Source: Mucilaginibacter sp. KACC 22063 (GTDB lineage Bacteria > Bacteroidota > Bacteroidia > Sphingobacteriales > Sphingobacteriaceae). Taken from it: DNA of 64,000 nucleotides. Every line of letters starts with the position of its first letter. Position 1 is the first letter of the stretch. The stretch spans positions 1,860,001 to 1,924,000 of the forward strand of contig NZ_CP117877.1 in the NCBI RefSeq assembly GCF_028736115.1. The letters run 5' to 3'. Made by a program: the position numbers and the translations under genes. Shown here in pieces: positions 1 through 64,000 of this stretch. The notes under the pieces were generated by a model. The model did no database searches. It had not been told where the DNA came from and worked only from the letters and a program-made list of their open reading frames with translations.

Positions 1-230
1 TAAGCTTCGGCATCGGGCAACCGGCCTGCCTGGTTTGAGGCATAGGCCAGCTGCGCAAGTACCTTATTGTTTAGGGGTTCAGGATAGGTCTTTTTAAGCA
101 GATCGGCAGCTTCACCAAATTTTTGTGTCTGGTAAAGTTCAATCAAAGTTGAGTCGGTTTTTGTAGTACTGTTTTGAGCAAATGTTGCCGCACACATTAG
201 CAACAGAACAAGGCTGAGGCAAAATTTCAT
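1..230 (-). CDS. Secreted TPR-like protein, 3' end outside window
   Basis: This leftward gene starts at the ATG at 230 and runs off the window edge, so only about 76 N-terminal residues are visible. They begin with a signal peptide (MKFCLSLVLLLMCAATFAQ) with a typical cleavage site after the Ala-Gln region. The next stretch (LIELYQTQKFGEAADLLKK, then LAQLAYASNQAGRLPDAEA) has the helix-turn-helix spacing and small/large residue pattern of tetratricopeptide repeats. A periplasmic or outer-membrane-linked scaffold role is the usual reading for such proteins, but nothing specific can be named from this fragment. The start is well supported by the signal peptide. Confidence 0.7.
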   Translation of the reverse strand, partial: MKFCLSLVLLLMCAATFAQNSTTKTDSTLIELYQTQKFGEAADLLKKTYPEPLNNKVLAQLAYASNQAGRLPDAEA

Positions 231-325
231 AGGTTGTTATTTTTAACTAAGTTATTAGTTGATATTGATATGTCAAACACTTTTTGAAAAAAGATGTTAA
301 CTAATTGAATCAATATTTAAAACAA

Positions 326-616
326 ATGGATAAGATTAGGAAATTTGAATTGATGGAGAAGATCGTCCGTGAGTTGGAGGATTTAAGAAACAGCCAGCAG
401 GCATGTGTTCAAAAGCTTTCTAAAATTGAGGTGGACAATATCGAATTAGGTGATAAACGTTTGGAAAAAGATCTTCCTGATATGCACCAGCGTATTGCTG
501 ATAACCTTGACAACATAAGCTCAATACTTGACAGCTTTGCTGAACAAACCAATGAGTTCAGTAACAAAAATAATATCTCTGCTTTGAAAGAGCAGGAAGC
601 TATTAGCAACAGGTAA
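326..616 (+). CDS. Small coiled-coil protein of unknown function
   Basis: A 96-residue cytosolic protein without signal peptide or membrane segment. The frame stays open upstream to a TTG at 305, but the ATG at 326 (MDKIRKFELMEKIVREL) is preferred. The sequence is rich in Lys, Glu, Asp, Asn and Leu with heptad-like spacing along most of its length, so it is probably a helical coiled coil. Two stretches (LEDLRNSQQACVQKLSKIEV and MHQRIADNLDNISSILDSFA) look like antiparallel helices. I do not recognise a family. It stands alone, and a strong hairpin follows immediately. Confidence 0.55.
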   Translation: MDKIRKFELMEKIVRELEDLRNSQQACVQKLSKIEVDNIELGDKRLEKDLPDMHQRIADNLDNISSILDSFAEQTNEFSNKNNISALKEQEAISNR

Positions 617-637
617 TCTTCTTCATTTAAGATAAAA

Positions 638-673
638 ACAATAAAAGCCAGGCATTTGCCTGGCTTTTATTGT
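638..673. terminator. Bidirectional terminator between convergent genes
   Basis: A near-perfect hairpin with 16-17 bp arms (core AAAGCCAGGCA/TGCCTGGCTTT) is flanked by A-rich sequence on one side and T-rich sequence on the other. It can therefore terminate both the rightward gene ending at 616 and the leftward gene ending at 680. Confidence 0.85.
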
Positions 674-679
674 TTAATG

Positions 680-1666
680 CTATTGATACTGTATGTAAAT
701 GGGAGCAGGTGTTAAACTCAGCACTTCCTTGGGTGTCATCATGCGGTTGGGCACTTTTTTTATATCGTTCTTATAAAAAAGCTTAAATCCCGTGAATTCA
801 ACAGGTTCCCCAGCGACGAAGTATTTATAGGTGCGTTTTTTTAATTCCGGTCCGCCCCAGCCATCCATATCCATCACAAATTGAATGTTAGGGTCTAACT
901 TAATGTTTTTATAGTTGGTCACCATGCGCTTAGTGAAACGATGTACCACAAATATTTTAGGCGGCAGATTGTATTTATCACAAAGTGAGCTTAGGTATTT
1001 GATTACAAAGTTTATATCATCTGCATCAAATGTTCCTATACGTTTGCCCGGCACGCTGCCTTCTTTCATCGAAAATTCGGGATCAATACCGAAATGCACG
1101 TTAGGCATTTTCAAGTATTTCTCTAACAGGGGAAGTTCTTTTTGAACAGTGCTGTAGCCTACCTGTATATCCAAAAATACCAGGGCATTAATCGGTTTAG
1201 CCATTTCAATTACTTTATCAATCTGGCTAAAAGGCATACGCAGATTGTGGAGGCCATTAGCGCCGGCATCGGCTTGTGCAGTTACACAGATATAATGAAG
1301 CGCCGGTTTAACCGGTACTTCCGGATCTGCAGCCTCCCAGTTTTTTACTTCAGCCCTAAGTTTTTCCCGCATTACTGATGGTTCATACTGACCAAGCACC
1401 CCCATGTTTTTGGAATACATATTGCCATAGTATGCAACCACCCTATAAAACGGCAGAATTGCACCCGGTTTTGGATAAGGTGCATTCTTCACCGGCCACT
1501 TACCGGTTGTGTCACCGTGGACCAGATGTAGCATCAACGAATCATAACGGGCAGTATCGAGGTTAGCAGGCTTTAAAGTGCTATCGGGTTGTATTGTTTG
1601 CGCTGTTGACTTAAAAGAATATGCAGCGAAGCAGATTGCTATGGTAAGTTTAAGAATGTTTTTCAA
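680..1666 (-). CDS. Secreted protein of unknown function
   Basis: A 328-residue protein with an N-terminal signal peptide (MKNILKLTIAICFAAYSFKSTAQ), followed by a 40-residue linker rich in Thr, Asp and Pro, then a single globular domain. The domain alternates hydrophobic strands (ALVFLDIQVGY, VHFGIDPEFSM, KIFVVHRFT, IQFVMDMDGWGG) with helices. That pattern suggests a TIM-barrel fold like many glycoside hydrolases or polysaccharide deacetylase relatives. The acidic clusters DPEFSM and DMDGWGG sit at strand ends where catalytic residues would be expected. I do not recognise a named family, so no enzyme activity is claimed. It is convergent with the coiled-coil gene and lies downstream of hscA with a 71-bp gap. 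Confidence 0.75.
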   Translation of the reverse strand: MKNILKLTIAICFAAYSFKSTAQTIQPDSTLKPANLDTARYDSLMLHLVHGDTTGKWPVKNAPYPKPGAILPFYRVVAYYGNMYSKNMGVLGQYEPSVMREKLRAEVKNWEAADPEVPVKPALHYICVTAQADAGANGLHNLRMPFSQIDKVIEMAKPINALVFLDIQVGYSTVQKELPLLEKYLKMPNVHFGIDPEFSMKEGSVPGKRIGTFDADDINFVIKYLSSLCDKYNLPPKIFVVHRFTKRMVTNYKNIKLDPNIQFVMDMDGWGGPELKKRTYKYFVAGEPVEFTGFKLFYKNDIKKVPNRMMTPKEVLSLTPAPIYIQYQ

Positions 1667-1737
1667 GTGCGTTATTTATAGATTGCTACAAATAACGCAT
1701 TTTAATTTCAGGAGTTTTAATTGATGCGTAAGTTTCG

Positions 1738-3606
1738 TTATTCACCCGCACCATCAATGCTCTTACCCTTCATAGCATGGCTGATAGCCATATCCATTAC
1801 ACGTTCGGCAAAAGGGCGGGTATACTCGTTCAGTTCATCAATCTTTTTCAGTATCGCGTCTTTATCGCCACCGGTAAGTGCATCTTGTAATGCCTTTACA
1901 TAGGCCTGTGTTTGTGCAAGTTCTTCAATAGAAAGATATTCGCGGTTCTTTTCCATGAAGCGCTGTGCGGTATAAACCATCTGCTCGCCTTCCGTGCGGG
2001 CTTCAATCAGCATACGCTGGGTCACATCGTCTTTAGCGTGAGTAATGCTATCCATCAGCATCTGCTCCACCTGATCGTCAGTAATACCGTAAGTTGGTTT
2101 TACTTCAACTTCCTGCTTAACGCCCGAACGCAGTTCAATAGCCTGCACTTTCAAAATACCATCGGCATTCAGCAAAAAGTTAATATCAACTTTAGGCAAG
2201 CCAGCAGGCATTGCCGGGATACCTTTTAAATCAAACTCGGCCAGTTTGCGGTTTTCTTTTACCAAATCACGTTCGCCCTGATAAACGGTTACTTTCATGT
2301 TTACCTGCCCGTCAACAGATGTGGTATACTGGCGACCGGCCTTGGTAGGTACTTTTGAATTACGCGGAATAATAACATCCATTAAGCCACCCATCGTTTC
2401 AATACCTAAAGAAAGCGGGGTAACGTCCAGCAATAAAATATCTTTACGGTTACCGGCCAAAATATCAGCTTGTAAAGCAGCACCAAGGGCAACTACCTCG
2501 TCCGGGTTTACATCATCATGTACCGGGCGGCCGAAGAATTCAGCAACTTTATTTTTAACCAACGCGGTACGGGTTGAGCCACCCACCATAATCACTTCGT
2601 CAATGTCGGTTACTTTTAAGCCGGCATCCTTCAACGCGTTTTTACAGCTTTCAATGGTTTCATTTACTTTAGGCTGTATCAGTTGCTCAAAGGTATTGCG
2701 GTCAATGGTGAGCCAGATATCGCCAAGCTTCTCATTAAAGATGCTTTGATGCGCAAATGCTTTTTTAGCTTCTTCTGCTTTTAAACGGATCTGCTGTGTA
2801 AGCTCATTATTATTGGCCAGTTCTGCTTTATCCAGTTTGTTCTGTTCTATCCAGTAATCGGCAATGGCACGGTCAAAATCATCGCCACCTAAAAATGTAT
2901 TACCATTGGTTGATAATACTTCGAAAATGCCGTTTTGGATCTGCAGGATAGAAACATCAAAAGTACCACCGCCTAAGTCATAAACGGCAACTGTCTTTGT
3001 TTCTTCAGGGTTTAAGCCAATGCCATAAGCAAGGCTGGCTGCGGTAGGTTCGTTAACAATCCGCAATACATCTAAACCTGCAAGTTTACCTGCATCGCGG
3101 GTAGCCTGGCGCTGCGAATCGTTAAAATAAGCAGGTACAGTGATTACCGCCCGGTTAACCGGAGTTTTTAATGCGTGTTCGGCACGTTCTTTAAGTTCCT
3201 TTAATATCAGGCCCGAAAGTTCGATAGGTGTATAAAACTTATCACCAACCTTGATCTTTACCAGGCTTTCGGTATCATCGTCAATTACTTTGTATGAGAA
3301 AAAGCTTTGATAGTTTTCAATGTCTTTATATGACCGTCCAAGCAAACGCTTAACCGAAAATATGGTGTTCTGCGGGTCGGTTGTTAAATAGGTTTTAGCA
3401 TCGTTGCCCACAGTAATATCACCTGTTGCACCAAAATGTATTACTGATGGCACCAGTACACCTTTGCCTGCATCATTAATAACCTGCGGTTGTTTATCCG
3501 GGTTAATAAAAGCAACCAGCGAGTTTGTGGTACCAAGGTCGATGCCTACAATAATATCTTCCTGCTGCAGTGAACCTGTTGCCAGGTTAATTGAAACTAT
3601 AGCCAT
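1738..3606 (-). CDS. hscA: Fe-S cluster assembly chaperone HscA (Hsp70 family)
   Basis: A 622-residue Hsp70. The ATPase half shows the phosphate-1 motif IVGIDLGTTNS near residue 20, VYDLGGGTFDVSIL near 210 and the adenosine motif VIMVGGSTR. The substrate-binding half starts after LLLDVTPLSLGIETMGG and ends in a helical lid. The N-terminal extension MAIVSINLATGSLQQED and the C-terminus without the acidic tail of DnaK fit HscA of Bacteroidota rather than DnaK. HscA works with HscB to move nascent Fe-S clusters off the IscU scaffold in the cytosol. Other ISC parts in this window (ferredoxin at 28153, IscX at 28523) are far away, so the pathway genes are dispersed here. A -7 element lies just upstream of the start. 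Confidence 0.9.
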   Translation of the reverse strand: MAIVSINLATGSLQQEDIIVGIDLGTTNSLVAFINPDKQPQVINDAGKGVLVPSVIHFGATGDITVGNDAKTYLTTDPQNTIFSVKRLLGRSYKDIENYQSFFSYKVIDDDTESLVKIKVGDKFYTPIELSGLILKELKERAEHALKTPVNRAVITVPAYFNDSQRQATRDAGKLAGLDVLRIVNEPTAASLAYGIGLNPEETKTVAVYDLGGGTFDVSILQIQNGIFEVLSTNGNTFLGGDDFDRAIADYWIEQNKLDKAELANNNELTQQIRLKAEEAKKAFAHQSIFNEKLGDIWLTIDRNTFEQLIQPKVNETIESCKNALKDAGLKVTDIDEVIMVGGSTRTALVKNKVAEFFGRPVHDDVNPDEVVALGAALQADILAGNRKDILLLDVTPLSLGIETMGGLMDVIIPRNSKVPTKAGRQYTTSVDGQVNMKVTVYQGERDLVKENRKLAEFDLKGIPAMPAGLPKVDINFLLNADGILKVQAIELRSGVKQEVEVKPTYGITDDQVEQMLMDSITHAKDDVTQRMLIEARTEGEQMVYTAQRFMEKNREYLSIEELAQTQAYVKALQDALTGGDKDAILKKIDELNEYTRPFAERVMDMAISHAMKGKSIDGAGE

Positions 3607-3626
3607 AACGTGTATTTAACAAGTGG

Positions 3627-3634
3627 CAAATGTA
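3627..3634 (-). promoter_or_regulatory. -7 promoter element upstream of hscA
   Basis: On the minus strand this reads TACATTTG, an exact match to the Bacteroidota -7 element TAnnTTTG, ending 20 bp upstream of the hscA ATG. No clear -33 TTTG box was found at the usual distance. Confidence 0.5.
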
Positions 3635-3718
3635 TGGAGTTTTGTTGTATGGTCTGTCATGGTAGTGTATATTGCCTTTGCTTGTATTAATGCGTACAAG
3701 TAATTATTTTCATAGCCA

Positions 3719-6547
3719 ATGTTGAAGCCCCCTAAAAAGTTACTGCTTGTTGCCTTGCTGTTCATATGTTCCTATAGCTATGGCCAGCAATTTGGCGGAA
3801 ACCCGCCCTCTGTTAAATGGCAGCAAATCAATACACCGGCTGCAAGGGTGATATTTCCCTACGGGCTTGATTCGGTTGGTTTGCGGGTGGCCAGTATTAT
3901 TCAGGAAATGAATAATCGGATAAAGCCAACTATTGGTGTAAAGCAGAAGCAGGTAAATATCGTTTTGCAGAATCAGACCATTATTTCTAACGGGTTTGTG
4001 CAGTTAGCGCCATTTCGCAGTGAGTTTTACTTAACCCCATCGCAGAATAGTTTTGAACTGGGGACTTTGCCTTGGGATGAGCAGCTTGCTATTCACGAGT
4101 TCAGGCATGTACAGCAATACAATAATTTTAATGTAGGCTTATCAAAGGCGCTTCATATTCTTTTCGGAGAAAGCGGGCAGCTGCTTGGTAATTCGGCTGC
4201 CATACCCGATTGGTTTTACGAGGGTGACGCCGTTTTTAACGAAACACTGGTAAGCGACCAGGGCAGGGGACGATTGCCTTTTTTTTTTAATGGCTTTAGA
4301 GGGGTTTGGGAAGCCGGGAAAAACTACAGCTGGATGAAGCTGCGGAACGGTTCTTACAGGGATTACGTGCCCGACTGGTATCCCTTAGGTTATATGATGA
4401 CCGCTTACGGGCGCGAGAAATATGGGCCTATGTTTTGGCGAAATGTGACGCATGATGCCGCATCCTTTAAGCCGTTGATCTATCCGTTTCAGCATGGGGT
4501 TAAAAAATATGCCGGTATCAGCTATCCGAAATTCAGAACCGAAGCTTTAAATTATTTTAAACAGCAAATTGCTTTACCGATGGATAAGGCCTTGGTTCCT
4601 AAGGTTAAAGATAATGAGCACTTTATTGCCGATGCAGAATACCCTGCCATTGTAAATGACAGCACTATTATTTATGTAAAAAGCAGTTACAAAAAGCGGC
4701 CAATGCTTGTGGTTAAAAGCGGGTCAAAGCAACGAGTTTTAGCAGTGCAGTATTTATCGTTGGATAAGCACTTTAACTATCGTAAAGGCAAGATAGTTTA
4801 TGCATCATACCGGCCTGATCTGCGGTGGGGTTACCGCAACTATAACGAACTGATTATAGTTGATGTAGCTACAGGTAAACAGACTAGGATAACGCATCAC
4901 ACCAAATACTTTTCGCCCTCATTTAGTGAAGATGGTAAGCAGATCATAGCAGTAGAAACCGAACCGTCAGGGAAAAATAACCTGGTAATAATAGATGCAG
5001 TTAACGGAATTGTTTTAAACACGATACCTAACCCGGGTAAGTTGTATTACACTTATCCGCGTTTTTATGCTGGCGATAAAATAGTTGCAGGTGTGCGTAA
5101 CCAAAGGGGGAAAATGACCCTTGCCACCGTAGATACCAAAACTGGAGAGGCTGCATCTTTAATGGCTTATAATAATGTGCCGGTTGGATTTTTAAATGTG
5201 CAGAAAGATACGGTTTACTTTACAGCCACCACCGGTTTAAACGACCGCCTGTATGCCTTATCGCTTAACGACAAAAAGCTGTATCAGTTACGAAACGATA
5301 CTTTACAAAACGCTATAGGCAACTATGAACCATCGGTTGCAGGCAAGCAGTTAGCATGGGTAAGTTTTACTAATTATGGCTACCAGATACACCATTCCGA
5401 TCTGCAAGATGTAAAATGGCAGCCTATTGAAAATAAACAGTCGCCGGGCGGGCTTTATAACTACAATATTGCGCCTTTAACTAAGGATACATCTGCCGAT
5501 TTGCTCGACCGTGTGCAAACACAGCCTTTAAAAGTAAGCAGGTACAGCAAGTGGCACAACCTGTTTAATTTTCACAGCTTACTGCCCGACTTTGAAGATC
5601 CCGATTATACGCTATCCATAGCGGGCGAAAACGTACTGAATACTTTTCAATCATCCTTATACGGCACTTATAACCGCAACGAAGGTTACAAGCAAATTGG
5701 TTTTAACGCCGTTTACGGAGCGCTTTTTCCTTACATAGATGCCGGCGTAAGCCATACTTTTGACAGGCAGGGTTATTATAGGGGAGAAAGCATCTACTGG
5801 AACGAAACCGCAGTTCATGGTGGCGTGCAAATACCATTGAACTTAAGCCGTAACACGCATAGCACGTTCTTTACTTTCGGTAGCGATGCTTATTACAATT
5901 CGGTAAATTTTCAGCAGGCTTATCGCAGCAGATTTCAGGATCAAAACTATACGTACTTAAATAACTATATCAGCTTTAGTAACAGCATTTCACAGCCCGT
6001 ACAAAACATTTATCCGCATTTTGCTCAAAGCATTTATTTTAACTATAAAAAGGGGATAATTAACCAGTATAACTATCAGTTGCTGGCTACAGGTAATTTT
6101 TATTTCCCGGGCTTGTTTGTTAACCATAATCTGGTAATTGGTTTAGCCCATCAGCAGCGAAGCCAAAACACGGTGATCGATTTCTCTAACAGTTTCCCTT
6201 TTTCAAGAGGTTATACCGTTTACAATCTTTACAAAATGGATAAGGTAGCACTAAACTATCATTTTCCCATTGCTTATCCCGATGCCGGATTTGCCAACCT
6301 GATTTACATAAAGCGGCTTCGCGGTAATGCCTTTTTTGATTACACACGTGCGAAAGACTTTTATACCAACGGCTTAGCCTTTAACGGTAATTTTCGTTCA
6401 ACAGGCGGGGAGCTGTTTTTTGACACGCAATGGTTTAACCAATTACCGTTAACATTTGGTTTAAGGTACACCCGCCTTTTAGACCAGGATCTGGGAACGC
6501 ACGGCAGCAACCGTTTCGAGCTGGTTGTGCCGCTTACTTTATTCTAA
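3719..6547 (+). CDS. Secreted gluzincin-like / TolB-propeller / outer-membrane barrel protein
   Basis: A 942-residue exported protein (signal peptide MLKPPKKLLLVALLFICSYSYGQ). Three parts can be seen. Residues about 35-270 resemble a zinc metallopeptidase: HEFRH at 126-130 fits HExxH, and WFYEGDAVFNE supplies a candidate third ligand at Glu168. Residues about 300-600 contain beta-propeller (TolB/WD40-like) repeats such as YFSPSFSEDGKQIIAVETE. From about 620 to the end the sequence is rich in alternating aromatic strands and closes with Phe (LVVPLTLF), as expected of an outer-membrane beta-barrel. It probably sits in the outer membrane with the peptidase and propeller on one side. Whether the peptidase is active is not known. 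Its 3' end overlaps the convergent cutC by 9 bp. Confidence 0.75.
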   Translation: MLKPPKKLLLVALLFICSYSYGQQFGGNPPSVKWQQINTPAARVIFPYGLDSVGLRVASIIQEMNNRIKPTIGVKQKQVNIVLQNQTIISNGFVQLAPFRSEFYLTPSQNSFELGTLPWDEQLAIHEFRHVQQYNNFNVGLSKALHILFGESGQLLGNSAAIPDWFYEGDAVFNETLVSDQGRGRLPFFFNGFRGVWEAGKNYSWMKLRNGSYRDYVPDWYPLGYMMTAYGREKYGPMFWRNVTHDAASFKPLIYPFQHGVKKYAGISYPKFRTEALNYFKQQIALPMDKALVPKVKDNEHFIADAEYPAIVNDSTIIYVKSSYKKRPMLVVKSGSKQRVLAVQYLSLDKHFNYRKGKIVYASYRPDLRWGYRNYNELIIVDVATGKQTRITHHTKYFSPSFSEDGKQIIAVETEPSGKNNLVIIDAVNGIVLNTIPNPGKLYYTYPRFYAGDKIVAGVRNQRGKMTLATVDTKTGEAASLMAYNNVPVGFLNVQKDTVYFTATTGLNDRLYALSLNDKKLYQLRNDTLQNAIGNYEPSVAGKQLAWVSFTNYGYQIHHSDLQDVKWQPIENKQSPGGLYNYNIAPLTKDTSADLLDRVQTQPLKVSRYSKWHNLFNFHSLLPDFEDPDYTLSIAGENVLNTFQSSLYGTYNRNEGYKQIGFNAVYGALFPYIDAGVSHTFDRQGYYRGESIYWNETAVHGGVQIPLNLSRNTHSTFFTFGSDAYYNSVNFQQAYRSRFQDQNYTYLNNYISFSNSISQPVQNIYPHFAQSIYFNYKKGIINQYNYQLLATGNFYFPGLFVNHNLVIGLAHQQRSQNTVIDFSNSFPFSRGYTVYNLYKMDKVALNYHFPIAYPDAGFANLIYIKRLRGNAFFDYTRAKDFYTNGLAFNGNFRSTGGELFFDTQWFNQLPLTFGLRYTRLLDQDLGTHGSNRFELVVPLTLF

Positions 6548-7297
6548 TGCGTTTGCCCTTTCGATTATGAGCTTTACCTTTTCGGGGTCGGTACTTTCAA
6601 AAGTATAAAGGTCATGGAACGCATTGCCCATCATAATATGATCGTTATGATATTGCATGCGGCTGGTATTACGCACCTTGGCAGATGTATGCACCTCGGT
6701 AACCCCCGTAAAATGCACAAGGTCTTTTACATTCTGTTCGTTTACACCGCTGCCGGCCATTATAACGATACGTCCTGCGGCCTGTTCAACTAAGTGAGCT
6801 ATGGTTGCCGCACCCTCTATAGCCGTTGTTTTGCCACCGGAGGTTAGTATCCTCTCACATCCCAATTCAATAATATCTTCAAGCGCCTGCGAATAGTCGG
6901 CACAAATATCAAAGGCACGGTGAAAGGTTACGCCCATGTTGTAACGGTGAGCAACTTCCACCATTTTTGCGGTGTTTACTTTGTCTATGCTGCCGTCTGG
7001 TTGCAATGCACCGATAACTACACCGTCGCAGCCAATTTTGCCGCAGTTTTCAATGTCGGTAAGGATGATATCCATTTCATTTTCATTGAACAGGAAATCC
7101 CCCGCACGCGGACGGATCAGCACATATAATTTGATGTGAAGCAGTTTACGAGCCACTGCAATTTGCCCGAATGACGGGGTGGTGCCCGCTTCGCTCAGGT
7201 TTTCGCAAAGCTCTACACGGATGGCGCCGCCTTGTTGTGCAGCAAGTGCCGAAGCTAATGAGTTAGCACAAACTTCGAGCGATACAGTTTTCGTCAT
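6539..7297 (-). CDS. cutC: CutC family protein (copper homeostasis)
   Basis: A 252-residue TIM-barrel protein of normal CutC length. Family signatures include SLEVCANSLASALAAQQGGAIRVELC at the N-terminus, LYVLIRPRAGDFLFNENE, GCDGVVIGALQPDGSID and the strand AGRIVIMAGSGVN. CutC is a cytosolic protein historically linked to copper tolerance; its biochemical activity is unsettled. It is the last gene of a leftward run (dihydroorotase, glycosylasparaginase, cutC) with gaps of 54 and 22 bp, so cotranscription is likely. The stop codon region overlaps the end of the convergent gene to its left by 9 bp. Confidence 0.9.
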   Translation of the reverse strand: MTKTVSLEVCANSLASALAAQQGGAIRVELCENLSEAGTTPSFGQIAVARKLLHIKLYVLIRPRAGDFLFNENEMDIILTDIENCGKIGCDGVVIGALQPDGSIDKVNTAKMVEVAHRYNMGVTFHRAFDICADYSQALEDIIELGCERILTSGGKTTAIEGAATIAHLVEQAAGRIVIMAGSGVNEQNVKDLVHFTGVTEVHTSAKVRNTSRMQYHNDHIMMGNAFHDLYTFESTDPEKVKLIIERANALE

Positions 7298-7319
7298 GTG
7301 GAGGTTTAAAAGCTAATGT

Positions 7320-8330
7320 TTATTTGTAAAAGCTTTCGCCCTTAAATAGTTTGTCTTGTTTTTCTGAATCGCAAACGGCATATGTAAACCCGGTTTGGAT
7401 AGCATAAGCACCGTATTCTCCTTTTTTATTAATGGCTAAAAAGCCTACCTGTATTTGTTTGGCAGTTTCAGGCTTCTTTTTAATGATGCGGTGTACGGCT
7501 TCTTCGCAGGCTTCCTGCGGCGAACGGCCCTGGCGCATTAACTCAACCACCAAAAAGCTGCCCACGTTGCGGATTACTTCTTCGCCTACACCAGTAGAAG
7601 TAGCGCCGCCAACCTCATTGTCTACATACAAGCCTGCACCAATAATCGGGCTGTCGCCTACACGGCCATGCAGTTTCCATGCCATACCGCTGGTAGTACA
7701 TGCACCACTGATATTGCCTTTAGCATCAAGCGCCAGCATACCTATGGTATCATGGTTGTATTCGCTTCCGCGCTTATAGCTTTTATTTTCAATGTTGATC
7801 ACCGGTTCATATTTAGCAGTTTTCAACCACTCTTTCCATGCCTTTTCAGACTCGGGCGTTAATAGCTTTTGTGCCTTAAACCCATGTTCAACAGCAAACT
7901 GGCGGGCACCATCGCCGACTAATAAAACATGCGGTGTTTTTTCCATCACCAAACGCGCTACAGAGATAGGGTGGTCAATGTCTTCCATTGCTGCTACTGC
8001 GCCACAGTTACCGGATTCGTCCATAATGCAGGCATCAAGGGTAACATGCCCGTCGCGGTCGGGGTATCCAGCACGTCCAACGCTGTGGTTGTTCAGGTCT
8101 GCCTCTGGTATACGTGCGCCGGCTTCAACAGCATCAATAGCACGGCCGCCCTTTTTTAAAATTTCCCATGCAGCTTTATTCGCCGGAACGCCAAAGTCCC
8201 AGGTGGAGATCACAACAGGTAATGATGATTGCCCGGCCAAAGGTTTTGCAGCGGCAAAACCAGTACGCGATAAAGCGGCTACCGATGCCCCGGCAGCAGA
8301 AAGTTTAATGAATTTACGACGGTTGAACAT
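7320..8330 (-). CDS. N4-(beta-N-acetylglucosaminyl)-L-asparaginase family hydrolase, Tat-exported
   Basis: A 336-residue Ntn hydrolase of the glycosylasparaginase type. The precursor should self-cleave in front of Thr195 in the motif HDTIG, making Thr195 the N-terminal nucleophile of the beta chain. The glycine-rich substrate loops GDSPIIGAGLYVD and GGATSTGVGEEVIR follow. The N-terminus (MFNRRKFIKLSAAGASVAAL) has the twin-arginine pattern RRKFIK, so folded protein is probably exported by Tat to the periplasm. The enzyme releases aspartate from GlcNAc-Asn, consistent with glycoprotein breakdown, although isoaspartyl peptidase activity cannot be excluded. It lies between the dihydroorotase and cutC genes in the same orientation. 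Confidence 0.88.
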   Translation of the reverse strand: MFNRRKFIKLSAAGASVAALSRTGFAAAKPLAGQSSLPVVISTWDFGVPANKAAWEILKKGGRAIDAVEAGARIPEADLNNHSVGRAGYPDRDGHVTLDACIMDESGNCGAVAAMEDIDHPISVARLVMEKTPHVLLVGDGARQFAVEHGFKAQKLLTPESEKAWKEWLKTAKYEPVINIENKSYKRGSEYNHDTIGMLALDAKGNISGACTTSGMAWKLHGRVGDSPIIGAGLYVDNEVGGATSTGVGEEVIRNVGSFLVVELMRQGRSPQEACEEAVHRIIKKKPETAKQIQVGFLAINKKGEYGAYAIQTGFTYAVCDSEKQDKLFKGESFYK

Positions 8331-8384
8331 GCGTCCAAAATAAGCATAATCGCGTATTTAAGACGAATGCTTAATGAAAAATGC

Positions 8385-9722
8385 TTACGGACGATCAAAG
8401 GTCATGCGCTCGCCTGATTTTTGCTCAATCAGCTTGCCGTTTTCGTAAGCCAAAGTACCTGATATAATAGTATGAGTAACAGCAGAACCGAAGGTTTGCC
8501 CCTCGAACGGGCTCCATTTACATTTATATAAGAGGTTGTTTTTGTCCACGGTCCACGGTTTGTGCAGATCAACCAATACTAAGTCTGCCCAGTAACCTTC
8601 GCGAATAAAACCACGTTTTTCAATCTGGAAACAGGTAGCCACATTGTGCGCTGTTTTTTCTACAATCTGTTCTAAAGTCATCTTGCCATGGTGGTATAGC
8701 TCGAGTAAGGCGGTAAGCGCATGCTGAACAAGCGGCCCACCCGATGGTGCCTGTAAGTATGGCTGCGATTTTTCCTCTATAGTATGCGGTGCATGGTCGG
8801 TAGCAATAACATCAATATGGCCATCAAGTACCGCCTGTAATATTCCGGTGCGGTCTTCAGCAGTTTTTACGGCAGGATTCCATTTGATGTAGTTGCCTTT
8901 TGTTTTGTAATCGGCATCGCTAAACCAAAGGTGGTGTATGCAAGCTTCGGCAGTAATCTTTTTCTGGCTTAATGGGATAGTATTATCGAACAACGAAGTT
9001 TCTTTTGCGGTAGAAATATGCAGGATATGCAGCCTTGTACCGTGTTTTTTAGCAAGCTCCACGGCCATTGACGATGACAGGTAACAAGCCTCTTCACTGC
9101 GAATAATAGGGTGGTATTCGATGGTAATGTTATCGCCAAGCAGTTCTTTATAATGTGCCATGTTGGCTTTAATGGTTGCCTCATCCTCGCAATGGGTAGC
9201 AATCAGCATAGGCGACTGGCTAAATAATTTGTCTAAAGTGTTCGGATTATCTACCAGCATATTGCCGGTTGATGAACCCATAAAAACTTTAACGCCGCAT
9301 ACGTTTTTAGCGTTTGTTTTCAATACCTCATCAAGGTTGTCATTCGAGGCACCCATAAAGAACGAATAGTTCGCCAGCGAATTTTGCGATGCAATGCGGT
9401 ATTTGTCTTCTAACAACTCTTGCGTTAATGCGTTAGGCACAGTGTTAGGCATTTCCATAAAGCTGGTTATACCACCGGCAACAGCCGCCCGCGATTCTGT
9501 ATAGATATTACCTTTATGCGTTAATCCCGGCTCACGGAAATGCACCTGGTCATCAATAAAGCCGGGCAACAGGTATAGCCCTTCAGCATTAATTTCTTTA
9601 TCAGCAGTAGTATCAATATGGCTGTCAATACGTTCAATATGGCCGTTATTAATCAGTACATCACTGTTGAACTGCTTATTTTCGTTAACTATTGTCGCGG
9701 ATTTAATGAGAATGGAAGACAT
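8385..9722 (-). CDS. pyrC: Dihydroorotase
   Basis: A 445-residue amidohydrolase that cyclises carbamoyl-aspartate to dihydroorotate in pyrimidine synthesis. Most metal-site motifs are present: GVKVFMGS with the lysine that is usually carboxylated, IATHCED, LHILHIST and ATDHAPH. The first motif is GFIDDQVHFREPG instead of the usual DxHxHxR, so Gln stands where the first zinc His is expected; I recall this in other Bacteroidota dihydroorotases, so it is probably a lineage feature rather than damage. A second homologue at 45512 has lost all ligands. The gene heads a leftward operon, and a -7 promoter element ends 4 bp before its ATG. Confidence 0.88.
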   Translation of the reverse strand: MSSILIKSATIVNENKQFNSDVLINNGHIERIDSHIDTTADKEINAEGLYLLPGFIDDQVHFREPGLTHKGNIYTESRAAVAGGITSFMEMPNTVPNALTQELLEDKYRIASQNSLANYSFFMGASNDNLDEVLKTNAKNVCGVKVFMGSSTGNMLVDNPNTLDKLFSQSPMLIATHCEDEATIKANMAHYKELLGDNITIEYHPIIRSEEACYLSSSMAVELAKKHGTRLHILHISTAKETSLFDNTIPLSQKKITAEACIHHLWFSDADYKTKGNYIKWNPAVKTAEDRTGILQAVLDGHIDVIATDHAPHTIEEKSQPYLQAPSGGPLVQHALTALLELYHHGKMTLEQIVEKTAHNVATCFQIEKRGFIREGYWADLVLVDLHKPWTVDKNNLLYKCKWSPFEGQTFGSAVTHTIISGTLAYENGKLIEQKSGERMTFDRP

Positions 9723-9726
9723 ACTG

Positions 9727-9734
9727 CAAATTTA
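9727..9734 (-). promoter_or_regulatory. -7 promoter element abutting the dihydroorotase start
   Basis: The minus strand reads TAAATTTG, an exact TAnnTTTG match, with only 4 bases between it and the ATG ending at 9722. If used, transcription would begin at or inside the start codon, giving a leaderless mRNA. Confidence 0.5.
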
Positions 9735-9807
9735 AGTTAAAAGTTATCAGTGAAAAGTTTAAAGTTAATAATATGTAATGAGAGCACTCAAAAGGAGAGG
9801 CTTAAGT

Positions 9808-9839
9808 GACTTTCTACTTTTGACTTTCTACTTTTGACT
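9808..9839. repeat. Short tandem repeat, 14-bp unit
   Basis: Two exact copies of GACTTTCTACTTTT (9808-9821 and 9822-9835) plus a partial third (GACT). The flanking 60 bp also contains loose AAAAGTT repeats. The repeat sits in the divergent promoter region between dihydroorotase and the helicase gene. Confidence 0.75.
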
Positions 9840-9850
9840 CAATCAATCCT

Positions 9851-9858
9851 TATCTTTG
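9851..9858 (+). promoter_or_regulatory. -7 promoter element abutting the helicase start
   Basis: TATCTTTG, an exact match to TAnnTTTG, ends 4 bases before the ATG at 9863. A TTTG lies 14 bp upstream inside the tandem repeat, a little closer than the usual -33 spacing. Confidence 0.5.
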
Positions 9859-9862
9859 TCGA

Positions 9863-11203
9863 ATGGCTGTAGTTTTTGAAGATTTTAATTTTAACCGGCA
9901 GATATTGAATGCAGTGGCTGATGCCGGGTATACCGAAGCTACGCCGATACAGCAAAAAGCTATTCCGCCGATACTTAACGGGCAGGATGTAATGGGCATT
10001 GCGCAAACCGGCACAGGTAAAACTGCCGCCTATGTGCTGCCACTCATCATGAAGCTGAAATATGCACAGGGCGAACATGCCCGTGCGTTGATTATTGCGC
10101 CAACCCGCGAGCTGGCTATGCAGATCGAAGAACACATCCGTATGTTTGCAACATATACCGATCTGCGGGTGGTTACCCTTTATGGTGGCCTTGGCCCTAA
10201 ACAGCAAATTGAAACTTTGAAGAAAGGTGTCGATCTTATTGTGGCAACTCCCGGTCGTTTTATGGACCTTTATCTTGCCGGGCATATCCAAACCAAGCCT
10301 TTACAAGTTTTGGTTTTAGACGAAGCGGATAAGATGATGGACATGGGCTTTATGCCACAGATCAACCGCATATTGGAAGTGGTGCCGCGCAAAAGGCAGA
10401 ACCTGCTTTTTTCGGCTACCATGTCAGATAAGGTACATAACCTTGCAGGTAACTTTCTTGAATTTCCGACGCTAATTGAAGTTACGCCACAGGCAACACC
10501 TGCGCAAACCGTTACACAGGTATTATATAAAGTGCCGGGAGTTAAAACCAAGATCAACCTGCTTAAATATATCCTTGATCATAATGAGGTCGACAAACTT
10601 ATTGTATTCTGCAAAACCCGTACAGCGGCAGAGGATGTATATAAGTTCCTGGTTCGTAAGTTTAGTGAAAACGAAGTAAAAGTATTGCACGCCAACAAAG
10701 GGCAAAACACACGTATCAACTCTATTAACTCCTTCAAAACTGAAGAAGTACGTATATTGGTGGCTACAGATGTTGCTGCCCGTGGTATTGACGTAAGCAA
10801 TGTAAGCCACGTAATTAATTTCGATGTCCCTGTTGTTATTGAAGATTATGTACACAGGATAGGTCGTACAGGCCGGGCTTTCCAACATGGCGAGGCGATT
10901 ACCTTTTGTAACCCTGCCGAGGAATATTACATCAATAAAATACAGAAGCTTATCCGCCAAACTATTGATGTACTGCCACTGCCTGACGATGTTTTTGTAG
11001 AGAAGCCCGAATACGAAGAACGCCAGGCTCAGGCTCGAGAAATTGATATGCAGAAGCGCAAGGAAAACCCTGACTTTAAGGGGGCTTTCCACGAAAAGAA
11101 ACTGGCTAATACCAAAGAGGGCGCAGAAGCCAAAAAGCGTTACAAAAAACAATTAGAAGATAACGCTAAACGCAAATACTTTAAGCCTAAAAAGAAAAGA
11201 TAA
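9863..11203 (+). CDS. DEAD-box ATP-dependent RNA helicase (RhlE-like)
   Basis: A 446-residue helicase with the full motif set: Q motif (YTEATPIQQKAIPPIL, about 23-38), Walker A AQTGTGKT at 47-54, PTRELA near 80, DEAD at 153-156, SAT at 184-186, VATDVAARGID and HRIGRTGR in the second RecA domain. A Lys/Arg-rich C-terminal tail of about 70 residues (ending KRKYFKPKKKR) probably binds RNA. Such enzymes unwind short RNA duplexes during ribosome assembly, cold adaptation or mRNA decay. It is the first gene of a tight rightward operon (gaps 1, 5 and 3 bp) with a small membrane protein, gldC and another membrane protein. The close relation is to RhlE; the exact substrate is unknown. Confidence 0.92.
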   Translation: MAVVFEDFNFNRQILNAVADAGYTEATPIQQKAIPPILNGQDVMGIAQTGTGKTAAYVLPLIMKLKYAQGEHARALIIAPTRELAMQIEEHIRMFATYTDLRVVTLYGGLGPKQQIETLKKGVDLIVATPGRFMDLYLAGHIQTKPLQVLVLDEADKMMDMGFMPQINRILEVVPRKRQNLLFSATMSDKVHNLAGNFLEFPTLIEVTPQATPAQTVTQVLYKVPGVKTKINLLKYILDHNEVDKLIVFCKTRTAAEDVYKFLVRKFSENEVKVLHANKGQNTRINSINSFKTEEVRILVATDVAARGIDVSNVSHVINFDVPVVIEDYVHRIGRTGRAFQHGEAITFCNPAEEYYINKIQKLIRQTIDVLPLPDDVFVEKPEYEERQAQAREIDMQKRKENPDFKGAFHEKKLANTKEGAEAKKRYKKQLEDNAKRKYFKPKKKR

Positions 11204-11204
11204 A

Positions 11205-11477
11205 ATGAAGCTAAAGGTTACTCCTTTAAATTTTTGTACAGCAGGTTTCCTGTTATTGTCGGCTTATATCTGGATCACCGGTGGTGTAAGGGTAACAGGT
11301 GGTGGTATATATACGCACTTAACCAATACCATTGCCTGGATCTTCGTGCTCTTCGCTATTGTAGTGTCATTTCTTGATCTAATCTTCCGTAATTTCTTCC
11401 CTAAGCTTAAAAACGTATGGATTGTGGAGCTAAGCTTTATAACTTTGACCGCAATTATATTTTTATTGATCAAATAA
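11205..11477 (+). CDS. Small membrane protein of unknown function
   Basis: A 90-residue protein with three predicted membrane segments: about 9-26 (FCTAGFLLLSAYIWITGG), about 38-57 (TIAWIFVLFAIVVSFLDLIF) and about 70-89 (VWIVELSFITLTAIIFLLI). It begins one base after the helicase stop and ends five bases before gldC, so it is surely part of the same transcript. I do not recognise a family. The position next to gldC is suggestive but does not show a role in gliding. Confidence 0.75.
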   Translation: MKLKVTPLNFCTAGFLLLSAYIWITGGVRVTGGGIYTHLTNTIAWIFVLFAIVVSFLDLIFRNFFPKLKNVWIVELSFITLTAIIFLLIK

Positions 11478-11482
11478 TTTAC

Positions 11483-11812
11483 ATGAAGACTGCCGAAATT
11501 AAACTTACCATAGATCTGGATGATAACAACGTGCCTGAGAATATTATGTGGGAATCAACCGACTCGCAAAATAAAGAGGCATTGCCTGTTAAATCGATGA
11601 TGCTGGCACTGTGGGACAATAACTACAAAAACACCCTGCGCATTGATCTGTGGACTAAAGATATGCCTGTTGACGAAATGAAACGTTTCTTCTATGAAAC
11701 ATTAATGACCATGGGCGACAGCTTTTTACGTGCTACAGGCGAAACAAACATTGTAGAAGATTTGCGCGACTACTGCGCACACTTTGCAGAAAAAATGGAA
11801 ATTGTTAAATAA
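11483..11812 (+). CDS. gldC: Gliding motility protein GldC
   Basis: A 109-residue protein matching GldC: MKTAEIKLTIDLDDNNVPENIMWESTDS at the start, then KSMMLALWDNNYKNTLRIDLWTKDMPVDEMKRFFYETL and AHFAEKMEIVK at the end. The frame is open further upstream inside the preceding gene (to 11417), but the ATG at 11483 gives the family N-terminus. GldC is a soluble protein found across Bacteroidota; in Flavobacterium it is linked to gliding and gldB, although it also occurs in non-gliding species. No other gld gene is visible here, so its presence does not prove motility. Confidence 0.9.
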   Translation: MKTAEIKLTIDLDDNNVPENIMWESTDSQNKEALPVKSMMLALWDNNYKNTLRIDLWTKDMPVDEMKRFFYETLMTMGDSFLRATGETNIVEDLRDYCAHFAEKMEIVK

Positions 11813-11815
11813 CAT

Positions 11816-12259
11816 ATGCGACCGCGTACCCTTTTAGCTTTTATTGGTTTTTTACTGATTATAATAGGCACTTATTGTCCGCTGCTGCGCCCGTTCGGGT
11901 TGTTTAGCTGGGATATTTACGGGTTAAACAAACCTTATGGCATTGCCGTATTTGTGGTTGCCATAGCTGGCCTGGCAAGCGCTATTGCCGGGCAGGTTAA
12001 ATTGGCTAAGGTGAGTGCGCTGTTATCGTTAGTACTTATCATTTTACTTTACATAGCTGCCATAATGAAGGTAAATACCAGTTTCAGTTTTATTCCATTT
12101 AAAAAAATATCTGCTGGCTTAAGCCACATGATTAAATATAAATGGGGCTGGTATGTATTGTTTGCAGGTGCTATAATTTCGGTGATCAGTACCCTTGGCG
12201 CTAAGCAAAAGGTTTGGGGGCCGCAATATCAAGCAGAAGAAAGTAAAGAGATTAAATAA
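11816..12259 (+). CDS. Membrane protein of unknown function
   Basis: A 147-residue protein with about four membrane helices: 5-22, 43-62, 68-86 and 112-130. A short hydrophilic tail (KQKVWGPQYQAEESKEIK) follows the last helix. It starts 3 bp after the gldC stop and is the last gene of the operon, followed by a strong terminator. No family is recognised. Confidence 0.75.
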   Translation: MRPRTLLAFIGFLLIIIGTYCPLLRPFGLFSWDIYGLNKPYGIAVFVVAIAGLASAIAGQVKLAKVSALLSLVLIILLYIAAIMKVNTSFSFIPFKKISAGLSHMIKYKWGWYVLFAGAIISVISTLGAKQKVWGPQYQAEESKEIK

Positions 12260-12277
12260 ACGACATTAATTTATTTT

Positions 12278-12310
12278 AAAGCGAAGCCTTTATAAAAGCT
12301 TCGCTTTTTT
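12278..12310 (+). terminator. Rho-independent terminator after the helicase-gldC operon
   Basis: A 10-bp perfect stem (AAAGCGAAGC / GCTTCGCTTT) with a 10-nt loop runs into a T tract (12305-12311). Confidence 0.85.
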
Positions 12311-12420
12311 TATGCTTTTTACAACCGCAAGTGCTAAAATTACGTATGAGGAGCAGTAACCGTTTTCTTAAACAGATTACTATATTTATTGCATCGCAGC
12401 TTCACATCAAATATTGATAC

Positions 12421-15400
12421 ATGCTTAAATTATCCTTCCGCAACCAGGTTTTGCTTGGCTTTGCGTTTTCAATTGTTTTAGTACTACTTGTTGGTTTTTT
12501 CTCTTATCGTAGTATTAAACAGCTACAAGAAGATGAACAGGAAATACAGTTTAGCCAGGATGTCATTGAAGTCTCTAATCATGTTTTGCAGCTGCTTACT
12601 GATGGAGAAACAGGCGTTAGGGGATATGCAGCTACCAATAAGCCTGTGTTTTTAGATCCGTACAAAACTTCGCTTACCCGTTTAAATGATGACCTGGCCA
12701 AGCTTAAAAGTTTTGGCGCAACAGACAAAGAACAACAGGCTAATATTCTTTTGCTAAGCGATCTGGTATCCCGGCAATTGGAGATGCTGAAAGTTAATAT
12801 CGAAAGCCGGGATAAAATAGGCCTTGAACAAATGGTTGCGCATAACATGCTGCTCAACGGCAAGCAGAACATGGACAGCATTCGCAGTGTGATCAGCCGT
12901 ATTGATAAGCTTGAAAGCGCTGAACTTTCTAACCGAAAGGCCGTATCAGATGATGCAACGGTATTTACTGTAAGAACCATTATCGGTGGGTCGGGTATTT
13001 TTTTAGTGATCATTGTTTTCATGCTTTATTATATCCAAAGCACTTTCAGAAAGCAAAAGCAGATAGAAGAGCAGATTAAAGACGCCAATACCCAGCTTGA
13101 GGGTGTATTGAAAGAGAATGAAGAAAAGAACTGGCTGCTTACCGGTGCGGGCGACTTAAACAGTAAAATGCAGGGCCAGCAAACCGAGAAAGAGCTTACC
13201 TCAAATGTACTGGCAGAGGTTTGCCGTTATGCCGGCGCTATTACCGGTACGTTTTATTTATACGATGATAAAGAAGAGGTACTTGAACTGAACGCATGGT
13301 ACGCTTACCATGATCTTAGCTTAATTAAGCAAAAAATAAAGCTTTCAGAAAGCTGGATGGGGCAGGTTGCAAAGGATAAAAAAGCAGCAACCATTACAGG
13401 CAACCTTAACCAGAAACTCGAGCTGGAAACATCTATCATCAGCCAGGAGTTAGCCGAAATATTTATTGTTCCGGTATTTTTTGATAAAAAGCTGATCGCC
13501 GTAATGGAAGTTGCCTTTCAGCAAACTATGGCAAAATCTGTCAAGGATTATATCATTGCCGTTGCTGATACCATTGGGGTAGCTATTAACACGGCAAGGG
13601 CGCGCCGTATTATGCAGGATCTGTTTGAAGAAACCCAGCAACAGGCCGAAGAACTGGAAGCACAGCAGGAGGAAATGCGTGTTACCAACGAGGAATTGCT
13701 GACGAAAACAGAGGCACTGCAGGCATCTGAAGAAGAGCTAAAAGTACAGCAGGAGGAGCTGCGCACCATAAATGCCGAGCTTGAAGAAAAGGCCAGCCTG
13801 CTCGAAGAAAAGAATCATGATATCGAAAGGGCACGAGCCGCCATTACCGAAAAGGTGGAAGAACTGGAAACTACGGGCAGGTATAAATCGGAGTTTTTGG
13901 CTAACATGAGTCATGAATTGCGTACGCCGCTTAATAGTATTCTGGTACTTGCACGTATCCTGAAAGATAATAAACACGCAAACCTTTCTGACGAGCAGAT
14001 CAAATATGCCAGCGTAATTTTTAATGCTGGTAATGATTTACTGACGCTGATTAATGATATACTCGACCTTGCAAAAATTGAGTCGGGTAAGGTTGAATTA
14101 CAAAATGATACCACCTCTGCAGATGAGATTGTACAAAACATGCAAATGCTGTTTGCAGAGATTGCTGAAAATAAACAGATCAACTTCACTGCCAATGTGA
14201 GCGCTGATTTTGGCAGCCTTATTACAGACCGCATACGCCTGGAGCAGGTGATTAAAAACCTGTTGTCAAACGCGTTTAAGTTTACTCCTGTGGGCGGGCA
14301 TATCGAGTTAGATGTTACTAAAGGTGCTGTTGAGGATACGGTTTCTTTCCGTGTAAAAGATTCCGGCATTGGTATACCGGCAGATAAACAGAAGCTTATT
14401 TTTGAGGCATTTCAGCAAGCAGATGGTTCTACCAGCCGCAAATACGGCGGTACAGGTTTAGGCTTGTCCATCAGTCGCGAACTGGCAACGCTTTTGGGCG
14501 GTCAGATTACGATAAAAAGCGAGCCGGGGCAGGGAAGCGAGTTTTGCATTACTATTCCGCTTACGCCTGCTGTTCAATCACCAAAGGCAGACCATGTGCC
14601 CGATGTCGAAACTTTTATTTCGCCGCAACAAATCAACCTGGCTCCTGCAGAAAGCATTGCGAGCGATCATGAACCGTTGGTCGTTATTGTTGAAGACGAC
14701 CGCAATTTTGCGGACATATTAAAAGATTATGCAGGTCAGCATGGTTACAAAGCAGTTTTAGTGCATACAGGCAGCACGGCCGTTGATGTTATTGCCGGAC
14801 AAAAACCCGATGCTGTAATTTTGGATATTATGCTGCCCGGAAAAGACGGGTGGCAGATTTTAAAGGAGCTGAAAGATAGACCCGAAACCAAAAATATTCC
14901 GGTTCATTTGATGTCGGCAGGGGAGGCGGCCGAGAATCGCGTAAAACGTGAGGGCGCTATCAGCTTTATGAAAAAGCCGGTGGACACAGAAGCGCTTGAC
15001 AAGCTATTCGGTGATATAAGCCATCAGCATGGCGCCCCGCTTAAACATATTTTGCTGATAGAAGACCAGGAAGCACAAAGCGATGCTTTAAAAGAGTTGA
15101 TGCAAAAGCAGAACATTGAGGTTGACCAAGCCTTTAACGGACAATCTGCTTTAGACAAACTACAACATAACGAGTACCAGTGTGTGGTGCTTGATCTGAA
15201 CCTGCCCGATATTTCAGGACTTGACCTGTTAGATAAAATTAAGGGAGACAAACGCTTTAGCGCTTTGCCGGTAATTATTAACACGGCAATGGAACTCGAC
15301 AAAAATTCGGTGACCCGGTTAATGCAGTACGCCAATGCCATGGTGGTTAAAACAAGTAAATCATCAGACCGGCTGATAGATGAAGTGAACTTGTTTCTGC

Positions 15401-15855
15401 ACAAATTAAATACAGTACCCGTAACACCTGCAGCACCTGCAAAAGCGAAGTCAAAAGCAGTGGCAGGCTCAGTTGGTGCACTAAAAGGTAAGAAAGTGCT
15501 GCTTGTAGATGATGATATGCGCAACATATTTGCACTAAGCAGCGCATTGCAATCGTTTGATCTGGAAGTAGAAATAGCAAATGATGGTGAAGAGGCATTA
15601 ACAAAGCTGGAAAATACGCCCGGAGTTGATATTGTGCTGATGGATATTATGATGCCTAAAATGGATGGCTATGAAGCTACAAGGCAGATCCGAAAGCAAA
15701 ACAAATGGGCTAAACTACCCGTAATTGCATTAACGGCTAAGGCAATGAAAGATGATCGTGAAAAGTGTATCGCTGCCGGTGCAAATGATTACATTACCAA
15801 ACCAGTTGATATGGATCAACTGGTGGCGTTAATGCAGCTTTGGTTACAAAACTGA
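12421..15855 (+). CDS. Hybrid sensor histidine kinase: CHASE3-GAF-coiled coil-HisKA-HATPase-REC-REC-REC
   Basis: A 1144-residue membrane sensor. Two membrane helices (about 10-28 and 181-201) bracket a periplasmic CHASE3-type helical domain (FLDPYKTSLTRLNDDL). A GAF domain spans about 235-395, then a long Gln/Glu-rich coiled coil (about 400-480). The kinase core has the H-box SHELRTPLNSIL with His498 and an ATPase domain with GIGIPADKQ and GGTGLGLSIS. Three receiver domains follow, with likely phospho-acceptors Asp802, Asp925 and Asp1075. Such proteins pass phosphate from His498 to the receivers. The gene lies 7 bp upstream of a CheR gene and close to a second hybrid kinase, so the three probably form one signalling unit. 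The stimulus is unknown. Confidence 0.9.
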   Translation: MLKLSFRNQVLLGFAFSIVLVLLVGFFSYRSIKQLQEDEQEIQFSQDVIEVSNHVLQLLTDGETGVRGYAATNKPVFLDPYKTSLTRLNDDLAKLKSFGATDKEQQANILLLSDLVSRQLEMLKVNIESRDKIGLEQMVAHNMLLNGKQNMDSIRSVISRIDKLESAELSNRKAVSDDATVFTVRTIIGGSGIFLVIIVFMLYYIQSTFRKQKQIEEQIKDANTQLEGVLKENEEKNWLLTGAGDLNSKMQGQQTEKELTSNVLAEVCRYAGAITGTFYLYDDKEEVLELNAWYAYHDLSLIKQKIKLSESWMGQVAKDKKAATITGNLNQKLELETSIISQELAEIFIVPVFFDKKLIAVMEVAFQQTMAKSVKDYIIAVADTIGVAINTARARRIMQDLFEETQQQAEELEAQQEEMRVTNEELLTKTEALQASEEELKVQQEELRTINAELEEKASLLEEKNHDIERARAAITEKVEELETTGRYKSEFLANMSHELRTPLNSILVLARILKDNKHANLSDEQIKYASVIFNAGNDLLTLINDILDLAKIESGKVELQNDTTSADEIVQNMQMLFAEIAENKQINFTANVSADFGSLITDRIRLEQVIKNLLSNAFKFTPVGGHIELDVTKGAVEDTVSFRVKDSGIGIPADKQKLIFEAFQQADGSTSRKYGGTGLGLSISRELATLLGGQITIKSEPGQGSEFCITIPLTPAVQSPKADHVPDVETFISPQQINLAPAESIASDHEPLVVIVEDDRNFADILKDYAGQHGYKAVLVHTGSTAVDVIAGQKPDAVILDIMLPGKDGWQILKELKDRPETKNIPVHLMSAGEAAENRVKREGAISFMKKPVDTEALDKLFGDISHQHGAPLKHILLIEDQEAQSDALKELMQKQNIEVDQAFNGQSALDKLQHNEYQCVVLDLNLPDISGLDLLDKIKGDKRFSALPVIINTAMELDKNSVTRLMQYANAMVVKTSKSSDRLIDEVNLFLHKLNTVPVTPAAPAKAKSKAVAGSVGALKGKKVLLVDDDMRNIFALSSALQSFDLEVEIANDGEEALTKLENTPGVDIVLMDIMMPKMDGYEATRQIRKQNKWAKLPVIALTAKAMKDDREKCIAAGANDYITKPVDMDQLVALMQLWLQN

Positions 15856-15862
15856 GCGTGTT

Positions 15863-16705
15863 ATGGATGATGAGTTAGCTTTAAGCTTATATAATATCGA
15901 ACCAGATGAGTTAGCAGAACTTGTGCAGCTTGTAAAACAGGTTCATGGATTTGATTTTTCGCAGTATTCAAAGGCTTCGTTTAAGCGTAGGGTTATTCGT
16001 GTAATGCAGCTTAAAAGGCTTCGGTTTTATGATTTAAAGCACCGGCTGATTAATGATGAAGCATTTTTTAACGAATTTCTGAAGGAAATTACGGTAAACG
16101 TAACGGAGATGTTCCGTGATCCGCAATTTTTTAAGGCGATGAATGAGCATGTGTTGCCTTATATATCTTCTTACCAAAACATCAAGATATGGAGTGCAGG
16201 CTGCTCTACAGGAGAAGAGGTTTACTCTTTGGCCATCCTGCTGCAAATGAATAACCTGTTAAGCAAATCATTTATTTATGGCACAGATGTAAATACACAG
16301 GTGATCAGTGATGCCCGTAAGGGTATTTATAATTTGCGCAAGGTTAAGCAATATGCCGAAAACTATCTGGCAACGGGCCTGGGCGGTTCATTAACAGATC
16401 ATTTTACGCTGATGTATGAAGCCGCAACCATACAGCAGGTATATAAGCAGCAAACCCTTTTTTCGGTACATAACCTTATATCAGACCAGGTATTTAACGA
16501 GTTTCAGGTAATAACTTGCCGTAATGTTTTTATTTACTTTGAATCACAATTGCAGGAAAGGATACTCGACTTATTTTACCGCAGCCTTTGTCCGCTTGGA
16601 TTTTTGTGTCTGGGCAGTAAAGAAGCCATCAGGTCAGACACTTTTTCAAAAAAATTCAAGGTGATCAATAAAAAGGAAAATATCTATCAAAAAGTTGGCG
16701 TTTAA
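15863..16705 (+). CDS. CheR-type SAM-dependent protein methyltransferase
   Basis: A 280-residue protein with the complete CheR layout: an N-terminal helical domain (about 1-75), then the methyltransferase domain with TVNVTEMFRDPQFF, the SAM loop WSAGCSTGEEVYSLAI, YGTDVN and VITCRNVFIYF. Classical CheR methylates glutamates of chemoreceptors. No chemoreceptor, CheA, CheW or CheB gene is visible in the window; the neighbours are two hybrid kinases. Methylation of a kinase coiled coil or another sensor is therefore a reasonable hypothesis, but the substrate is not shown by the sequence. The gene begins 7 bp after the upstream kinase and is probably cotranscribed with it. Confidence 0.9.
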   Translation: MDDELALSLYNIEPDELAELVQLVKQVHGFDFSQYSKASFKRRVIRVMQLKRLRFYDLKHRLINDEAFFNEFLKEITVNVTEMFRDPQFFKAMNEHVLPYISSYQNIKIWSAGCSTGEEVYSLAILLQMNNLLSKSFIYGTDVNTQVISDARKGIYNLRKVKQYAENYLATGLGGSLTDHFTLMYEAATIQQVYKQQTLFSVHNLISDQVFNEFQVITCRNVFIYFESQLQERILDLFYRSLCPLGFLCLGSKEAIRSDTFSKKFKVINKKENIYQKVGV

Positions 16706-16862
16706 TTTAATTTTTTGCGTTTAGTGAAACCATGTAAATGAAGCTTTCGTATATGAATAGGGATTTCCGATTAAATTACGCTCTTAATAAAGAAGAAGGG
16801 AGTAATTATTTAGATTCCCTTGCGTTTACATTCAACCATAAATCAGCAGACCCCATATCATA

Positions 16863-18791
16863 ATGTCCCCCATCAATATATTAATTGTAGATGACCGCGA
16901 AGAAAACATCATTGCGCTTGAAGCTCTTTTAAATCGCGATGATATTAACTTGTTTACAACAACTTCGCCAAACGAGGCGCTTAAAATAGCGTGGGACAAT
17001 TCTATTTCTATCGCATTGGTTGATGTACAGATGCCCGAGATGGATGGCTTTGAGCTGGTAGAGGTTTTGAAATCTAATCCACGTACGCGCGATATCCTGG
17101 TGCTTTTTGTTACGGCTATTTCAAAAGAAACAAAGTATGCTGTTAAGGGCCTGGGTACAGGTGCTGTTGATTATCTGTTTAAACCACTTGATCCCTATGT
17201 AACCTCTGCCAAGGTCGACTCTTTTATACAGTTAGCCCGTACGCAACTGGATCTTAAACAAAAAAATGAGGAATTGCAGAATTATGCCATTGTGGTAAAA
17301 AACTCTGCTGATATCATCTGTACTGTCAATGCCGAAACGCTGCGGATACTTACAATCAATCCGGCGGTAGAAAAAATAACGGGATATAAGCCCGCATCCT
17401 TATTAGGGAAAAGTATCAGCATGCTTGCCCAGCAGGAAGAAACAGATTTATTTGAGAAGCATCTGCGTGCCGTGGTAACAGACCGTACTGCATTTGGCTG
17501 TTTTGAGTGTAAGTTTGAAACGCTTAGCCACGAAGTTAAATGGATTGAATGCCGCGTTGCCTATCGTAATGGCACCCTGTTCATTAACATAAGCGATATT
17601 ACCAATCAGAAAAATTTTCAGTCAGACTTAATACGCTCTAAAGAAATCGCCGAATATGCCCGCAAAGTAAAAGAACGCTTTCTGGCTAATATGAGCCATG
17701 AGTTACGTACCCCTGTAAACGGTATTATGGGTATTACAGATATGCTGAGCAAATCTGACCTTAATGCACAACAGCAAAACATGGTAAACCTGCTTGGCAC
17801 CACTTCACAGTCTTTGTTAGGCGTTATCAACGATGTACTTGATATATCTAAGATAGAGGAAGGGAAGTTCAGGATCGTACGTACGCCCGGTAACACGCGC
17901 AGCATCATACAATCAGTTGTTGATCTTTTAAAGTATAAAGCAGACGGAAAGGACATTAATCTCGAACTACATATTGATCAGGGTGTACCCGAGTACATTA
18001 TGGTCGACTCGCTGAGGCTGAACCAGATTTTGATGAACCTACTGAGCAACGCCATTAAATTCACAGAAAAAGGGTGGGTGAAATTAAGCGTTAAGGTATT
18101 GGAAAGTCACCAGGATAAATCAAAGATCGAATTTTGTATAGAAGACACCGGGATAGGCATTGCACAGGATCGCATCGACAGGATATTTGACTCGTTTGAG
18201 CAGGCAGACGATGATACTGCTGCAAAATATGGTGGTACTGGCCTTGGCCTGGCCATTGTTAAAAAGTTAATTGAACTAAAGGGCGGAGAACTTAAAGTAA
18301 GCAGTAAACCCGGTAAAGGTAGTTTGTTCTGTTTTACCAACTGGTATGCAGAAGCCGAACAAATTAAAGACAGCCGCCCAAAACCAAGTGTGAAATCATT
18401 AGCGCCATTTGAAAATGTAAGGGTACTGGTTGCCGAAGATAACCTGGTTAATCAGTTTATGCTTTCTAAAATATTAAAAGACTGGCATGTAACGATTGAA
18501 ATGGTTGACAATGGGCAGAAGGCCCTTAATAAACTGGAAGAAGAGGACTTCGACCTTATACTGATGGATACCCACATGCCCGAAATGGACGGCTACACAG
18601 CCGCGCGTTTAATAAGGCATAAATTTGACGAGCCTAAAAGCAGCATTCCCATCATATCCCTATCCGCTGCTTCGTTTGACCATGAGCAGGAAGAAGCGCT
18701 TCAGTCAGGTATGAACGAGGTACTGGCGAAGCCTTTTCAGCCGTATCAGCTGCATGATAAAATGAGCAAATTACTACGTATGAAAGTTTAA
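16863..18791 (+). CDS. Hybrid histidine kinase: REC-PAS-HisKA-HATPase-REC
   Basis: A 642-residue cytosolic signalling protein with no membrane segment. An N-terminal receiver has its phospho-acceptor at Asp54 (ALVDVQMPEMDG). A PAS domain covers about 145-255. The kinase core has SHELRTPVNGIM with His279 and the ATP-binding motifs DTGIGIAQD and GGTGLGLAIV. A C-terminal receiver has Asp569 (LILMDTHMPEMDG). The front receiver suggests it takes signal from another kinase, plausibly the CHASE3 kinase upstream, before passing phosphate to its own C-terminal receiver; this is inference. It follows cheR after 157 bp, which contain no gene and no clear promoter match. Confidence 0.9.
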   Translation: MSPINILIVDDREENIIALEALLNRDDINLFTTTSPNEALKIAWDNSISIALVDVQMPEMDGFELVEVLKSNPRTRDILVLFVTAISKETKYAVKGLGTGAVDYLFKPLDPYVTSAKVDSFIQLARTQLDLKQKNEELQNYAIVVKNSADIICTVNAETLRILTINPAVEKITGYKPASLLGKSISMLAQQEETDLFEKHLRAVVTDRTAFGCFECKFETLSHEVKWIECRVAYRNGTLFINISDITNQKNFQSDLIRSKEIAEYARKVKERFLANMSHELRTPVNGIMGITDMLSKSDLNAQQQNMVNLLGTTSQSLLGVINDVLDISKIEEGKFRIVRTPGNTRSIIQSVVDLLKYKADGKDINLELHIDQGVPEYIMVDSLRLNQILMNLLSNAIKFTEKGWVKLSVKVLESHQDKSKIEFCIEDTGIGIAQDRIDRIFDSFEQADDDTAAKYGGTGLGLAIVKKLIELKGGELKVSSKPGKGSLFCFTNWYAEAEQIKDSRPKPSVKSLAPFENVRVLVAEDNLVNQFMLSKILKDWHVTIEMVDNGQKALNKLEEEDFDLILMDTHMPEMDGYTAARLIRHKFDEPKSSIPIISLSAASFDHEQEEALQSGMNEVLAKPFQPYQLHDKMSKLLRMKV

Positions 18792-18834
18792 AGCTAAGTG
18801 TGTTTACAGATGCCGGGGTCTTGCATCTATTTAA

Positions 18835-18842
18835 TACCTTTG
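18835..18842 (+). promoter_or_regulatory. -7 promoter element upstream of ccmB
   Basis: TACCTTTG, an exact TAnnTTTG match, ends 7 bases before the ccmB ATG at 18850, so the transcript would have almost no leader. Confidence 0.45.
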
Positions 18843-18849
18843 CCGTGGT

Positions 18850-19533
18850 ATGTCGGTATTGAGCCAAACACGTGATTTATTAAAAAAAGAGATACTTCTG
18901 GAGTGGCGCTCCAAGTATGCCTTTAATGGTGTGCTGCTTTATATTGCATCAACTGTGTTTGTATGCTACATCTCATTCAATTTAAGCGCCGGATTTTCGC
19001 AAACCAAATCATATCCAATTGTTTGGAACGTGCTGTTCTGGATCATTATGTTGTTTGCCGCAGTAAATGCCATGTCAAAAAGCTTTTTGCAGGAAAGCAA
19101 AAGCCGGTTACTTTATTACTATTCCATTGCCAGTCCGCAAGCTATTATTCTTTCCAAAATTATTTATAACGCTTTGCTGATGTCATTGTTAAGCATACTG
19201 GCATTGGTGATGTATATGCTGTTTTTTAATAATACACTCGGCGATCCGCTTTATTATTTTTTAACCGTATTACTGGGCAGCATCAGTTTTGCAACCGTAT
19301 TCACCATGATATCAGCTATTGCGGCTAAGGCCGGCAATGGCGGTACTTTGATGGCTATTCTTAGTTTTCCGGTAGTAATACCTGTCATTTTATTGCTTAT
19401 TCGTACCAGCAAAGTAGCTATGGACGGCCTGGAACGCAGCGCTGCTTATGGTAATATTGGGATTTTGGCAGCTATAAATGTAATTGTGATAGGCGCTTCA
19501 CTAATTTTATTCCCGTACCTGTGGCAGGATTAA
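18850..19533 (+). CDS. ccmB: Heme exporter protein CcmB
   Basis: A 227-residue integral membrane protein of standard CcmB length with six hydrophobic segments (about 22-41, 53-72, 95-118, 127-149, 158-178 and 200-222). Recognisable parts are LLKKEILLEWRSKYAFNGVLLY and FLQESKSRLLYYYSIASPQAIILSKI. CcmB is the permease of the CcmABCD complex, which releases holo-CcmE during System I cytochrome c maturation. The partner ATPase gene ccmA is not next to it and not elsewhere in the window. Other ccm genes follow downstream after an unrelated gene. Confidence 0.87.
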   Translation: MSVLSQTRDLLKKEILLEWRSKYAFNGVLLYIASTVFVCYISFNLSAGFSQTKSYPIVWNVLFWIIMLFAAVNAMSKSFLQESKSRLLYYYSIASPQAIILSKIIYNALLMSLLSILALVMYMLFFNNTLGDPLYYFLTVLLGSISFATVFTMISAIAAKAGNGGTLMAILSFPVVIPVILLLIRTSKVAMDGLERSAAYGNIGILAAINVIVIGASLILFPYLWQD

Positions 19534-19605
19534 ATATTTATTTTATCTTTATTTCACCAGGTCTTCATTAAGATTTTTTATCCTTGTAGATATATCCTGA
19601 TTAAT

Positions 19606-20805
19606 ATGCGAGCACTGCTGCTTTTTTTAGCGGGCCTTTTATTTACCATTATAAGCTTTGCGCAAGGTACCGTTTCAGGTACAGTAGTATCAAAAAGCAG
19701 CCATGCGCCATTATCAAACGCAAGTATCTTTTTAAGCAATTCGTCATTTGGTACGGCAAGTGCCCAGGACGGATCATTTACGTTGAGAGGGGTGAAGCCA
19801 GGGCAATATGAACTGGTAATAAGCATGGTAGGGTACGAAGACTATGTGCAAACCATTATGGTGGGCAAAGAACCGCTAAAGATCAATGCCGAAATGTCGC
19901 AAAAGGTTACCGAATTGCGCGAGGTGATAATTACCAGCGGCGGCAACTGGAAAAAGAACTATGAAAACTTTCTTCGTGATTTTTTAGGCACTTCTGCCGA
20001 TGCAAAGAAATGCAAAATCCTTAATCCCAAGGATATCAACCTGATTAACCATAAAACCAAGCGTTACCTCGAGGGCTATTCATATGATTTTATTGATATG
20101 GATAATTATGCCCTGGGATATAAGGTGCGCATACTTTTAAAAGAGTTTAAAAGCGATGCGCTAAACCGTATTATTTCGTGGCAGGGTAAAGTGCTTTTCC
20201 AGGAAATGAACGGTAATGCCGAACAAAAGAAAAAATGGGAAGATCGCCGCCGGGAGGTATATTATGGATCGAGCATGCACTTTTATCGATCCTTAATGAG
20301 CGACAGGTTGGATGATGATGGCTACAAACTGATGATCCTGCAACGCAGGCCAAACTTAAACCGCCCCTCTGAAGAACTGATCCAGAAAAAACTGGACAGG
20401 TTTCAATACCAGGTTATGAACCGCGACTCGTTAAAGTATTGGGCTGATATGGAAAATCTGCCTAAGTATGATGAGAAACTGATACGCACACCCATACGCG
20501 CCGAGCAGGTGGCCCGCCGTACAGATGTGAGCGGTGTTTATGCACTTACATTCCCCGAATGCTTATACGTGATCTATACTAAAAGGCATGAAACATTTGA
20601 CTTTAAAGATTTGTACCGTCCGCTGGATATGGAAAACTTTGAAACCAGCGTGATTACACTATATAAGCCTTATGCGCTATTTGATAGCAATGGTACCGTA
20701 ATCTCAAACGGAAGCACGTTATATGAAGGTTCATGGACACTTTCAAAGGCAGCTGAATTGTTACCGGTAGACTACTCGCCCGAAGACGCCAAAGCCAATA
20801 ATTAA
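19606..20805 (+). CDS. Exported protein with CarboxypepD_reg-like domain
   Basis: A 399-residue protein with a signal peptide (MRALLLFLAGLLFTIISFAQ). Residues about 20-110 form a carboxypeptidase-D regulatory-like beta-sandwich (GTVSGTVVSKSSHAPLSNAS, then FTLRGVKPGQYELVISMVGY), the fold common at the N-terminus of Bacteroidota outer-membrane and surface proteins. The following 290 residues are not recognised; they are charged and rich in aromatic residues, with no barrel pattern or membrane segment. It is probably periplasmic. It sits between ccmB and ccmC, but nothing in the sequence (no CxxCH, no thioredoxin motif) connects it to cytochrome maturation. Confidence 0.75.
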   Translation: MRALLLFLAGLLFTIISFAQGTVSGTVVSKSSHAPLSNASIFLSNSSFGTASAQDGSFTLRGVKPGQYELVISMVGYEDYVQTIMVGKEPLKINAEMSQKVTELREVIITSGGNWKKNYENFLRDFLGTSADAKKCKILNPKDINLINHKTKRYLEGYSYDFIDMDNYALGYKVRILLKEFKSDALNRIISWQGKVLFQEMNGNAEQKKKWEDRRREVYYGSSMHFYRSLMSDRLDDDGYKLMILQRRPNLNRPSEELIQKKLDRFQYQVMNRDSLKYWADMENLPKYDEKLIRTPIRAEQVARRTDVSGVYALTFPECLYVIYTKRHETFDFKDLYRPLDMENFETSVITLYKPYALFDSNGTVISNGSTLYEGSWTLSKAAELLPVDYSPEDAKANN

Positions 20806-21070
20806 TAAACCTGATTGCAGCGGATACGGCCTGTGCTTAAAGCCTGCGCTGTATGAGCAGAAAGCGGGTCTGTAGGTAGTAATATGCAGAAACTGAGGTT
20901 TACAAAAAAATATCAAAACCATTAGCTGGTTAAGCAATTTTCAACTGTGATAATTTAATTTATCAACTCTTCATTTTTTAACCGCCTTAGTGTATCAACA
21001 TTATAAATCTTCTATGCAAGCATAGTAAAACAATGTTATTTAGTTTAACTTTGCTGCGTTTTAAAAACGC
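20806..21070. other. 265-bp gap before ccmC with one promoter match
   Basis: No gene is seen. The first 100 bp are GC-richer than the rest and contain loose inverted repeats, but no fold I can identify. The last 130 bp are AT-rich. TAACTTTG at 21046-21053 is an exact -7 match, 17 bp before the ccmC ATG, and is the likely promoter of ccmC-ccmD. Confidence 0.5.
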
Positions 21071-21745
21071 ATGAAGTTTATCTATCAAACCTGGTGGAAA
21101 GTAATTGCCGTATTATTGGTGTTTTCTACACTGTTTACCGGCCTCTTATTTAAAGTCCCAAAACTGCCCGTACTGCACGAGACTATACGGAACCTTTATT
21201 TTCACGTCCCTATGTGGATGGGTATGTTAACCGTACTTGTGGTATCTGTTTATTTCAGTATAAAATACCTGCGAAACGGCAGGGAAGAAGACGACCTGGC
21301 CGCTGTGGAGTGTGTAAATACAGGCCTAATGTTTTATGTACTGGGTTTAATTACCGGTATGATGTGGGCTAAATATACCTGGGGCGAATTTTGGAGCGGC
21401 GACCCTAAGCAAAACAGTGCGGCTATTGCCTTTCTGCTGTACTGCGCCTATATCGTGCTGCGCAACTCGATAGATGAAGAACAGAAACGTGCCAAAATTT
21501 CTGCCATATACAATATTTTTGCTTTTCCGGTGATGGTGGTGCTCATATTTGTACTGCCCCGTATGACCGACTCTCTGCACCCTGGCAGCGGTGGTAACCC
21601 GGCCTTTGGCAGATATGATCTGGACAATGGTATGAAAATAGCGTTTTATCCGGCCATGCTTGGCTGGAGCTTTATCGGCTTATGGATAGCTACGCTTCGT
21701 TACCGTATCCGTTTAATTGAACACAAAAGAAACGCTATTGACTAA
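21071..21745 (+). CDS. ccmC: Cytochrome c maturation protein CcmC (heme handling)
   Basis: A 224-residue membrane protein with six hydrophobic helices. FHVPMWMGM carries a conserved periplasmic His, and the heme-handling loop reads WGEFWSGDPKQNSAAIAFLLY, a variant of the WWD motif with Gly where a Trp often stands. LHPGSGGNP supplies the second conserved His region. CcmC loads heme onto CcmE at the outer face of the inner membrane. The ccmD gene follows after 4 bp. Related CcsA proteins share the WWD motif, but the small size and neighbours ccmB, ccmD, ccmE and ccmF favour CcmC. Confidence 0.87.
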   Translation: MKFIYQTWWKVIAVLLVFSTLFTGLLFKVPKLPVLHETIRNLYFHVPMWMGMLTVLVVSVYFSIKYLRNGREEDDLAAVECVNTGLMFYVLGLITGMMWAKYTWGEFWSGDPKQNSAAIAFLLYCAYIVLRNSIDEEQKRAKISAIYNIFAFPVMVVLIFVLPRMTDSLHPGSGGNPAFGRYDLDNGMKIAFYPAMLGWSFIGLWIATLRYRIRLIEHKRNAID

Positions 21746-21749
21746 TATA

Positions 21750-21959
21750 ATGAAAAAACTACCCCTCATATTTGTAATGCTGTTCAGCTTTATAACCGCT
21801 TTTGCCCAGCCTGCCAACCAGGTTGAAATGGCAGATGCATTCAGAAGCTCTGGTAAAATATATGTGGTAATAGCCGTTATTGCCATCATTTTTACAGGTC
21901 TTGCTATTTATTTGTTTTCGATGGACCGAAGGCTCCGAAAACTCGAAAACGATAAGTGA
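21750..21959 (+). CDS. ccmD: CcmD family protein
   Basis: A 69-residue protein starting at the ATG at 21750 (MKKLPLIFVMLFSFITAFAQ). A probable signal peptide or first helix is followed by a short periplasmic stretch, a second helix (IYVVIAVIAIIFTGLAIYLF) and a basic cytosolic end (MDRRLRKLENDK). That arrangement fits the CcmD family, small membrane proteins that hold CcmC and CcmE together during heme transfer. The Bacteroidota form carries the extra N-terminal hydrophobic segment. An upstream in-frame start inside ccmC (21717) exists but gives no better N-terminus. Confidence 0.75.
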   Translation: MKKLPLIFVMLFSFITAFAQPANQVEMADAFRSSGKIYVVIAVIAIIFTGLAIYLFSMDRRLRKLENDK

Positions 21960-22000
21960 TATTCCTTGTTTGAACCAATTATATACTCAATACTTTAATT

Positions 22001-23437
22001 ATGGCTATTAACAAAAATGCTGTTTACGGAGATACAACCTTTTATGCCGATGTATGTAAAAACTTCGATTATGCAGCTCAGTTTACTACGCATGATGCCG
22101 GTTTATTAGATCAGATCAAATCATGTAATAGTGTTTACCGTTTTCGTTTTCCGATACGTAAGGGTAATGGTTTCGAGGTAATTGATGCATGGCGCGTTGA
22201 ACACTCTCATCACCAGTCGCCAACCAAAGGTGGTATCCGTTACAGTGATATGGTAAACGAGGATGAAGTGATGGCGCTTGCCGCACTGATGACCTATAAA
22301 TGTGCTATTGTGAACGTGCCATTTGGCGGTGCCAAAGGTGGTATCAGGATCAATCCTAAAAATTATACCGTACAGGAACTTGAAAACATCACCCGCCGTT
22401 ACACGGTTGAATTAGCTAAGAAAAACTTTATTGGCCCAAGCATTGACGTACCTGCTCCGGATTATGGATCGGGCGAGCGCGAAATGAGCTGGATTGCCGA
22501 TACTTATGCTACGATGAACCCAGGCCAGCTGGATGCCTTGGGTTGCGTAACAGGTAAACCTATTGCCTTGCATGGCATTGCAGGCCGCCGTGAAGCTACG
22601 GGCCGTGGTGTGGCTATTGCTGTGCGCGAGTGTGTTAGTGTTGCCGAAGACATGGAGAAAATTGGCCTTACCGCAGGCCTTACCGGTAAAAAAGTTATTG
22701 TACAGGGCTTAGGTAACGTGGGTTACCATTCTGCTAAGTTTTTGGTAGAGTACGGTGCCATTATTGTTGGCCTTTGTGAGTTTGAAGGTGCGATTTATAA
22801 TGCAGATGGTTTAGATATTGATGAGGTATTTAACCACCGTAAAAATACCGGCTCGATATTAGGTTTTGCAAAAGCTACTCAGGAGTTTAAAGACTCTGGC
22901 GAAGGTTTAGAGCAGCCTTGCGATATTCTTGTACCGGCAGCTTTGGAAAACCAGATCACTTTAGCAAACGTTGGCCGCATCAAGGCGAAAATTATTGCCG
23001 AAGGCGCTAACGGTCCAACCAGTCCTGAAGCAGAAGCAGCTTTTTATGAAGCAGGCGGCATCATCATCCCGGATATGTACGCCAACGCGGGTGGCGTAAC
23101 TGTATCTTATTTCGAATGGTTGAAAAACCTTTCGCATGTGGCATTTGGCCGTATGAACCGCAGATTTGAAGAAAATACCAACCTTAACCTGGTTAACATG
23201 GTTGAAGGTATCACAGGCGTTTCTTTAACTCCAGTTCAACGTGCTACCATTGTTAAAGGCGCATCAGAGCTGGAATTGGTTAACTCTGGTTTAGAAGATA
23301 CCATGATCCGCTCATACCACGAGATCCGCGAGACTTATAAGAACAACCCTAAAATTGATACCCTGCGTACTGCTGCATTTGTGGGCGCTATCAATAAAAT
23401 TGCGGTTTCTTACCAAAACCTTGGTGTTTGGCCGTGA
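22001..23437 (+). CDS. Glutamate dehydrogenase (Glu/Leu/Phe/Val dehydrogenase family)
   Basis: A 478-residue enzyme for reversible oxidative deamination of glutamate to 2-oxoglutarate. The catalytic region reads [14 protein letters not shown] with the active-site Lys, preceded by [25 protein letters not shown]. The nucleotide-binding domain has [17 protein letters not shown], and [11 protein letters not shown] and [11 protein letters not shown] follow in the family order. Cofactor preference cannot be decided safely. The gene sits inside a split ccm cluster (ccmD upstream, ccmE downstream), which has no obvious functional meaning. An 18-bp spaced TTTG (21969-21972) and TACTTTAA upstream could be a weak promoter of its own. 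Confidence 0.92.
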
Positions 23438-23461
23438 TCGTTTAGAATCAAGATACAAGAC

Positions 23462-23494
23462 AAAGCCGCTTTGCAATTGCAGAGCGGCTTTTTT
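23462..23494 (+). terminator. Terminator after glutamate dehydrogenase
   Basis: The stem AAAGCCGCT / AGCGGCTTT, extended inward by TGCA/TGCA with one wobble pair, is followed by a run of T. It lies 25 bp after the stop codon. Confidence 0.85.
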
Positions 23495-23519
23495 GTTAAA
23501 AGCTGGACTTGTTATTTTA

Positions 23520-23607
23520 GCCTCACCCAACCCTCTCCGAAGGAGAGGGCTTAAAATAAATAGATTGCCATTACAGCTCCCTCCCTCGGGAGGGTTGGGT
23601 AGGGGTT
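23520..23607. repeat. Nested intergenic palindrome (CCCAACCCTC / GAGGGTTGGG)
   Basis: The outer arms CCCAACCCTC and GAGGGTTGGG are inverted. Each half contains its own hairpin: CCCTCTCC-GAA-GGAGAGGG (perfect 8-bp stem) on the left and CCCTCC-CTCG-GGAGGG on the right. The spacer includes AGATTGCCA, which matches the first nine bases of the neighbouring inverted repeat. This is a noncoding dispersed repeat type of a kind I recall from Bacteroidota genomes; copy number cannot be judged from one window. Confidence 0.7.
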
Positions 23608-23618
23608 AATTTAATAAC

Positions 23619-23647
23619 GTGTCATTGCGAGCGTAGCGTGGCAATCT
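23619..23647. repeat. Left 29-bp terminal inverted repeat of the GIY-YIG unit
   Basis: This 29-bp sequence (core CATTGCGAGCGTAGCGTGG) is an exact reverse complement of 24001-24029. It lies 43 bp upstream of the nuclease ATG. Beyond the 29 bp the flanks differ, and no clear target duplication is visible. Confidence 0.9.
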
Positions 23648-23690
23648 ATCTATTCAATTAAATGATATATTGCTTTATTAAACCTTGCTC

Positions 23691-24026
23691 ATGATGATTG
23701 GTATTCATCAATATTACCTATACATACTTACTAATAAAACAAATTCTGTTTTATATATCGGTGTAACAAGCAATCTCACTACTCGTATCTGGGAACATAA
23801 AACAAAAGTATTTAAAGGTTTTACATTGAAGTATAATTGCGATAAGCTTGTGTATTTTGAGAATTATCAATGGATACAGGACGCTATTAAACGTGAAAAG
23901 AAATTAAAAGCAGGGCCAAGGCAAAAGAAAATAGACTTAATATTAAATGAGATCCCTGCTGGAAAGATCTTAGTGAAGACTGGTATAAATAGTTTAGGTG
24001 AGATTGCCACGCTACGCTCGCAATGA
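23691..24026 (+). CDS. GIY-YIG nuclease domain protein, C-terminus apparently frameshifted
   Basis: An 111-residue single-domain protein. YYLYIL followed by VLYIGVTSN is the GIY-YIG core, TRIWEHK carries the conserved Arg, and AIKREKKLKAG the conserved Glu, so the catalytic set appears intact. These nucleases cut one DNA strand using a metal ion. The end is odd: another frame reads DPCWKDLSEDWYK and stops at 23990-23992, matching the tail I expect for this family, while the open frame instead continues as PAGKILVKTG and ends IATLRSQ inside the right inverted repeat. A one-base deletion (or equivalent) near 23940-23952 would explain this. The start at 23691 is chosen over the TTG at 23685. The gene is flanked by 29-bp inverted repeats and isolated between gdh and ccmE. 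Confidence 0.8.
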   Translation: MMIGIHQYYLYILTNKTNSVLYIGVTSNLTTRIWEHKTKVFKGFTLKYNCDKLVYFENYQWIQDAIKREKKLKAGPRQKKIDLILNEIPAGKILVKTGINSLGEIATLRSQ

Positions 24027-24029
24027 CAC
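24001..24029. repeat. Right 29-bp terminal inverted repeat, overlapping the nuclease 3' end
   Basis: The exact reverse complement of 23619-23647 (core CCACGCTACGCTCGCAATG). It encodes the last residues and the stop codon of the GIY-YIG open frame, and lies 8 bp after the presumed ancestral stop. Confidence 0.9.
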
Positions 24030-24083
24030 ATTTACTAAAACTACAAGACGTACTGTAATGAATTTTAAACATTTCTTCCTTTT

Positions 24084-24172
24084 GTCATTGCGAGCGTAGC
24101 GCGGCAATCGCGAACTATACAAGTATCATTTAAGGTGGGGGATTGCTTCTTCGTTTCACTCATCGCAATGAC
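24084..24172. repeat. Composite palindrome, third copy of the CATTGCGAGCGTAGCG repeat
   Basis: The left part GTCATTGCGAGCGTAGCG (then CGGCAATC) matches the inverted repeat with one change (GTGG to GCGG). The right part, 24141-24172, begins GATTGCTTC and ends TCGCAATGAC, an imperfect reverse complement of the left part. The whole can fold back on itself. Orientation of the left part is the same as that of the repeat at 23619. Confidence 0.8.
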
Positions 24173-24315
24173 GAATTGTTATAAGTATGGATTGCGACAT
24201 TAACAACGTTGGCAAGTCAACCTTGTATTTTGTTTCTGGACTCTTATCTCTATGCAAAGAATGATTCTAAATAATATATATGTGTTGTAATAAACATTAT
24301 TAGCCCCACGTTTTG

Positions 24316-24323
24316 TATTTTTG
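24316..24323 (+). promoter_or_regulatory. -7 promoter element upstream of ccmE
   Basis: TATTTTTG, an exact TAnnTTTG match, is 31 bp before the ccmE ATG at 24355. It would drive ccmE-ccmF separately from the upstream genes. Confidence 0.5.
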
Positions 24324-24354
24324 CAAATCCGTTTGCAGGAACCAAAATACAAGC

Positions 24355-24765
24355 ATGAAAAAAAGTTCAATTATCGGCATTATTGTAATAGCAATTGCTA
24401 TTGCGGTAATCATCAGCACATATTCAAGCTCAAGTACTTACGGCACTTTTAATGATGCAAAAAAAACGCAGACATCATTACAGGTTGTTGGCCATTTGGT
24501 AAAGAATAAAGAGCTGTACTACGATGCGCATAAAGATGCCAACTATTTCTCTTTCTACATGACTGATAATAAAGGCCAGGAATGTAAAGTGGTTTTTACA
24601 GGCACCAAACCGCAGGATTTTGAGCGTTCTGAGCAAATTGTATTAACCGGCCAAATGGCAGGTAACGAATTTCATGCATCAAAAATCCTGATGAAATGCC
24701 CTTCTAAATACACTCAGGATAAAGTAGAGATCACAGAAACTAAAGCCCAATCGGCGAACTTATAA
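24355..24765 (+). CDS. ccmE: Cytochrome c maturation protein CcmE, CxxxY type (heme chaperone)
   Basis: A 136-residue protein anchored by one N-terminal helix (about 5-21), with a periplasmic OB-fold domain (TSLQVVGHLV, YFSFYMTDNKGQECKVVFTG, IVLTGQM, EFHASKILMKCPSKY). CcmE carries heme from CcmC to CcmF. In the classical protein a His in HxxxY binds heme covalently; here the site is Cys115-Pro-Ser-Lys-Tyr119, a CxxxY site as described for archaeal and some sulfate-reducer CcmE. The start at 24355 is preferred over an upstream in-frame start at 24313 because it gives the anchor helix. ccmF follows after 9 bp. Confidence 0.88.
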   Translation: MKKSSIIGIIVIAIAIAVIISTYSSSSTYGTFNDAKKTQTSLQVVGHLVKNKELYYDAHKDANYFSFYMTDNKGQECKVVFTGTKPQDFERSEQIVLTGQMAGNEFHASKILMKCPSKYTQDKVEITETKAQSANL

Positions 24766-24774
24766 TCGGATTTG

Positions 24775-27270
24775 ATGGAGACAGCTTTTAAAGGCGAACA
24801 CCTTTTACCCGGCCAGTTAGGCCAGTTCTTTGTTATATTGGCATTTGGCTCGGCACTGCTGTCAACCATTAGCTATTACTTTGCAACTACCAATAAAAAC
24901 CAGCAGGACAAATCATGGTTTTTGATGGGGCGTTACAGCTTCTATGTAAACACTTTAGCGGTAGTAAGTATTGCTGTCTGCCTTTTCTATATCATCTTCA
25001 ATCATTTATTTGAATACCATTATGCATGGGCGCATTCATCGCGCACACTACCTGTATATTACGTCATTTCCTGTTTTTGGGAAGGACAGGAAGGCAGCTT
25101 CTGGCTGTTTGCTTTTTGGCAGGCCGTTTTAGGTAACATCCTGATCTGGAAAGCTAAGAGCTGGGAAAAACCGGTAATGACCATAGTCGGCCTTTCGCAA
25201 ACATTGCTGGCTACGATGTTACTGGGGGTGGAGATTTTTGGTACACGTGTTGGTAGCTCGCCATTTATCTTATTGCGTGAGGCAATTCAGGGGCCGATAT
25301 TCAGCCGCCCGGATTACATGACTTTCATAAAAGATGGTAACGGGCTTAACCCGCTGCTGCAAAACTACTGGATGGTAATTCACCCGCCAACTCTGTTCTT
25401 AGGGTTTGCATCAATGGTGGTTCCGTTTGCTTATGCTATTGCAGGCCTTTGGCAAAGAAGATATAAAGACTGGGTACAGGCTGCTATGCCTTACTCGCTT
25501 TTTGCAACCATGATCTTGGGTACAGGTATTATTATGGGTTCTTTCTGGGCTTATGAATCACTGAACTTTGGTGGTTTTTGGGCATGGGACCCGGTAGAGA
25601 ATGCTTCCATGATTCCGTGGGTTACGCTCATAGCTGCAGTACACGTTCTTATAGTTTATAAAAATACAGGTCATTCATACTTTACTGCTACTTTCCTGGT
25701 ACTGATCAGCTTTGTATTGGTTCTGTATGCCTCATTCCTGAGCCGTAGCGGTATCCTGGGAGAAACCTCTGTACATTCATTTACAGATGCCGGTTTAAAA
25801 TGGCATCTATTAATAGATGTATTGCTTTTCCTGGGGTTGTCTGCCGGTTTAATCATTGCACGCTGGAAAGATCTTCCGATATCTAAAAAAGACGAAGAAA
25901 CATACTCACGCGAATTTTGGCTGTTTGTAGGTTCCATATTTTTGGCGCTTTCATGCTTCCATTTGGTATTGGTAACATCAATACCGGTTTGGAACTGGAT
26001 ATTTGGTACCAAGCTTGCACCACCAGCAGAGCCGGTGAAACATTATAATGTAATACAGGCATCATTTGCTGTAGTAATTACCTTGCTTACAGGTTTCACA
26101 CAATTCCTGAAATATAAAAATACCGATGTAACCCGCTTTTTTATTACTACGCTTGTTTACCTGGCGTTCTCAGCTGCTTTAGGCGGACTGATTGTTTACA
26201 CCACCGGTGTTTACAAACTACATTTTGTGTTCTCGCTGGTAATGATCGGGGCCATTTATTCGATCATGGCTAATGCCAAGGTTTTGGCTGATGCATTTAA
26301 AGGCAAATTTAAACTGGCAGGATCGGCTGTGGCGCACATCGGTTTTGGTTTGATACTGGTAGGTGCTTTGATAGCTGCTGGTACCAGCACAGTTGTATCT
26401 CAAAATAATAGCGGCATTGGTTTTGGCGACGAGTTTGCCAAAGCAAGTAATCCTAAAGAAAACATTATGCTGTATAAAAATCAGCCTATTAAAATGGGCG
26501 ATTATACAGTAACCTATACCGGCGATTCTATTGTTGCGCCTAACCACTACTTTAAGGTTAACTACAAAAAGTATGATGCGGCTGGGAAAGTAACCGAAGA
26601 CTTTACGCTGAAGCCAAACTCTCAGGCTAATCAAAAAATGGGTTTGGTATCATCACCTGATACTAAACATTACCTTTTCCATGATTTGTATACACACGTT
26701 ACCATGGCACCGATCAAAGATGATCTGAACCCTGATAACGATAACCACACGGAAGAAGAGGATAATAAAAACTATGACGCGCCGATATCGCACATGGTTT
26801 CAACAGGTGATACGGTGCGTTTCCGCGAAGGGTATATGGTATTGCGTGGCTTAACTAAAGAAACCAAAGTACAAAACATTCCGCTGAAAGGAAATGATGT
26901 TGCAGTGGGGGCAGTGCTTGATGTAGTATCGCACGGTAAAACTTACCGCACCGAACCTATCTACATGATTAAAGATGGTAATGTTTTTGATTTTGCCCGC
27001 AAGGTTGACGATGCAGGTTTAAAGGTACGTTTCTCTAAGATTTTGCCTCAGCAGGATAAAGTGGAGCTGATGGTGTTTCAACAACCAGAAAGCAAAAAGC
27101 CTTACATCGTAATGCGTGCCATTAACTTCCCGTTCATCAACTTCTTCTGGTCTGGTACTATTATTATGGTTATCGGCTTCCTGATGGCAATTTTCCGTAG
27201 GAATAACGAATTATCCAGGGCAGACAAATCACCGAAAGCCCAACGCGAAAAGCAACTTGAAAAAGCATAA
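24775..27270 (+). CDS. ccmF: Cytochrome c maturation protein CcmF (heme lyase component)
   Basis: An 831-residue integral membrane protein with many hydrophobic helices. The diagnostic tryptophan-rich motif reads WGGFWAWDPVENASMIPW, followed by HSYFTATFLVLISFVLVLYASFLSRSG. A large periplasmic region (about 550-780) precedes a final helix (FINFFWSGTIIMVIGFLMAIF). CcmF takes heme from CcmE and, with CcmH, attaches it to CxxCH sites of apocytochromes. No ccmH or ccmG gene is present in this window. The ATG at 24775 is used; a TTG three bases earlier is also in frame. Next to ccmE and followed by a terminator, so ccmEF forms a two-gene transcript. Confidence 0.92.
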   Translation: METAFKGEHLLPGQLGQFFVILAFGSALLSTISYYFATTNKNQQDKSWFLMGRYSFYVNTLAVVSIAVCLFYIIFNHLFEYHYAWAHSSRTLPVYYVISCFWEGQEGSFWLFAFWQAVLGNILIWKAKSWEKPVMTIVGLSQTLLATMLLGVEIFGTRVGSSPFILLREAIQGPIFSRPDYMTFIKDGNGLNPLLQNYWMVIHPPTLFLGFASMVVPFAYAIAGLWQRRYKDWVQAAMPYSLFATMILGTGIIMGSFWAYESLNFGGFWAWDPVENASMIPWVTLIAAVHVLIVYKNTGHSYFTATFLVLISFVLVLYASFLSRSGILGETSVHSFTDAGLKWHLLIDVLLFLGLSAGLIIARWKDLPISKKDEETYSREFWLFVGSIFLALSCFHLVLVTSIPVWNWIFGTKLAPPAEPVKHYNVIQASFAVVITLLTGFTQFLKYKNTDVTRFFITTLVYLAFSAALGGLIVYTTGVYKLHFVFSLVMIGAIYSIMANAKVLADAFKGKFKLAGSAVAHIGFGLILVGALIAAGTSTVVSQNNSGIGFGDEFAKASNPKENIMLYKNQPIKMGDYTVTYTGDSIVAPNHYFKVNYKKYDAAGKVTEDFTLKPNSQANQKMGLVSSPDTKHYLFHDLYTHVTMAPIKDDLNPDNDNHTEEEDNKNYDAPISHMVSTGDTVRFREGYMVLRGLTKETKVQNIPLKGNDVAVGAVLDVVSHGKTYRTEPIYMIKDGNVFDFARKVDDAGLKVRFSKILPQQDKVELMVFQQPESKKPYIVMRAINFPFINFFWSGTIIMVIGFLMAIFRRNNELSRADKSPKAQREKQLEKA

Positions 27271-27276
27271 CAAATT

Positions 27277-27305
27277 AACTGCCTCACATAATGAGGCAGT
27301 TTTTG
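27277..27305 (+). terminator. Terminator after ccmF
   Basis: A 9-10 bp stem ACTGCCTCA / TGAGGCAGT with a 5-nt loop, followed by TTTTT, starts 7 bp after the ccmF stop. Confidence 0.85.
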
Positions 27306-27337
27306 TTTACAGCCATCTCTCTCTCTTGTGATTTAAT

Positions 27338-27345
27338 TAATTTTG
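27338..27345 (+). promoter_or_regulatory. -7 promoter element abutting the DUF2520 gene
   Basis: TAATTTTG, an exact TAnnTTTG match, ends 4 bases before the ATG at 27350. Confidence 0.45.
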
Positions 27346-27349
27346 CAGC

Positions 27350-28117
27350 ATGCGCATCACATTTATAGGATCGGGCAACGTGGCTACGCATATGGCAGCT
27401 GCGTTAAAAAATGCCGGTCACAGTATTTTGCAGGTTTACAGCCCTAATATGCACAACGCTGCTATGCTGGCTTACCATGTTGGAGCAGAGGCGATAAGTG
27501 ATATGAAGGATATGAATGCTGAGGCAGACCTGTATATCGTCTCTGTAAAGGACGATGCCATCGAAACAGTTGTGCAGCACCTGTCAGCCTTTAACAAGTT
27601 AATTGTACATACTTCTGGAGCTACATCTTTAAATACTTTGAGTGTACATACGCAAAATGCAGGCGTTTTTTATCCGCTGCAAACCTTTAGCAAGCAAAAG
27701 AAAGTCAGTTTTTGGTCAGTGCCTTTATGTATAGAAGGTGCTTCAGAGGAAATCACACAACAGCTTTTCGAGCTGGCACATACCATCAGTAATAATGTTT
27801 ACAGGGTAAGTAGTGACCAGCGTAAGATATTGCACCTGGCGGCAGTATTTGCCTGTAACTTTCCTAATTATCTGTATCATGTGTCGCAGCAGTTGCTGGC
27901 ACAGCATCAGCTTGATTTCGACTTGTTGAAGCCATTGATTAACGAAACGGCAGATAAAATACAAAGTGCCTTGCCGGTTGATGTACAAACCGGGCCAGCT
28001 ATCAGGAATGATGAGCAAACCATGCAGGCGCATATCAACTTGTTGGACAACAATCCTTTTTTACAAAATCTTTACCTTTTAATGAGTGAAGGCATCATGA
28101 AAATGGAGAAAAACTGA
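27350..28117 (+). CDS. Rossmann-fold protein with DUF2520 domain
   Basis: A 255-residue cytosolic protein. The N-terminus MRITFIGSGNVATHMAAALKNAGH is a GxGxxA dinucleotide-binding motif like that of NADP-dependent oxidoreductases (NpdG/ProC type). KLIVHTSGATSLNTL and GVFYPLQTFSK are typical of the DUF2520 group. The C-terminal half (about 150-250) is helical (HLAAVFACNFPNYLYHVSQQLL) and resembles the dimerisation domain of pyrroline-5-carboxylate reductase relatives. The substrate is unknown. A dehydrogenase or reductase acting on a small metabolite is likely by fold only. It stands just upstream of the ferredoxin gene. Confidence 0.8.
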   Translation: MRITFIGSGNVATHMAAALKNAGHSILQVYSPNMHNAAMLAYHVGAEAISDMKDMNAEADLYIVSVKDDAIETVVQHLSAFNKLIVHTSGATSLNTLSVHTQNAGVFYPLQTFSKQKKVSFWSVPLCIEGASEEITQQLFELAHTISNNVYRVSSDQRKILHLAAVFACNFPNYLYHVSQQLLAQHQLDFDLLKPLINETADKIQSALPVDVQTGPAIRNDEQTMQAHINLLDNNPFLQNLYLLMSEGIMKMEKN

Positions 28118-28139
28118 ACCTAAGGCACCGTAATTTTGT

Positions 28140-28147
28140 TACTTTTG
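28140..28147 (+). promoter_or_regulatory. -7 promoter element abutting the ferredoxin gene
   Basis: TACTTTTG ends 5 bases before the ATG at 28153. A second match, TAATTTTG, lies at 28131-28138. Confidence 0.45.
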
Positions 28148-28152
28148 CCACG

Positions 28153-28485
28153 ATGGATGTTTACAACATTAAAATAAATTTTGAGGAAAAGGGCCACGAG
28201 CCAGTTGTGTTGCCTATAGCCGAAGGTGAATCTGTATTGGATGTTTGCCTCGAAAACGGAATTGAGTTACAGCACAATTGCGGTGGTGTGTGCGGTTGCA
28301 GTACCTGCCACATTTATGTAAATAAGGGTATGGATAGCCTGCAGGAGATTTCTGATAAGGAAGAAGACTTTATCGACCGTGCAGTTAATCCGCGTATCAA
28401 CTCACGCCTGGGTTGTCAGTGTGTTGTTATTGATGGCGACATTGAAGTTACCATACCAGATCAGTCACAGTTTTTAGGACACTAA
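28153..28485 (+). CDS. fdx: [2Fe-2S] ferredoxin, ISC/adrenodoxin type
   Basis: A 110-residue soluble electron carrier. Cluster ligands follow the adrenodoxin pattern C-x5-C-x2-C: Cys43, Cys49 and Cys52 (CGGVCGCSTC), with the fourth at Cys88 in RLGCQC. Extra cysteines at 47 and 90 are not normally ligands. In Fe-S cluster assembly this ferredoxin supplies electrons to the IscS-IscU complex. The iscX gene follows 37 bp downstream, supporting an ISC role, while hscA is 25 kb away. The region between fdx and iscX contains a short inverted pair CGTAT/ATACG. Confidence 0.88.
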   Translation: MDVYNIKINFEEKGHEPVVLPIAEGESVLDVCLENGIELQHNCGGVCGCSTCHIYVNKGMDSLQEISDKEEDFIDRAVNPRINSRLGCQCVVIDGDIEVTIPDQSQFLGH

Positions 28486-28522
28486 TTAACGTATATTACA
28501 TACGTAAAACGTAAGATATATT

Positions 28523-28762
28523 ATGCACGATAAATTTGCCCTCCCCATTCATTGGAATGATTACGAAGACATAGCCATGGGCTTGTATGAAAAATTCGGC
28601 GATGATTTTGATGAATCAAAGATTTACCGTATCCGCTTTACCGATCTTTTAGAGTGGGTTTTAACACTTCCTAATTTTGCAGGCACACGCGAAGAAAGCA
28701 ACGAAGGCCACCTGGAGCAGATACAAAGCGCATGGGTTTACGAATGGCGCGATAACCAATAA
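28523..28762 (+). CDS. iscX: Fe-S assembly protein IscX
   Basis: A 79-residue acidic protein that matches IscX: IHWNDYEDIAMGLYEKF near the start, then the conserved RFTDLLEWVLTLPNF and a C-terminal QSAWVYEW. IscX binds the cysteine desulfurase IscS and iron and tunes the rate of Fe-S assembly. The gene lies between the ferredoxin and a HAD phosphatase gene, all in one direction with short gaps, so transcription together is likely. Confidence 0.9.
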   Translation: MHDKFALPIHWNDYEDIAMGLYEKFGDDFDESKIYRIRFTDLLEWVLTLPNFAGTREESNEGHLEQIQSAWVYEWRDNQ

Positions 28763-28777
28763 TATTTGCCCGATAAA

Positions 28778-29290
28778 ATGCTCGAGAAACTTAAAGATAT
28801 AACCACCTTTATTTTTGATGTTGACGGTGTACTAACCGATGGTTCTGTTTACGTAATGGACAATGGTGAGCAGTTTCGTCAATTCAACATTAAGGATGGT
28901 TATGCCGTACAGCTTGCCGTAAAATGCGGTTATAATGTTTGTGCCATATCTGGCAGCCGCTCCAAAATAGCGCTTCACCGTTTAAACAGCCTTGGGGTTA
29001 AGGATGTGCATATAGGTGCACATACTAAAACGCTTAACTTCAAAGCCTATATCGAAGAGAAAAGTATCAACCCGCAAAACGTAATGTACATGGGCGATGA
29101 TATACCTGACCTGGAAGTAATGAAACTTGTAGGTTTGGCCGTATGCCCATCAGATGCAGCCGAAGAAATTAAAGCTGTAAGCGCCTATATTTCGCCGTTT
29201 GCAGGTGGTAAAGGTTGCGTACGCGATGTAATTGAAAAAGTACTCAAAATCCAGAAAAAATGGATGGGAGAGCAGGCGTATAGCTGGTAG
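28778..29290 (+). CDS. KdsC-type HAD phosphatase (3-deoxy-D-manno-octulosonate 8-phosphate phosphatase family)
   Basis: A 170-residue class-C0 HAD phosphatase without a cap domain. Motif I is FDVDGVLTDG (Asp14 and Asp16), motif II is AISGSRS, and motif IV is YMGDDIPDLEVM. The size and the TDG ending of motif I match KdsC, which removes phosphate from KDO-8-phosphate in lipopolysaccharide core synthesis. The N-acylneuraminate-9-phosphatase and cytidylyltransferase-associated variants share this fold, so the exact substrate is inferred. ATG at 28778 is preferred over the TTG at 28766. Confidence 0.85.
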   Translation: MLEKLKDITTFIFDVDGVLTDGSVYVMDNGEQFRQFNIKDGYAVQLAVKCGYNVCAISGSRSKIALHRLNSLGVKDVHIGAHTKTLNFKAYIEEKSINPQNVMYMGDDIPDLEVMKLVGLAVCPSDAAEEIKAVSAYISPFAGGKGCVRDVIEKVLKIQKKWMGEQAYSW

Positions 29291-29332
29291 AGATACGTTT
29301 AGTTTGTAGATGATAGTTCATAGTTTATGCGA

Positions 29333-29400
29333 GGTATTTGTATAATACTTAATAAACTAATGACCAATGAACTATTGACCAATGAACCAATGACAAGTGA
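29333..29400. repeat. Degenerate short-period repeat (AATGACCAATGAACTATTG type)
   Basis: Between kdsC and maf are several loose copies of ATGACCAATGAAC and ATTGACCAATGAACC. The complement of this sequence resembles the TCATTAGTCATTAG array at 34565-34690. Confidence 0.65.
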
Positions 29401-29407
29401 TCAATAA

Positions 29408-29989
29408 ATGAAAAGCATTCACAAACTTCCTAAGATCATTCTTGCTTCAAAATCGCCGCGTAGGCAGGAGTTGTTACGTTTGCTTGATGTTGATTTTGAG
29501 ATTGTGCTGAAAGAAGTGGACGAGTCATATCCTGATGACTTAAGTCCTGAAGAAGTAGCTGTTTACATTGCCGAAAAAAAAGCCAAAGCTTACGATGATA
29601 CCATAGGCAATGAAATAGTGCTTACCGCTGATACCATTGTTTGTATTGATGACAAGATATTAGGTAAACCAGAGTCTGCAGAACATGCTGTAGAAATGCT
29701 GCAAATGTTATCGGGCAGGGTACACCGCGTGGTAACAGGTGTTTGTATTTTATATAAATCTCAATACAATAAGTTTTTTGATGTGTCAGAGGTTTTCTTC
29801 AGAAAGCTAACCGATGAAGAGATTAAAACCTATGTTAAGCTATATAAACCTTTTGATAAAGCAGGTGCTTACGGTATACAGGAATGGATAGGCTTAACCG
29901 GTATTGAAAAGATCAGTGGCTCTTATACCAATGTGGTAGGTTTACCTACTGAAAAACTCTATCAGCAATTGGTAAGGCTGATTTCCTAA
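29408..29989 (+). CDS. Maf family nucleotide pyrophosphatase
   Basis: A 193-residue protein with the Maf signature near the N-terminus: IILASKSPRRQELLRLL, then VAVYIAEKKAKAY and VLTADTIVCIDDKILGKP. Maf/YhdE proteins hydrolyse noncanonical or canonical nucleoside triphosphates such as dTTP and modified UTP to monophosphates, and some influence septum formation. The length is normal. A hairpin terminator follows, shared with the convergent M1 peptidase gene. Confidence 0.9.
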   Translation: MKSIHKLPKIILASKSPRRQELLRLLDVDFEIVLKEVDESYPDDLSPEEVAVYIAEKKAKAYDDTIGNEIVLTADTIVCIDDKILGKPESAEHAVEMLQMLSGRVHRVVTGVCILYKSQYNKFFDVSEVFFRKLTDEEIKTYVKLYKPFDKAGAYGIQEWIGLTGIEKISGSYTNVVGLPTEKLYQQLVRLIS

Positions 29990-30005
29990 TTACCTTCTAC
30001 AACAA

Positions 30006-30025
30006 AAGGCGGTCAAAACCGCCTT
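30006..30025. terminator. Bidirectional terminator between maf and the M1 peptidase
   Basis: A perfect 8-bp stem AAGGCGGT / ACCGCCTT with a CAAA loop sits between two convergent stops (29989 and 30032). Confidence 0.75.
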
Positions 30026-30031
30026 CCATAA

Positions 30032-32023
30032 TTATTTTACTCTGATCGAATTATTTTTCCTGTTAATATCAGGCAGTGCCGAATCCGGGTCGAGTATTAC
30101 CTGCGAAACTTCACGCCTGCCCGGTACGTTAAATGTTGCAGATTTATTTTGTATCCAGGTTTCTACAGGTAGTTGTGTGCGCAGTTCGCCGCCATCTTTG
30201 TAAATCACTTTTACAGTAACTGGGAAGGCCATTGCTTCTTTATTGGCTATAGTAATCTGCAGCATTTTGTTTTTGTTCACCTCGGTGTAATGTGCATCTA
30301 TTAAGGCTACATCAAACTGATAGTTGTTTTGATACCAGCCGCGCCAAAACCAGGCAAGGTCTTCGCCTGCGCCATTTTCCATTGAGCGGAAAAAATCTTC
30401 GGGCTGCGGGTGTTTATAAGCCCACTGGTGGATGTAGTTTTTAAACGCATAATCAAACCTGTCTTTACCTAATATTTGCTCACGCAAAAGAATTAAACCT
30501 AATGCAGGCTTAAAGTAAGTAATAGGGTGGCGGTATTTCTCCGGCGTAGCATCAGCCGTTGTTAATATAACCGGCGCATTGGGATCTGCAATTATCGGGA
30601 TGATTTCATCGGCAGGGTTACCGCCGCCCGGAGCATATTCACTGTCGCGTTTAGGGGCATATTCACCGTGGTTAAATATATCAGAAGCATACACATCTAT
30701 AAAAGTGTTAAACCCTTCATCCATCCAGCCATAACGGCGCTCGTCTGACCCGACGATCATCGGGAACCAGTTGTGCCCAATTTCATGAGCCGTAACCCAG
30801 AAAAGTTCTTTTCCTTTATCGTTAATACCATCGAAAACAATGCCTGGATATTCCATTCCTCCGGCAATGCCTGCCTCGTTAATGGCAACAGGGTAAGGAT
30901 ACACAAACCATTTTTGCGAAAAATATTCTATAGAACCTTTTAGATATTCGGTGGCGCGTCCCCATGCATCGTTACCTGCACTTTCAACAGGGTAAACAGA
31001 CATGGCCAGCGACTTCTTCCCGCCGGGAAGATTAACCCTCGCCGCATCCCATATATAGGCAGAAGAAGCACCAAAGGCAACATCGCGTGTATTCTGCATT
31101 TTAAAATGCCAGGTAAGCGTACCTTTTTGTACCGGGCGAGAGCTTGCTTTTGTCACTTCCTCAGCGGTACGTATCATCACTGTTTTGTCGCTGTTACGCG
31201 CTGCCGTTAATCGGCTGATCTGGGTTGGTGTCAATACCTCGGTAGGGTTAACAAGTTCTCCGGAGCCAGCTACAATCACGTTCCACGGCACAGTAACCTG
31301 GTAATCCACATCACCATAGTCTAAATAAAATTCACCGCTGCCTAAAAATGGTAAAGTATCCCAGCCTTGTGAATCATCATATACGCACATGCGTGGGTAC
31401 CATTGCGCTACTTCATATATTTTGCCGTTTTTAGTATCTGTATAGTCTGTACGGCCGCCAAAATCGCCGGGTATGGTGTATTTGTATGAAATTAAAAGGT
31501 TGATTTTGCCACCGGCAGCCAAAGCTTTATTCAGCCTGATCTGCATGCGGGTGTCGTTTACAATGTAGTCGGCTTTTTCGGTTTTACCGTTTTGGCTGAT
31601 CTCAACAGATTGCAGATTGTAACCGCTTGTATGCTGCGTTGGCAAATTGCCGGTGTAAAAGTTTGACCGCGCACCAGAGCGGTATGTATTTTGGTCAAGC
31701 TGTAGCCATAGGTACGGCAAAGCGTCGGGACTGTTGTTAGTGTATGTAATGTTTTCAGTGGCCGTAATGGTTTTAGCAGTAGTATCTAAAGTAGCTTTTA
31801 AAACATAATCGGCACGGTTTTGCCAATATTTAGCACCAGGATTGCCATTGGCCGAATGATATTCGTTACCTCTTTGTTGGTAAAAAAGCGGAGCAAAAAG
31901 AGCAGCAGGGTTGTAGTTAGTGGTTATTGTATCTCTTGTGCGATTTTTACGGCTTTGAGCATTTACGTAATTTGTAAATAATAAAGCAGTGGCACAGCAA
32001 AGCAGCGTAAATTTGAATCTCAT
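30032..32023 (-). CDS. M1 family zinc aminopeptidase-like protein, exported
   Basis: A 663-residue exported peptidase. The start is set at 32023 because it gives a clean signal peptide ([23 protein letters not shown]); the frame extends nine residues further to 32050. The N-terminal domain is the beta-sandwich of M1 enzymes. The active site has [18 protein letters not shown] at 413-420 and the third zinc ligand in WMDEGFNTF. Bacteroidota carry many such periplasmic or surface M1 enzymes that trim peptides for uptake. The C-terminal part (about 560-663) has a beta-rich segment. No sorting tail is recognised. Confidence 0.9.
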
Positions 32024-32114
32024 AAAGGTAGCAGAAAAAGAATGGCACAATATACGAAACCATTTCCCTATCTGAAAATCATGCCTTTTAAGATGTTTCT
32101 ATATACAATCCATG

Positions 32115-32336
32115 TTATAACTCTGTATAGAGTTCGCCAACGTTGATCTGATTAATCCATTCGCTTACAATACCTTCAATCTGAATGATCCTTGCAGCAA
32201 GGGTTTTGATATGATTGTAATGTTCTTCCCCAATGTTTACACTTAACAGGTCAAGCCTTATTTGCCAGTCAAGTTCCTGTTTAACTTGCTGTTGCTCCTG
32301 CATCAGTTGCAGGATGGTGTTTTCATTTGGGTGCAT
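32115..32336 (-). CDS. Small helical protein of unknown function
   Basis: A 73-residue charged protein (MHPNENTILQLMQEQQQVKQ, then LAARIIQIEGIVSEWINQI) predicted to be mostly alpha-helical and possibly coiled coil. It begins inside the last codons of the upstream regulator-like gene (14-bp overlap), so the two are translationally coupled. No family is recognised. The coupling suggests it acts with its partner, perhaps as a modulator. Confidence 0.6.
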   Translation of the reverse strand: MHPNENTILQLMQEQQQVKQELDWQIRLDLLSVNIGEEHYNHIKTLAARIIQIEGIVSEWINQINVGELYTEL

Positions 32337-32646
32337 GTTTATTTTTACTGGCTTTTACTCTTAAAGGTTGCAATTGATTTTCAAAATTCATGGTATGCAA
32401 GGGTTCAATTACATAAATAAAGTTTTGTAAATCACCGGGTTCAAGTCCGAATAATTTCTCAAGTATTACAACCTTCTCATGGGGTATATCCTGTAAATCG
32501 TCGATCTTTATATTTCTATAATTGTTAAGTGTCTTCTGACTGACACTTAGCAGTTGGGGTATTAAAAGCATAACTTTTTTGTACTCCGAAACGGAAAACT
32601 TGTTAAGCAGCTCGTTTATCCGGTACTTAAAAACTGTTTTGTGCAT
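32323..32646 (-). CDS. Small putative DNA-binding regulator
   Basis: A 107-residue protein using the ATG at 32646 (MHKTVFKYRINELLNKF). A longer reading would need a TTG at 32679 that falls inside the operator-like palindrome, so the shorter start is preferred. Residues about 12-60 (SVSEYKKVMLLIPQLLSVSQKTLNNYRNI, then HEKVVILEKLFGLEPGDL) have the helix pattern of a Cro/C1-type helix-turn-helix, with the closing LxxLFGLEPGDL typical of XRE domains. The assignment is by pattern and moderate. It is divergent from an XRE regulator at 32757. Confidence 0.6.
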   Translation of the reverse strand: MHKTVFKYRINELLNKFSVSEYKKVMLLIPQLLSVSQKTLNNYRNIKIDDLQDIPHEKVVILEKLFGLEPGDLQNFIYVIEPLHTMNFENQLQPLRVKASKNKHAPK

Positions 32647-32673
32647 CGGCTTTGGTAAAAATTTTCTATGTTT

Positions 32674-32689
32674 AGGCAAACATTTGCCT
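32674..32689. promoter_or_regulatory. Operator-like palindrome between divergent regulators
   Basis: AGGCAAA-CA-TTTGCCT is a perfect 7-bp inverted repeat with a 2-bp centre, located between the two divergent regulator genes. A related half-site, AGCAAAGGCAAA, lies about 22 bp to its right. This is the expected layout of a site bound by one or both regulators. Confidence 0.6.
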
Positions 32690-32756
32690 CACTAAACTAT
32701 AATAAAGTTAAGCAAAGGCAAAATAATTTTCAACTTTTTTATAGTTTTTATTGTAC

Positions 32757-33158
32757 ATGGCTGAAAACCAACACGATAAATTATTTAATATTATAGAATC
32801 TAACATCAGGCAGCATGCACGGTATCAGAAAATTACATTATCTGAGCTTGCATCAGCTATTGGCATGACTGAAGCAGGTTTTTATAAGATGTTATCGTCT
32901 GAAAGTATTAAGGTTAAAACTTTAAAAAAGTTGTCTGAAGTACTACATCAGCCTATCGAAAGTTTTTTTGAGGAATTCATTCTTCCAACAAAAGGTATAC
33001 GCTCATACACCAAAAAACATTTATCAAACTATCACATAGCGGCAGAACCACAGGCGGCTTATGGCAATGACAGGGAGATATTACTAAAGCAAATAAAACT
33101 GCTTGAAAGCCAGATAGAAGATAAGAACAAGATCATTGAATTGCTGAGCAAAGGCTAA
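32757..33158 (+). CDS. XRE-family helix-turn-helix transcriptional regulator
   Basis: A 133-residue protein (ATG at 32757) with an N-terminal HTH of the Cro/C1 type: ITLSELASAIGMTEAGFYKMLSSESIKVKTLKKLSEVLHQPIESFFEE (about 24-72). A linker follows, then a C-terminal coiled-coil helix (REILLKQIKLLESQIEDKNKIIELL) likely used for dimerisation. This domain order is common in small Bacteroidota regulators. It is divergent from the pair of small genes to its left, with a palindrome between them, so it probably controls its own and their expression. Confidence 0.85.
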   Translation: MAENQHDKLFNIIESNIRQHARYQKITLSELASAIGMTEAGFYKMLSSESIKVKTLKKLSEVLHQPIESFFEEFILPTKGIRSYTKKHLSNYHIAAEPQAAYGNDREILLKQIKLLESQIEDKNKIIELLSKG

Positions 33159-33391
33159 ATAACGCCTGCTACACGCACCTTTGTAATCACTATCCTTCTT
33201 TGGATGCGTTCTGCAAGCTTAAATCTTTTGCACAAATATATAAACGTGATGATCAGCATATATTTTTTCTCAAGATACACATTAAAACGAAATTTAATTA
33301 ACCTGGTTTAAACTTTTGTAAAAAAGTTGTTATAAACGCTTTTCCGGTTTGCCAACAGCTTTCTTTATAATATAAAGCCCACTTATCAATC
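33159..33391. other. AT-rich gap upstream of the M19 dipeptidase
   Basis: No gene is seen in these 233 bp. The right part contains the inverted sequence AACTTTT-GTA-AAAAAGTT and several near matches to TAnnTTTG, but no exact one. Confidence 0.4.
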
Positions 33392-34573
33392 ATGAAAAAG
33401 CTGTTCATATCGGTTCTGCTCCTTTGTTCCTTTAAAACTTATGCTCAAAACAATACCATTCACCGTAGGGCTGTATTAGTGGATACGCACAATGATGCTT
33501 TATCTAACCAGTTGATAACCAAAGTTGATTTAGGCAAATTGCAGCAGGACGGTAACCTTGATTTGGTAAGGGCAAAAGAAGGCGGCCTGGACGTGCAGGT
33601 TTTCTCTGTTTGGTGTGGTTCGCAATATGGTAATGGGACTGCTTTTAGATTTGCTACCCGCGAAATAGATTCGCTATACGCTTTGATAAAGCGTTACCCG
33701 CGCAAGATAAGAATGATAAACAAACCTGTTGACCTTGCAATTGCACAGCGCAACGGGCAGTTGGGTGCCATGATTGGTGTTGAAGGCGGACATATGATAG
33801 AAGACCGGCTGGATTATATAGACAGCCTTGCCAGCCGCGGTATGTGTTATCTTACGCTTACCTGGAACAATAGTACCAGTTGGGCGACTTCTGCTAAGGA
33901 TGAAACCTTTAAGGCCGACTCGCTGCCACATAAAGGCCTTACCGGTTTTGGCAGGCAGGTAGTTAAACGCCTGAATGAAGTGGGTGTAATGGTGGATGTG
34001 TCGCATGTGGGCGAGCAAACATTTTATGATGCTATTGCTGCTTCAACAAAGCCGGTAATTGCTTCGCACAGTTGTGTGTATGCACTTTGCCCGCACCAGC
34101 GTAATTTAAAAGATGATCAGCTTAAAGCGATTGCCAAAAATGGGGGAGTGGTATTTGTGAATTTTTACAGCGGATTCTTAGACAGCACTTACATACCGAA
34201 GCAGCAAGTGTTCTTAAAAGCACATCAGGCAGAATTAGATTCGCTGATAAAGGTTTACAACGATTTCGACCTGGCAGTTATCAGGCTTAATAAAATTCAC
34301 AAGCAGGAATCAGATGCCTTAAGGCCACCGCTTAGCTTGCTGATAAAGCACATTGATTATATGGTGAAGCTCATCGGCGCCGATCACGTAGGTATCGGTT
34401 CTGATTTTGATGGCGCGGAATCATACCCTTTAGGTATGGATAGCGTAGCAGATTATCCGAAAATTACAGACGAGCTTGCCAAATTGAATTACAGCCCGTC
34501 TGACATAGACAAAATATTAGGGCATAATTTTATCCGGGTATGGCAGGCAAACAGGAAGGGTGTTAGTCATTAG
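33392..34573 (+). CDS. Membrane dipeptidase family (M19) hydrolase, exported
   Basis: A 393-residue protein with a signal peptide (MKKLFISVLLLCSFKTYAQ). M19 features appear in order: VDTHNDAL (first metal ligands), IGVEGGHMIED (bridging Glu), LTWNNSTSWATS, VMVDVSHVGEQTFYD, VIASHSCVYALCPHQRNL and GIGSDFDG. The family hydrolyses dipeptides with broad specificity, including D-residues at the C-terminal position. A periplasmic role in peptide scavenging is likely. The last codons (VSH-stop) are part of a TCATTAGT repeat array that continues past the gene, so the natural C-terminus may have been altered by repeat growth. Confidence 0.88.
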   Translation: MKKLFISVLLLCSFKTYAQNNTIHRRAVLVDTHNDALSNQLITKVDLGKLQQDGNLDLVRAKEGGLDVQVFSVWCGSQYGNGTAFRFATREIDSLYALIKRYPRKIRMINKPVDLAIAQRNGQLGAMIGVEGGHMIEDRLDYIDSLASRGMCYLTLTWNNSTSWATSAKDETFKADSLPHKGLTGFGRQVVKRLNEVGVMVDVSHVGEQTFYDAIAASTKPVIASHSCVYALCPHQRNLKDDQLKAIAKNGGVVFVNFYSGFLDSTYIPKQQVFLKAHQAELDSLIKVYNDFDLAVIRLNKIHKQESDALRPPLSLLIKHIDYMVKLIGADHVGIGSDFDGAESYPLGMDSVADYPKITDELAKLNYSPSDIDKILGHNFIRVWQANRKGVSH

Positions 34574-34690
34574 TTTATTGGTTCATTAGTCATTAGTGCC
34601 ATTAGTCATTGATATAATAGTCATTGGTCATTAGTCAATTGTGAAGTCATTTGTCATTAATTATATATCCTAATAACTAATAACCATTAA
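34565..34690. repeat. Short-period array of TCATTAGT-type units
   Basis: About a dozen loose copies of GTCATTAG, GTTCATTAG, GTCATTGG and similar run from the end of the M19 gene into the intergenic region. Confidence 0.7.
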
Positions 34691-34815
34691 TCTTTACCTA
34701 TCATCCATGATCTATGAGCCACAAATCTTACCCAAAACAAACTACACTGCTTTGACCCAAAGCGGCTTGAATATTGTACGTTAAAAGCGTAAATTCGCAT
34801 CATATTTCACATAAC

Positions 34816-35775
34816 ATGTCTCAAGAACTTGAACACGTACAATGCCTGATCATCGGATCGGGTCCTGCCGGATACACTGCTGCCATATATGCCGCCCGCG
34901 CTGATCTTAAGCCTGTATTATACACTGGTATGCTTGCCGGTGGACAGCTTACACAAACTACAGATGTAGAAAATTTTCCAGGCTACCCTAATGGAATTAT
35001 GGGCCCCGAAATGATGGAAGATTTCCGCAAACAGGCTGAGCGTTTTGGTACTGATATCCGTTTTGGCTATGTAAGTTCTGTTGATTTCAGCAGCCTGCCG
35101 CATAAAGTGGTGGTTGACGAAACTGTTACCATTTTAGCTGATACCGTAATTATTTCTACAGGTGCATCTGCAAAATGGTTGGGCCTGGAGTCTGAGCAAA
35201 AATATAACGGCTTTGGTGTTTCTGCCTGTGCCGTATGCGATGGTTTCTTTTTCCGCGGACAGGACGTAGCCATTGTAGGCGCTGGTGATACTGCTGCCGA
35301 AGAAGCTACTTACCTTGCCAAACTTTGCCGTAAGGTTTATATGCTGGTTCGCCGCGATGAGTTCCGTGCTTCAAAAGCTATGGCAACCCGCGTAATGAAT
35401 ACCCCTAATATTGAAATAATTTATAACACCGAAACAAAAGAGATTGTAGGCGATGGCCAAAATGTAACCGGTGTAAGGGTACATAATAACAAAACTAACG
35501 AAGAATCTATACTTGATGTAACAGGTTTCTTTGTGGCTATCGGTCACCACCCAAATACAGATATTTTCAGAGGGGTAATTGATATGGACGAAACCGGTTA
35601 TATCATTACAAAACCGGGCAGTACAGAGACTAACGTAGAAGGTGTTTTCTGCTGTGGTGATGCTCAGGACAATATCTATCGCCAGGCTATAACTGCTGCA
35701 GGTACAGGTTGTATGGCAGCGCTTGATGCCGAACGTTATTTGGCAGCTAAAGAAGCTGCTGCAATGGAAGCTTAA
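34816..35775 (+). CDS. trxB: Thioredoxin-disulfide reductase
   Basis: A 319-residue flavoenzyme using NADPH to reduce thioredoxin. FAD-binding motif GSGPAGYTAAIYAARA starts at residue 14, the redox centre is Cys138-Ala-Val-Cys141, the NADPH motif is GAGDTAAEEATYLAK, and GVFCCGDAQD is the second FAD contact. The frame is open 14 residues further upstream (34774), but the ATG at 34816 gives the family N-terminus. A terminator follows. The repeat array upstream separates it from the M19 gene. Confidence 0.93.
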   Translation: MSQELEHVQCLIIGSGPAGYTAAIYAARADLKPVLYTGMLAGGQLTQTTDVENFPGYPNGIMGPEMMEDFRKQAERFGTDIRFGYVSSVDFSSLPHKVVVDETVTILADTVIISTGASAKWLGLESEQKYNGFGVSACAVCDGFFFRGQDVAIVGAGDTAAEEATYLAKLCRKVYMLVRRDEFRASKAMATRVMNTPNIEIIYNTETKEIVGDGQNVTGVRVHNNKTNEESILDVTGFFVAIGHHPNTDIFRGVIDMDETGYIITKPGSTETNVEGVFCCGDAQDNIYRQAITAAGTGCMAALDAERYLAAKEAAAMEA

Positions 35776-35795
35776 TCAGCATTCAATTCATAATC

Positions 35796-35824
35796 AAAAG
35801 CCACCTATAAAGTGGCTTTTGTGT
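35796..35824 (+). terminator. Terminator after trxB
   Basis: The stem AAAAGCCAC / GTGGCTTTT with a 7-nt loop and T-rich tail lies between two convergent genes and could serve both. Confidence 0.8.
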
Positions 35825-35825
35825 T

Positions 35826-36203
35826 TTATATCCTTTTCTGTATTTGCCAGCGATGGCCAAAGGGATCATCAAATTCGCCCTGGCGATAGCCGTAATCAAA
35901 ATCCTGTACGGGAGAAACAAGCGTAGCGCCGTGTGCTATGGCTCTGTCTGTAAAGGCGTGTACATCATCAACAAATAAGCCTATTTCACAGCTCACGCCT
36001 TTCAATGTTTTCGGATCAAATTTGCCTCTGCCTTCCTGATGCAGATGAAAAAGTGTACCCTCAAGCGAAAGCTCTACCACATGCAGGCTGCCATCATCAT
36101 TAGTGATTCGCATTACTTCGGTAGCGCCGAGCCCGTTTATGTAGAAGTCAATATTGATTGTACCATCCGGAATGGTAAGCACAGGCGCAAATACAGGTTT
36201 CAT
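35826..36203 (-). CDS. VOC/glyoxalase-like protein (PhnB type)
   Basis: A 125-residue single-domain protein of the vicinal oxygen chelate superfamily, related to PhnB. The start MKPVFAPVLTIPDGTINIDFYINGLGA shows the typical first strand and helix; GLFVDDVHAFTDRAIAHGATLVSPVQDFDYGYRQGEFDDPFGHRWQI forms the second beta-alpha-beta-beta unit with the common DPFGHRW ending. Members bind small molecules or metals and include antibiotic-resistance proteins and isomerases; no activity is assigned here. Confidence 0.85.
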   Translation of the reverse strand: MKPVFAPVLTIPDGTINIDFYINGLGATEVMRITNDDGSLHVVELSLEGTLFHLHQEGRGKFDPKTLKGVSCEIGLFVDDVHAFTDRAIAHGATLVSPVQDFDYGYRQGEFDDPFGHRWQIQKRI

Positions 36204-36356
36204 GATTGATGGTATTTGATTAATAGTGGCGTTATATCACAATAAATTTACATCCCTTAAATTTGAAAATCAACACCTATATTTCTCATTACGCGCAAAA
36301 ATCTGTTAAATTCACGGTTTTTAAATTAATCACCCGGTTAATACTTAGATTAAATA

Positions 36357-38672
36357 ATGAAGAGACCTTTATACATCGTTCTTTTAGTAATTACTATTTT
36401 AACAACTTTAACGTCTGTGTCTATGGCTCAGGAGGCAGATCCATATGCAAGCATTATACCTGCACCAGTTAAGCTTACTAAAAGTGCGGGTAGTTTTGTG
36501 CTTAGCCAGCAAACCAGAATTTTAGCCGATACGCTAAATAACAAAGCGGTGGTTTTCTTCACAGATTTGCTTAAAAATAAATGGAACCTGCAAAACCAGC
36601 TAAGCCTTAATACGGGTACAACTGGTGCAAACATCATTGTGCTTACTTCAACCGGTACCGAGGGCTTACCAGCAGAAGGTTACCGTTTAACCATTACCCC
36701 GCAACAGGTAATTGTAGCAGGTAAAGGGGCAGGCTTATTTTATGGTATACAAACGCTGATGCAACTGCTTCCACTTGAGAAGGCTGGCAGTGTAAACCTG
36801 CCTTGTTTAACAATTGAAGATTATCCGCGTTTTGGTTACCGTGGTATGCACCTCGATGTATCACGCCATTTTTTCTCTGTGGAAATGGTGAAGAAGTACA
36901 TCGACCTGATGGCTGCTTACAAGCTGAATACTTTTCACTGGCACTTAACCGACGACCAGGGTTGGAGAATCGAGATTAAGAAGTATCCTAAACTTACGCA
37001 GGTGGGTAGTCAGCGTGCGCAAACGGTGATCGGTAATTTCCACGACCGTGTTCCGCAGCAATATGACAATACGCCGCACGGTGGCTTTTATACGCAGGAT
37101 GAGGTACGCGATGTGGTTCGTTATGCAGCAGAAAGATATATTACCATCGTACCTGAAATTGAAATGCCGGGCCATGCTACAGCCGCATTAGCTGCGTACC
37201 CGGAATATAGTTGTGATCCTGATAAACAATACCAGGTAGCGCAAACCTGGGGCGTTTTTAAAGATATTTATTGCCCTACTGATAAAACGTTTGCGTTTTT
37301 AGAAGATGTGCTTACCGAAGTGATGGAGCTTTTTCCTTCAAAATTTATTCACATAGGTGGCGACGAAGTGCCTAAAGATGCATGGCAAAAATCTGCTTTT
37401 TGCCAAAGCCTCATTAAACGCCTGCATCTTAAAAATGAGCATGGCCTGCAAAGCTATTTTATACAGCGCATAGAAAAGTTTGTAAACTCAAAAGGCCGCA
37501 ACATTATAGGATGGGATGAGATTTTAGAAGGCGGCTTAGCGCCGAATGCCACAGTGATGAGCTGGCGTGGAGAAGCTGGCGGCATAGAGGCCGCAAAGCA
37601 GCATCACAATGTAATTATGACACCGGGCAGCGGTGGCTTATATTTTGATCATGCGCAAGGTAAATCTGATAAAGAGCCTGTTGGTATCGGCAACTATGCG
37701 CCATTATCAAAAACTTACAGCTATAACCCAACACCTGCCGCATTAAGTGCAGACGAACAGAAATATATTATCGGTGTGCAGGCCAACATGTGGACCGAAT
37801 ACATAGCAACCGACAGTAAGCTGGAATATATGTTACTACCAAGGATGCTTGCACTTGCAGAGGTTGCGTGGTCGCCGTTGGCAAACAAAAACTTTACTGA
37901 TTTTTCTGCAACACGTTTGCCAAAACATTTGGCGGCGATAGATAAAAGCGGCACTAATTACAGGGTGCCTACGGCTATCGGCGCACCTGATAGTATTATG
38001 GTGGGTACCGCGCTTAACGTTAATATGAAAAGCCCGGTTGCAGGCGCAAAAGTTTATTACACTATTGACGATTACACACCGCGAGAAACCGATCTGCTTT
38101 ATGAGCATCCTTTTACCCTGAATGTACCGGTTGGTAATTACCGCCAGCTGCAAACCATAGTTATAACACCTGCCGGGCACCGCAGTGTAACTACAAAAGG
38201 TACCATTTATAATTATGCGGCATTGCCTGCTGTTAACTATCAGCCTACAAAGCAAGGTTTAAAATATCAGTTGGTGGCGGGTAGTTTTAAGAACACCGAT
38301 CAGATCAATCTTTCGGCGGTAACTGACACAGGCTTGGTAAAGGGTTTTTATACTACGGATTTCAAAAAAGCCAATCGAAACGGTTTCGGTATAATATACG
38401 ACGGCTATATACGTATTGATAATGATGGTAAGTACATTTTCTCTACAAAATCTTACGACGGATCGGTACTGATGATAGATGACCAGTTGGTGGTTGATAA
38501 TGATGGCAAGCACAGCCTTTTTGAAAAAGGGGGAGAAGTGTTGCTCCAAAGAGGCTATCATCGTTTCCGGGTAAGGTATTTTGACAAAGGCTCGTCGGGC
38601 ACGTTGCAGGTGTACTGGACACAGCCGGGCAAAATAAAAATGGACTTAACATCAGATTTCCTTTTTAACTAA
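36357..38672 (+). CDS. GH20 beta-N-acetylhexosaminidase with C-terminal PA14 domain
   Basis: A 771-residue exported glycosidase (signal peptide MKRPLYIVLLVITILTTLTSVSMAQ). Domains in order: the GH20b alpha/beta domain (about 30-155), the catalytic barrel with GMHLDVSRHFFS, NTFHWHLTDDQGWRIEI and the catalytic Asp336-Glu337 pair in HIGGDEVPKDAW, a chitobiase-like C-terminal beta domain (about 545-625), and a PA14 domain (about 635-760; YIRIDNDGKYIFSTKSYDGSVLMIDD) that may bind carbohydrate. It removes terminal GlcNAc or GalNAc using the N-acetyl group of the substrate. Likely targets are chitin fragments or host/peptidoglycan glycans. The lipoprotein gene follows after 25 bp. Confidence 0.92.
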   Translation: MKRPLYIVLLVITILTTLTSVSMAQEADPYASIIPAPVKLTKSAGSFVLSQQTRILADTLNNKAVVFFTDLLKNKWNLQNQLSLNTGTTGANIIVLTSTGTEGLPAEGYRLTITPQQVIVAGKGAGLFYGIQTLMQLLPLEKAGSVNLPCLTIEDYPRFGYRGMHLDVSRHFFSVEMVKKYIDLMAAYKLNTFHWHLTDDQGWRIEIKKYPKLTQVGSQRAQTVIGNFHDRVPQQYDNTPHGGFYTQDEVRDVVRYAAERYITIVPEIEMPGHATAALAAYPEYSCDPDKQYQVAQTWGVFKDIYCPTDKTFAFLEDVLTEVMELFPSKFIHIGGDEVPKDAWQKSAFCQSLIKRLHLKNEHGLQSYFIQRIEKFVNSKGRNIIGWDEILEGGLAPNATVMSWRGEAGGIEAAKQHHNVIMTPGSGGLYFDHAQGKSDKEPVGIGNYAPLSKTYSYNPTPAALSADEQKYIIGVQANMWTEYIATDSKLEYMLLPRMLALAEVAWSPLANKNFTDFSATRLPKHLAAIDKSGTNYRVPTAIGAPDSIMVGTALNVNMKSPVAGAKVYYTIDDYTPRETDLLYEHPFTLNVPVGNYRQLQTIVITPAGHRSVTTKGTIYNYAALPAVNYQPTKQGLKYQLVAGSFKNTDQINLSAVTDTGLVKGFYTTDFKKANRNGFGIIYDGYIRIDNDGKYIFSTKSYDGSVLMIDDQLVVDNDGKHSLFEKGGEVLLQRGYHRFRVRYFDKGSSGTLQVYWTQPGKIKMDLTSDFLFN

Positions 38673-38697
38673 AAACTATCGATTAAACCATAATAAA

Positions 38698-39468
38698 ATG
38701 AGCTCCAGATCTTTGATGCTGCTTTTATCGGCTTGCGTGGGTTTAGCATCATGCAGTCAGCAGGATAATAAAGCAGTTACTACAGCACCAGTTGCCCCCA
38801 AACAGCAAGGCCCCGGCGAGCCGTTTAAATTTCATAAAATGATAGAGGTTTCCCCCGGCCAGTATTATGATGTGTTAAGCTGGGGAAGAGGCACTAAAGT
38901 GGGTGCCAAATATCTGATACTGCGGTCTGATTCTACAGAGCAGAAATACAATACCACCGAAGGCGATATAGACGGGCCAATTAAAGATGTGCTTAACAGC
39001 GATTTAGATACAGACGGTAACCCTGAAATTATCATCCAGGCTAATTCCATAGACACCAACCGCTATACCAACGTTTATGTGTACGAATACCGCGACCAGC
39101 GCGCACAAAAAATAGATTGGCCAAGGCTTACCGTTTCGCAAAGAAAAGGCTATCGCGGCGGCGACCGTTTGTTTATTAAAGATGATAAGCTGATGCGCGA
39201 ATTCCCTGTTTATGATGGCAGCGGTGCTACAGCAAAGCCAAACGGACAAAAACGTTTACTGGAATATAGCCTGCACAGCAACGAATTTTCTGTGAAGCAG
39301 GTAAGTAAAGATTCTACTGTAAATACCGCTAAGGATGGCGTGGTAATCAGCCAGCCTAAAGTAGAGCAGAAAGAAACTGCCAAAATATCTGAAAAGAAAT
39401 CATCATCCTCCAAAAAGAAAACTTCTCATAAAACCGAGAAGAAAAAGAAACACAGGCATAGAAGGTAA
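38698..39468 (+). CDS. Lipoprotein of unknown function with Lys-rich tail
   Basis: A 256-residue lipoprotein: MSSRSLMLLLSACVGLASCSQQ contains a lipobox (LASC) with the lipidated Cys at position 19. The middle (about 40-200) is a beta-rich domain with LSWGRGTKVGAKYLILRSD and a DLDTDGNPEIIIQA segment of FG-GAP/calcium-loop style. The last 30 residues are almost all Lys, Ser and His (KKSSSSKKKTSHKTEKKKKH). No family is recognised. It probably faces the periplasm; the basic tail could contact anionic polymers. Confidence 0.75.
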   Translation: MSSRSLMLLLSACVGLASCSQQDNKAVTTAPVAPKQQGPGEPFKFHKMIEVSPGQYYDVLSWGRGTKVGAKYLILRSDSTEQKYNTTEGDIDGPIKDVLNSDLDTDGNPEIIIQANSIDTNRYTNVYVYEYRDQRAQKIDWPRLTVSQRKGYRGGDRLFIKDDKLMREFPVYDGSGATAKPNGQKRLLEYSLHSNEFSVKQVSKDSTVNTAKDGVVISQPKVEQKETAKISEKKSSSSKKKTSHKTEKKKKHRHRR

Positions 39469-39515
39469 CCCAGAGGCGAGAGGTCAGAGACCAGAAATCA
39501 GAAGCAAGAGGCCAG
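39469..39515. repeat. Purine-rich short repeat
   Basis: A run of AGAGGCGAGAGGTCAGAG and CAGAAATCAGAAGCAAGAGG units between the lipoprotein gene and its terminator; low-complexity and noncoding. Confidence 0.5.
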
Positions 39516-39531
39516 ATTATATATAGATACG

Positions 39532-39568
39532 AAAAAGGAGAGATACAAATATTGTGTCTCTCCTTTTT
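39532..39568. terminator. Bidirectional terminator
   Basis: Arms AAAAAGGAGAGA and TCTCTCCTTTTT form a 12-bp perfect stem, with an inner extension (TACA/TGTG, one wobble). It lies between convergent genes ending at 39468 and 39579. Confidence 0.85.
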
Positions 39569-39578
39569 ATTACAGGTG

Positions 39579-40574
39579 TTAGTCAATTATTTGTAGCTGA
39601 TCTAATTGCTGATTGATAAAATCAATTTCCTCGGCGGTAAGTTTTACCTCTATAGCCTTGGCATTTTGTTTAGCCTGATCGGCATTGCGTGCACCTACCA
39701 ACGCAATAGTAATGCCCGGATGCTCAACTGTCCAGCGCAATACCAACTGGCCTAATGTGGCATTTTTGTCATCGGCAATATGTTTGATCTTTTGCAAAAA
39801 ATCGTTGGTGCGTTTAATGTTCTCATCTTTAAAATATTTAACGCCCGCACGGTGGTCGCCTTCACCAAATTCCTGCCCCGGTTTCATTTTGCCGGTTAAC
39901 AAGCCTCTTTCCAAAGGACTGTAAGCCAATATCGACTTGTTATGTTCTATACAATGTGGAATGAGTTCATTTTGTATACCGCGGTTAACCATGCTAAAAG
40001 GGACCTGGTTTGATGCCAGGCTTATTGTTTTTTCAGCCTCCTGCATTTGCTGTGCATCATAATTACATACACCTGCTTCGCGGATCTTACCTTGCTCTTT
40101 CAGCATTAGAACAGCTTCCATGGTCTCGTCAATTGGCGTAGTTACATCAGGCCAGTGAATTTGGTAAAGGTCGATATAGTCTGTACCCAGGCGTTTAAGG
40201 CTGTTCTCGCATTCCATGATCACACTATCACGACCGGCATATTTATAAATGTCAATCGGTTTTCCGCTGTTGTCTTTGCTTTTAAAAGCCAGCTGGCCTT
40301 TATTATCGTCCCAGCGCATACCATATTTGGTAAGGATCTGCACCTTATCACGCGGGAAATCTTTAATGGCCTGCCCAACTAATTCCTCACTTTTGCCCTG
40401 CCCGTAAATTGGTGCAGTGTCAATAGAAGTAATTCCCAGGTCATAGGCCGCATGCATAGCACCTATGGCATCATTATCATCATTTCCACCCCACATCCAG
40501 CCACCGGCTGCCCATGCACCAAAAGTTATCACTGATACTTCAAGATCTGTTCTTCCTAATTTTCTGTATTCCAT
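39579..40574 (-). CDS. Aldo/keto reductase
   Basis: A 331-residue NADPH-dependent oxidoreductase with the (beta/alpha)8 fold. The start MEYRKLGRTDLEVSVITFGAW and the catalytic residues Asp and Tyr in SIDTAPIYGQGKSEELVG, Lys in ILTKYGMRWD and His in DLYQIHWPD are all present. ALVGARNADQAKQNAKA is the usual phosphate-binding region. Substrate is unknown; related proteins reduce aldehydes or sugars. The DUF72 gene lies 32 bp upstream in the same direction, so the two may be cotranscribed. Confidence 0.9.
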   Translation of the reverse strand: MEYRKLGRTDLEVSVITFGAWAAGGWMWGGNDDNDAIGAMHAAYDLGITSIDTAPIYGQGKSEELVGQAIKDFPRDKVQILTKYGMRWDDNKGQLAFKSKDNSGKPIDIYKYAGRDSVIMECENSLKRLGTDYIDLYQIHWPDVTTPIDETMEAVLMLKEQGKIREAGVCNYDAQQMQEAEKTISLASNQVPFSMVNRGIQNELIPHCIEHNKSILAYSPLERGLLTGKMKPGQEFGEGDHRAGVKYFKDENIKRTNDFLQKIKHIADDKNATLGQLVLRWTVEHPGITIALVGARNADQAKQNAKAIEVKLTAEEIDFINQQLDQLQIID

Positions 40575-40606
40575 TTTATAGATGTTTTTATAAGTATTAG
40601 CTGTAA

Positions 40607-41332
40607 TTATTGCTTGGCTATTGCAATAGTTTCTTTTGCGTTATCAATCGCAGCAACAATTACATCATTATTAAAGTAAAACCAAGCCTCTTTGGTTTTA
40701 TGATGATGCTTTACTTCATCAACTTTCTTTTGTAAAAAATCTGTTGTATAAGGTGATTTATAAAGTTCGGGCACGCCATGAAAGCGGTAATAAACAATTG
40801 GCGTGTTTTGGATCATGTCATCCGGCAGGGTAGGATGGCTCATGCCGCAAAAGGTAATATGATGCTCACCCAGTATTTTGTAAACATCCTGCCGCCACCA
40901 GGTTGGATGCCGCATTTCTACCACATTCTTAAACGAAGGGTTTAAACTATTGATGATCCTTTCCAAACGTTCTTCGCTGTAACTGAAACGCGGCGGCATC
41001 TGAAATAATACCGGCCCTAATTTTTCCTGTAAACCATTGTTGACCACATCGTAGAACTGATTTACGAGATCGTATGCGTCATGAAACTGTTTGAAATGCG
41101 TAATGGTACGATAGGCCTTTACCGAAAAACGAAAGTCGGTATCGCTTTTTTGATACCAGCCCTGCAATGTTTTAAGCAGCGGGAAACGATAGAATGTAAC
41201 GTTAAGTTCGAGCGTTTTAAAATGCTCGCCGTAAAAATTAAACCACTTGCTTTGCGGAAGGCCTTCGGGATAAAATCCACCTATCCAATGTTTGTATGAA
41301 AACCCCGAACATCCAATGTACCAATCAGTCAT
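40607..41332 (-). CDS. DUF72 family protein
   Basis: A 241-residue TIM-barrel protein of the DUF72 (YecE) family: WYIGCSGFSYKHWIGGFYPEGLP at the N-terminus, FRFSVKAYRTITH, VLFQMPPRFSYSEERLERI, VVEMRHPTWW and YYRFHGVPELYKSPYT. Function of the family is unresolved; the fold resembles xylose isomerase-like barrels. It is likely cotranscribed with the aldo/keto reductase. Confidence 0.9.
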   Translation of the reverse strand: MTDWYIGCSGFSYKHWIGGFYPEGLPQSKWFNFYGEHFKTLELNVTFYRFPLLKTLQGWYQKSDTDFRFSVKAYRTITHFKQFHDAYDLVNQFYDVVNNGLQEKLGPVLFQMPPRFSYSEERLERIINSLNPSFKNVVEMRHPTWWRQDVYKILGEHHITFCGMSHPTLPDDMIQNTPIVYYRFHGVPELYKSPYTTDFLQKKVDEVKHHHKTKEAWFYFNNDVIVAAIDNAKETIAIAKQ

Positions 41333-41433
41333 ACTTTATAAATTAATATTCGCGTTTAATGTTTAGCTTTATTGTTACGAAACAAATAGCTTGCTTTTGC
41401 CGTATTAATAAGCTAATTATTGAGTCCCCGTTT

Positions 41434-43362
41434 ATGTTAAAACTGCTGAGGATATGTTTTTGTGTCATGATGCTTACTGCACAATCAAACATTTTTGCGA
41501 ATAATGCTCAGCCTGCCATTACTACTGCTTATATCGATTCACTTAACGAAAGGGCTTACAGACAGGTACACGTCAATGTCTCCAAAGCGCTTTTGCAACT
41601 CACCGATGCCGAGCAAATGTGCGATAAGATAGATTATAAAAAAGGCTTGGCTATCAACTACATGTATCAGGCTGAAGTATTTAATCAGCGCGGCTTCACA
41701 AAAAGGGCTATCGCACTGTATTATAACTCGCTCGACCTTAGCCGTCAAAACAATGACCTTTATAACTTAGCAAGGGCGCTTGAACATATCAGCAGTATTA
41801 AACGCCATAACGGGCAACTGGCCGATGCCGAAAAAATGCTGGATACGTGTTTTTCGATCTTTAAAAAATTGAACAAACCAATTGACATTGTAAATGTGCA
41901 ATTGCGCTTAGGCCTGTTAAAGATAAAAGAGAAACAATACCAGCAGGCTTTGCTCATGTTTCAAAAAGCACATGACCTGTCTAAAAGTATAAAGTTTCAA
42001 TACGGGGAAAAGAAAACTTACTATAACCGGGGCGAACTGTATAGAGAAATTAATAACATAGATTCTGCAATCTATTATTACAAAACGGCTTTGGTTATTG
42101 ACACCCTTACCCATGACAGATATGGTAAGGCTTTATCTTATAATGGCCTGGCGAACCTTTATTTTAAGAACAAACAGTTTGATGAAGCTGCAAAATACGC
42201 TAATGCAGCTCAGTTAAATGCAGATAGCGTACACGCCCAGGAATTAGCGGTTGTTGCTATAGAAACATTATTGAAGACAGCCACTGCTAAAAATAATATG
42301 CCAAATATTATTAAATGGCAGAACAAGCTGTTAGCCATTGAGCGTTCAAACAAAGAAATAGACCGTAATGATGCCATTATACTTGTAGAGGTATTAAAAC
42401 AGCAGCATGACCATGAATTAGGTATACAGAAAAAGATAGCGGATATACAGAAAATATCCCAGGTTAAAACTGTTTTATTGGTGTGCTTCCTTATTGTAAT
42501 GGTTATTGTTCTGTTATTGGTATTGTCGGTAACCAATAACTACAGAAAAGCGCAGGCTTATGCTGCTGCACTTAATGAAAAGAACAAGCAAATTAACGAG
42601 CATTCAGATTCTGTTGCTGCACTTAATAAAAAGATTCTAGCACAGAACAATATACTTGAAGAGGATAATAAGCTTAAAAACAGGCTGCTATCGGTAATAT
42701 CACACGATTTGCGCCATCCGCTTACTAACACTAAGAGTATTTTAAGTTTAATTAACCTGCGGCTGGTAAACCATCAGGAAACAGAAACACTATTTGGCCA
42801 TTTAGAAGCGCAGTACAACCGTACAGTTACCTTACTTGATAATCTACTATACTGGATTAAAAGCCAGATCCATAATGACAAGCCGCGTAAAAGCGATGTT
42901 AATTTGCATGAGCTTGTAAACAGCCTTATTGAAGAGCAAAAGCTGGAAGCCCAGAAAAAGCACCTGGTTGTACAAAACCTTGTTTCAACCTTGTTTGAAT
43001 ACCGTGGCGAGCCTGAACTGTTAAAGATTATTTTCCGTAACCTGCTTACTAATGCCATTAAATTTACTCATCGCGAGGGTGCGATTACCTTTAGCGCCTA
43101 TAACAGTAATGAGGAATTAAGCATTACCGTGAAGGATACCGGAATTGGTATGAAACCGGAGGTGCTTCAGCATATCAAAAATCAGGGTCATTATACCTCA
43201 CGTGGTACAGCTAATGAAGATGGTAACGGGTTGGGATTAATGTTGATCCGCGACCTGATCAGGAAGATGAATGGACGCCTTGATATTGAAAGCGATTATG
43301 GGCACGGCAGTACTTTTACAGTTACCTTAGTAAAGGTAGAAGAGCCCGTTTTTGAAGATTAA
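41434..43362 (+). CDS. TPR-containing sensor histidine kinase
   Basis: A 642-residue sensor. The ATG at 41434 (MLKLLRICFCVMMLTAQSNIFA) gives a signal peptide; the frame is open to 41359. The periplasmic part holds about six tetratricopeptide repeats (for example AINYMYQAEVFNQRGFTKRAIALYYNSL, residues about 40-330). One membrane helix (TVLLVCFLIVMVIVLLLVLSV) precedes a coiled coil and the kinase: H-box SVISHDLRHPLTN with His424, then an ATPase domain with VKDTGIGMK and GNGLGLMLIRDL. The periplasmic TPRs probably bind a protein or peptide signal. No response regulator is adjacent. Confidence 0.9.
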   Translation: MLKLLRICFCVMMLTAQSNIFANNAQPAITTAYIDSLNERAYRQVHVNVSKALLQLTDAEQMCDKIDYKKGLAINYMYQAEVFNQRGFTKRAIALYYNSLDLSRQNNDLYNLARALEHISSIKRHNGQLADAEKMLDTCFSIFKKLNKPIDIVNVQLRLGLLKIKEKQYQQALLMFQKAHDLSKSIKFQYGEKKTYYNRGELYREINNIDSAIYYYKTALVIDTLTHDRYGKALSYNGLANLYFKNKQFDEAAKYANAAQLNADSVHAQELAVVAIETLLKTATAKNNMPNIIKWQNKLLAIERSNKEIDRNDAIILVEVLKQQHDHELGIQKKIADIQKISQVKTVLLVCFLIVMVIVLLLVLSVTNNYRKAQAYAAALNEKNKQINEHSDSVAALNKKILAQNNILEEDNKLKNRLLSVISHDLRHPLTNTKSILSLINLRLVNHQETETLFGHLEAQYNRTVTLLDNLLYWIKSQIHNDKPRKSDVNLHELVNSLIEEQKLEAQKKHLVVQNLVSTLFEYRGEPELLKIIFRNLLTNAIKFTHREGAITFSAYNSNEELSITVKDTGIGMKPEVLQHIKNQGHYTSRGTANEDGNGLGLMLIRDLIRKMNGRLDIESDYGHGSTFTVTLVKVEEPVFED

Positions 43363-43438
43363 TCGCTGTTTTGCAGCAATAAACTTACCGTTAACATTGT
43401 TATTTATGCTACTTACTTGCACATTTGCGTAATAGCGT

Positions 43439-45493
43439 ATGCACTTTTTATATCCGGCATTTCTTTTTGCACTGTTAACACTGGCCATACCTGTGATCAT
43501 TCACCTGTTTAATTTCAGGCGGTATCAAAAGGTTTACTTCAGCAATGTGCAGTTTCTAAAAGAGGTGCAGGAACAGCAAGCCTCCGGAAGAAAGCTCCGC
43601 GAACGCTTAATACTGGCAACGCGTTTACTGGCATTAGCATTTTTAGTTTTTGCTTTTGCAAGGCCTTATATCCCTGCAAACAATAGTAAAATCGCAGCCG
43701 GAAGCCAGCAACTGGTAAGTGTTTTTGTTGATAATTCTTACTCTATGCAGGCGCTTAGCCGCGAAGGGGCACTGCTTGACGAAGCCAAAACAAAAGCTAA
43801 AGAAATTGCAGCTGCTTATGATATCAACACCCATTTCCAGGTACTAACACAGGACTTTGAAGGAAAACACCAGCGTTTATTAAGCCGTGACGAATTTAAC
43901 GATGCTGTCGACGCTGTAAAGATCAGTCCGCAAAGCCGCAATTTACAATCTATTATTGAGCGGCAGCAAAGTTTGCTTCAAACGCAGCCTACGGCTAACA
44001 AAGCCTTATATGTAATATCAGACTTTCAAAAAAATATGGGTGCCGATAAACTTAAAACTGATTCGGGTACAGTGATCAACCTGATACAGCTTAAAGCCAA
44101 CCCACTGCCAAATGTTGCCATTGATAGCGTTTGGTCTGTTAATCCATTGCATCGTCCCGCAGAAACAGAGAAGATCCTTGTTAAACTGCATAACTATGCC
44201 GAAGAAAAAGCAGAGAAAATACCCTTAAAGCTATTGATCAACAACACACAAAAAGCGTTGGGTAGCTATACCATTAATGCAGGTGAGACTATAACTGATA
44301 CTTTAACATTTTCAGGCTTGCAGGCAGGCTGGCAAAAAATGGAATTGCAGCTACAAGATAACCCAGTCACGTTTGATAACCAGTTCTTCGGTAGCTTTTA
44401 TGTTCAGCAGCAAATGCCGGTTTTAATCGTAACCGGCGGAAGCAATGATAAATACCTGGAGGCTGTTTTTAATAGCGATCAGTTTTTTAAGATCACCGAA
44501 ACGGCTGATGGGCGGGTGGATTATAATGGGCTATCCAACTTTCCCCTTGTTGTACTCAGCAATATTAAGACGGTATCATCAGGATTGGCACAGCAACTAA
44601 AACTATATGTTGAAAAAGGGGGGACGTTAAGCGTATTCCCGGCGGGGGATGCAGATTTAAGCAGCTATAAAAACTTGCTTCAACCATTGCATGCAGCCTA
44701 TCCCGAAAAACTTTTAAAAGAGGATACCCGGGTCTCTGTTCTTAATTTAAAATCTCAGCTATATAAAAATACTTTTGAGAATATGCCTGAAAACCCTGAC
44801 CTGCCTTTGGTTAAAGCATATTACCAGCTAAATACAAGCACAACTGCTGAAAAATTAATGTCACTTTCAACAGGCCAGCCATTTTTAGTACAGCAAAAAG
44901 CTAAACAAGGCAGCGTGTTTGTAAGCGCAGTGCCCTTAGACGAAAGTTTTAGTAACCTGCCACGCCATGCGCTTTTTGTAACCACAATGCTGCGTATGGC
45001 TTTAATAAGCGCGCAAAATAATCCTTTGTATTATAAGTTAGGTAGCAACGAAGCTATCGACATACCTTCAATAGCTGTAGGTGCCGACCAGGTGTTAACA
45101 TTAGTCAAAGGTGAGCAGAAAATTATCCCCGATGTGCGCCGACAGGATGGCAATACATACTTATTCGTTTCAGACCAGTTACAGCAACCCGGAATATACA
45201 CCTTAAAACAAGGTGACAACACACTGGCCTTACTTGCTTTTAACAGTAGCAAGTCAGAGTCTGATCTTCATTATTTTAACCAGTCTGAGTTGCAGAAAAT
45301 AGCGCCTAAAAGCAGCAATGTCATCACTAAAAGTAACGGATCTGTTAACAGTATAATATCAGGTGCAAATTTTGGCTTACAATTATGGAAACTTTGCCTA
45401 CTTTTATCCCTGATTTTTCTGGCGACGGAAATTGTGCTGATCAGGTTCTACAGAATGAATAAGACAATAAATGCTCAGTCCGGAAAATCATAA
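43439..45493 (+). CDS. BatA-domain membrane protein
   Basis: A 684-residue protein. The N-terminus MHFLYPAFLFALLTLAIPVIIHLFNFRRYQ with a second helix (LILATRLLALAFLVFAFARPYI) is the BatA/aerotolerance-regulator N-terminal domain. Residues about 85-205 resemble a von Willebrand A fold (LVSVFVDNSYSMQ), where DNSYS sits at the MIDAS DxSxS position. A periplasmic region and a final membrane helix (LWKLCLLLSLIFLATEIVLI, about 655-675) follow. In Bacteroidota, Bat genes cluster with MoxR ATPases, but no moxR is visible here. It starts an operon with the dihydroorotase homologue. Confidence 0.85.
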   Translation: MHFLYPAFLFALLTLAIPVIIHLFNFRRYQKVYFSNVQFLKEVQEQQASGRKLRERLILATRLLALAFLVFAFARPYIPANNSKIAAGSQQLVSVFVDNSYSMQALSREGALLDEAKTKAKEIAAAYDINTHFQVLTQDFEGKHQRLLSRDEFNDAVDAVKISPQSRNLQSIIERQQSLLQTQPTANKALYVISDFQKNMGADKLKTDSGTVINLIQLKANPLPNVAIDSVWSVNPLHRPAETEKILVKLHNYAEEKAEKIPLKLLINNTQKALGSYTINAGETITDTLTFSGLQAGWQKMELQLQDNPVTFDNQFFGSFYVQQQMPVLIVTGGSNDKYLEAVFNSDQFFKITETADGRVDYNGLSNFPLVVLSNIKTVSSGLAQQLKLYVEKGGTLSVFPAGDADLSSYKNLLQPLHAAYPEKLLKEDTRVSVLNLKSQLYKNTFENMPENPDLPLVKAYYQLNTSTTAEKLMSLSTGQPFLVQQKAKQGSVFVSAVPLDESFSNLPRHALFVTTMLRMALISAQNNPLYYKLGSNEAIDIPSIAVGADQVLTLVKGEQKIIPDVRRQDGNTYLFVSDQLQQPGIYTLKQGDNTLALLAFNSSKSESDLHYFNQSELQKIAPKSSNVITKSNGSVNSIISGANFGLQLWKLCLLLSLIFLATEIVLIRFYRMNKTINAQSGKS

Positions 45494-45511
45494 CGAACAA
45501 ATCAAACTTCA

Positions 45512-46765
45512 ATGAATTTGCTCATCAAGTCTGCTACTATTATTGATCCCACTTCCCCCTTTCATCAGCAGGTTACCGACATTTTAATTCAGGACGGCAT
45601 TATTAAACAGATCGGCAACAGCATTGCCGCTGATGTTGAAACTGTTGATGCGGCCGGTAAGTATGTGTTGCCAGGTTTCTTTGACCTGAATTGTAACATC
45701 GGTGAACTGGGCTTTGAAACAAAAGAAGATTTTACAACAGGCACTAAAGCTGCCGCAGCCGGAGGATTTACAGGTTTAGCTTTAATGCCAAACTCGCAAA
45801 AACCTGCCCATTCTAAAGCCGAGGTCGAATACCTTGTCAATAAATCGCGCAATAATATTGTGGATATCGTGCCTTTAGGTACCATATCGCAAAAGCGCGA
45901 AGGCAAAGACATGGCCGAAATGTATGATATGTACCAGAGCGGTGCACGTGCTTTTACTGATGGTAACCGCCCTGTGCAGGATGCCGGACTAATGGAACGT
46001 GCTTTATTGTACGCCAACGGTTTTAACGCGCTGATATTCTCATATCCTGAAGATACTGCTATTGCCGGAAAAGCAAAGGTACACGAAGGAGAGGTAAGCA
46101 CGCTCTTAGGGATGAAAGGCATCCCTTCATTAGCGGAGGAACTGATGGTTGCCCGCGATCTGTACCTTTCTGAGTATACCGGCTCACCAATACACTTTTC
46201 GACTATTTCAACAGCACGATCGGTTGAATTGATACGTGAAGCTAAAGCGAAAGGCATTAAGGTGACCTGCGATGTTGCCGTGCATCATTTAGTACTTACA
46301 GACCAGGCGCTTTTAGGTTTCGACAGCCATTATAAAGTTAAGCCACCACTACGCACACAAAAAGATGTAGATGCTTTGCTGTCCGGCTTAAATGATGGCA
46401 CCATCGATGCTATTGTATCTCAGCATACCCCTCATGAAGTTGAGTTTAAGGATGTGGAGTTTGAAATTGCCGAATTTGGCATTACAGGTCTGCAAACCGT
46501 ACTGCCGCTTGCGCTTAAAGCCGGTTTAAGCATTGAACAAATTGCCGAAAAGCTGGCCGTTAATCCGCGTAATATTTTAAATCAGCCAGCAGCCTCGGTT
46601 AAAGATGGTGGGCTGGCAAATTTAGTATTGCTTGATACTGCGGAGCAATGGCAGTACACAAAACAAAATAATCAGTCAAAATCTTATAATTCGCCATATA
46701 TCGGTCAAACGTTAACAGGCAAGGTGTTGTTAACTATTAACAACAATCAAATTTTTAAAGTATGA
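45512..46765 (+). CDS. Dihydroorotase homologue lacking metal ligands (PyrC'-like)
   Basis: A 417-residue amidohydrolase-fold protein related to dihydroorotase (VLPGFFDLNCNIGELG, LMPNSQKPAHSKAEVEYLV, TGLQTVLPLALKAG). The metal site is gone: DxHxHxR is DLNCNIG, the His in HCED is Tyr (FSYPED), LHILHIST is IHFSTIST, and ATDHAPH is VSQHTPH, so it should not hydrolyse dihydroorotate. In Pseudomonas, an inactive PyrC' is a structural partner of aspartate transcarbamoylase; a similar role is plausible but pyrB is not in the window. The active type is at 8385. Its stop overlaps the next start by 4 bp (ATGA). Confidence 0.85.
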   Translation: MNLLIKSATIIDPTSPFHQQVTDILIQDGIIKQIGNSIAADVETVDAAGKYVLPGFFDLNCNIGELGFETKEDFTTGTKAAAAGGFTGLALMPNSQKPAHSKAEVEYLVNKSRNNIVDIVPLGTISQKREGKDMAEMYDMYQSGARAFTDGNRPVQDAGLMERALLYANGFNALIFSYPEDTAIAGKAKVHEGEVSTLLGMKGIPSLAEELMVARDLYLSEYTGSPIHFSTISTARSVELIREAKAKGIKVTCDVAVHHLVLTDQALLGFDSHYKVKPPLRTQKDVDALLSGLNDGTIDAIVSQHTPHEVEFKDVEFEIAEFGITGLQTVLPLALKAGLSIEQIAEKLAVNPRNILNQPAASVKDGGLANLVLLDTAEQWQYTKQNNQSKSYNSPYIGQTLTGKVLLTINNNQIFKV

Positions 46766-47436
46766 CAGAGCAGATAGATCCTAAAGTGCACGCTGCATTA
46801 CGCGCAGCTTTACAGGCTTTTAACCAGTACCAACCAGTAGAAGCTACTGCCCATGACCGTTTCGACGAAGTGTTTAAAGCACCCAAAGACTTTTTGGATA
46901 AAGTTGATGACATGGATGCCGTATTTGACGACATGCCGCAACTGGAGCCATTGCGTGAGGTGTTTTTTGACTTGTTGCTGGTCAACTTTTTTAGTGCCGA
47001 TGTACAGCGCTTTGAAGAAGATTACCTTGAAACACCAGAGTGGGAAGGTATCGAAGAGCAAACACTTGACCGTGGTACCGAATTACTGAACATGCTGTTG
47101 TACCTGAACGAGTGCCGCGATGAGCAGATTGAGCCATCTTTAGAGGATTACCTGAAAGAGTTTTTGTTAGTTGATGAAGACGAGTTTCAGGATGAGTACC
47201 GCATTTACGAACCGCTTATTGCTAATCAAATATTAATTGAAAGCCCGGTTAGCGAAATTAAACGCGTTACCGATAACATAGAGGACGATTCTGAGATTAA
47301 AGAACTGTTTTATCCGTTAATGACCTTCTTCCAGCACCTGCAAACCGGTGAGGATCTTAAGGCCGAACTGATAAAAAATTCCGATGAACAGGCATTTGAT
47401 AATTCAGTTTATGCTATCTTAGATACGTTTAAATAA
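46762..47436 (+). CDS. Acidic cytosolic protein of unknown function
   Basis: A 224-residue protein without signal peptide or membrane helix. It is strongly acidic and mostly helical (FDEVFKAPKDFLDKVDDMDAVFDDMPQLEPLREVFFDLLLV, then LEDYLKEFLLVDEDEFQDEY). I do not recognise a family. Its ATG overlaps the stop of the dihydroorotase homologue (ATGA), which indicates translational coupling and a possible partnership. The DUF4199 gene follows after 14 bp. Confidence 0.75.
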   Translation: MTEQIDPKVHAALRAALQAFNQYQPVEATAHDRFDEVFKAPKDFLDKVDDMDAVFDDMPQLEPLREVFFDLLLVNFFSADVQRFEEDYLETPEWEGIEEQTLDRGTELLNMLLYLNECRDEQIEPSLEDYLKEFLLVDEDEFQDEYRIYEPLIANQILIESPVSEIKRVTDNIEDDSEIKELFYPLMTFFQHLQTGEDLKAELIKNSDEQAFDNSVYAILDTFK

Positions 47437-47450
47437 AACCTTACCAATTT

Positions 47451-48062
47451 ATGGAAATGTCTGTTCGGGATCTTCAAAAAAAAAGTGCAACATCAGGTAT
47501 CATTCTTGGCATCGTACTGATAGTTTGTAGTGTACTATCATTCTATTTTATCACTACTATCGCTACATCCATTTGGATGATAACATTAGGGCCAATGTTC
47601 TTCTCTGTTATCATTCCTTTAATCATCGCAATACTGTTTACCAGCGATCTTAGAAAGAAGATAGGTGGCTATTGGACGTTCAGACAGGCAGTAACAGGTA
47701 TTTTTATAATGTTTTTTTGCGCCTATGTAGTTAGTTATATAGGTTACAATTTATTATTTGTAAGAGTTATTGAACCTCAGGCTATCCAAAAAACAGAAGA
47801 GAAGGTTGTTGGCGCTACTACGGCTGTGATGGAAAAGCAGGGTGTTGATCAGGAGAAGATTGATGAGCAGGAAAAAAAGATGAGAGATCAATTTGATATT
47901 CAAAATAATATGACACCCGTAAAAATCATATCAGGTGTAGGTATCTCATTAATTTTTATGTTTGTAATTGCAATGATCTTTGCAGCCATATTCAAAAAAG
48001 ATCCTCCACTTTCTATGAGTAACACTTACACTGCAGATGATTATGTTGATCCGACTGTTTAA
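47451..48062 (+). CDS. DUF4199 membrane protein
   Basis: A 203-residue integral membrane protein with four helices (about 16-36, 43-62, 80-104 and 160-180) and a polar segment of about 45 residues between the third and fourth. The pattern, with an N-terminal pair of helices and FRQAVTGIFIMFFCAYVVSYIGYNLLF, is that of DUF4199 proteins, which are restricted mainly to Bacteroidota. Function unknown. Last gene of the BatA-domain operon, followed by a terminator. Confidence 0.82.
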   Translation: MEMSVRDLQKKSATSGIILGIVLIVCSVLSFYFITTIATSIWMITLGPMFFSVIIPLIIAILFTSDLRKKIGGYWTFRQAVTGIFIMFFCAYVVSYIGYNLLFVRVIEPQAIQKTEEKVVGATTAVMEKQGVDQEKIDEQEKKMRDQFDIQNNMTPVKIISGVGISLIFMFVIAMIFAAIFKKDPPLSMSNTYTADDYVDPTV

Positions 48063-48085
48063 TCAAACAAACTAAATAAACAACT

Positions 48086-48111
48086 ACCGGCCCATAAAGC
48101 CGGTTTTTTTT
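48086..48111 (+). terminator. Terminator after the DUF4199 gene
   Basis: The stem ACCGGC / GCCGGT is followed by TTTTTTTT, 24 bp after the stop codon. Confidence 0.85.
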
Positions 48112-48209
48112 GCCAATATGTAAGCAATAGAAAATTGACAATTGAGGAGGAAAGGTGATGTCACATAATACAAATTGTTTGCTCATTTAATCTTTATCTA
48201 TTGTCCAAT

Positions 48210-48244
48210 AACAACAAAAGCAGCCATTGGCTGCTTTTGTTGTT
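48210..48244. terminator. Hairpin terminator upstream of the rseP stop side
   Basis: A long stem (AACAACAAAAGCAGCCA / TGGCTGCTTTTGTTGTT) with A-rich and T-rich outer arms sits between convergent transcripts, and on the minus strand ends the rseP operon. Confidence 0.8.
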
Positions 48245-48263
48245 TGATATAAAGACTGTGAGA

Positions 48264-49610
48264 TTACTTCTTCACAATGTGTTTCACAATGTCGTTCCCA
48301 AACACAAATACCATTAAAGTAACCAGGATAACAAAGCCCACAATCTGAGCACGTTCAAGGAACTTATCACTTAATGGTTTACCCTTAATCATCTCAATAA
48401 TCAGGAATAAAGCATGTCCGCCATCAAGTGCAGGAATAGGCAATAGGTTCATTAATGCTAACGCCATTGAAAGTAGCCCTACAAGGCTCCAGAAGCGGCT
48501 CCAGTCAATATGGCTGCCAAACATGGTAGCGATGCCTACAGGGCCTGTAAATGCTTTGTTTGCCTTTACTTCGCCTTTAAACACTTTACCTAATCCTTTA
48601 GCATTGTCTGCAAATGTGCCCCAGGCTTTTGATGCGCCCACAGGTAATGATTGTATAAAGCCATATTTCAAATTAGTAACCGGTGGCTCGTCGTTGGTCA
48701 TTTTGATACCGAACTTGCCGTCAGGGAAACCTAAAGAACCTTCTTTGTTCACTTGTGCAGTAATAGGTATAATTGTTCCTTTACGGCTAATGGTGAGGTT
48801 TACCTGCTGGTTTTTGTGCGACTGCATCTGGTCATGCAACTGATCCTGAAAGGTAACAGGCACGCCATTTACTGCTTTTATACTGTCGCCTTTTAATATA
48901 CCGGCTTTCGCAGCATAGCTATTGGCTACTACCGAATCAACGGCAAACTTACTTCTAAGTGTAACAAACTCGCCAATGCCGTAATCGGCAACGTCGTTTA
49001 ATATATTACCTGGTACCGTTACCTTAACATCCTTACCATCGCGGTTTACGTCTAAAACAGTATTACCTAATAATACTTTTGAGCTAAGCAGCTCATCAAA
49101 GCGTACAATAGGTTTACCGTTTACAGCAGTAATTTTATCGCCTGCCTTAAGGCCAATTTCTTTACCGATTATACCGGGTACAATGCCATATTTAACACTT
49201 TGATTAGGGATATAACTTTCACCATATTTTACGGTAAGCATCCAGAAGATGATTACACCTAAAATAATATTTACGGTAACGCCGCCAAGCATAACGATAA
49301 GGCGTTGCCATGCTGGTTTTGAGCGGAACTCCCACGGTTGCGGCGGGCCAGCCATTTGATCGGTATCCATTGATTCGTCAATCATACCCGCTATTTTCAC
49401 ATAGCCACCCAGTGGTAACCAGCCTATGCCATACTCAACACCTTTGTAGGTGTATTTAAATAGTTTAATGTTCCAGGCATCAAAAAATAGGTAAAACTTC
49501 TCTACTTTAATACCAAATGCACGTGCCGCTACAAAGTGGCCAAGCTCATGTAAAATTACCAGAATTGAAAGGCCCAGTATCAACTGGCCTACCATTATCA
49601 ATATACTCAT
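48264..49610 (-). CDS. rseP: RIP metalloprotease RseP (site-2 protease)
   Basis: A 448-residue intramembrane zinc protease. The first helix carries HELGH at residues 21-25, the third ligand is Asp396 in LPIPALDGGH, and two PDZ domains lie between (around VPGIIGKEIGLKAGDKITAVNGKP and AKAGILKGDSIKAVNGVPV). Site-2 proteases cut membrane-bound anti-sigma factors and signal peptides after a first cleavage. In Gammaproteobacteria the dxr-rseP pair often adjoins bamA; here dxr is 11 bp upstream on the same strand, preserving that gene pair. A hairpin follows the stop codon. Confidence 0.92.
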   Translation of the reverse strand: MSILIMVGQLILGLSILVILHELGHFVAARAFGIKVEKFYLFFDAWNIKLFKYTYKGVEYGIGWLPLGGYVKIAGMIDESMDTDQMAGPPQPWEFRSKPAWQRLIVMLGGVTVNIILGVIIFWMLTVKYGESYIPNQSVKYGIVPGIIGKEIGLKAGDKITAVNGKPIVRFDELLSSKVLLGNTVLDVNRDGKDVKVTVPGNILNDVADYGIGEFVTLRSKFAVDSVVANSYAAKAGILKGDSIKAVNGVPVTFQDQLHDQMQSHKNQQVNLTISRKGTIIPITAQVNKEGSLGFPDGKFGIKMTNDEPPVTNLKYGFIQSLPVGASKAWGTFADNAKGLGKVFKGEVKANKAFTGPVGIATMFGSHIDWSRFWSLVGLLSMALALMNLLPIPALDGGHALFLIIEMIKGKPLSDKFLERAQIVGFVILVTLMVFVFGNDIVKHIVKK

Positions 49611-49621
49611 TAGTTATCTTT

Positions 49622-50842
49622 TCAAATTGTTAAAGCATCGGGCATTTGCTGCACCAATTGCTGCGCTAAAATGCGTGTTTCTTTGTCAGTATTTAAATAA
49701 TCATCTAAAACAGGGTCGGCCATAAAAGTTATCTGATCCATACAGGTTTCAATAACATTGCTCATGGCTAAAAAGCCCACCTCGTTATTTAAAAAGCCAG
49801 CAACGGCTATTTCATTAGCTGCATTAATAATACAAGGTGCATTGCCGCCCTTAGCCAATGCCTGGTAAGCCAAGTCAAGGTTACGGAATGTTTTTGTATC
49901 GGGTTGCTCAAAAGTTAAGGTAGGGTAGGCCGTAAAATCAAAACGCTTAAAGTTGTTGGTAATACGGTTAGGATAAGCCAATGCATATTGTATCGGCAAT
50001 TTCATATCCGGTAAGCCCATTTGTGCTTTTATCGATCCGTCCTGAAACTGTACCATTGAATGGATAATAGATTGCGGATGTACAACTACTTCAATCTGAT
50101 CAAGCGCTAAATCAAACAACCACTTAGCTTCTATCACTTCCAAACCTTTATTCATTAACGAAGCCGAGTCGATAGTTATTTTAGCACCCATCACCCAGTT
50201 AGGATGTTTTAAAGCTTCATTGCGGGTAACTTCGGTCAAATATTGCGCTGTTTTACCGCGGAATGGTCCGCCAGAAGCGGTAATAATGATCTTTTCAATC
50301 GGGTTGTTTTCTTCCCCGGCAAGGCATTGGAAAATTGCAGAATGCTCAGAATCTACCGGCAATAATTTTACGTTGTGTTCCTTGGCCAGTGAGGTGATCA
50401 GTTCACCTGCAACAACAAGCGTTTCCTTATTAGCAAGGGCAATATCTTTACCTGCTTTAATGGCATTTATGGTGGGTTCCAGGCCTGAAAAGCCTACCAT
50501 AGCGGTAAGCACAACATCTATTTTGCTATCGGTAACAATGTCTTTTACAGCTTGGTGACCAGCAAGTACTTCAGTGCCTGTACCTGCAAGCGCCTCTTTA
50601 ACCTCGGTGTATTTATCAGTATTGCAGATAACTGCATAAGTGGGCCTAAACTTAAGGCATTGTTGTATCAGAAGCGCAGCGTTGTTTTGGGCTGTTAAAA
50701 CATGGGCTTTAAATAATTCAGCATTACCCTCTATTACCTCCAGTGCCTGTGTCCCTATGCTGCCTGTTGAGCCAAGTATAGCAATATGTTTCAATCCTTC
50801 TCTTATTTCTGATATAGTTATAAGCCGCAATGCTGTTTTCAC
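49622..50842 (-). CDS. dxr: 1-deoxy-D-xylulose 5-phosphate reductoisomerase
   Basis: Second enzyme of the MEP isoprenoid pathway. Open from the ATG at 50842 (406 residues); an internal TTG at 50794 would give MKHIAILGSTGSIGTQALEVIEG, which matches the family N-terminus better and a 390-residue length. The NADPH motif GSTGSIG, the metal/substrate region VDSEHSAIFQCL, TASGGPFRG and PNWVMGAKITIDSASLMNKGLEVIEA are all present. A TTG start is therefore plausible, but the ATG is kept. The gene lies 25 bp downstream of a GH3 protein gene and 11 bp upstream of rseP. Confidence 0.93.
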   Translation of the reverse strand: MKTALRLITISEIREGLKHIAILGSTGSIGTQALEVIEGNAELFKAHVLTAQNNAALLIQQCLKFRPTYAVICNTDKYTEVKEALAGTGTEVLAGHQAVKDIVTDSKIDVVLTAMVGFSGLEPTINAIKAGKDIALANKETLVVAGELITSLAKEHNVKLLPVDSEHSAIFQCLAGEENNPIEKIIITASGGPFRGKTAQYLTEVTRNEALKHPNWVMGAKITIDSASLMNKGLEVIEAKWLFDLALDQIEVVVHPQSIIHSMVQFQDGSIKAQMGLPDMKLPIQYALAYPNRITNNFKRFDFTAYPTLTFEQPDTKTFRNLDLAYQALAKGGNAPCIINAANEIAVAGFLNNEVGFLAMSNVIETCMDQITFMADPVLDDYLNTDKETRILAQQLVQQMPDALTI

Positions 50843-50867
50843 AACAGGACTTAAAACTTTAAAGTTA

Positions 50868-52370
50868 TCATTTTATTACAAAATCCGATAATTTATCGGC
50901 GATTACCCTGTCGTTTGAAAGGCGCGGAACTTTGTTTTGCCCACCCAGTTTCCCTTCAGATCTCATGTAATCTACAAAAGCATTCTTTCTTAACTCTTTG
51001 ACGATTAAAGGTTGTAAAATGTTACCGCGAATAAGATCGGCATAGTAAATATTTTTTTCCTGTAGTACCTTATCTACCTTTTCAGCAAATACCTTAATAT
51101 CTTTAGGCGGGTTGCTGAATTCTATGAACCATTCGTGATAGGGTAGTTGCCCCACTTCGGGGTTAACCTGCGGCGCTACTGTAAACTCACTAATCCCGGC
51201 GCCTTCTTCGTTCGCTACCTGCATCAGCGATTGTTCTACTTCTTCACCGATTACATGCTCGCCAAAAGCCGATATATAATGTTTAACACGGCCTGTAACT
51301 ACAATTTTGTATGGGTTTTTAGATACAAATTTTACAGTATCACCTATATTGTAACCCCACAAGCCTGCATTGGTATTTAAGATAAGTACGTAATTTTTAT
51401 TCAGTTCGATTTGCCGCAGGCAAAGGCGGGTAGGGTTCTCATTGAAAAATTCATCAACCGGGATAAATTCGTAAAAGATGCCAGAATCTACCAGCAACAG
51501 CAGGCTTTTATCTTTCTGTGAGTCCTGAAACGCAATAAAACCTTCAGAAGCAGGGTAAGTCTCAATAGAATCTATCGGGAAGCCAATGCTTTCCTCAATT
51601 CGTGCACGGTAGGGTTCGTAGTTAACGCCGCCGTAAACAAACAATTTAAAGTTAGGGAAGATGTCCTTGATCTTTTTGCCACCTGCACGTGCCGAAAGCC
51701 TGTCGAAATACATCTGACACCAGGGCGGGATGCCTGATATCAGTCGCATATCCTGATTAATGGTTTCGCCGACAATGGCTTCCACCTTTTCTTCCCAGTC
51801 TTCAATGCAATTGGTAGGGTAGCTTGGCAATCGGTTGCTTTGCAGGTATGACGGCACATGATGCGCCACTATGCCCGATAACCGGCCTGTTGGTATACCT
51901 CTGGTTTCATAAAGCTCGGGGCTGCCTTGCAGAAAGATCATTTTACCATCAAGCGCGTCTGTATTACCTGTTTCGTAAGCATAGTTAAGCAAAGCATTTC
52001 GTGCCGCGTTAATATGCTCGGGCATGCTCTGCTTTGAGATAGGGATATACTTGATGCCTGATGTAGTACCTGATGTTTTAGCCAGGTAAGCTGGTATACC
52101 CGGCCACATAATATTGTCTTCCCCCTTTATGATACGGTCGATATAAGTGCGCAAGCCTTCATAATCGCGTATGGGTACTCGTTTTTTAAAGTCGTTGTAG
52201 TTGTGGATATCATTAAAGCCATGATCTTCGCCAAAAACAGTATTTGCAGCTTCACTTACCAGGTAGCGAAATGTTTTATCCTGCAGTGTTAGCGCATTTT
52301 TACGAATGTTATTAATATGTTTTTGCGCAATGTTTGCGTAAAGCTTTCCAATAAAGGCTTTAAATCCCAT
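50868..52370 (-). CDS. GH3 family protein (acyl-adenylating amido synthetase fold)
   Basis: A 500-residue protein of the GH3 auxin-responsive promoter family, otherwise best known from plants, where it conjugates amino acids to hormones such as auxin and jasmonate. The adenylate-forming motif is YLAKTSGTTSGIKYIPIS, with LFVYGGVNYEPYRARIEE and YPASEGFIAFQD in the middle and TGRVKHYISAFGEHVIGEEVE near residue 370. The bacterial substrates are not known to me. It lies within a leftward operon of a membrane protein, dxr and rseP (gaps 5 and 25 bp). Confidence 0.88.
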   Translation of the reverse strand: MGFKAFIGKLYANIAQKHINNIRKNALTLQDKTFRYLVSEAANTVFGEDHGFNDIHNYNDFKKRVPIRDYEGLRTYIDRIIKGEDNIMWPGIPAYLAKTSGTTSGIKYIPISKQSMPEHINAARNALLNYAYETGNTDALDGKMIFLQGSPELYETRGIPTGRLSGIVAHHVPSYLQSNRLPSYPTNCIEDWEEKVEAIVGETINQDMRLISGIPPWCQMYFDRLSARAGGKKIKDIFPNFKLFVYGGVNYEPYRARIEESIGFPIDSIETYPASEGFIAFQDSQKDKSLLLLVDSGIFYEFIPVDEFFNENPTRLCLRQIELNKNYVLILNTNAGLWGYNIGDTVKFVSKNPYKIVVTGRVKHYISAFGEHVIGEEVEQSLMQVANEEGAGISEFTVAPQVNPEVGQLPYHEWFIEFSNPPKDIKVFAEKVDKVLQEKNIYYADLIRGNILQPLIVKELRKNAFVDYMRSEGKLGGQNKVPRLSNDRVIADKLSDFVIK

Positions 52371-52375
52371 GGGTT

Positions 52376-53116
52376 TCAGACAGTTTCACTTACATCATCA
52401 TCAATATCCAGATGGCTGTATACCAATTTGCGGTAAGCAACGATCAGAATAATGTTGACAAATGGGTAGGTTAAAATAAGGCCTACGCCGAATATGCTTA
52501 GTTTAAAAAAGTTAGCTATAATAATTGGTAATGCTATTAATAGCAGTGTGATAGCAAGTAAAAGTAGTATTTTAAGAATGTTATTTTTAGTGACGAAGAA
52601 ACTTTGCTGCAAAGATTCGATTGGGCCCGAGTCGTCATCCACAATAAAACAGATGCAAAACATACAGCGCAATGCAAAATAAAGGATCACAAACAGCTCT
52701 ATAGTTTCTACAATGTTGGTAGCCAACGGGTATTTGGCCAGCAAGCCATCAAGCACGAACATTTTAAATGTTGTAACGATGATGGCAAACATAATAGATA
52801 TAGAAAGATAGCTGAGCACCATGCGGATCTTGGGTATGATCTGGGTGAACTCAAACTCGTAAAACTCGCTATCAATCAGGGTAAAAATAAGCTTATATAA
52901 TCCAAGCGTAGTATATCCCTGAATAAGCATAATAATAACGGCAGTAACAAAGGCAAGCGTAAAATCATCCTGCGGGTCTGCAAACTGATAAAATGAACCA
53001 ACCAGGAAAATGATAAATACCGCAATGGTTGAGTAAACCATAATGGTGACTACATTTTTCCTGAAAATATCCCACGAAGTTTTAATCGTTTCTGGTACCG
53101 AAAAGGGATGATACAT
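52376..53116 (-). CDS. Membrane protein of unknown function
   Basis: A 246-residue protein with about six membrane helices (near 22-41, 50-70, 95-115, 133-155, 180-200 and 205-228). The polar ends include MYHPFSVPETIKTSWDIFRKN and a C-terminal acidic tail (HLDIDDDVSETV). No family recognised. It sits 5 bp upstream of the GH3 gene and 6 bp downstream of a glycosyltransferase, clearly in one transcript. Confidence 0.78.
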   Translation of the reverse strand: MYHPFSVPETIKTSWDIFRKNVVTIMVYSTIAVFIIFLVGSFYQFADPQDDFTLAFVTAVIIMLIQGYTTLGLYKLIFTLIDSEFYEFEFTQIIPKIRMVLSYLSISIMFAIIVTTFKMFVLDGLLAKYPLATNIVETIELFVILYFALRCMFCICFIVDDDSGPIESLQQSFFVTKNNILKILLLLAITLLLIALPIIIANFFKLSIFGVGLILTYPFVNIILIVAYRKLVYSHLDIDDDVSETV

Positions 53117-53122
53117 ACCCGC

Positions 53123-54091
53123 TTATGACAATTTTAATATAATACGCTTCCAAAAATCCTGCATAAATCCTAAACCGTAAGCGGTTAACTGAATAAAGGC
53201 AGCTGCTATGCTCAAAAATGCAACTTTTAATGATTTATTTTTAACCAGCGAATGAAAAAATATTAACAATATAAATAATGCTAACATTGCATTACACAAC
53301 ACTGCTATTCTCCAGCCTGTTAGGTTGGTGATAACAGTAAACAAAAGCCCAAGCGTAAACACCGCCGGAAAAAAATGCACTGCTTTAAGCTCCTTAGGGA
53401 AAAATTTATAGATGTTAATACGCGCCCTGCCGAAAAAATGTAACTGCTTGTAAAACTGGTAAAAACTGGTACGTCGTTTATGAAATACTTTAGCTTCGGG
53501 TATTAAGCCGATTTTGAAACCGGCGGTATGTATGCGGATGCTGTATTCGATATCTTCACCCAAACGGGTAATAATAAATCCGCCTACGGTTTCCCAAACC
53601 TTGCGTGAAATACCCATGTTGAAGCTACGTGGGTGGAACTGACCAATGCCTTTTTTATTGCCCCTGATACCGCCGGTAGTAAAAGGGGAGGTCATGGAGT
53701 AGCTGATGGCACGTTGAATGGGGGTAAAGCTGGGGTGCGCATCATCCGGGCCACCATAAGCATCCAGCCAATCGGTTTGCAGGCGGTTGTTTACTATCTC
53801 CAGATAATCTTCAGGGATAAGGCAGTCAGAATCAAATATGATAAAGTAATCTCCTTTGGCACGTTCAAATCCAAAATTGCGGGTAAAGCCCTGGCCTTCG
53901 TTTGGCTTAGAATAATAATGAAGATCGAGTTGACCTTTAAAACTCTTGACAATATCAGCCGCATCATTTACTGATCCATCCTCTATTACCAGCACCTCAA
54001 AGTTTTTATAGGTCTGTAGAGTCAGCGTTTCCAGCAGTTCTTTAATTTCCTGCGGACGGTTATACAGAGGGATGATGATAGAGAAAAACAT
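53123..54091 (-). CDS. Family 2 glycosyltransferase with C-terminal membrane helices
   Basis: A 322-residue protein; the start is set at 54091 (MFFSIIIPLYNRPQEIKELLETL), the frame being open to 54121. The GT-A domain has IIIPLYN, VIEDGS and the metal-binding DSD in FIIFDSDCLIPEDYLE, with GEDIEYSIRIHTAGFKIGLI for acceptor handling. Two to three hydrophobic helices at the C-terminus (about 235-310) anchor it to the inner membrane. It probably adds a sugar to a lipid-linked or surface glycan. Followed after 6 bp by the membrane protein gene. Confidence 0.87.
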   Translation of the reverse strand: MFFSIIIPLYNRPQEIKELLETLTLQTYKNFEVLVIEDGSVNDAADIVKSFKGQLDLHYYSKPNEGQGFTRNFGFERAKGDYFIIFDSDCLIPEDYLEIVNNRLQTDWLDAYGGPDDAHPSFTPIQRAISYSMTSPFTTGGIRGNKKGIGQFHPRSFNMGISRKVWETVGGFIITRLGEDIEYSIRIHTAGFKIGLIPEAKVFHKRRTSFYQFYKQLHFFGRARINIYKFFPKELKAVHFFPAVFTLGLLFTVITNLTGWRIAVLCNAMLALFILLIFFHSLVKNKSLKVAFLSIAAAFIQLTAYGLGFMQDFWKRIILKLS

Positions 54092-54240
54092 GCTTAGATA
54101 GGCAGATGTACTAATTTGCAAATGTGCAGATTAAAAGTTGTATCAGGTATGATGTTGAAAAATCTTAGTGATTTGCATATCTGCGATGTACTCATTTGCG
54201 CATTTTATAAAATCCAAAATTGAAAGTCTGAATTCCGAAA

Positions 54241-55191
54241 TTATACCCTTTCTTCAACCTGGTAATTGTTTCTGTCTTGTGAACTGCGCGATACCAGTTC
54301 TGCCACAAAACCGGTTAAAAAAAGTTGTGAACCTACAATTATAGCCACTAATGCAATATAAAACAGGGGATTTTGTGTAGCATCGCGGTAGGCTTCATTA
54401 TGTGCAATGTGATATAGTTTTTCACATATAATCCATATAGCCATTACTAAACCTATAAAAAAGCTAAGCACACCCATGCTGCCAAAAAAGTGCATGGGGC
54501 GTTTGCCGAATTTGCCTACAAAGAAGATAGAAAGCAAATCAAGAAAACCATTGATAAAGCGGCTCATGCCGAATTTGGTTTTACCGTATTTGCGGGCACG
54601 GTGTTCAACCACTTTTTCGCCGATTTTTTTAAACCCTGCCCATTTTGCCAACACAGGGATATAGCGGTGCATTTCCCCGTAGACCTCGATGTTTTTTACC
54701 ACAGCCTTTCGGTAGGCCTTTAAGCCGCAATTAAAATCGTGCAGGTTATCAATGCCCGACATTTTGCGTGTAGCGGCATTGAACAGTTTTGTTGGAATGG
54801 TTTTGCTTGGCGGGTCATATCTTTTAGCTTTCCAGCCTGAAATAAGATCGTAATTATCCTCAGTGACCAAACGGTATAACTCCGGTATTTCATCAGGACT
54901 GTCCTGTAGGTCAGCATCCATAGTAATTACCACATTGCCTTGCGCAGCTTCAAAACCAGTGTTTAAGGCAGCCGACTTACCATAATTTCTTCTAAACTTG
55001 ATACCCCTTATGGCTTGATTTTGACGATGCAAATCACAGATCATTTCCCATGAACCGTCGCTGCTGCCATCATCAACCAAAAGAACCTCATAAGTGAAGT
55101 TATTATCTTTCATTACCCGTGCTATCCATTCGGTAAGCTCAGGTAACGATTCAACCTCATTAAGTAGGGGTATTACTACAGATATATCCAT
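54241..55191 (-). CDS. DPM1/ArnC-type family 2 glycosyltransferase
   Basis: A 316-residue protein with a GT-A catalytic domain (VVIPLLNEVESLPELTEWI, LLVDDGSSDGSW, MDADLQDSPDEIPELY) and two membrane helices near the C-terminus (about 228-255 and 275-298). This is the architecture of polyprenyl-phosphate glycosyltransferases such as dolichyl-phosphate mannose synthase and ArnC, which charge a lipid carrier with a sugar at the cytosolic face. Located 119 bp upstream of the other glycosyltransferase. A hairpin and a promoter match lie upstream of its start. Confidence 0.87.
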   Translation of the reverse strand: MDISVVIPLLNEVESLPELTEWIARVMKDNNFTYEVLLVDDGSSDGSWEMICDLHRQNQAIRGIKFRRNYGKSAALNTGFEAAQGNVVITMDADLQDSPDEIPELYRLVTEDNYDLISGWKAKRYDPPSKTIPTKLFNAATRKMSGIDNLHDFNCGLKAYRKAVVKNIEVYGEMHRYIPVLAKWAGFKKIGEKVVEHRARKYGKTKFGMSRFINGFLDLLSIFFVGKFGKRPMHFFGSMGVLSFFIGLVMAIWIICEKLYHIAHNEAYRDATQNPLFYIALVAIIVGSQLFLTGFVAELVSRSSQDRNNYQVEERV

Positions 55192-55235
55192 TTGTAAAGT
55201 TTCCGCAGTTCCTTAAGACGGAACCTGCGAACGAG

Positions 55236-55243
55236 CAAAAATA
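55236..55243 (-). promoter_or_regulatory. Promoter upstream of the ArnC-type glycosyltransferase
   Basis: The minus strand has TATTTTTG (exact -7) with ATTG 18 bp upstream (55262-55265) in the -33 position. The leader to the ATG is about 44 bp and contains an imperfect inverted repeat (CGCAG-TTCC / GGAACCTGCG). Confidence 0.5.
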
Positions 55244-55298
55244 AGAAAAAGGTTGGTTAAACAATCAGATGGTTACAGCCTGTGTAAAGCAATCAAAA

Positions 55299-56351
55299 TT
55301 AAAGGTTGTAAAACTCGCGGTACCAGTTTACAAACTGATTAATACCTGTTTGTATATCCGTTTTAGGATGATAATGAAAGTCCTGTTCAAGATCTGACAT
55401 GTCGGCATCGGTTGATAAAACATCACCCGGTTGCATCGGCAGCATGTTTTTAACCGCTTTTTTACCTATGGCGTTTTCCAGCGCCTCAATAAAATTAAGC
55501 AGTTTCACAGGCGACGAGTTACCGATATTGTACAAGCGATAAGGTGCAAGTGATGTAGCCGGATCAGGGTTCTTTTTGTCCCAATTTGGGTTAGGCACGG
55601 CAGGTTTATCAATTACACGTATTACGCCCTCCACAATATCATCAATATAAGTAAAGTCGCGCTGCATTTGGCCATTATTATAAACGTTGATAGGTTTGCC
55701 TTTTAATATCGCATCAGCAAAGCTGAAGTATGCCATATCAGGCCGACCCCAGGGGCCATAAACAGTAAAGAAGCGCAAACCGGTTGAAGGAATATTGTAA
55801 AGATGGCTATAACTGTGCGCCATCATTTCGTTACTCTTTTTACTGGCAGCATACAGGCTAACGGGGTGTGCTGCACCTTCGTGAACAGAAAAAGGCGTAT
55901 TGTCATTTAAACCATAAACGCTTGAACTGCTGGCGTAAACCAAGTGCTTTACCTGCATCTGCCTGCAACCTTCCAGTATGCTTAAAAAGCCGGAAAGGTT
56001 ACTCAAGGCATAATCATAAGGGTTAGTAATAGAATATCTTACACCTGCCTGCGCTGCCAAATGGCAAACTACATCAAATCGGTAAATATCAAAAAGCTCC
56101 CGTACTTTGTTACGGTCTGCAATATCTAATTTAACAAAGCTGTAATTAGGATAAATGGTACTTTGGATAGGGGCGGTACCGGTTAGTTGTTTGATGTCGA
56201 TACCCGTAGCCTTTAAACGGCCATGTTTTAGGGCTACATCATAATAGTCGTTAATATTGTCAACGCCAACAACTTCATGGTTTAAGGCTGCTAAACGTTG
56301 TGCAACATAAAAACCAATAAATCCGGCTGTGCCGGTCACTAATATTTTCAT
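55299..56351 (-). CDS. NAD-dependent sugar epimerase, UDP-glucuronate 4-epimerase type
   Basis: A 350-residue short-chain dehydrogenase/reductase of the extended type: GTAGFIG near the N-terminus, VDNINDYYDVALKHGRL, catalytic YAASKKSNE (Tyr-x3-Lys) and GPWGRPDMAYFSF, QRDFTYIDDIVEGVI, IGNSSPVKLL. The combination VDNINDYYDVxLK and GRPDMA is that of UDP-glucuronate 4-epimerases (CapI/LpsL), which make UDP-galacturonate for capsule or lipopolysaccharide. Other nucleotide-sugar epimerases cannot be fully excluded. Both glycosyltransferase genes lie downstream. Confidence 0.87.
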   Translation of the reverse strand: MKILVTGTAGFIGFYVAQRLAALNHEVVGVDNINDYYDVALKHGRLKATGIDIKQLTGTAPIQSTIYPNYSFVKLDIADRNKVRELFDIYRFDVVCHLAAQAGVRYSITNPYDYALSNLSGFLSILEGCRQMQVKHLVYASSSSVYGLNDNTPFSVHEGAAHPVSLYAASKKSNEMMAHSYSHLYNIPSTGLRFFTVYGPWGRPDMAYFSFADAILKGKPINVYNNGQMQRDFTYIDDIVEGVIRVIDKPAVPNPNWDKKNPDPATSLAPYRLYNIGNSSPVKLLNFIEALENAIGKKAVKNMLPMQPGDVLSTDADMSDLEQDFHYHPKTDIQTGINQFVNWYREFYNL

Positions 56352-56375
56352 ATGATTACCGTGTTAAACGGCTGA

Positions 56376-56409
56376 TAGCCCGAATTTATTACAAGAATTT
56401 TTCGGGCTA
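56376..56409. terminator. Hairpin between mqo and the epimerase gene
   Basis: Arms TAGCCCGAA and TTCGGGCTA form a perfect 9-bp stem separated by 16 nt. It lacks a T run on the minus strand, so it may be a transcript-end hairpin for mqo or an mRNA-stability element. Confidence 0.5.
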
Positions 56410-56443
56410 ATATAAGTAAAGTAAATATTGGATATTTTTTGCC

Positions 56444-57937
56444 TTATCCTATAGCTAAAATCTTGGTTGTCCTGTCGCGCGTTTCTGCACTTAACTCCGG
56501 GTTTTTAGCTAATGATTGCCCGTAAGATGGTATCATTTTTTTAAGATGCTCCTGCCACTCTGCCGTTTTTACCTGATCTTTAAAACAACGCTCAATCAGT
56601 TGCACCATAATAGGAACAGATGTTGATGCACCGGGCGAAGCACCCAGCAGTGCTGCAATGCTACCGTCTGCAGCGGTAACTACTTCTGTTCCAAATTCAA
56701 GCACGCCACCAAGTTTAGGATCTTTCTTGATCACCTGCACACGCTGACCAGCAATCTCCAATTTCCAATCTTCGCTTTTTGCCTGCGGATAATAATCACG
56801 CAATGCAGCAAGACGGTCGTTTTGCGATTGTGTTACCTGACCGATTAAATACCGTGTAAGCGGAATATTGTCTAAACCTGCTTTAATAAGCGGGTAAAGG
56901 TTATTCAGTTTTATTGATTTGAACAGATCAAGTAATGATCCTTTTTTCAGAAAGCGTGTTGAGAAACCAGCGTACGGGCCAAACAGCAATGCTTTTGTGC
57001 CATTGATCATACGCGTATCAAGGTGCGGTACAGACATTGGCGGCGAACCTACCGATGCCTTACCATATACCTTAGCCTGATGTTTTTTAATGATCTCCGG
57101 ATTATCACACACTAACCATTCGCCGCTCACAGGGAAACCACCAAAGCCTTTGCTTTCTGGTATGCCTGATTTTTGCAGTAAAGGCAACGCACCGCCACCG
57201 GCACCAACAAACACAAACTTAGCTTTAACCTTATGGCTTAAACGGTTGGTCAGATCCCTTACCCTTACGTTCCAGTTAGTGCCTTTGCGTTTAATGTCTC
57301 TTACTTCGTGCAGCAGGCTCATGTTTACGCCCGGCTGAAGTTTAAGCCAGTTGAAAAGGCTGTTAGTAAGGCTGCCAAAGTTTACGTCGGTACCCAGATC
57401 CATTTTAGTGGCCGATACCTTTTCGTTAACGTCGCGGCCTTCCATTACCAATGGGATCCATTCTTTAAGCAGGGCGTTATCTTCGCTGTACTGCATTTCT
57501 TTAAAGAAATGGTGTTTGCTTAAAGCTTCGTGGCGTTTTTTAAGGTAGTTTACATTGTCATCGCCCCAAACAAAGCTCATGTGCGGAACTTTAGTAATAA
57601 AGTTTTCGGCAGATGGGATCAGCTTATTTTCAATCAGAAATGACCAAAACTCTTTAGAAATTTCAAACTGCTCAGCAATTTTTATCGCTTTAGTAATATC
57701 AACTGTACCATCGTTTAATTGAGGCGTGTAGTTGAGCTCGCAAAAGGCAGAGTGCCCTGTGCCTGCATTGTTCATAGCGTCCGAACTTTCGGCTGCTACA
57801 ACATCCAAACGCTCAAATATTTCAATAGTAAGCTCTGGCTGTAAGGTTTTTAGCATCACACCCAGCGTGGCGCTCATAATACCGGCACCAATTAATATTA
57901 CGTCAGCTTCTTGTCTTATAGATGTTCCGTTGCTCAT
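56444..57937 (-). CDS. mqo: Malate:quinone oxidoreductase
   Basis: A 497-residue membrane-associated FAD enzyme that oxidises malate to oxaloacetate and reduces quinone. Typical parts: VILIGAGIMSATLGVMLKTL (FAD motif), HSAFCELNYTPQ, KFVFVGAGGGALPLLQKSGIPE, GFGGFPVSGEWLVC, VGSPPMSVPHLDTR and the C-terminal SPGASTSVPIM. Length is normal for the family. It serves the citric acid cycle and respiration and can replace or complement the NAD-dependent malate dehydrogenase. Upstream lies a 368-bp divergent regulatory region. Confidence 0.93.
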   Translation of the reverse strand: MSNGTSIRQEADVILIGAGIMSATLGVMLKTLQPELTIEIFERLDVVAAESSDAMNNAGTGHSAFCELNYTPQLNDGTVDITKAIKIAEQFEISKEFWSFLIENKLIPSAENFITKVPHMSFVWGDDNVNYLKKRHEALSKHHFFKEMQYSEDNALLKEWIPLVMEGRDVNEKVSATKMDLGTDVNFGSLTNSLFNWLKLQPGVNMSLLHEVRDIKRKGTNWNVRVRDLTNRLSHKVKAKFVFVGAGGGALPLLQKSGIPESKGFGGFPVSGEWLVCDNPEIIKKHQAKVYGKASVGSPPMSVPHLDTRMINGTKALLFGPYAGFSTRFLKKGSLLDLFKSIKLNNLYPLIKAGLDNIPLTRYLIGQVTQSQNDRLAALRDYYPQAKSEDWKLEIAGQRVQVIKKDPKLGGVLEFGTEVVTAADGSIAALLGASPGASTSVPIMVQLIERCFKDQVKTAEWQEHLKKMIPSYGQSLAKNPELSAETRDRTTKILAIG

Positions 57938-58305
57938 TTCGTAGATCGAACGCTTATCATGCGTTTTCTATTGTTGTGCATATTTACCAAAATATTTGGA
58001 TAGCTGCTTTATCCATGTTGTAATTTTTACAATAATGTTGCGGTTTAAACTTTGCAATTTAAAGTTTAATACCGGGAACCCATTTTGTTAAATGGTATAC
58101 CTTTTTAGTTATGCAGAATTCCCCGTTACTTTATTACTCTTTGCTCATTGTGTCATCTTTAAAAATGTAACAATGTTTATTTTAACCTGTAGTTACACTA
58201 TTTGTTTTACGATAAATGCGAACGTGTGGCCACTATATAGTGTTTATATAACCCTGTTAAACAATTAAAGCCGGATAGCTGTATTTATAAAATAATCGTT
58301 TAATT
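57938..58305. other. 368-bp divergent intergenic region with palindromes
   Basis: No gene is seen. It contains a 9-bp inverted repeat TTAAACTTT-gcaattt-AAAGTTTAA (58045-58069) and a perfect 12-bp palindrome CACTATATAGTG (58231-58242). Both are candidate operators for mqo or the lipoprotein gene; no exact -7 match was found. Confidence 0.55.
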
Positions 58306-58830
58306 ATGAATAGGTTAAGGTTGCTCATTTTATTTTCTGCTGTGTTTATTTTAAACGCATGTAATCAAAAACCTAAGCCGGTTTCTAAGAATATTACAAA
58401 AACAACTGTTACCGTTAATGGTAAAAAAGATAGTGTGATTAACAATACTGCTAAAAATTATGGTACGGCAACTATTTCCGGCCCATGTATGAAAATATTA
58501 TTACAGCAAATACAAGCCACAAAGGAATATAAAACTTTAATCAACGGAGAAAGCCAAAGCAATATTAAGTTTGTCGCGAATTGGGTTAAGGCAGATGACC
58601 TTGACCTACAAAGCAGCAATCCTAAGATAACCAATGGTATACAGGTGCTTGTGGATGATAATACGGAACAGGCTGCTAATAAAATGGCCACCTTTATTTA
58701 TAATAACGAAGATGCCAAACTTTACTTTAACAATGGCAGCGGGCAATACTATGTGATAAAAAATGTCGATACAGCGGCACTCAACAGAATCAGGAATGCC
58801 TGTTATTGGGGGGTGGCATCGCATCAATAA
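58306..58830 (+). CDS. Lipoprotein of unknown function
   Basis: A 174-residue lipoprotein: signal sequence MNRLRLLILFSAVFILNACNQ with lipobox LNAC. The mature part has no recognised domain; it includes KTTVTVNGKKDSVINNTAKNYG, GPCMKILLQQIQATKEYKTLI and a C-terminal beta-rich segment (YYVIKNVDTAALNRIRNACYWG). Anchored to the periplasmic side of a membrane. The oxidoreductase gene follows after 23 bp. Confidence 0.72.
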   Translation: MNRLRLLILFSAVFILNACNQKPKPVSKNITKTTVTVNGKKDSVINNTAKNYGTATISGPCMKILLQQIQATKEYKTLINGESQSNIKFVANWVKADDLDLQSSNPKITNGIQVLVDDNTEQAANKMATFIYNNEDAKLYFNNGSGQYYVIKNVDTAALNRIRNACYWGVASHQ

Positions 58831-58853
58831 TCAATTAATATTAAATTGCCGAA

Positions 58854-60299
58854 GTGTTAGCTAAGCGAGATTATGATGCCATAATAGTAGGATCGGGGCC
58901 TAATGGCCTTGCTGCCGCAATTACCATGCAGCAAGCCGGGTTATGCGTACTGCTTGTAGAAGGTAAAGATACCATCGGTGGTGGTTTGCGAACGGCCGAA
59001 CTCACCTTGCCGGGCTTTAAGCATGACATCTGCTCAGCTATACATCCGCTTGCGGTAAACTCTCCGTTTTTTAGTAAACTGCCCTTACATCAATACGGAC
59101 TTGAATTTATCTACCCGGAATATGCCGCCGCGCATCCGCTTGATGATGGTACTTCCGCCGTTTTGCGGCAATCGCTTGAGTTAACTGCAAAAGATCTGGG
59201 TAAAGATGAATTAGCTTACAAAAAATTAATAAAGCCCCTTAAGGACGACTGGCAAAAGATTTTACCAGATGCCCTGGCACCTTTGCAATTGCCGCAATAT
59301 CCGTTGGCATTGGCCAAATTTGGATTAAAAGCATTGCCATCTGCCGAATGGATTGCCAAAAGATATTTCAAAACTGAAAAGGCTAAAGGTTTATGGGCAG
59401 GTATGGCGGCCCATAGCATGCAACCGCTGGATAAACCAGTTACATCAGCCGTAGCATTAATGCTATTACTTGCAGCGCATGATAAAGGCTGGCCTATACC
59501 CAAAGGCGGTTCGCAAACCATAGCTGATGCGTTGGCGGCGCATTTTATAAATCTGGGCGGTAAAATTGAAACCAGCCTAATGGTCAATTCGCTAAAGCAA
59601 CTACCATCCAGCCATGCGGTACTATTTGATGTTGGCCCGCAGCAGTTATTACAGATAGCAGGGCATAAGCTTTCGTCGCTTTATAGCTGGCAACTGGAGC
59701 GTTATCGTTATGGAATGGGCGTTTACAAAATAGACTGGGCTTTGGATGGCGCTGTCCCATTTACTGCCGAAGCATGCCATAAAGCAGGAACAGTGCATTT
59801 GGGCGGCACTTTAAACGATATTGCCGCTTCAGAAAAAGCTGCATGGAAAGGCCATGTTGCTGCTAAGCCGTTTGTTTTATTAGCACAGCAAAGCCTGTTT
59901 GATGATACCCGCGCACCGCAAGGCAAGCATACCTTATGGGGCTATTGCCACATGCCAAAAGGTAATACGCAAAACATGGTGCAGCAGATTGAAAGCCAGG
60001 TAGAACGGTTTGCTCCGGGTTTCCGTGAGCGCATTTTAGCAAAGCATATAATGAATGCCAAACAAATGCAGGACTATAACCCTAATTATATAGGTGGCGA
60101 TATCAATGGCGGCGTTCAGGATATTGCACAATTGTTTACTCGTCCTGTTTTAAGGGCTTCGCCATACCGTACTTCAGCAAAAGGCTTATATATATGTTCG
60201 GCATCAACGCCACCCGGCGGGGGGGTACACGGCATGTGTGGTTACCATGCAGCAAAAAGGGCACTAAAGGATGTATTCAACCTAAAGCCCGCCTTATAA
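58854..60299 (+). CDS. FAD-dependent oxidoreductase, phytoene desaturase-like
   Basis: A 481-residue flavoprotein starting with GTG at 58854 (no ATG available; MLAKRDYDAIIVGSGPNGLAAAITMQQAG). The FAD motif GSGPNGLAAA, then VEGKDTIGGGLRTAEL, and the C-terminal FAD contact GLYICSASTPPGGGVHGMCGYHAAK are present. The overall layout is that of the CrtI/PYROXD2-like NAD(P)/FAD oxidoreductases; phytoene desaturase activity is not implied without carotenoid genes, and none are visible. The stop is shared with a convergent small gene in a TTATAA palindrome. Confidence 0.85.
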   Translation: MLAKRDYDAIIVGSGPNGLAAAITMQQAGLCVLLVEGKDTIGGGLRTAELTLPGFKHDICSAIHPLAVNSPFFSKLPLHQYGLEFIYPEYAAAHPLDDGTSAVLRQSLELTAKDLGKDELAYKKLIKPLKDDWQKILPDALAPLQLPQYPLALAKFGLKALPSAEWIAKRYFKTEKAKGLWAGMAAHSMQPLDKPVTSAVALMLLLAAHDKGWPIPKGGSQTIADALAAHFINLGGKIETSLMVNSLKQLPSSHAVLFDVGPQQLLQIAGHKLSSLYSWQLERYRYGMGVYKIDWALDGAVPFTAEACHKAGTVHLGGTLNDIAASEKAAWKGHVAAKPFVLLAQQSLFDDTRAPQGKHTLWGYCHMPKGNTQNMVQQIESQVERFAPGFRERILAKHIMNAKQMQDYNPNYIGGDINGGVQDIAQLFTRPVLRASPYRTSAKGLYICSASTPPGGGVHGMCGYHAAKRALKDVFNLKPAL

Positions 60300-60437
60300 C
60301 TTTTTAAGTTTCTTGGCAGCCTCGCGCATGTTATCCTCTGCTCTTTTTATTTCATCCTTTTCACTAATTGGCGAATCTGTTTTAATGTCGCTTTTAACCT
60401 TTTTATAGGTTTCCGGTTTCTTCTTTTCAGTTTTCAT
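60294..60437 (-). CDS. Small basic protein (47 residues)
   Basis: A short minus-strand frame from ATG 60437 to TAA 60294, missed by length thresholds. The peptide (MKTEKKKPETYKKVKSDIKT, later REAAKKLKKL) is very rich in Lys and Glu and predicted helical. It converges on the FAD oxidoreductase gene: both genes end in Leu-stop through the palindrome TTATAA at 60294-60299. A short Lys-rich protein is plausible, but chance cannot be excluded; conserved homologues would settle it. Confidence 0.5.
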   Translation of the reverse strand: MKTEKKKPETYKKVKSDIKTDSPISEKDEIKRAEDNMREAAKKLKKL

Positions 60438-60576
60438 AATCAGTCGGATTGATATTTCAATAACCTATCGCTTTATCTGATTGTTTAAATTAATTGTTAA
60501 GAAATTATCCAATTCTAACAAAAAAATATGGGCAAATGATGCTAAAACATTAGCTTAGTATTATACATCACCAATT

Positions 60577-61431
60577 ATGAACCGTTTAAACCAGCCTTAT
60601 AAATTCCTGTTTATTTTATCATTCTGTATACTGACAGCATTGAACGTATATGCCCAAAAATCAAAGTTCCATGTAATTGCATTTTATACCGCTAAGAATG
60701 ATCAGGCGCATATAAGCTTTGTTCACGAGGCTAATAAATGGTTTCCCGAAGTGGCTAAGAAATATCATTTCACGTACGATTCAACCAATAACTGGAATAA
60801 CCTCAACCCGGAATTTTTGAAAAAATACAAGGTTATCATTTTCTTAGATACCCGACCAGAAGAACCTGCACAACGCAAGGCATTTGAAAATTACGTGAAG
60901 AACGGAGGAGGATGGATGGGCTTCCACTTTTCGGCTTTTGCGTTAAACCAGTCTACTTATAACCAGGACTGGGATTGGTACCACAACGAGTTTTTAGGTT
61001 CAGGCGAATATAAAAGTAACACTTGGCGGCCAACTTCTGCGTTTTTGAGGATCGAAGATCCCAAGCATGCAGCAACTAAGGGACTAAATCATATTATAAA
61101 AGCATCCCCTAATGAATGGTACCGCTGGCAAAATGACCTCATAAAAAATAAAAACATTGATATTTTGCTGGCAATTGATTCAAGCAGCTTTCCGTTAGGC
61201 ACCGGGCCTAAGCAATCTGAAATATGGCACAACGGCTATTATCCCGTGGTTTGGAGCAACAAGAATTATCGAATGGTTTATTTTAATATGGGGCATAACG
61301 ATATTGATTATGAGCATGGTATCAATAAAGACCTCTCGCATACATTTGATAGCCCCGAAGAAAGCCAGTTAGTCATAAATACATTATTGTGGCTTGGCAA
61401 CGGAAACAAAACCTACAAAGCGGCTTACTGA
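60577..61431 (+). CDS. Secreted ThuA-like domain protein
   Basis: A 284-residue exported protein: signal segment (about 10-26) followed by a ThuA-like glutamine-amidotransferase-like fold. Visible family features are KFHVIAFYTAKNDQAHISFVHEANKWFPEVAKKYHF, YKVIIFLDTRPEEPAQRKAFENYVKNGGGWMGFHFSAF and VVWSNKNYRMVYFNMGHNDIDYE. ThuA relatives accompany sugar metabolism (trehalose utilisation) and often occur as secreted enzymes in Bacteroidota; substrate unknown. The catalytic Cys of true amidotransferases is not present at the expected place. Confidence 0.87.
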   Translation: MNRLNQPYKFLFILSFCILTALNVYAQKSKFHVIAFYTAKNDQAHISFVHEANKWFPEVAKKYHFTYDSTNNWNNLNPEFLKKYKVIIFLDTRPEEPAQRKAFENYVKNGGGWMGFHFSAFALNQSTYNQDWDWYHNEFLGSGEYKSNTWRPTSAFLRIEDPKHAATKGLNHIIKASPNEWYRWQNDLIKNKNIDILLAIDSSSFPLGTGPKQSEIWHNGYYPVVWSNKNYRMVYFNMGHNDIDYEHGINKDLSHTFDSPEESQLVINTLLWLGNGNKTYKAAY

Positions 61432-61477
61432 GCAAACTTTGCTATCTTATAGCTGTTCTAAATTAAATCTCATTTAT

Positions 61478-61732
61478 ATGTTATTAATAGAAAACAACAC
61501 ACTCGACTCACAGATTGACACCCTGAACTTCATCAATGCTTTTTCGCCTGAAGATGATGAACTGGTAGATGATGAAGAAGACGAAAACTTTGATGACTGG
61601 ATGAATGATGAAGATGACCTGAATGAGATTAGAGTAGGCGATGATCTTAACGAGCCGGATCCAGAAGATGACGATCATCTTCCTGACGAATTTGAGGATG
61701 GAGATGCTGACGATTTGAGCGACGATTATTAA
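61478..61732 (+). CDS. Small highly acidic protein
   Basis: An 84-residue protein (ATG at 61478; the frame runs on upstream into the ThuA gene to 61394). After a short N-terminal part (MLLIENNTLDSQIDTLNFIN), more than half of the remaining residues are Asp or Glu, with no Lys after the N-terminus. Expected to be disordered and strongly anionic, so it may bind cations or basic proteins. No family recognised; close spacing to a convergent gene end (2 bp from the yjbQ stop) is noted. Confidence 0.65.
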   Translation: MLLIENNTLDSQIDTLNFINAFSPEDDELVDDEEDENFDDWMNDEDDLNEIRVGDDLNEPDPEDDDHLPDEFEDGDADDLSDDY

Positions 61733-61733
61733 T

Positions 61734-62156
61734 TCATTCGCCCCACGCTGTAATCACAATTCTTCTTGGCCCGCCGTAATTACGATGTTCGCATAAGTAA
61801 ATGCCCTGCCAGGTACCTAAGGCAAGCCTGCCATTACTTATCGGTATAGTTACCGAATTGCCAAGCATTGCAGCTTTTATATGTGCAGGCATATCGTCCG
61901 GGCCTTCGTCGTTATGTAGATAGTCCGGATCATTTTCTTTGACAGTTTTATTAAACCACATCTCAAAATCCTGACGAACCGTAGGGTCAGCATTTTCGTT
62001 TATGGTTAAAGATGCCGATGTATGTTGGATAAAAACCTGGCAAAGGCCTGTTTTAAGTTCTTTTATTTGTGGTAGCCCATCTGTTATTTCATCTGTAATG
62101 AGATGAAAGCCTCTGCGGCGTTCTTTCAATGATTTGATTTGCTGATAAATTTTCAT
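61734..62156 (-). CDS. YjbQ family protein (UPF0047)
   Basis: A 140-residue protein of the YjbQ/UPF0047 family: FHLITDEITDGLP, CQVFIQHTSASLTINENADPTVRQDFE, GPDDMPAHIKAAMLG and ALGTWQGIYLCEHRNYGGPR. Family members form trimers and have been reported to have thiamin-phosphate synthase side activity. The HTSASL and HR motifs mark the expected active-site region. Function in this organism unknown. Confidence 0.9.
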   Translation of the reverse strand: MKIYQQIKSLKERRRGFHLITDEITDGLPQIKELKTGLCQVFIQHTSASLTINENADPTVRQDFEMWFNKTVKENDPDYLHNDEGPDDMPAHIKAAMLGNSVTIPISNGRLALGTWQGIYLCEHRNYGGPRRIVITAWGE

Positions 62157-62257
62157 TTGGTTTCTAATGTAGTAATCAAAATAGAAATCGTATTATTTCA
62201 AAATTGTGAAAAATTTAAGGTTGTAATTAATTAAGTATTGATTTTCGATTTTAGTTT

Positions 62258-62265
62258 TATCTTTG
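62258..62265 (+). promoter_or_regulatory. Promoter upstream of the phytochrome gene
   Basis: TATCTTTG is an exact -7 match, with ATTG (62237-62240) 17 bp upstream in the -33 position. The leader to the ATG at 62341 is about 70 bp. Confidence 0.55.
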
Positions 62266-62340
62266 ATCGCGTAATTTTTCACTGATACTTAACTTATACG
62301 ATACAATCAGTTATGTATTTATAAGAATATTTCCCTATTA

Positions 62341-64000
62341 ATGTTTATACCCAATCTCACTAACTGCGATAAAGAGCCAATACATATTCCTGGCAAAATA
62401 CAATCGCATGGCTTTTTAATAGCGCTTGACCAAAAATATAAGGTTGCGTATAGCAGCGAAAATATTTCTGAATACATACCGTTGACTGCTGTAGAGATCC
62501 TTGATAAACACGTTAGTGTTATAGAATCTTACCTTGAACGTGGCGGTGGCGATGAACCTTTTTTAGTGCAGCTCATAAAACTTGGTTATAGCGCCAAAGG
62601 CTTTGAGCCAGTAAACCCTTATGTACTGAGTATTAAAGGAAAGATATTTAACCTGATCATTAATAAATCAGCAACATATTACTTGCTGGAGTTTGAGCCG
62701 GAAATTTCTGACCTGCGTGCTGATCTTCAGCGTGAAGTTGGGCGTTCGCTTGCTGAGATGCTTACCGATAAAAGCCTTTCTCAATTACTGAATAAAACTG
62801 CCGAGCAGGTTAAAGGTATTATAGGCTATGACCGTGTAATGATTTACAAATTTCATGAAGACGGCCATGGCGAGGTTGTAGCGGAAGCCAAAAATGAGGG
62901 ATTAGACAGTTTGTACGGACTGCACTACCCGGCAACGGATATACCTAAACAAGCCCGGGAACTTTACAAAATTAACCTGATACGCCTTATTGCAGATGTT
63001 AATGCGGAACCATCAGCTATTGCTACCGTTGCAGATCATGATGCAAATCCACTTGACCTTACCCATTCGGTATTAAGGGCGGTATCGCCGATACACATTC
63101 AATATCTTAAAAATATGGATGTGGCATCAAGCTTTAGTATCTCGCTGATTAATCAGGGCGAACTATGGGGCTTGGTGGCTTGTCATAATTATTCGCCACG
63201 ATTTATTAATTACCGCGAACGCGAATCGGCAAAGCTGGTAGGGCAGGTGCTATCTTCTGCATTAAGTTTCCGCCAGAATGAAGAAGATCAGCAAGTATCT
63301 AATAAGCTTAAAGCTGCTATTGATGCAATAACGCGTAATTTGCTGAGAAGTAATGATATAAATGAAGCATTGTGTTGTAGTGAAGTCACTATTCAGGATG
63401 CCGTAGACTCTGAAGGAGCAGCACTGCTTTTTGATAACCATGTTACGTTAGCAGGCAATACCCCGGACGAAACTTTTATAAAAGAGCTTGCAGTTTGGCT
63501 TGAACAAAATATGGAAGGTGATATCTATCAAACCAATCAATTGCCAAATGTATTTCCGGCTGCGGCTGAAATAAAAGATACCGCAAGCGGTATTTTGGTG
63601 TGCCGTATATCCCGCGAACTAAACGAATACATGATTTGGTTTAAGCCTGAAGTAGTGGCAACTATTAATTGGGCTGGTAAACCAGGAAAGCCTACTGTTT
63701 TCGATGAAAACGGGATGGCGCATATATCGCCAAGAACATCTTTTGAACTTTGGTCCCAGCAGGTAAATAATATTTCAACGCCCTGGACACCACAAGATTT
63801 AAGATCAGCAGTTCAACTTAGAGATGAGGTGAATTATGCCATAAGCCGTAGAGCAAATGAGCTGCGTAAACTTAACGAAAAACTACGCGAAGCTTATGAT
63901 GAGTTGGATGCATTTAGCTACACCATTTCTCACGATCTTAAAAATCCCCTTACTACTATAAAAAGTTATTCGCAACTGCTGAATACCAAGTTTGAGCTTG
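62341..64000 (+). CDS. Bacteriophytochrome-type sensor kinase, 3' end outside window
   Basis: The gene is open to the window end (about 553 residues seen). PAS2 domain: Cys9 in TNCDKEPIHIPG is at the biliverdin-binding position used by bacteriophytochromes. GAF domain: VMIYKFHEDGHGEVVAEA, YPATDIPKQARELY with Asp200 in the usual PxSDIP motif, and His242 in DLTHSVLRAVSP. PHY domain: PRTSFELW (PRxSF). Then a coiled coil and an H-box TISHDLKNPLTTI with His531. It should sense red/far-red light if biliverdin is available; no heme oxygenase gene is visible on this side. Confidence 0.9.
   Translation, partial: MFIPNLTNCDKEPIHIPGKIQSHGFLIALDQKYKVAYSSENISEYIPLTAVEILDKHVSVIESYLERGGGDEPFLVQLIKLGYSAKGFEPVNPYVLSIKGKIFNLIINKSATYYLLEFEPEISDLRADLQREVGRSLAEMLTDKSLSQLLNKTAEQVKGIIGYDRVMIYKFHEDGHGEVVAEAKNEGLDSLYGLHYPATDIPKQARELYKINLIRLIADVNAEPSAIATVADHDANPLDLTHSVLRAVSPIHIQYLKNMDVASSFSISLINQGELWGLVACHNYSPRFINYRERESAKLVGQVLSSALSFRQNEEDQQVSNKLKAAIDAITRNLLRSNDINEALCCSEVTIQDAVDSEGAALLFDNHVTLAGNTPDETFIKELAVWLEQNMEGDIYQTNQLPNVFPAAAEIKDTASGILVCRISRELNEYMIWFKPEVVATINWAGKPGKPTVFDENGMAHISPRTSFELWSQQVNNISTPWTPQDLRSAVQLRDEVNYAISRRANELRKLNEKLREAYDELDAFSYTISHDLKNPLTTIKSYSQLLNTKFEL

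Follow-up and report, generated by a model that had tools for sequence, protein, structure and literature searches.

We analyzed a stretch of 64,000 nucleotides of Mucilaginibacter sp. KACC 22063, which we call the window. At the locus described here, one GIY-YIG gene lies between two 29-bp repeats, and a second pair of related repeats (REPs) follows downstream. The features are as follows.

23619-23647, plus strand: left REP of the 'TGC' class, with its TGTC tag facing outward and an ATTGC...GCAAT stem; when inverted, identical to 24001-24029
23691-24026, plus strand: open reading frame of the GIY-YIG nuclease gene, ATG at 23691 or 23694, Pfam PF01541 (E = 2e-14, above cut-off), with two conserved Tyr and conserved Arg, His and Glu
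24001-24029, minus strand: right REP, inverted, overlapping the 3' end of the GIY-YIG gene
24083-24109, plus strand: third REP (a single mismatch), the left member of the downstream REP pair
24141-24171, minus strand: fourth REP (TCATTGCGATGAGTGAAACGAAGAAGCAATC), the right member of that pair

The initial annotation had described perfect 29-bp inverted repeats around a single GIY-YIG gene, and this was confirmed with its coordinates. The two 29-mers are exact reverse complements, and an inverted-repeat tool extended the arms to 23616-23647 and 24001-24032 at 97%. The window repeats start with TGTCAT and end with AATC. An alternative upstream start, TTG 23685, was given by the ORF finder in place of ATG 23691. 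The stop codon (TGA, 24024-24026) falls within the right repeat, therefore the terminal codons of the gene come from the repeat itself. A third related palindrome had also been reported; it is real (96% over 24083-24109) but not solitary, as it is one half of a +/- pair with 24141-24171, which belongs to the same family. As a correction, each 29-mer by itself forms only a weak, imperfect hairpin whose ATTGC/GCAAT stem is 5 bp long (z = -0.87 and -0.03 when folded as DNA). The downstream pair (24082-24176) folded better than shuffles as single-stranded DNA (z = -2.46). Directly 5' of the unit, at 23516-23609, we observed a further inverted repeat with 20-nt arms (CCTCACCCAACCCTC / GAGGGTTGGGTAGGGG), 80% complementary and 54 nt apart.

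The window protein is a member of the GIY-YIG nuclease superfamily, as judged by the domain and by the conserved Tyr, Tyr, Arg and Glu. Numbered from TTG 23685, the residues conserved among the loci compared were Y13 (138/138), Y24 (139/139), R34 (139/139), H38 (139/139) and E71 (136/138). The roles of the conserved GIY-YIG residues are established. Among solved structures we found no sequence relative; two ExbD matches (E 0.09-0.23) were taken as noise.

Repeats and nuclease genes of the host genome

The family pattern TCATTGCGAN{5,20}GCAATC matched 76 times in the 4.81-Mb single-contig genome, compared with 0 matches for the reversed pattern, so the repeat is far more abundant than expected by chance. 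The copies often form +/- pairs approximately 20-50 nt apart, a layout known as REPIN in the RAYT literature. No Y1_Tnp/RAYT gene was detected in this genome (0 PF01797 matches; Y1_Tnp was the transposase family searched). There were five GIY-YIG matches. Three of these nuclease genes adjoin three different REP classes, present in 76, 22 and 9 copies, and one of the three (L240) has REPs downstream only. The two besides the window gene lie at genome positions 4059878 and 4072546. The two remaining matches, L242 (beside tRNA-Met) and the more distant L005, are without REPs.

L242 brings in another small GIY-YIG clade, which was found near tRNA-Met (CAT) in 10/14 loci. Its genes are sometimes tandem with a period of approximately 350-370 bp (three copies in L295, two in L302), and in the host genome a partial duplicate of the tRNA 3' end together with the gene start follows L242 / L004 (1110514-1110726). 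This clade looks like a tRNA-targeting mobile unit.

Association of the nuclease with REPs

We searched the window protein against 149 genomes of the genus, and 123 of them matched at E <= 1e-10. From these matches, which exceed 106 in total, we examined 106 loci: an initial 30 (including the window's own), the next 60 by score, 13 lower-scoring ones and three host-genome paralogues. The 13 lower-scoring loci were chosen blind to their flanks (alignment start at query residue 2-3, 44-49% identity). Five loci at contig ends were dropped, and the 101 with at least 250 bp on each side were counted. A second set comprised 33 loci from named genomes, mostly Flavobacteriaceae by title; 29 had both flanks and four were dropped.

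A single REP pattern was not the whole story. Used alone, TCATTGCGA...GCAATC made the distant paralogues and most of the second-set loci seem free of REPs. A pattern-free inverted-repeat scan detected other stems at those loci, therefore we replaced the single pattern with a general stem pattern. As a REP unit we counted (C/T)GTCAT followed by three bases xyz, at most 30 nt, and then the reverse complement of xyz followed by A(T/C)C.

We observed a REP unit within 250 bp of the gene in 93/101 genus loci, with units on both flanks in 63, and in 29/29 second-set loci, with units on both flanks in 20; eight of the 101 genus loci had no unit on either side. In the genus, the density of REPs fell from 4.6/kb around the gene to 0.15/kb at distances above 1 kb, compared with 0.014/kb in mononucleotide-shuffled sequence, and the corresponding values for the second set were 4.8/kb and 0.07/kb. 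Where both sides carried a unit, the innermost order was +gene- in 39/63 genus loci (p = 6e-10) and 18/20 second-set loci (p = 2e-9), against a null of one in four. The other orders among the 63 were -gene+ (11), -gene- (8) and +gene+ (5).

Three controls were scored in the same way. For Y1_Tnp we took 60 loci, namely the 30 best in the genus and 30 from 15 genomes in which Y1_Tnp matches are weak throughout and REPs number 52-392; after three cut loci were dropped, one of 57 had a unit within the same 250 bp, and its stem was unlike the repeat families. For the gene adjoining the unit in the window (putative ccmE) 30 loci were fetched and three cut ones dropped; 4/27 had a unit within 250 bp, one of them being the window itself. 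In the tRNA-linked GIY-YIG clade it was 0/14, with some loci cut at contig ends. The link is therefore explained neither by transposase identity, nor by being an ordinary gene, nor by the GIY-YIG fold. A general bias of small genes or of GIY-YIG genes was ruled out by the last two controls, and RAYT as the driver was rejected after the Y1_Tnp search in the 149 genomes and in the 15 genomes described above. The expectation that this GIY-YIG subfamily lies beside the repeat more often than by chance was thus borne out.

Number of REPs and presence of the nuclease

We further compared the number of REPs between the 60 genomes lacking a strong nuclease match and the 89 that have one, where strong means an E exponent of 20 or better. 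The repeat is not spread regardless of the nuclease. The median was 71 REPs with a strong match and 21 without (per-Mb p = 3.5e-7, not corrected for kinship), although exceptions exist: at least 50 REPs were found in 16/60 genomes without a strong match, and at most 10 REPs in 9/89 genomes with one. Y1_Tnp genes were present in 133/149 genus genomes, and their presence alone was also associated with a higher density of REPs (median 11.4 vs 3.4 per Mb, p = 0.002, not corrected for kinship). In a linear model of REP number, likewise uncorrected for kinship, we obtained t = 4.7 for the nuclease, t = 5.4 for genome size and t = 0.9 for the Y1_Tnp count.

One of these 16 genomes, G026, carries 467 REPs of the window's class and gave no GIY-YIG match at E <= 1e-10; either it is a nuclease-free, REP-rich genome or its nuclease is too distant for this query. 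At one nuclease locus of another genus genome (L180, G130) five tandem REPs lie 5' of the gene with a regular 75-bp period, unlike REP pairs.

REP stem type and nuclease clade

The stem triplet of each locus was used as its label. In the genus we obtained TGC 79 times, TTC five, CGC and GCC three each, TCT twice, and AAC, AGC, TCC, GCT, CCT and CTC once each; eight loci were unlabelled. In the second set TCC (TGTCATTCCTGCGNAGGCAGGAATCCA) was found in 29/33 loci, TGC in two and TAC in one. Singletons may be due to chance. Mapped on the nuclease tree, stem class changed 20 times, compared with a shuffled mean of 52.7, and 0/200 shuffles were as low. The tree has 137 rows and few columns, 77/133 of its inner branches are open, and near-copies add to the clustering.

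In the close clade 79/84 labelled loci were TGC, the remaining five being CGC (3), AGC and AAC, and six were unlabelled. In the distant clades TGC was the label of 0/14 loci, with one unlabelled (close vs distant, p = 3.6e-13). No TGC unit of any kind was detected within 250 bp in the 15 distant-clade loci, though their genomes hold TGC repeats. REP stem type thus tracks nuclease clade.

Relatives in other phyla

When plasmid records were searched at the protein level, 32 records were returned, of which we fetched 15 to spread over lineages. A strict REP unit was present within 250 bp in 10/15 fetched loci, from Pseudomonadota, Cyanobacteriota and Bacteroidota, and absent in 5/15. The carriers were Planktothrix (Cyanobacteriota), Spirosoma (Bacteroidota, upstream only) and, among Pseudomonadota, Aeromonas, Rhizobium, two Shinella, Azospirillum lipoferum, Neisseria gonorrhoeae, Photobacterium (downstream only) and S. 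meliloti (upstream only). Two Sphingobium and one Novosphingobium loci had perfect 31-nt inverted repeats in which CGTCAC or CGTCGC replaces CGTCAT. The inverted repeat at the nuclease locus of Sinorhizobium K101 was weaker, and at that of Rhizobium tumorigenes we found none. The link between nuclease and REP therefore exists beyond Bacteroidota. The GIY-YIG frame of N. gonorrhoeae, which is 44% identical to the window protein over 75-78 aa, sits in a CGTC REP array.

Two of the plasmid-collection records are chromosome-sized (L274, Aeromonas caviae, 4.9 Mb; L281, N. gonorrhoeae, 2.2 Mb). On the Planktothrix plasmid (L273) the neighbours of the unit are an MmeI-type restriction gene on one side and the DISARM gene drmA on the other. 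A contig labelled Patescibacteria (L086, a MAG; label as given) has a REP-bounded GIY-YIG unit with the window's REP class.

Filled and empty sites, gene contexts and selection

We compared filled and empty sites between relatives, as the initial annotation had proposed. In A. lipoferum a REP-bounded unit lies between sufB and sufC, and three Azospirillum relatives with flanks 95-97% identical have neither gene nor REP at this site. In Sphingobium, strains MM7A and TYG73 have REP-gene-REP (the TYG73 gene with a one-base gap), TYG72 and TYG65 have a gap without a CGTC repeat, and TYG74 has a single bare palindrome that looks like the two outer REP halves fused. The Sinorhizobium gene lies inside a REP cluster beside a duplicate of its own 3' fragment; at the corresponding site, a relative whose flanks are approximately 95% identical has only REP-like sequence. 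The unit is thus present or absent at orthologous sites, through gain or loss, the direction being least certain for TYG74. Both states were found in Azospirillum and Sphingobium, but in the Azospirillum, Sinorhizobium and Sphingobium comparisons the boundaries had diverged too far to resolve a target duplication or the exact junction. At the window locus the flanking genes were adjacent in 3/11 relatives checked (L144, L146 and L148, none of them close), and the window's REP class was absent between these adjacent genes.

The 99 genus loci fell into 80 distinct gene contexts, where contexts were counted as different unless both neighbours matched. We observed strong purifying selection on the nuclease protein: dN/dS was at most 0.28 in the 14 computable of 18 pairs (the other four were saturated or had no synonymous change), and in pairs with dS > 0.2 it was 0.00-0.14.

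Interpretation

These surveys show a clade-specific physical association of nuclease and REP. We interpret the unit as a REP-associated nuclease locus, in which a stand-alone GIY-YIG enzyme is bounded by inverted CGTC-like REPs for which it is probably specific (probability roughly 0.6). The enzyme would nick its own REP, most likely while this is single-stranded or folded as a hairpin in the course of replication or DNA uptake. GIY-YIG enzymes are hydrolytic and are not known to join DNA strands, so copying would fall to host repair and recombination. Through these, REP pairs and occasionally the whole REP-gene-REP unit may be copied to sites that are new or already bear a REP. Kept by selection, the gene would stay at low copy, and the REPs would multiply as non-autonomous passengers, like REPINs around RAYT.

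A broader proposal is that dedicated stand-alone GIY-YIG nucleases, together with host repair and no transposase, maintain and multiply the CGTC-type REPs known from several phyla, nuclease and stem co-evolving as lock and key. We put this forward tentatively, as something that could well be wrong.

It may instead be that the nuclease recognises the REP as a chromosomal target and so tunes DNA uptake, recombination or repair, that the REPs spread otherwise, and that the gene stays beside them via REP-REP recombination. The strong purifying selection (dN/dS 0.00-0.14 at dS above 0.2), together with few matches per genome, suggests a useful host gene. The Neisseria relative, 44% identical, is placed among CGTC REPs, and such an enzyme (Ssn) was reported to modulate transformation in Neisseria. 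A host function alone, however, explains neither the 80 distinct contexts in 99 loci nor the joint absence of gene and REPs at orthologous sites. This explanation fits most of the data, yet we consider it rather unlikely; host function and REP spread may both apply.

We find it improbable that the gene is a passenger unrelated to the REPs, which landed by chance among common intergenic REPs or for which REPs are a preferred landing site. The gene-free Sinorhizobium relative, which already has REP-like sequence at the corresponding site, agrees with such a history. The three Azospirillum relatives with neither gene nor REP do not, the matching of stem to clade would be unexpected, and the control genes were far less often beside REPs (4/27 for the neighbour gene, 1/57 for Y1_Tnp and 0/14 for the other GIY-YIG genes).

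That RAYT or another transposase moves the REPs is very improbable: although Y1_Tnp occurs in most genus genomes (133/149) and REPs are denser there (11.4 vs 3.4 per Mb, p = 0.002), the host genome has no Y1_Tnp despite 76 REPs, within 250 bp only 1/57 Y1_Tnp loci had a unit, the stem of which is unrelated, and the Y1_Tnp count had no effect given nuclease and genome size (t = 0.9).

The REP-associated nuclease locus is thus the reading we prefer. It predicts that the nucleases discriminate between REP classes, each acting on the class by which it is bracketed and leaving the rest alone; the host genome offers three nucleases and three classes for this. If true, nuclease-driven spread would mean that dispersed repeats can be made without a transposase. 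As for the initial view of a nuclease-palindrome unit comparable with RAYTs, it holds only partly, in that the association is far above chance and the analogy is apt.

Comparison with known systems

Homing endonucleases of the I-TevI type have the GIY-YIG catalytic fold. The unit shares with them this fold and its presence or absence at orthologous sites. It differs from them in that we saw no intron or intein at the window unit, and both flanking REPs are intact, so the gene does not split its putative target (the REP, if that is what the enzyme recognises).

The closest enzyme family is probably Ssn. These are site-specific single-stranded nucleases of the GIY-YIG superfamily, reportedly described by Chenal et al. 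in Nature Communications in 2025; their reported target in Neisseria is a repeat present in hundreds of copies, and an enzyme of this type reportedly modulates transformation there. The N. gonorrhoeae frame that is 44% identical to the window protein is a putative Ssn. The likeness lies in the small GIY-YIG enzyme and in the position of the Neisseria relative within a CGTC array. If Chenal et al. already tie Ssn to REP-bracketed loci, the novelty of our analysis would be the breadth of the survey, the matching of clade to stem and the link to CGTC REPs.

RAYT/REPIN systems, for which our comparison draws in part on PMC3733652, resemble the unit in several respects: a low-copy enzyme gene is bounded by inverted REPs, many gene-free REP pairs lie elsewhere, and REP class is matched to enzyme class. 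In contrast to RAYTs and REPtrons, the window enzyme is GIY-YIG and not HUH/Y1_Tnp (0 PF01797 in the genome), and the REP tag is (C/T)GTC (TGTC in the window copy) and not GTAG. GIY-YIG enzymes also differ from RAYTs in being without known strand-joining chemistry. The comparison with RAYTs is therefore apt as an analogy but not by membership, as both the Y1 domain and the GTAG tag are missing.

The repeats are most similar to the CGTC-tagged REPs. According to Di Nocera et al. 2013 (PMC3733652), these REPs have no associated transposase genes, and the gene that mobilised them has perhaps vanished. The species for which that paper describes CGTC REPs include A. lipoferum and S. meliloti, both of which carry the nuclease unit here. 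Compared with the REPs described there, the window repeats share the CGTC/TGTC tag, the stem starting with AT and the opposite-orientation pairs; the Flavobacteriaceae repeats also share the 8-bp stem, the 4-nt loop and the CCA tail. A stem of 8-9 bp, a loop of 4-5 nt and the CCA tail were found in sequences of the Flavobacteriaceae, Aeromonas and Azospirillum relatives. The window copies differ from that published description (PMC3733652) in their shorter, imperfect stem (5 bp perfect) and in having no CCA tail. Since stem length and tail depart from CGTC REPs, we term the window repeat CGTC-like. Like CGTC REPs, the repeats studied here do not flank tyrosine transposase genes (1/57 Y1_Tnp loci, with an unrelated stem).

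The term GIY-YIG is absent from the available text of PMC3733652, and 'nuclease' and 'transposase' are absent from the available main text of a 2025 REP survey (PMC12306157). Among the matches listed in the open-licence literature, no title or abstract opening links GIY-YIG to REPs; such a link may be in print elsewhere.

In summary, these results suggest this nuclease as the missing partner of a bacterial repeat class. A candidate partner enzyme can thereby be named for the CGTC REPs, which in 2013 were described as apparently without a dedicated transposase (PMC3733652).
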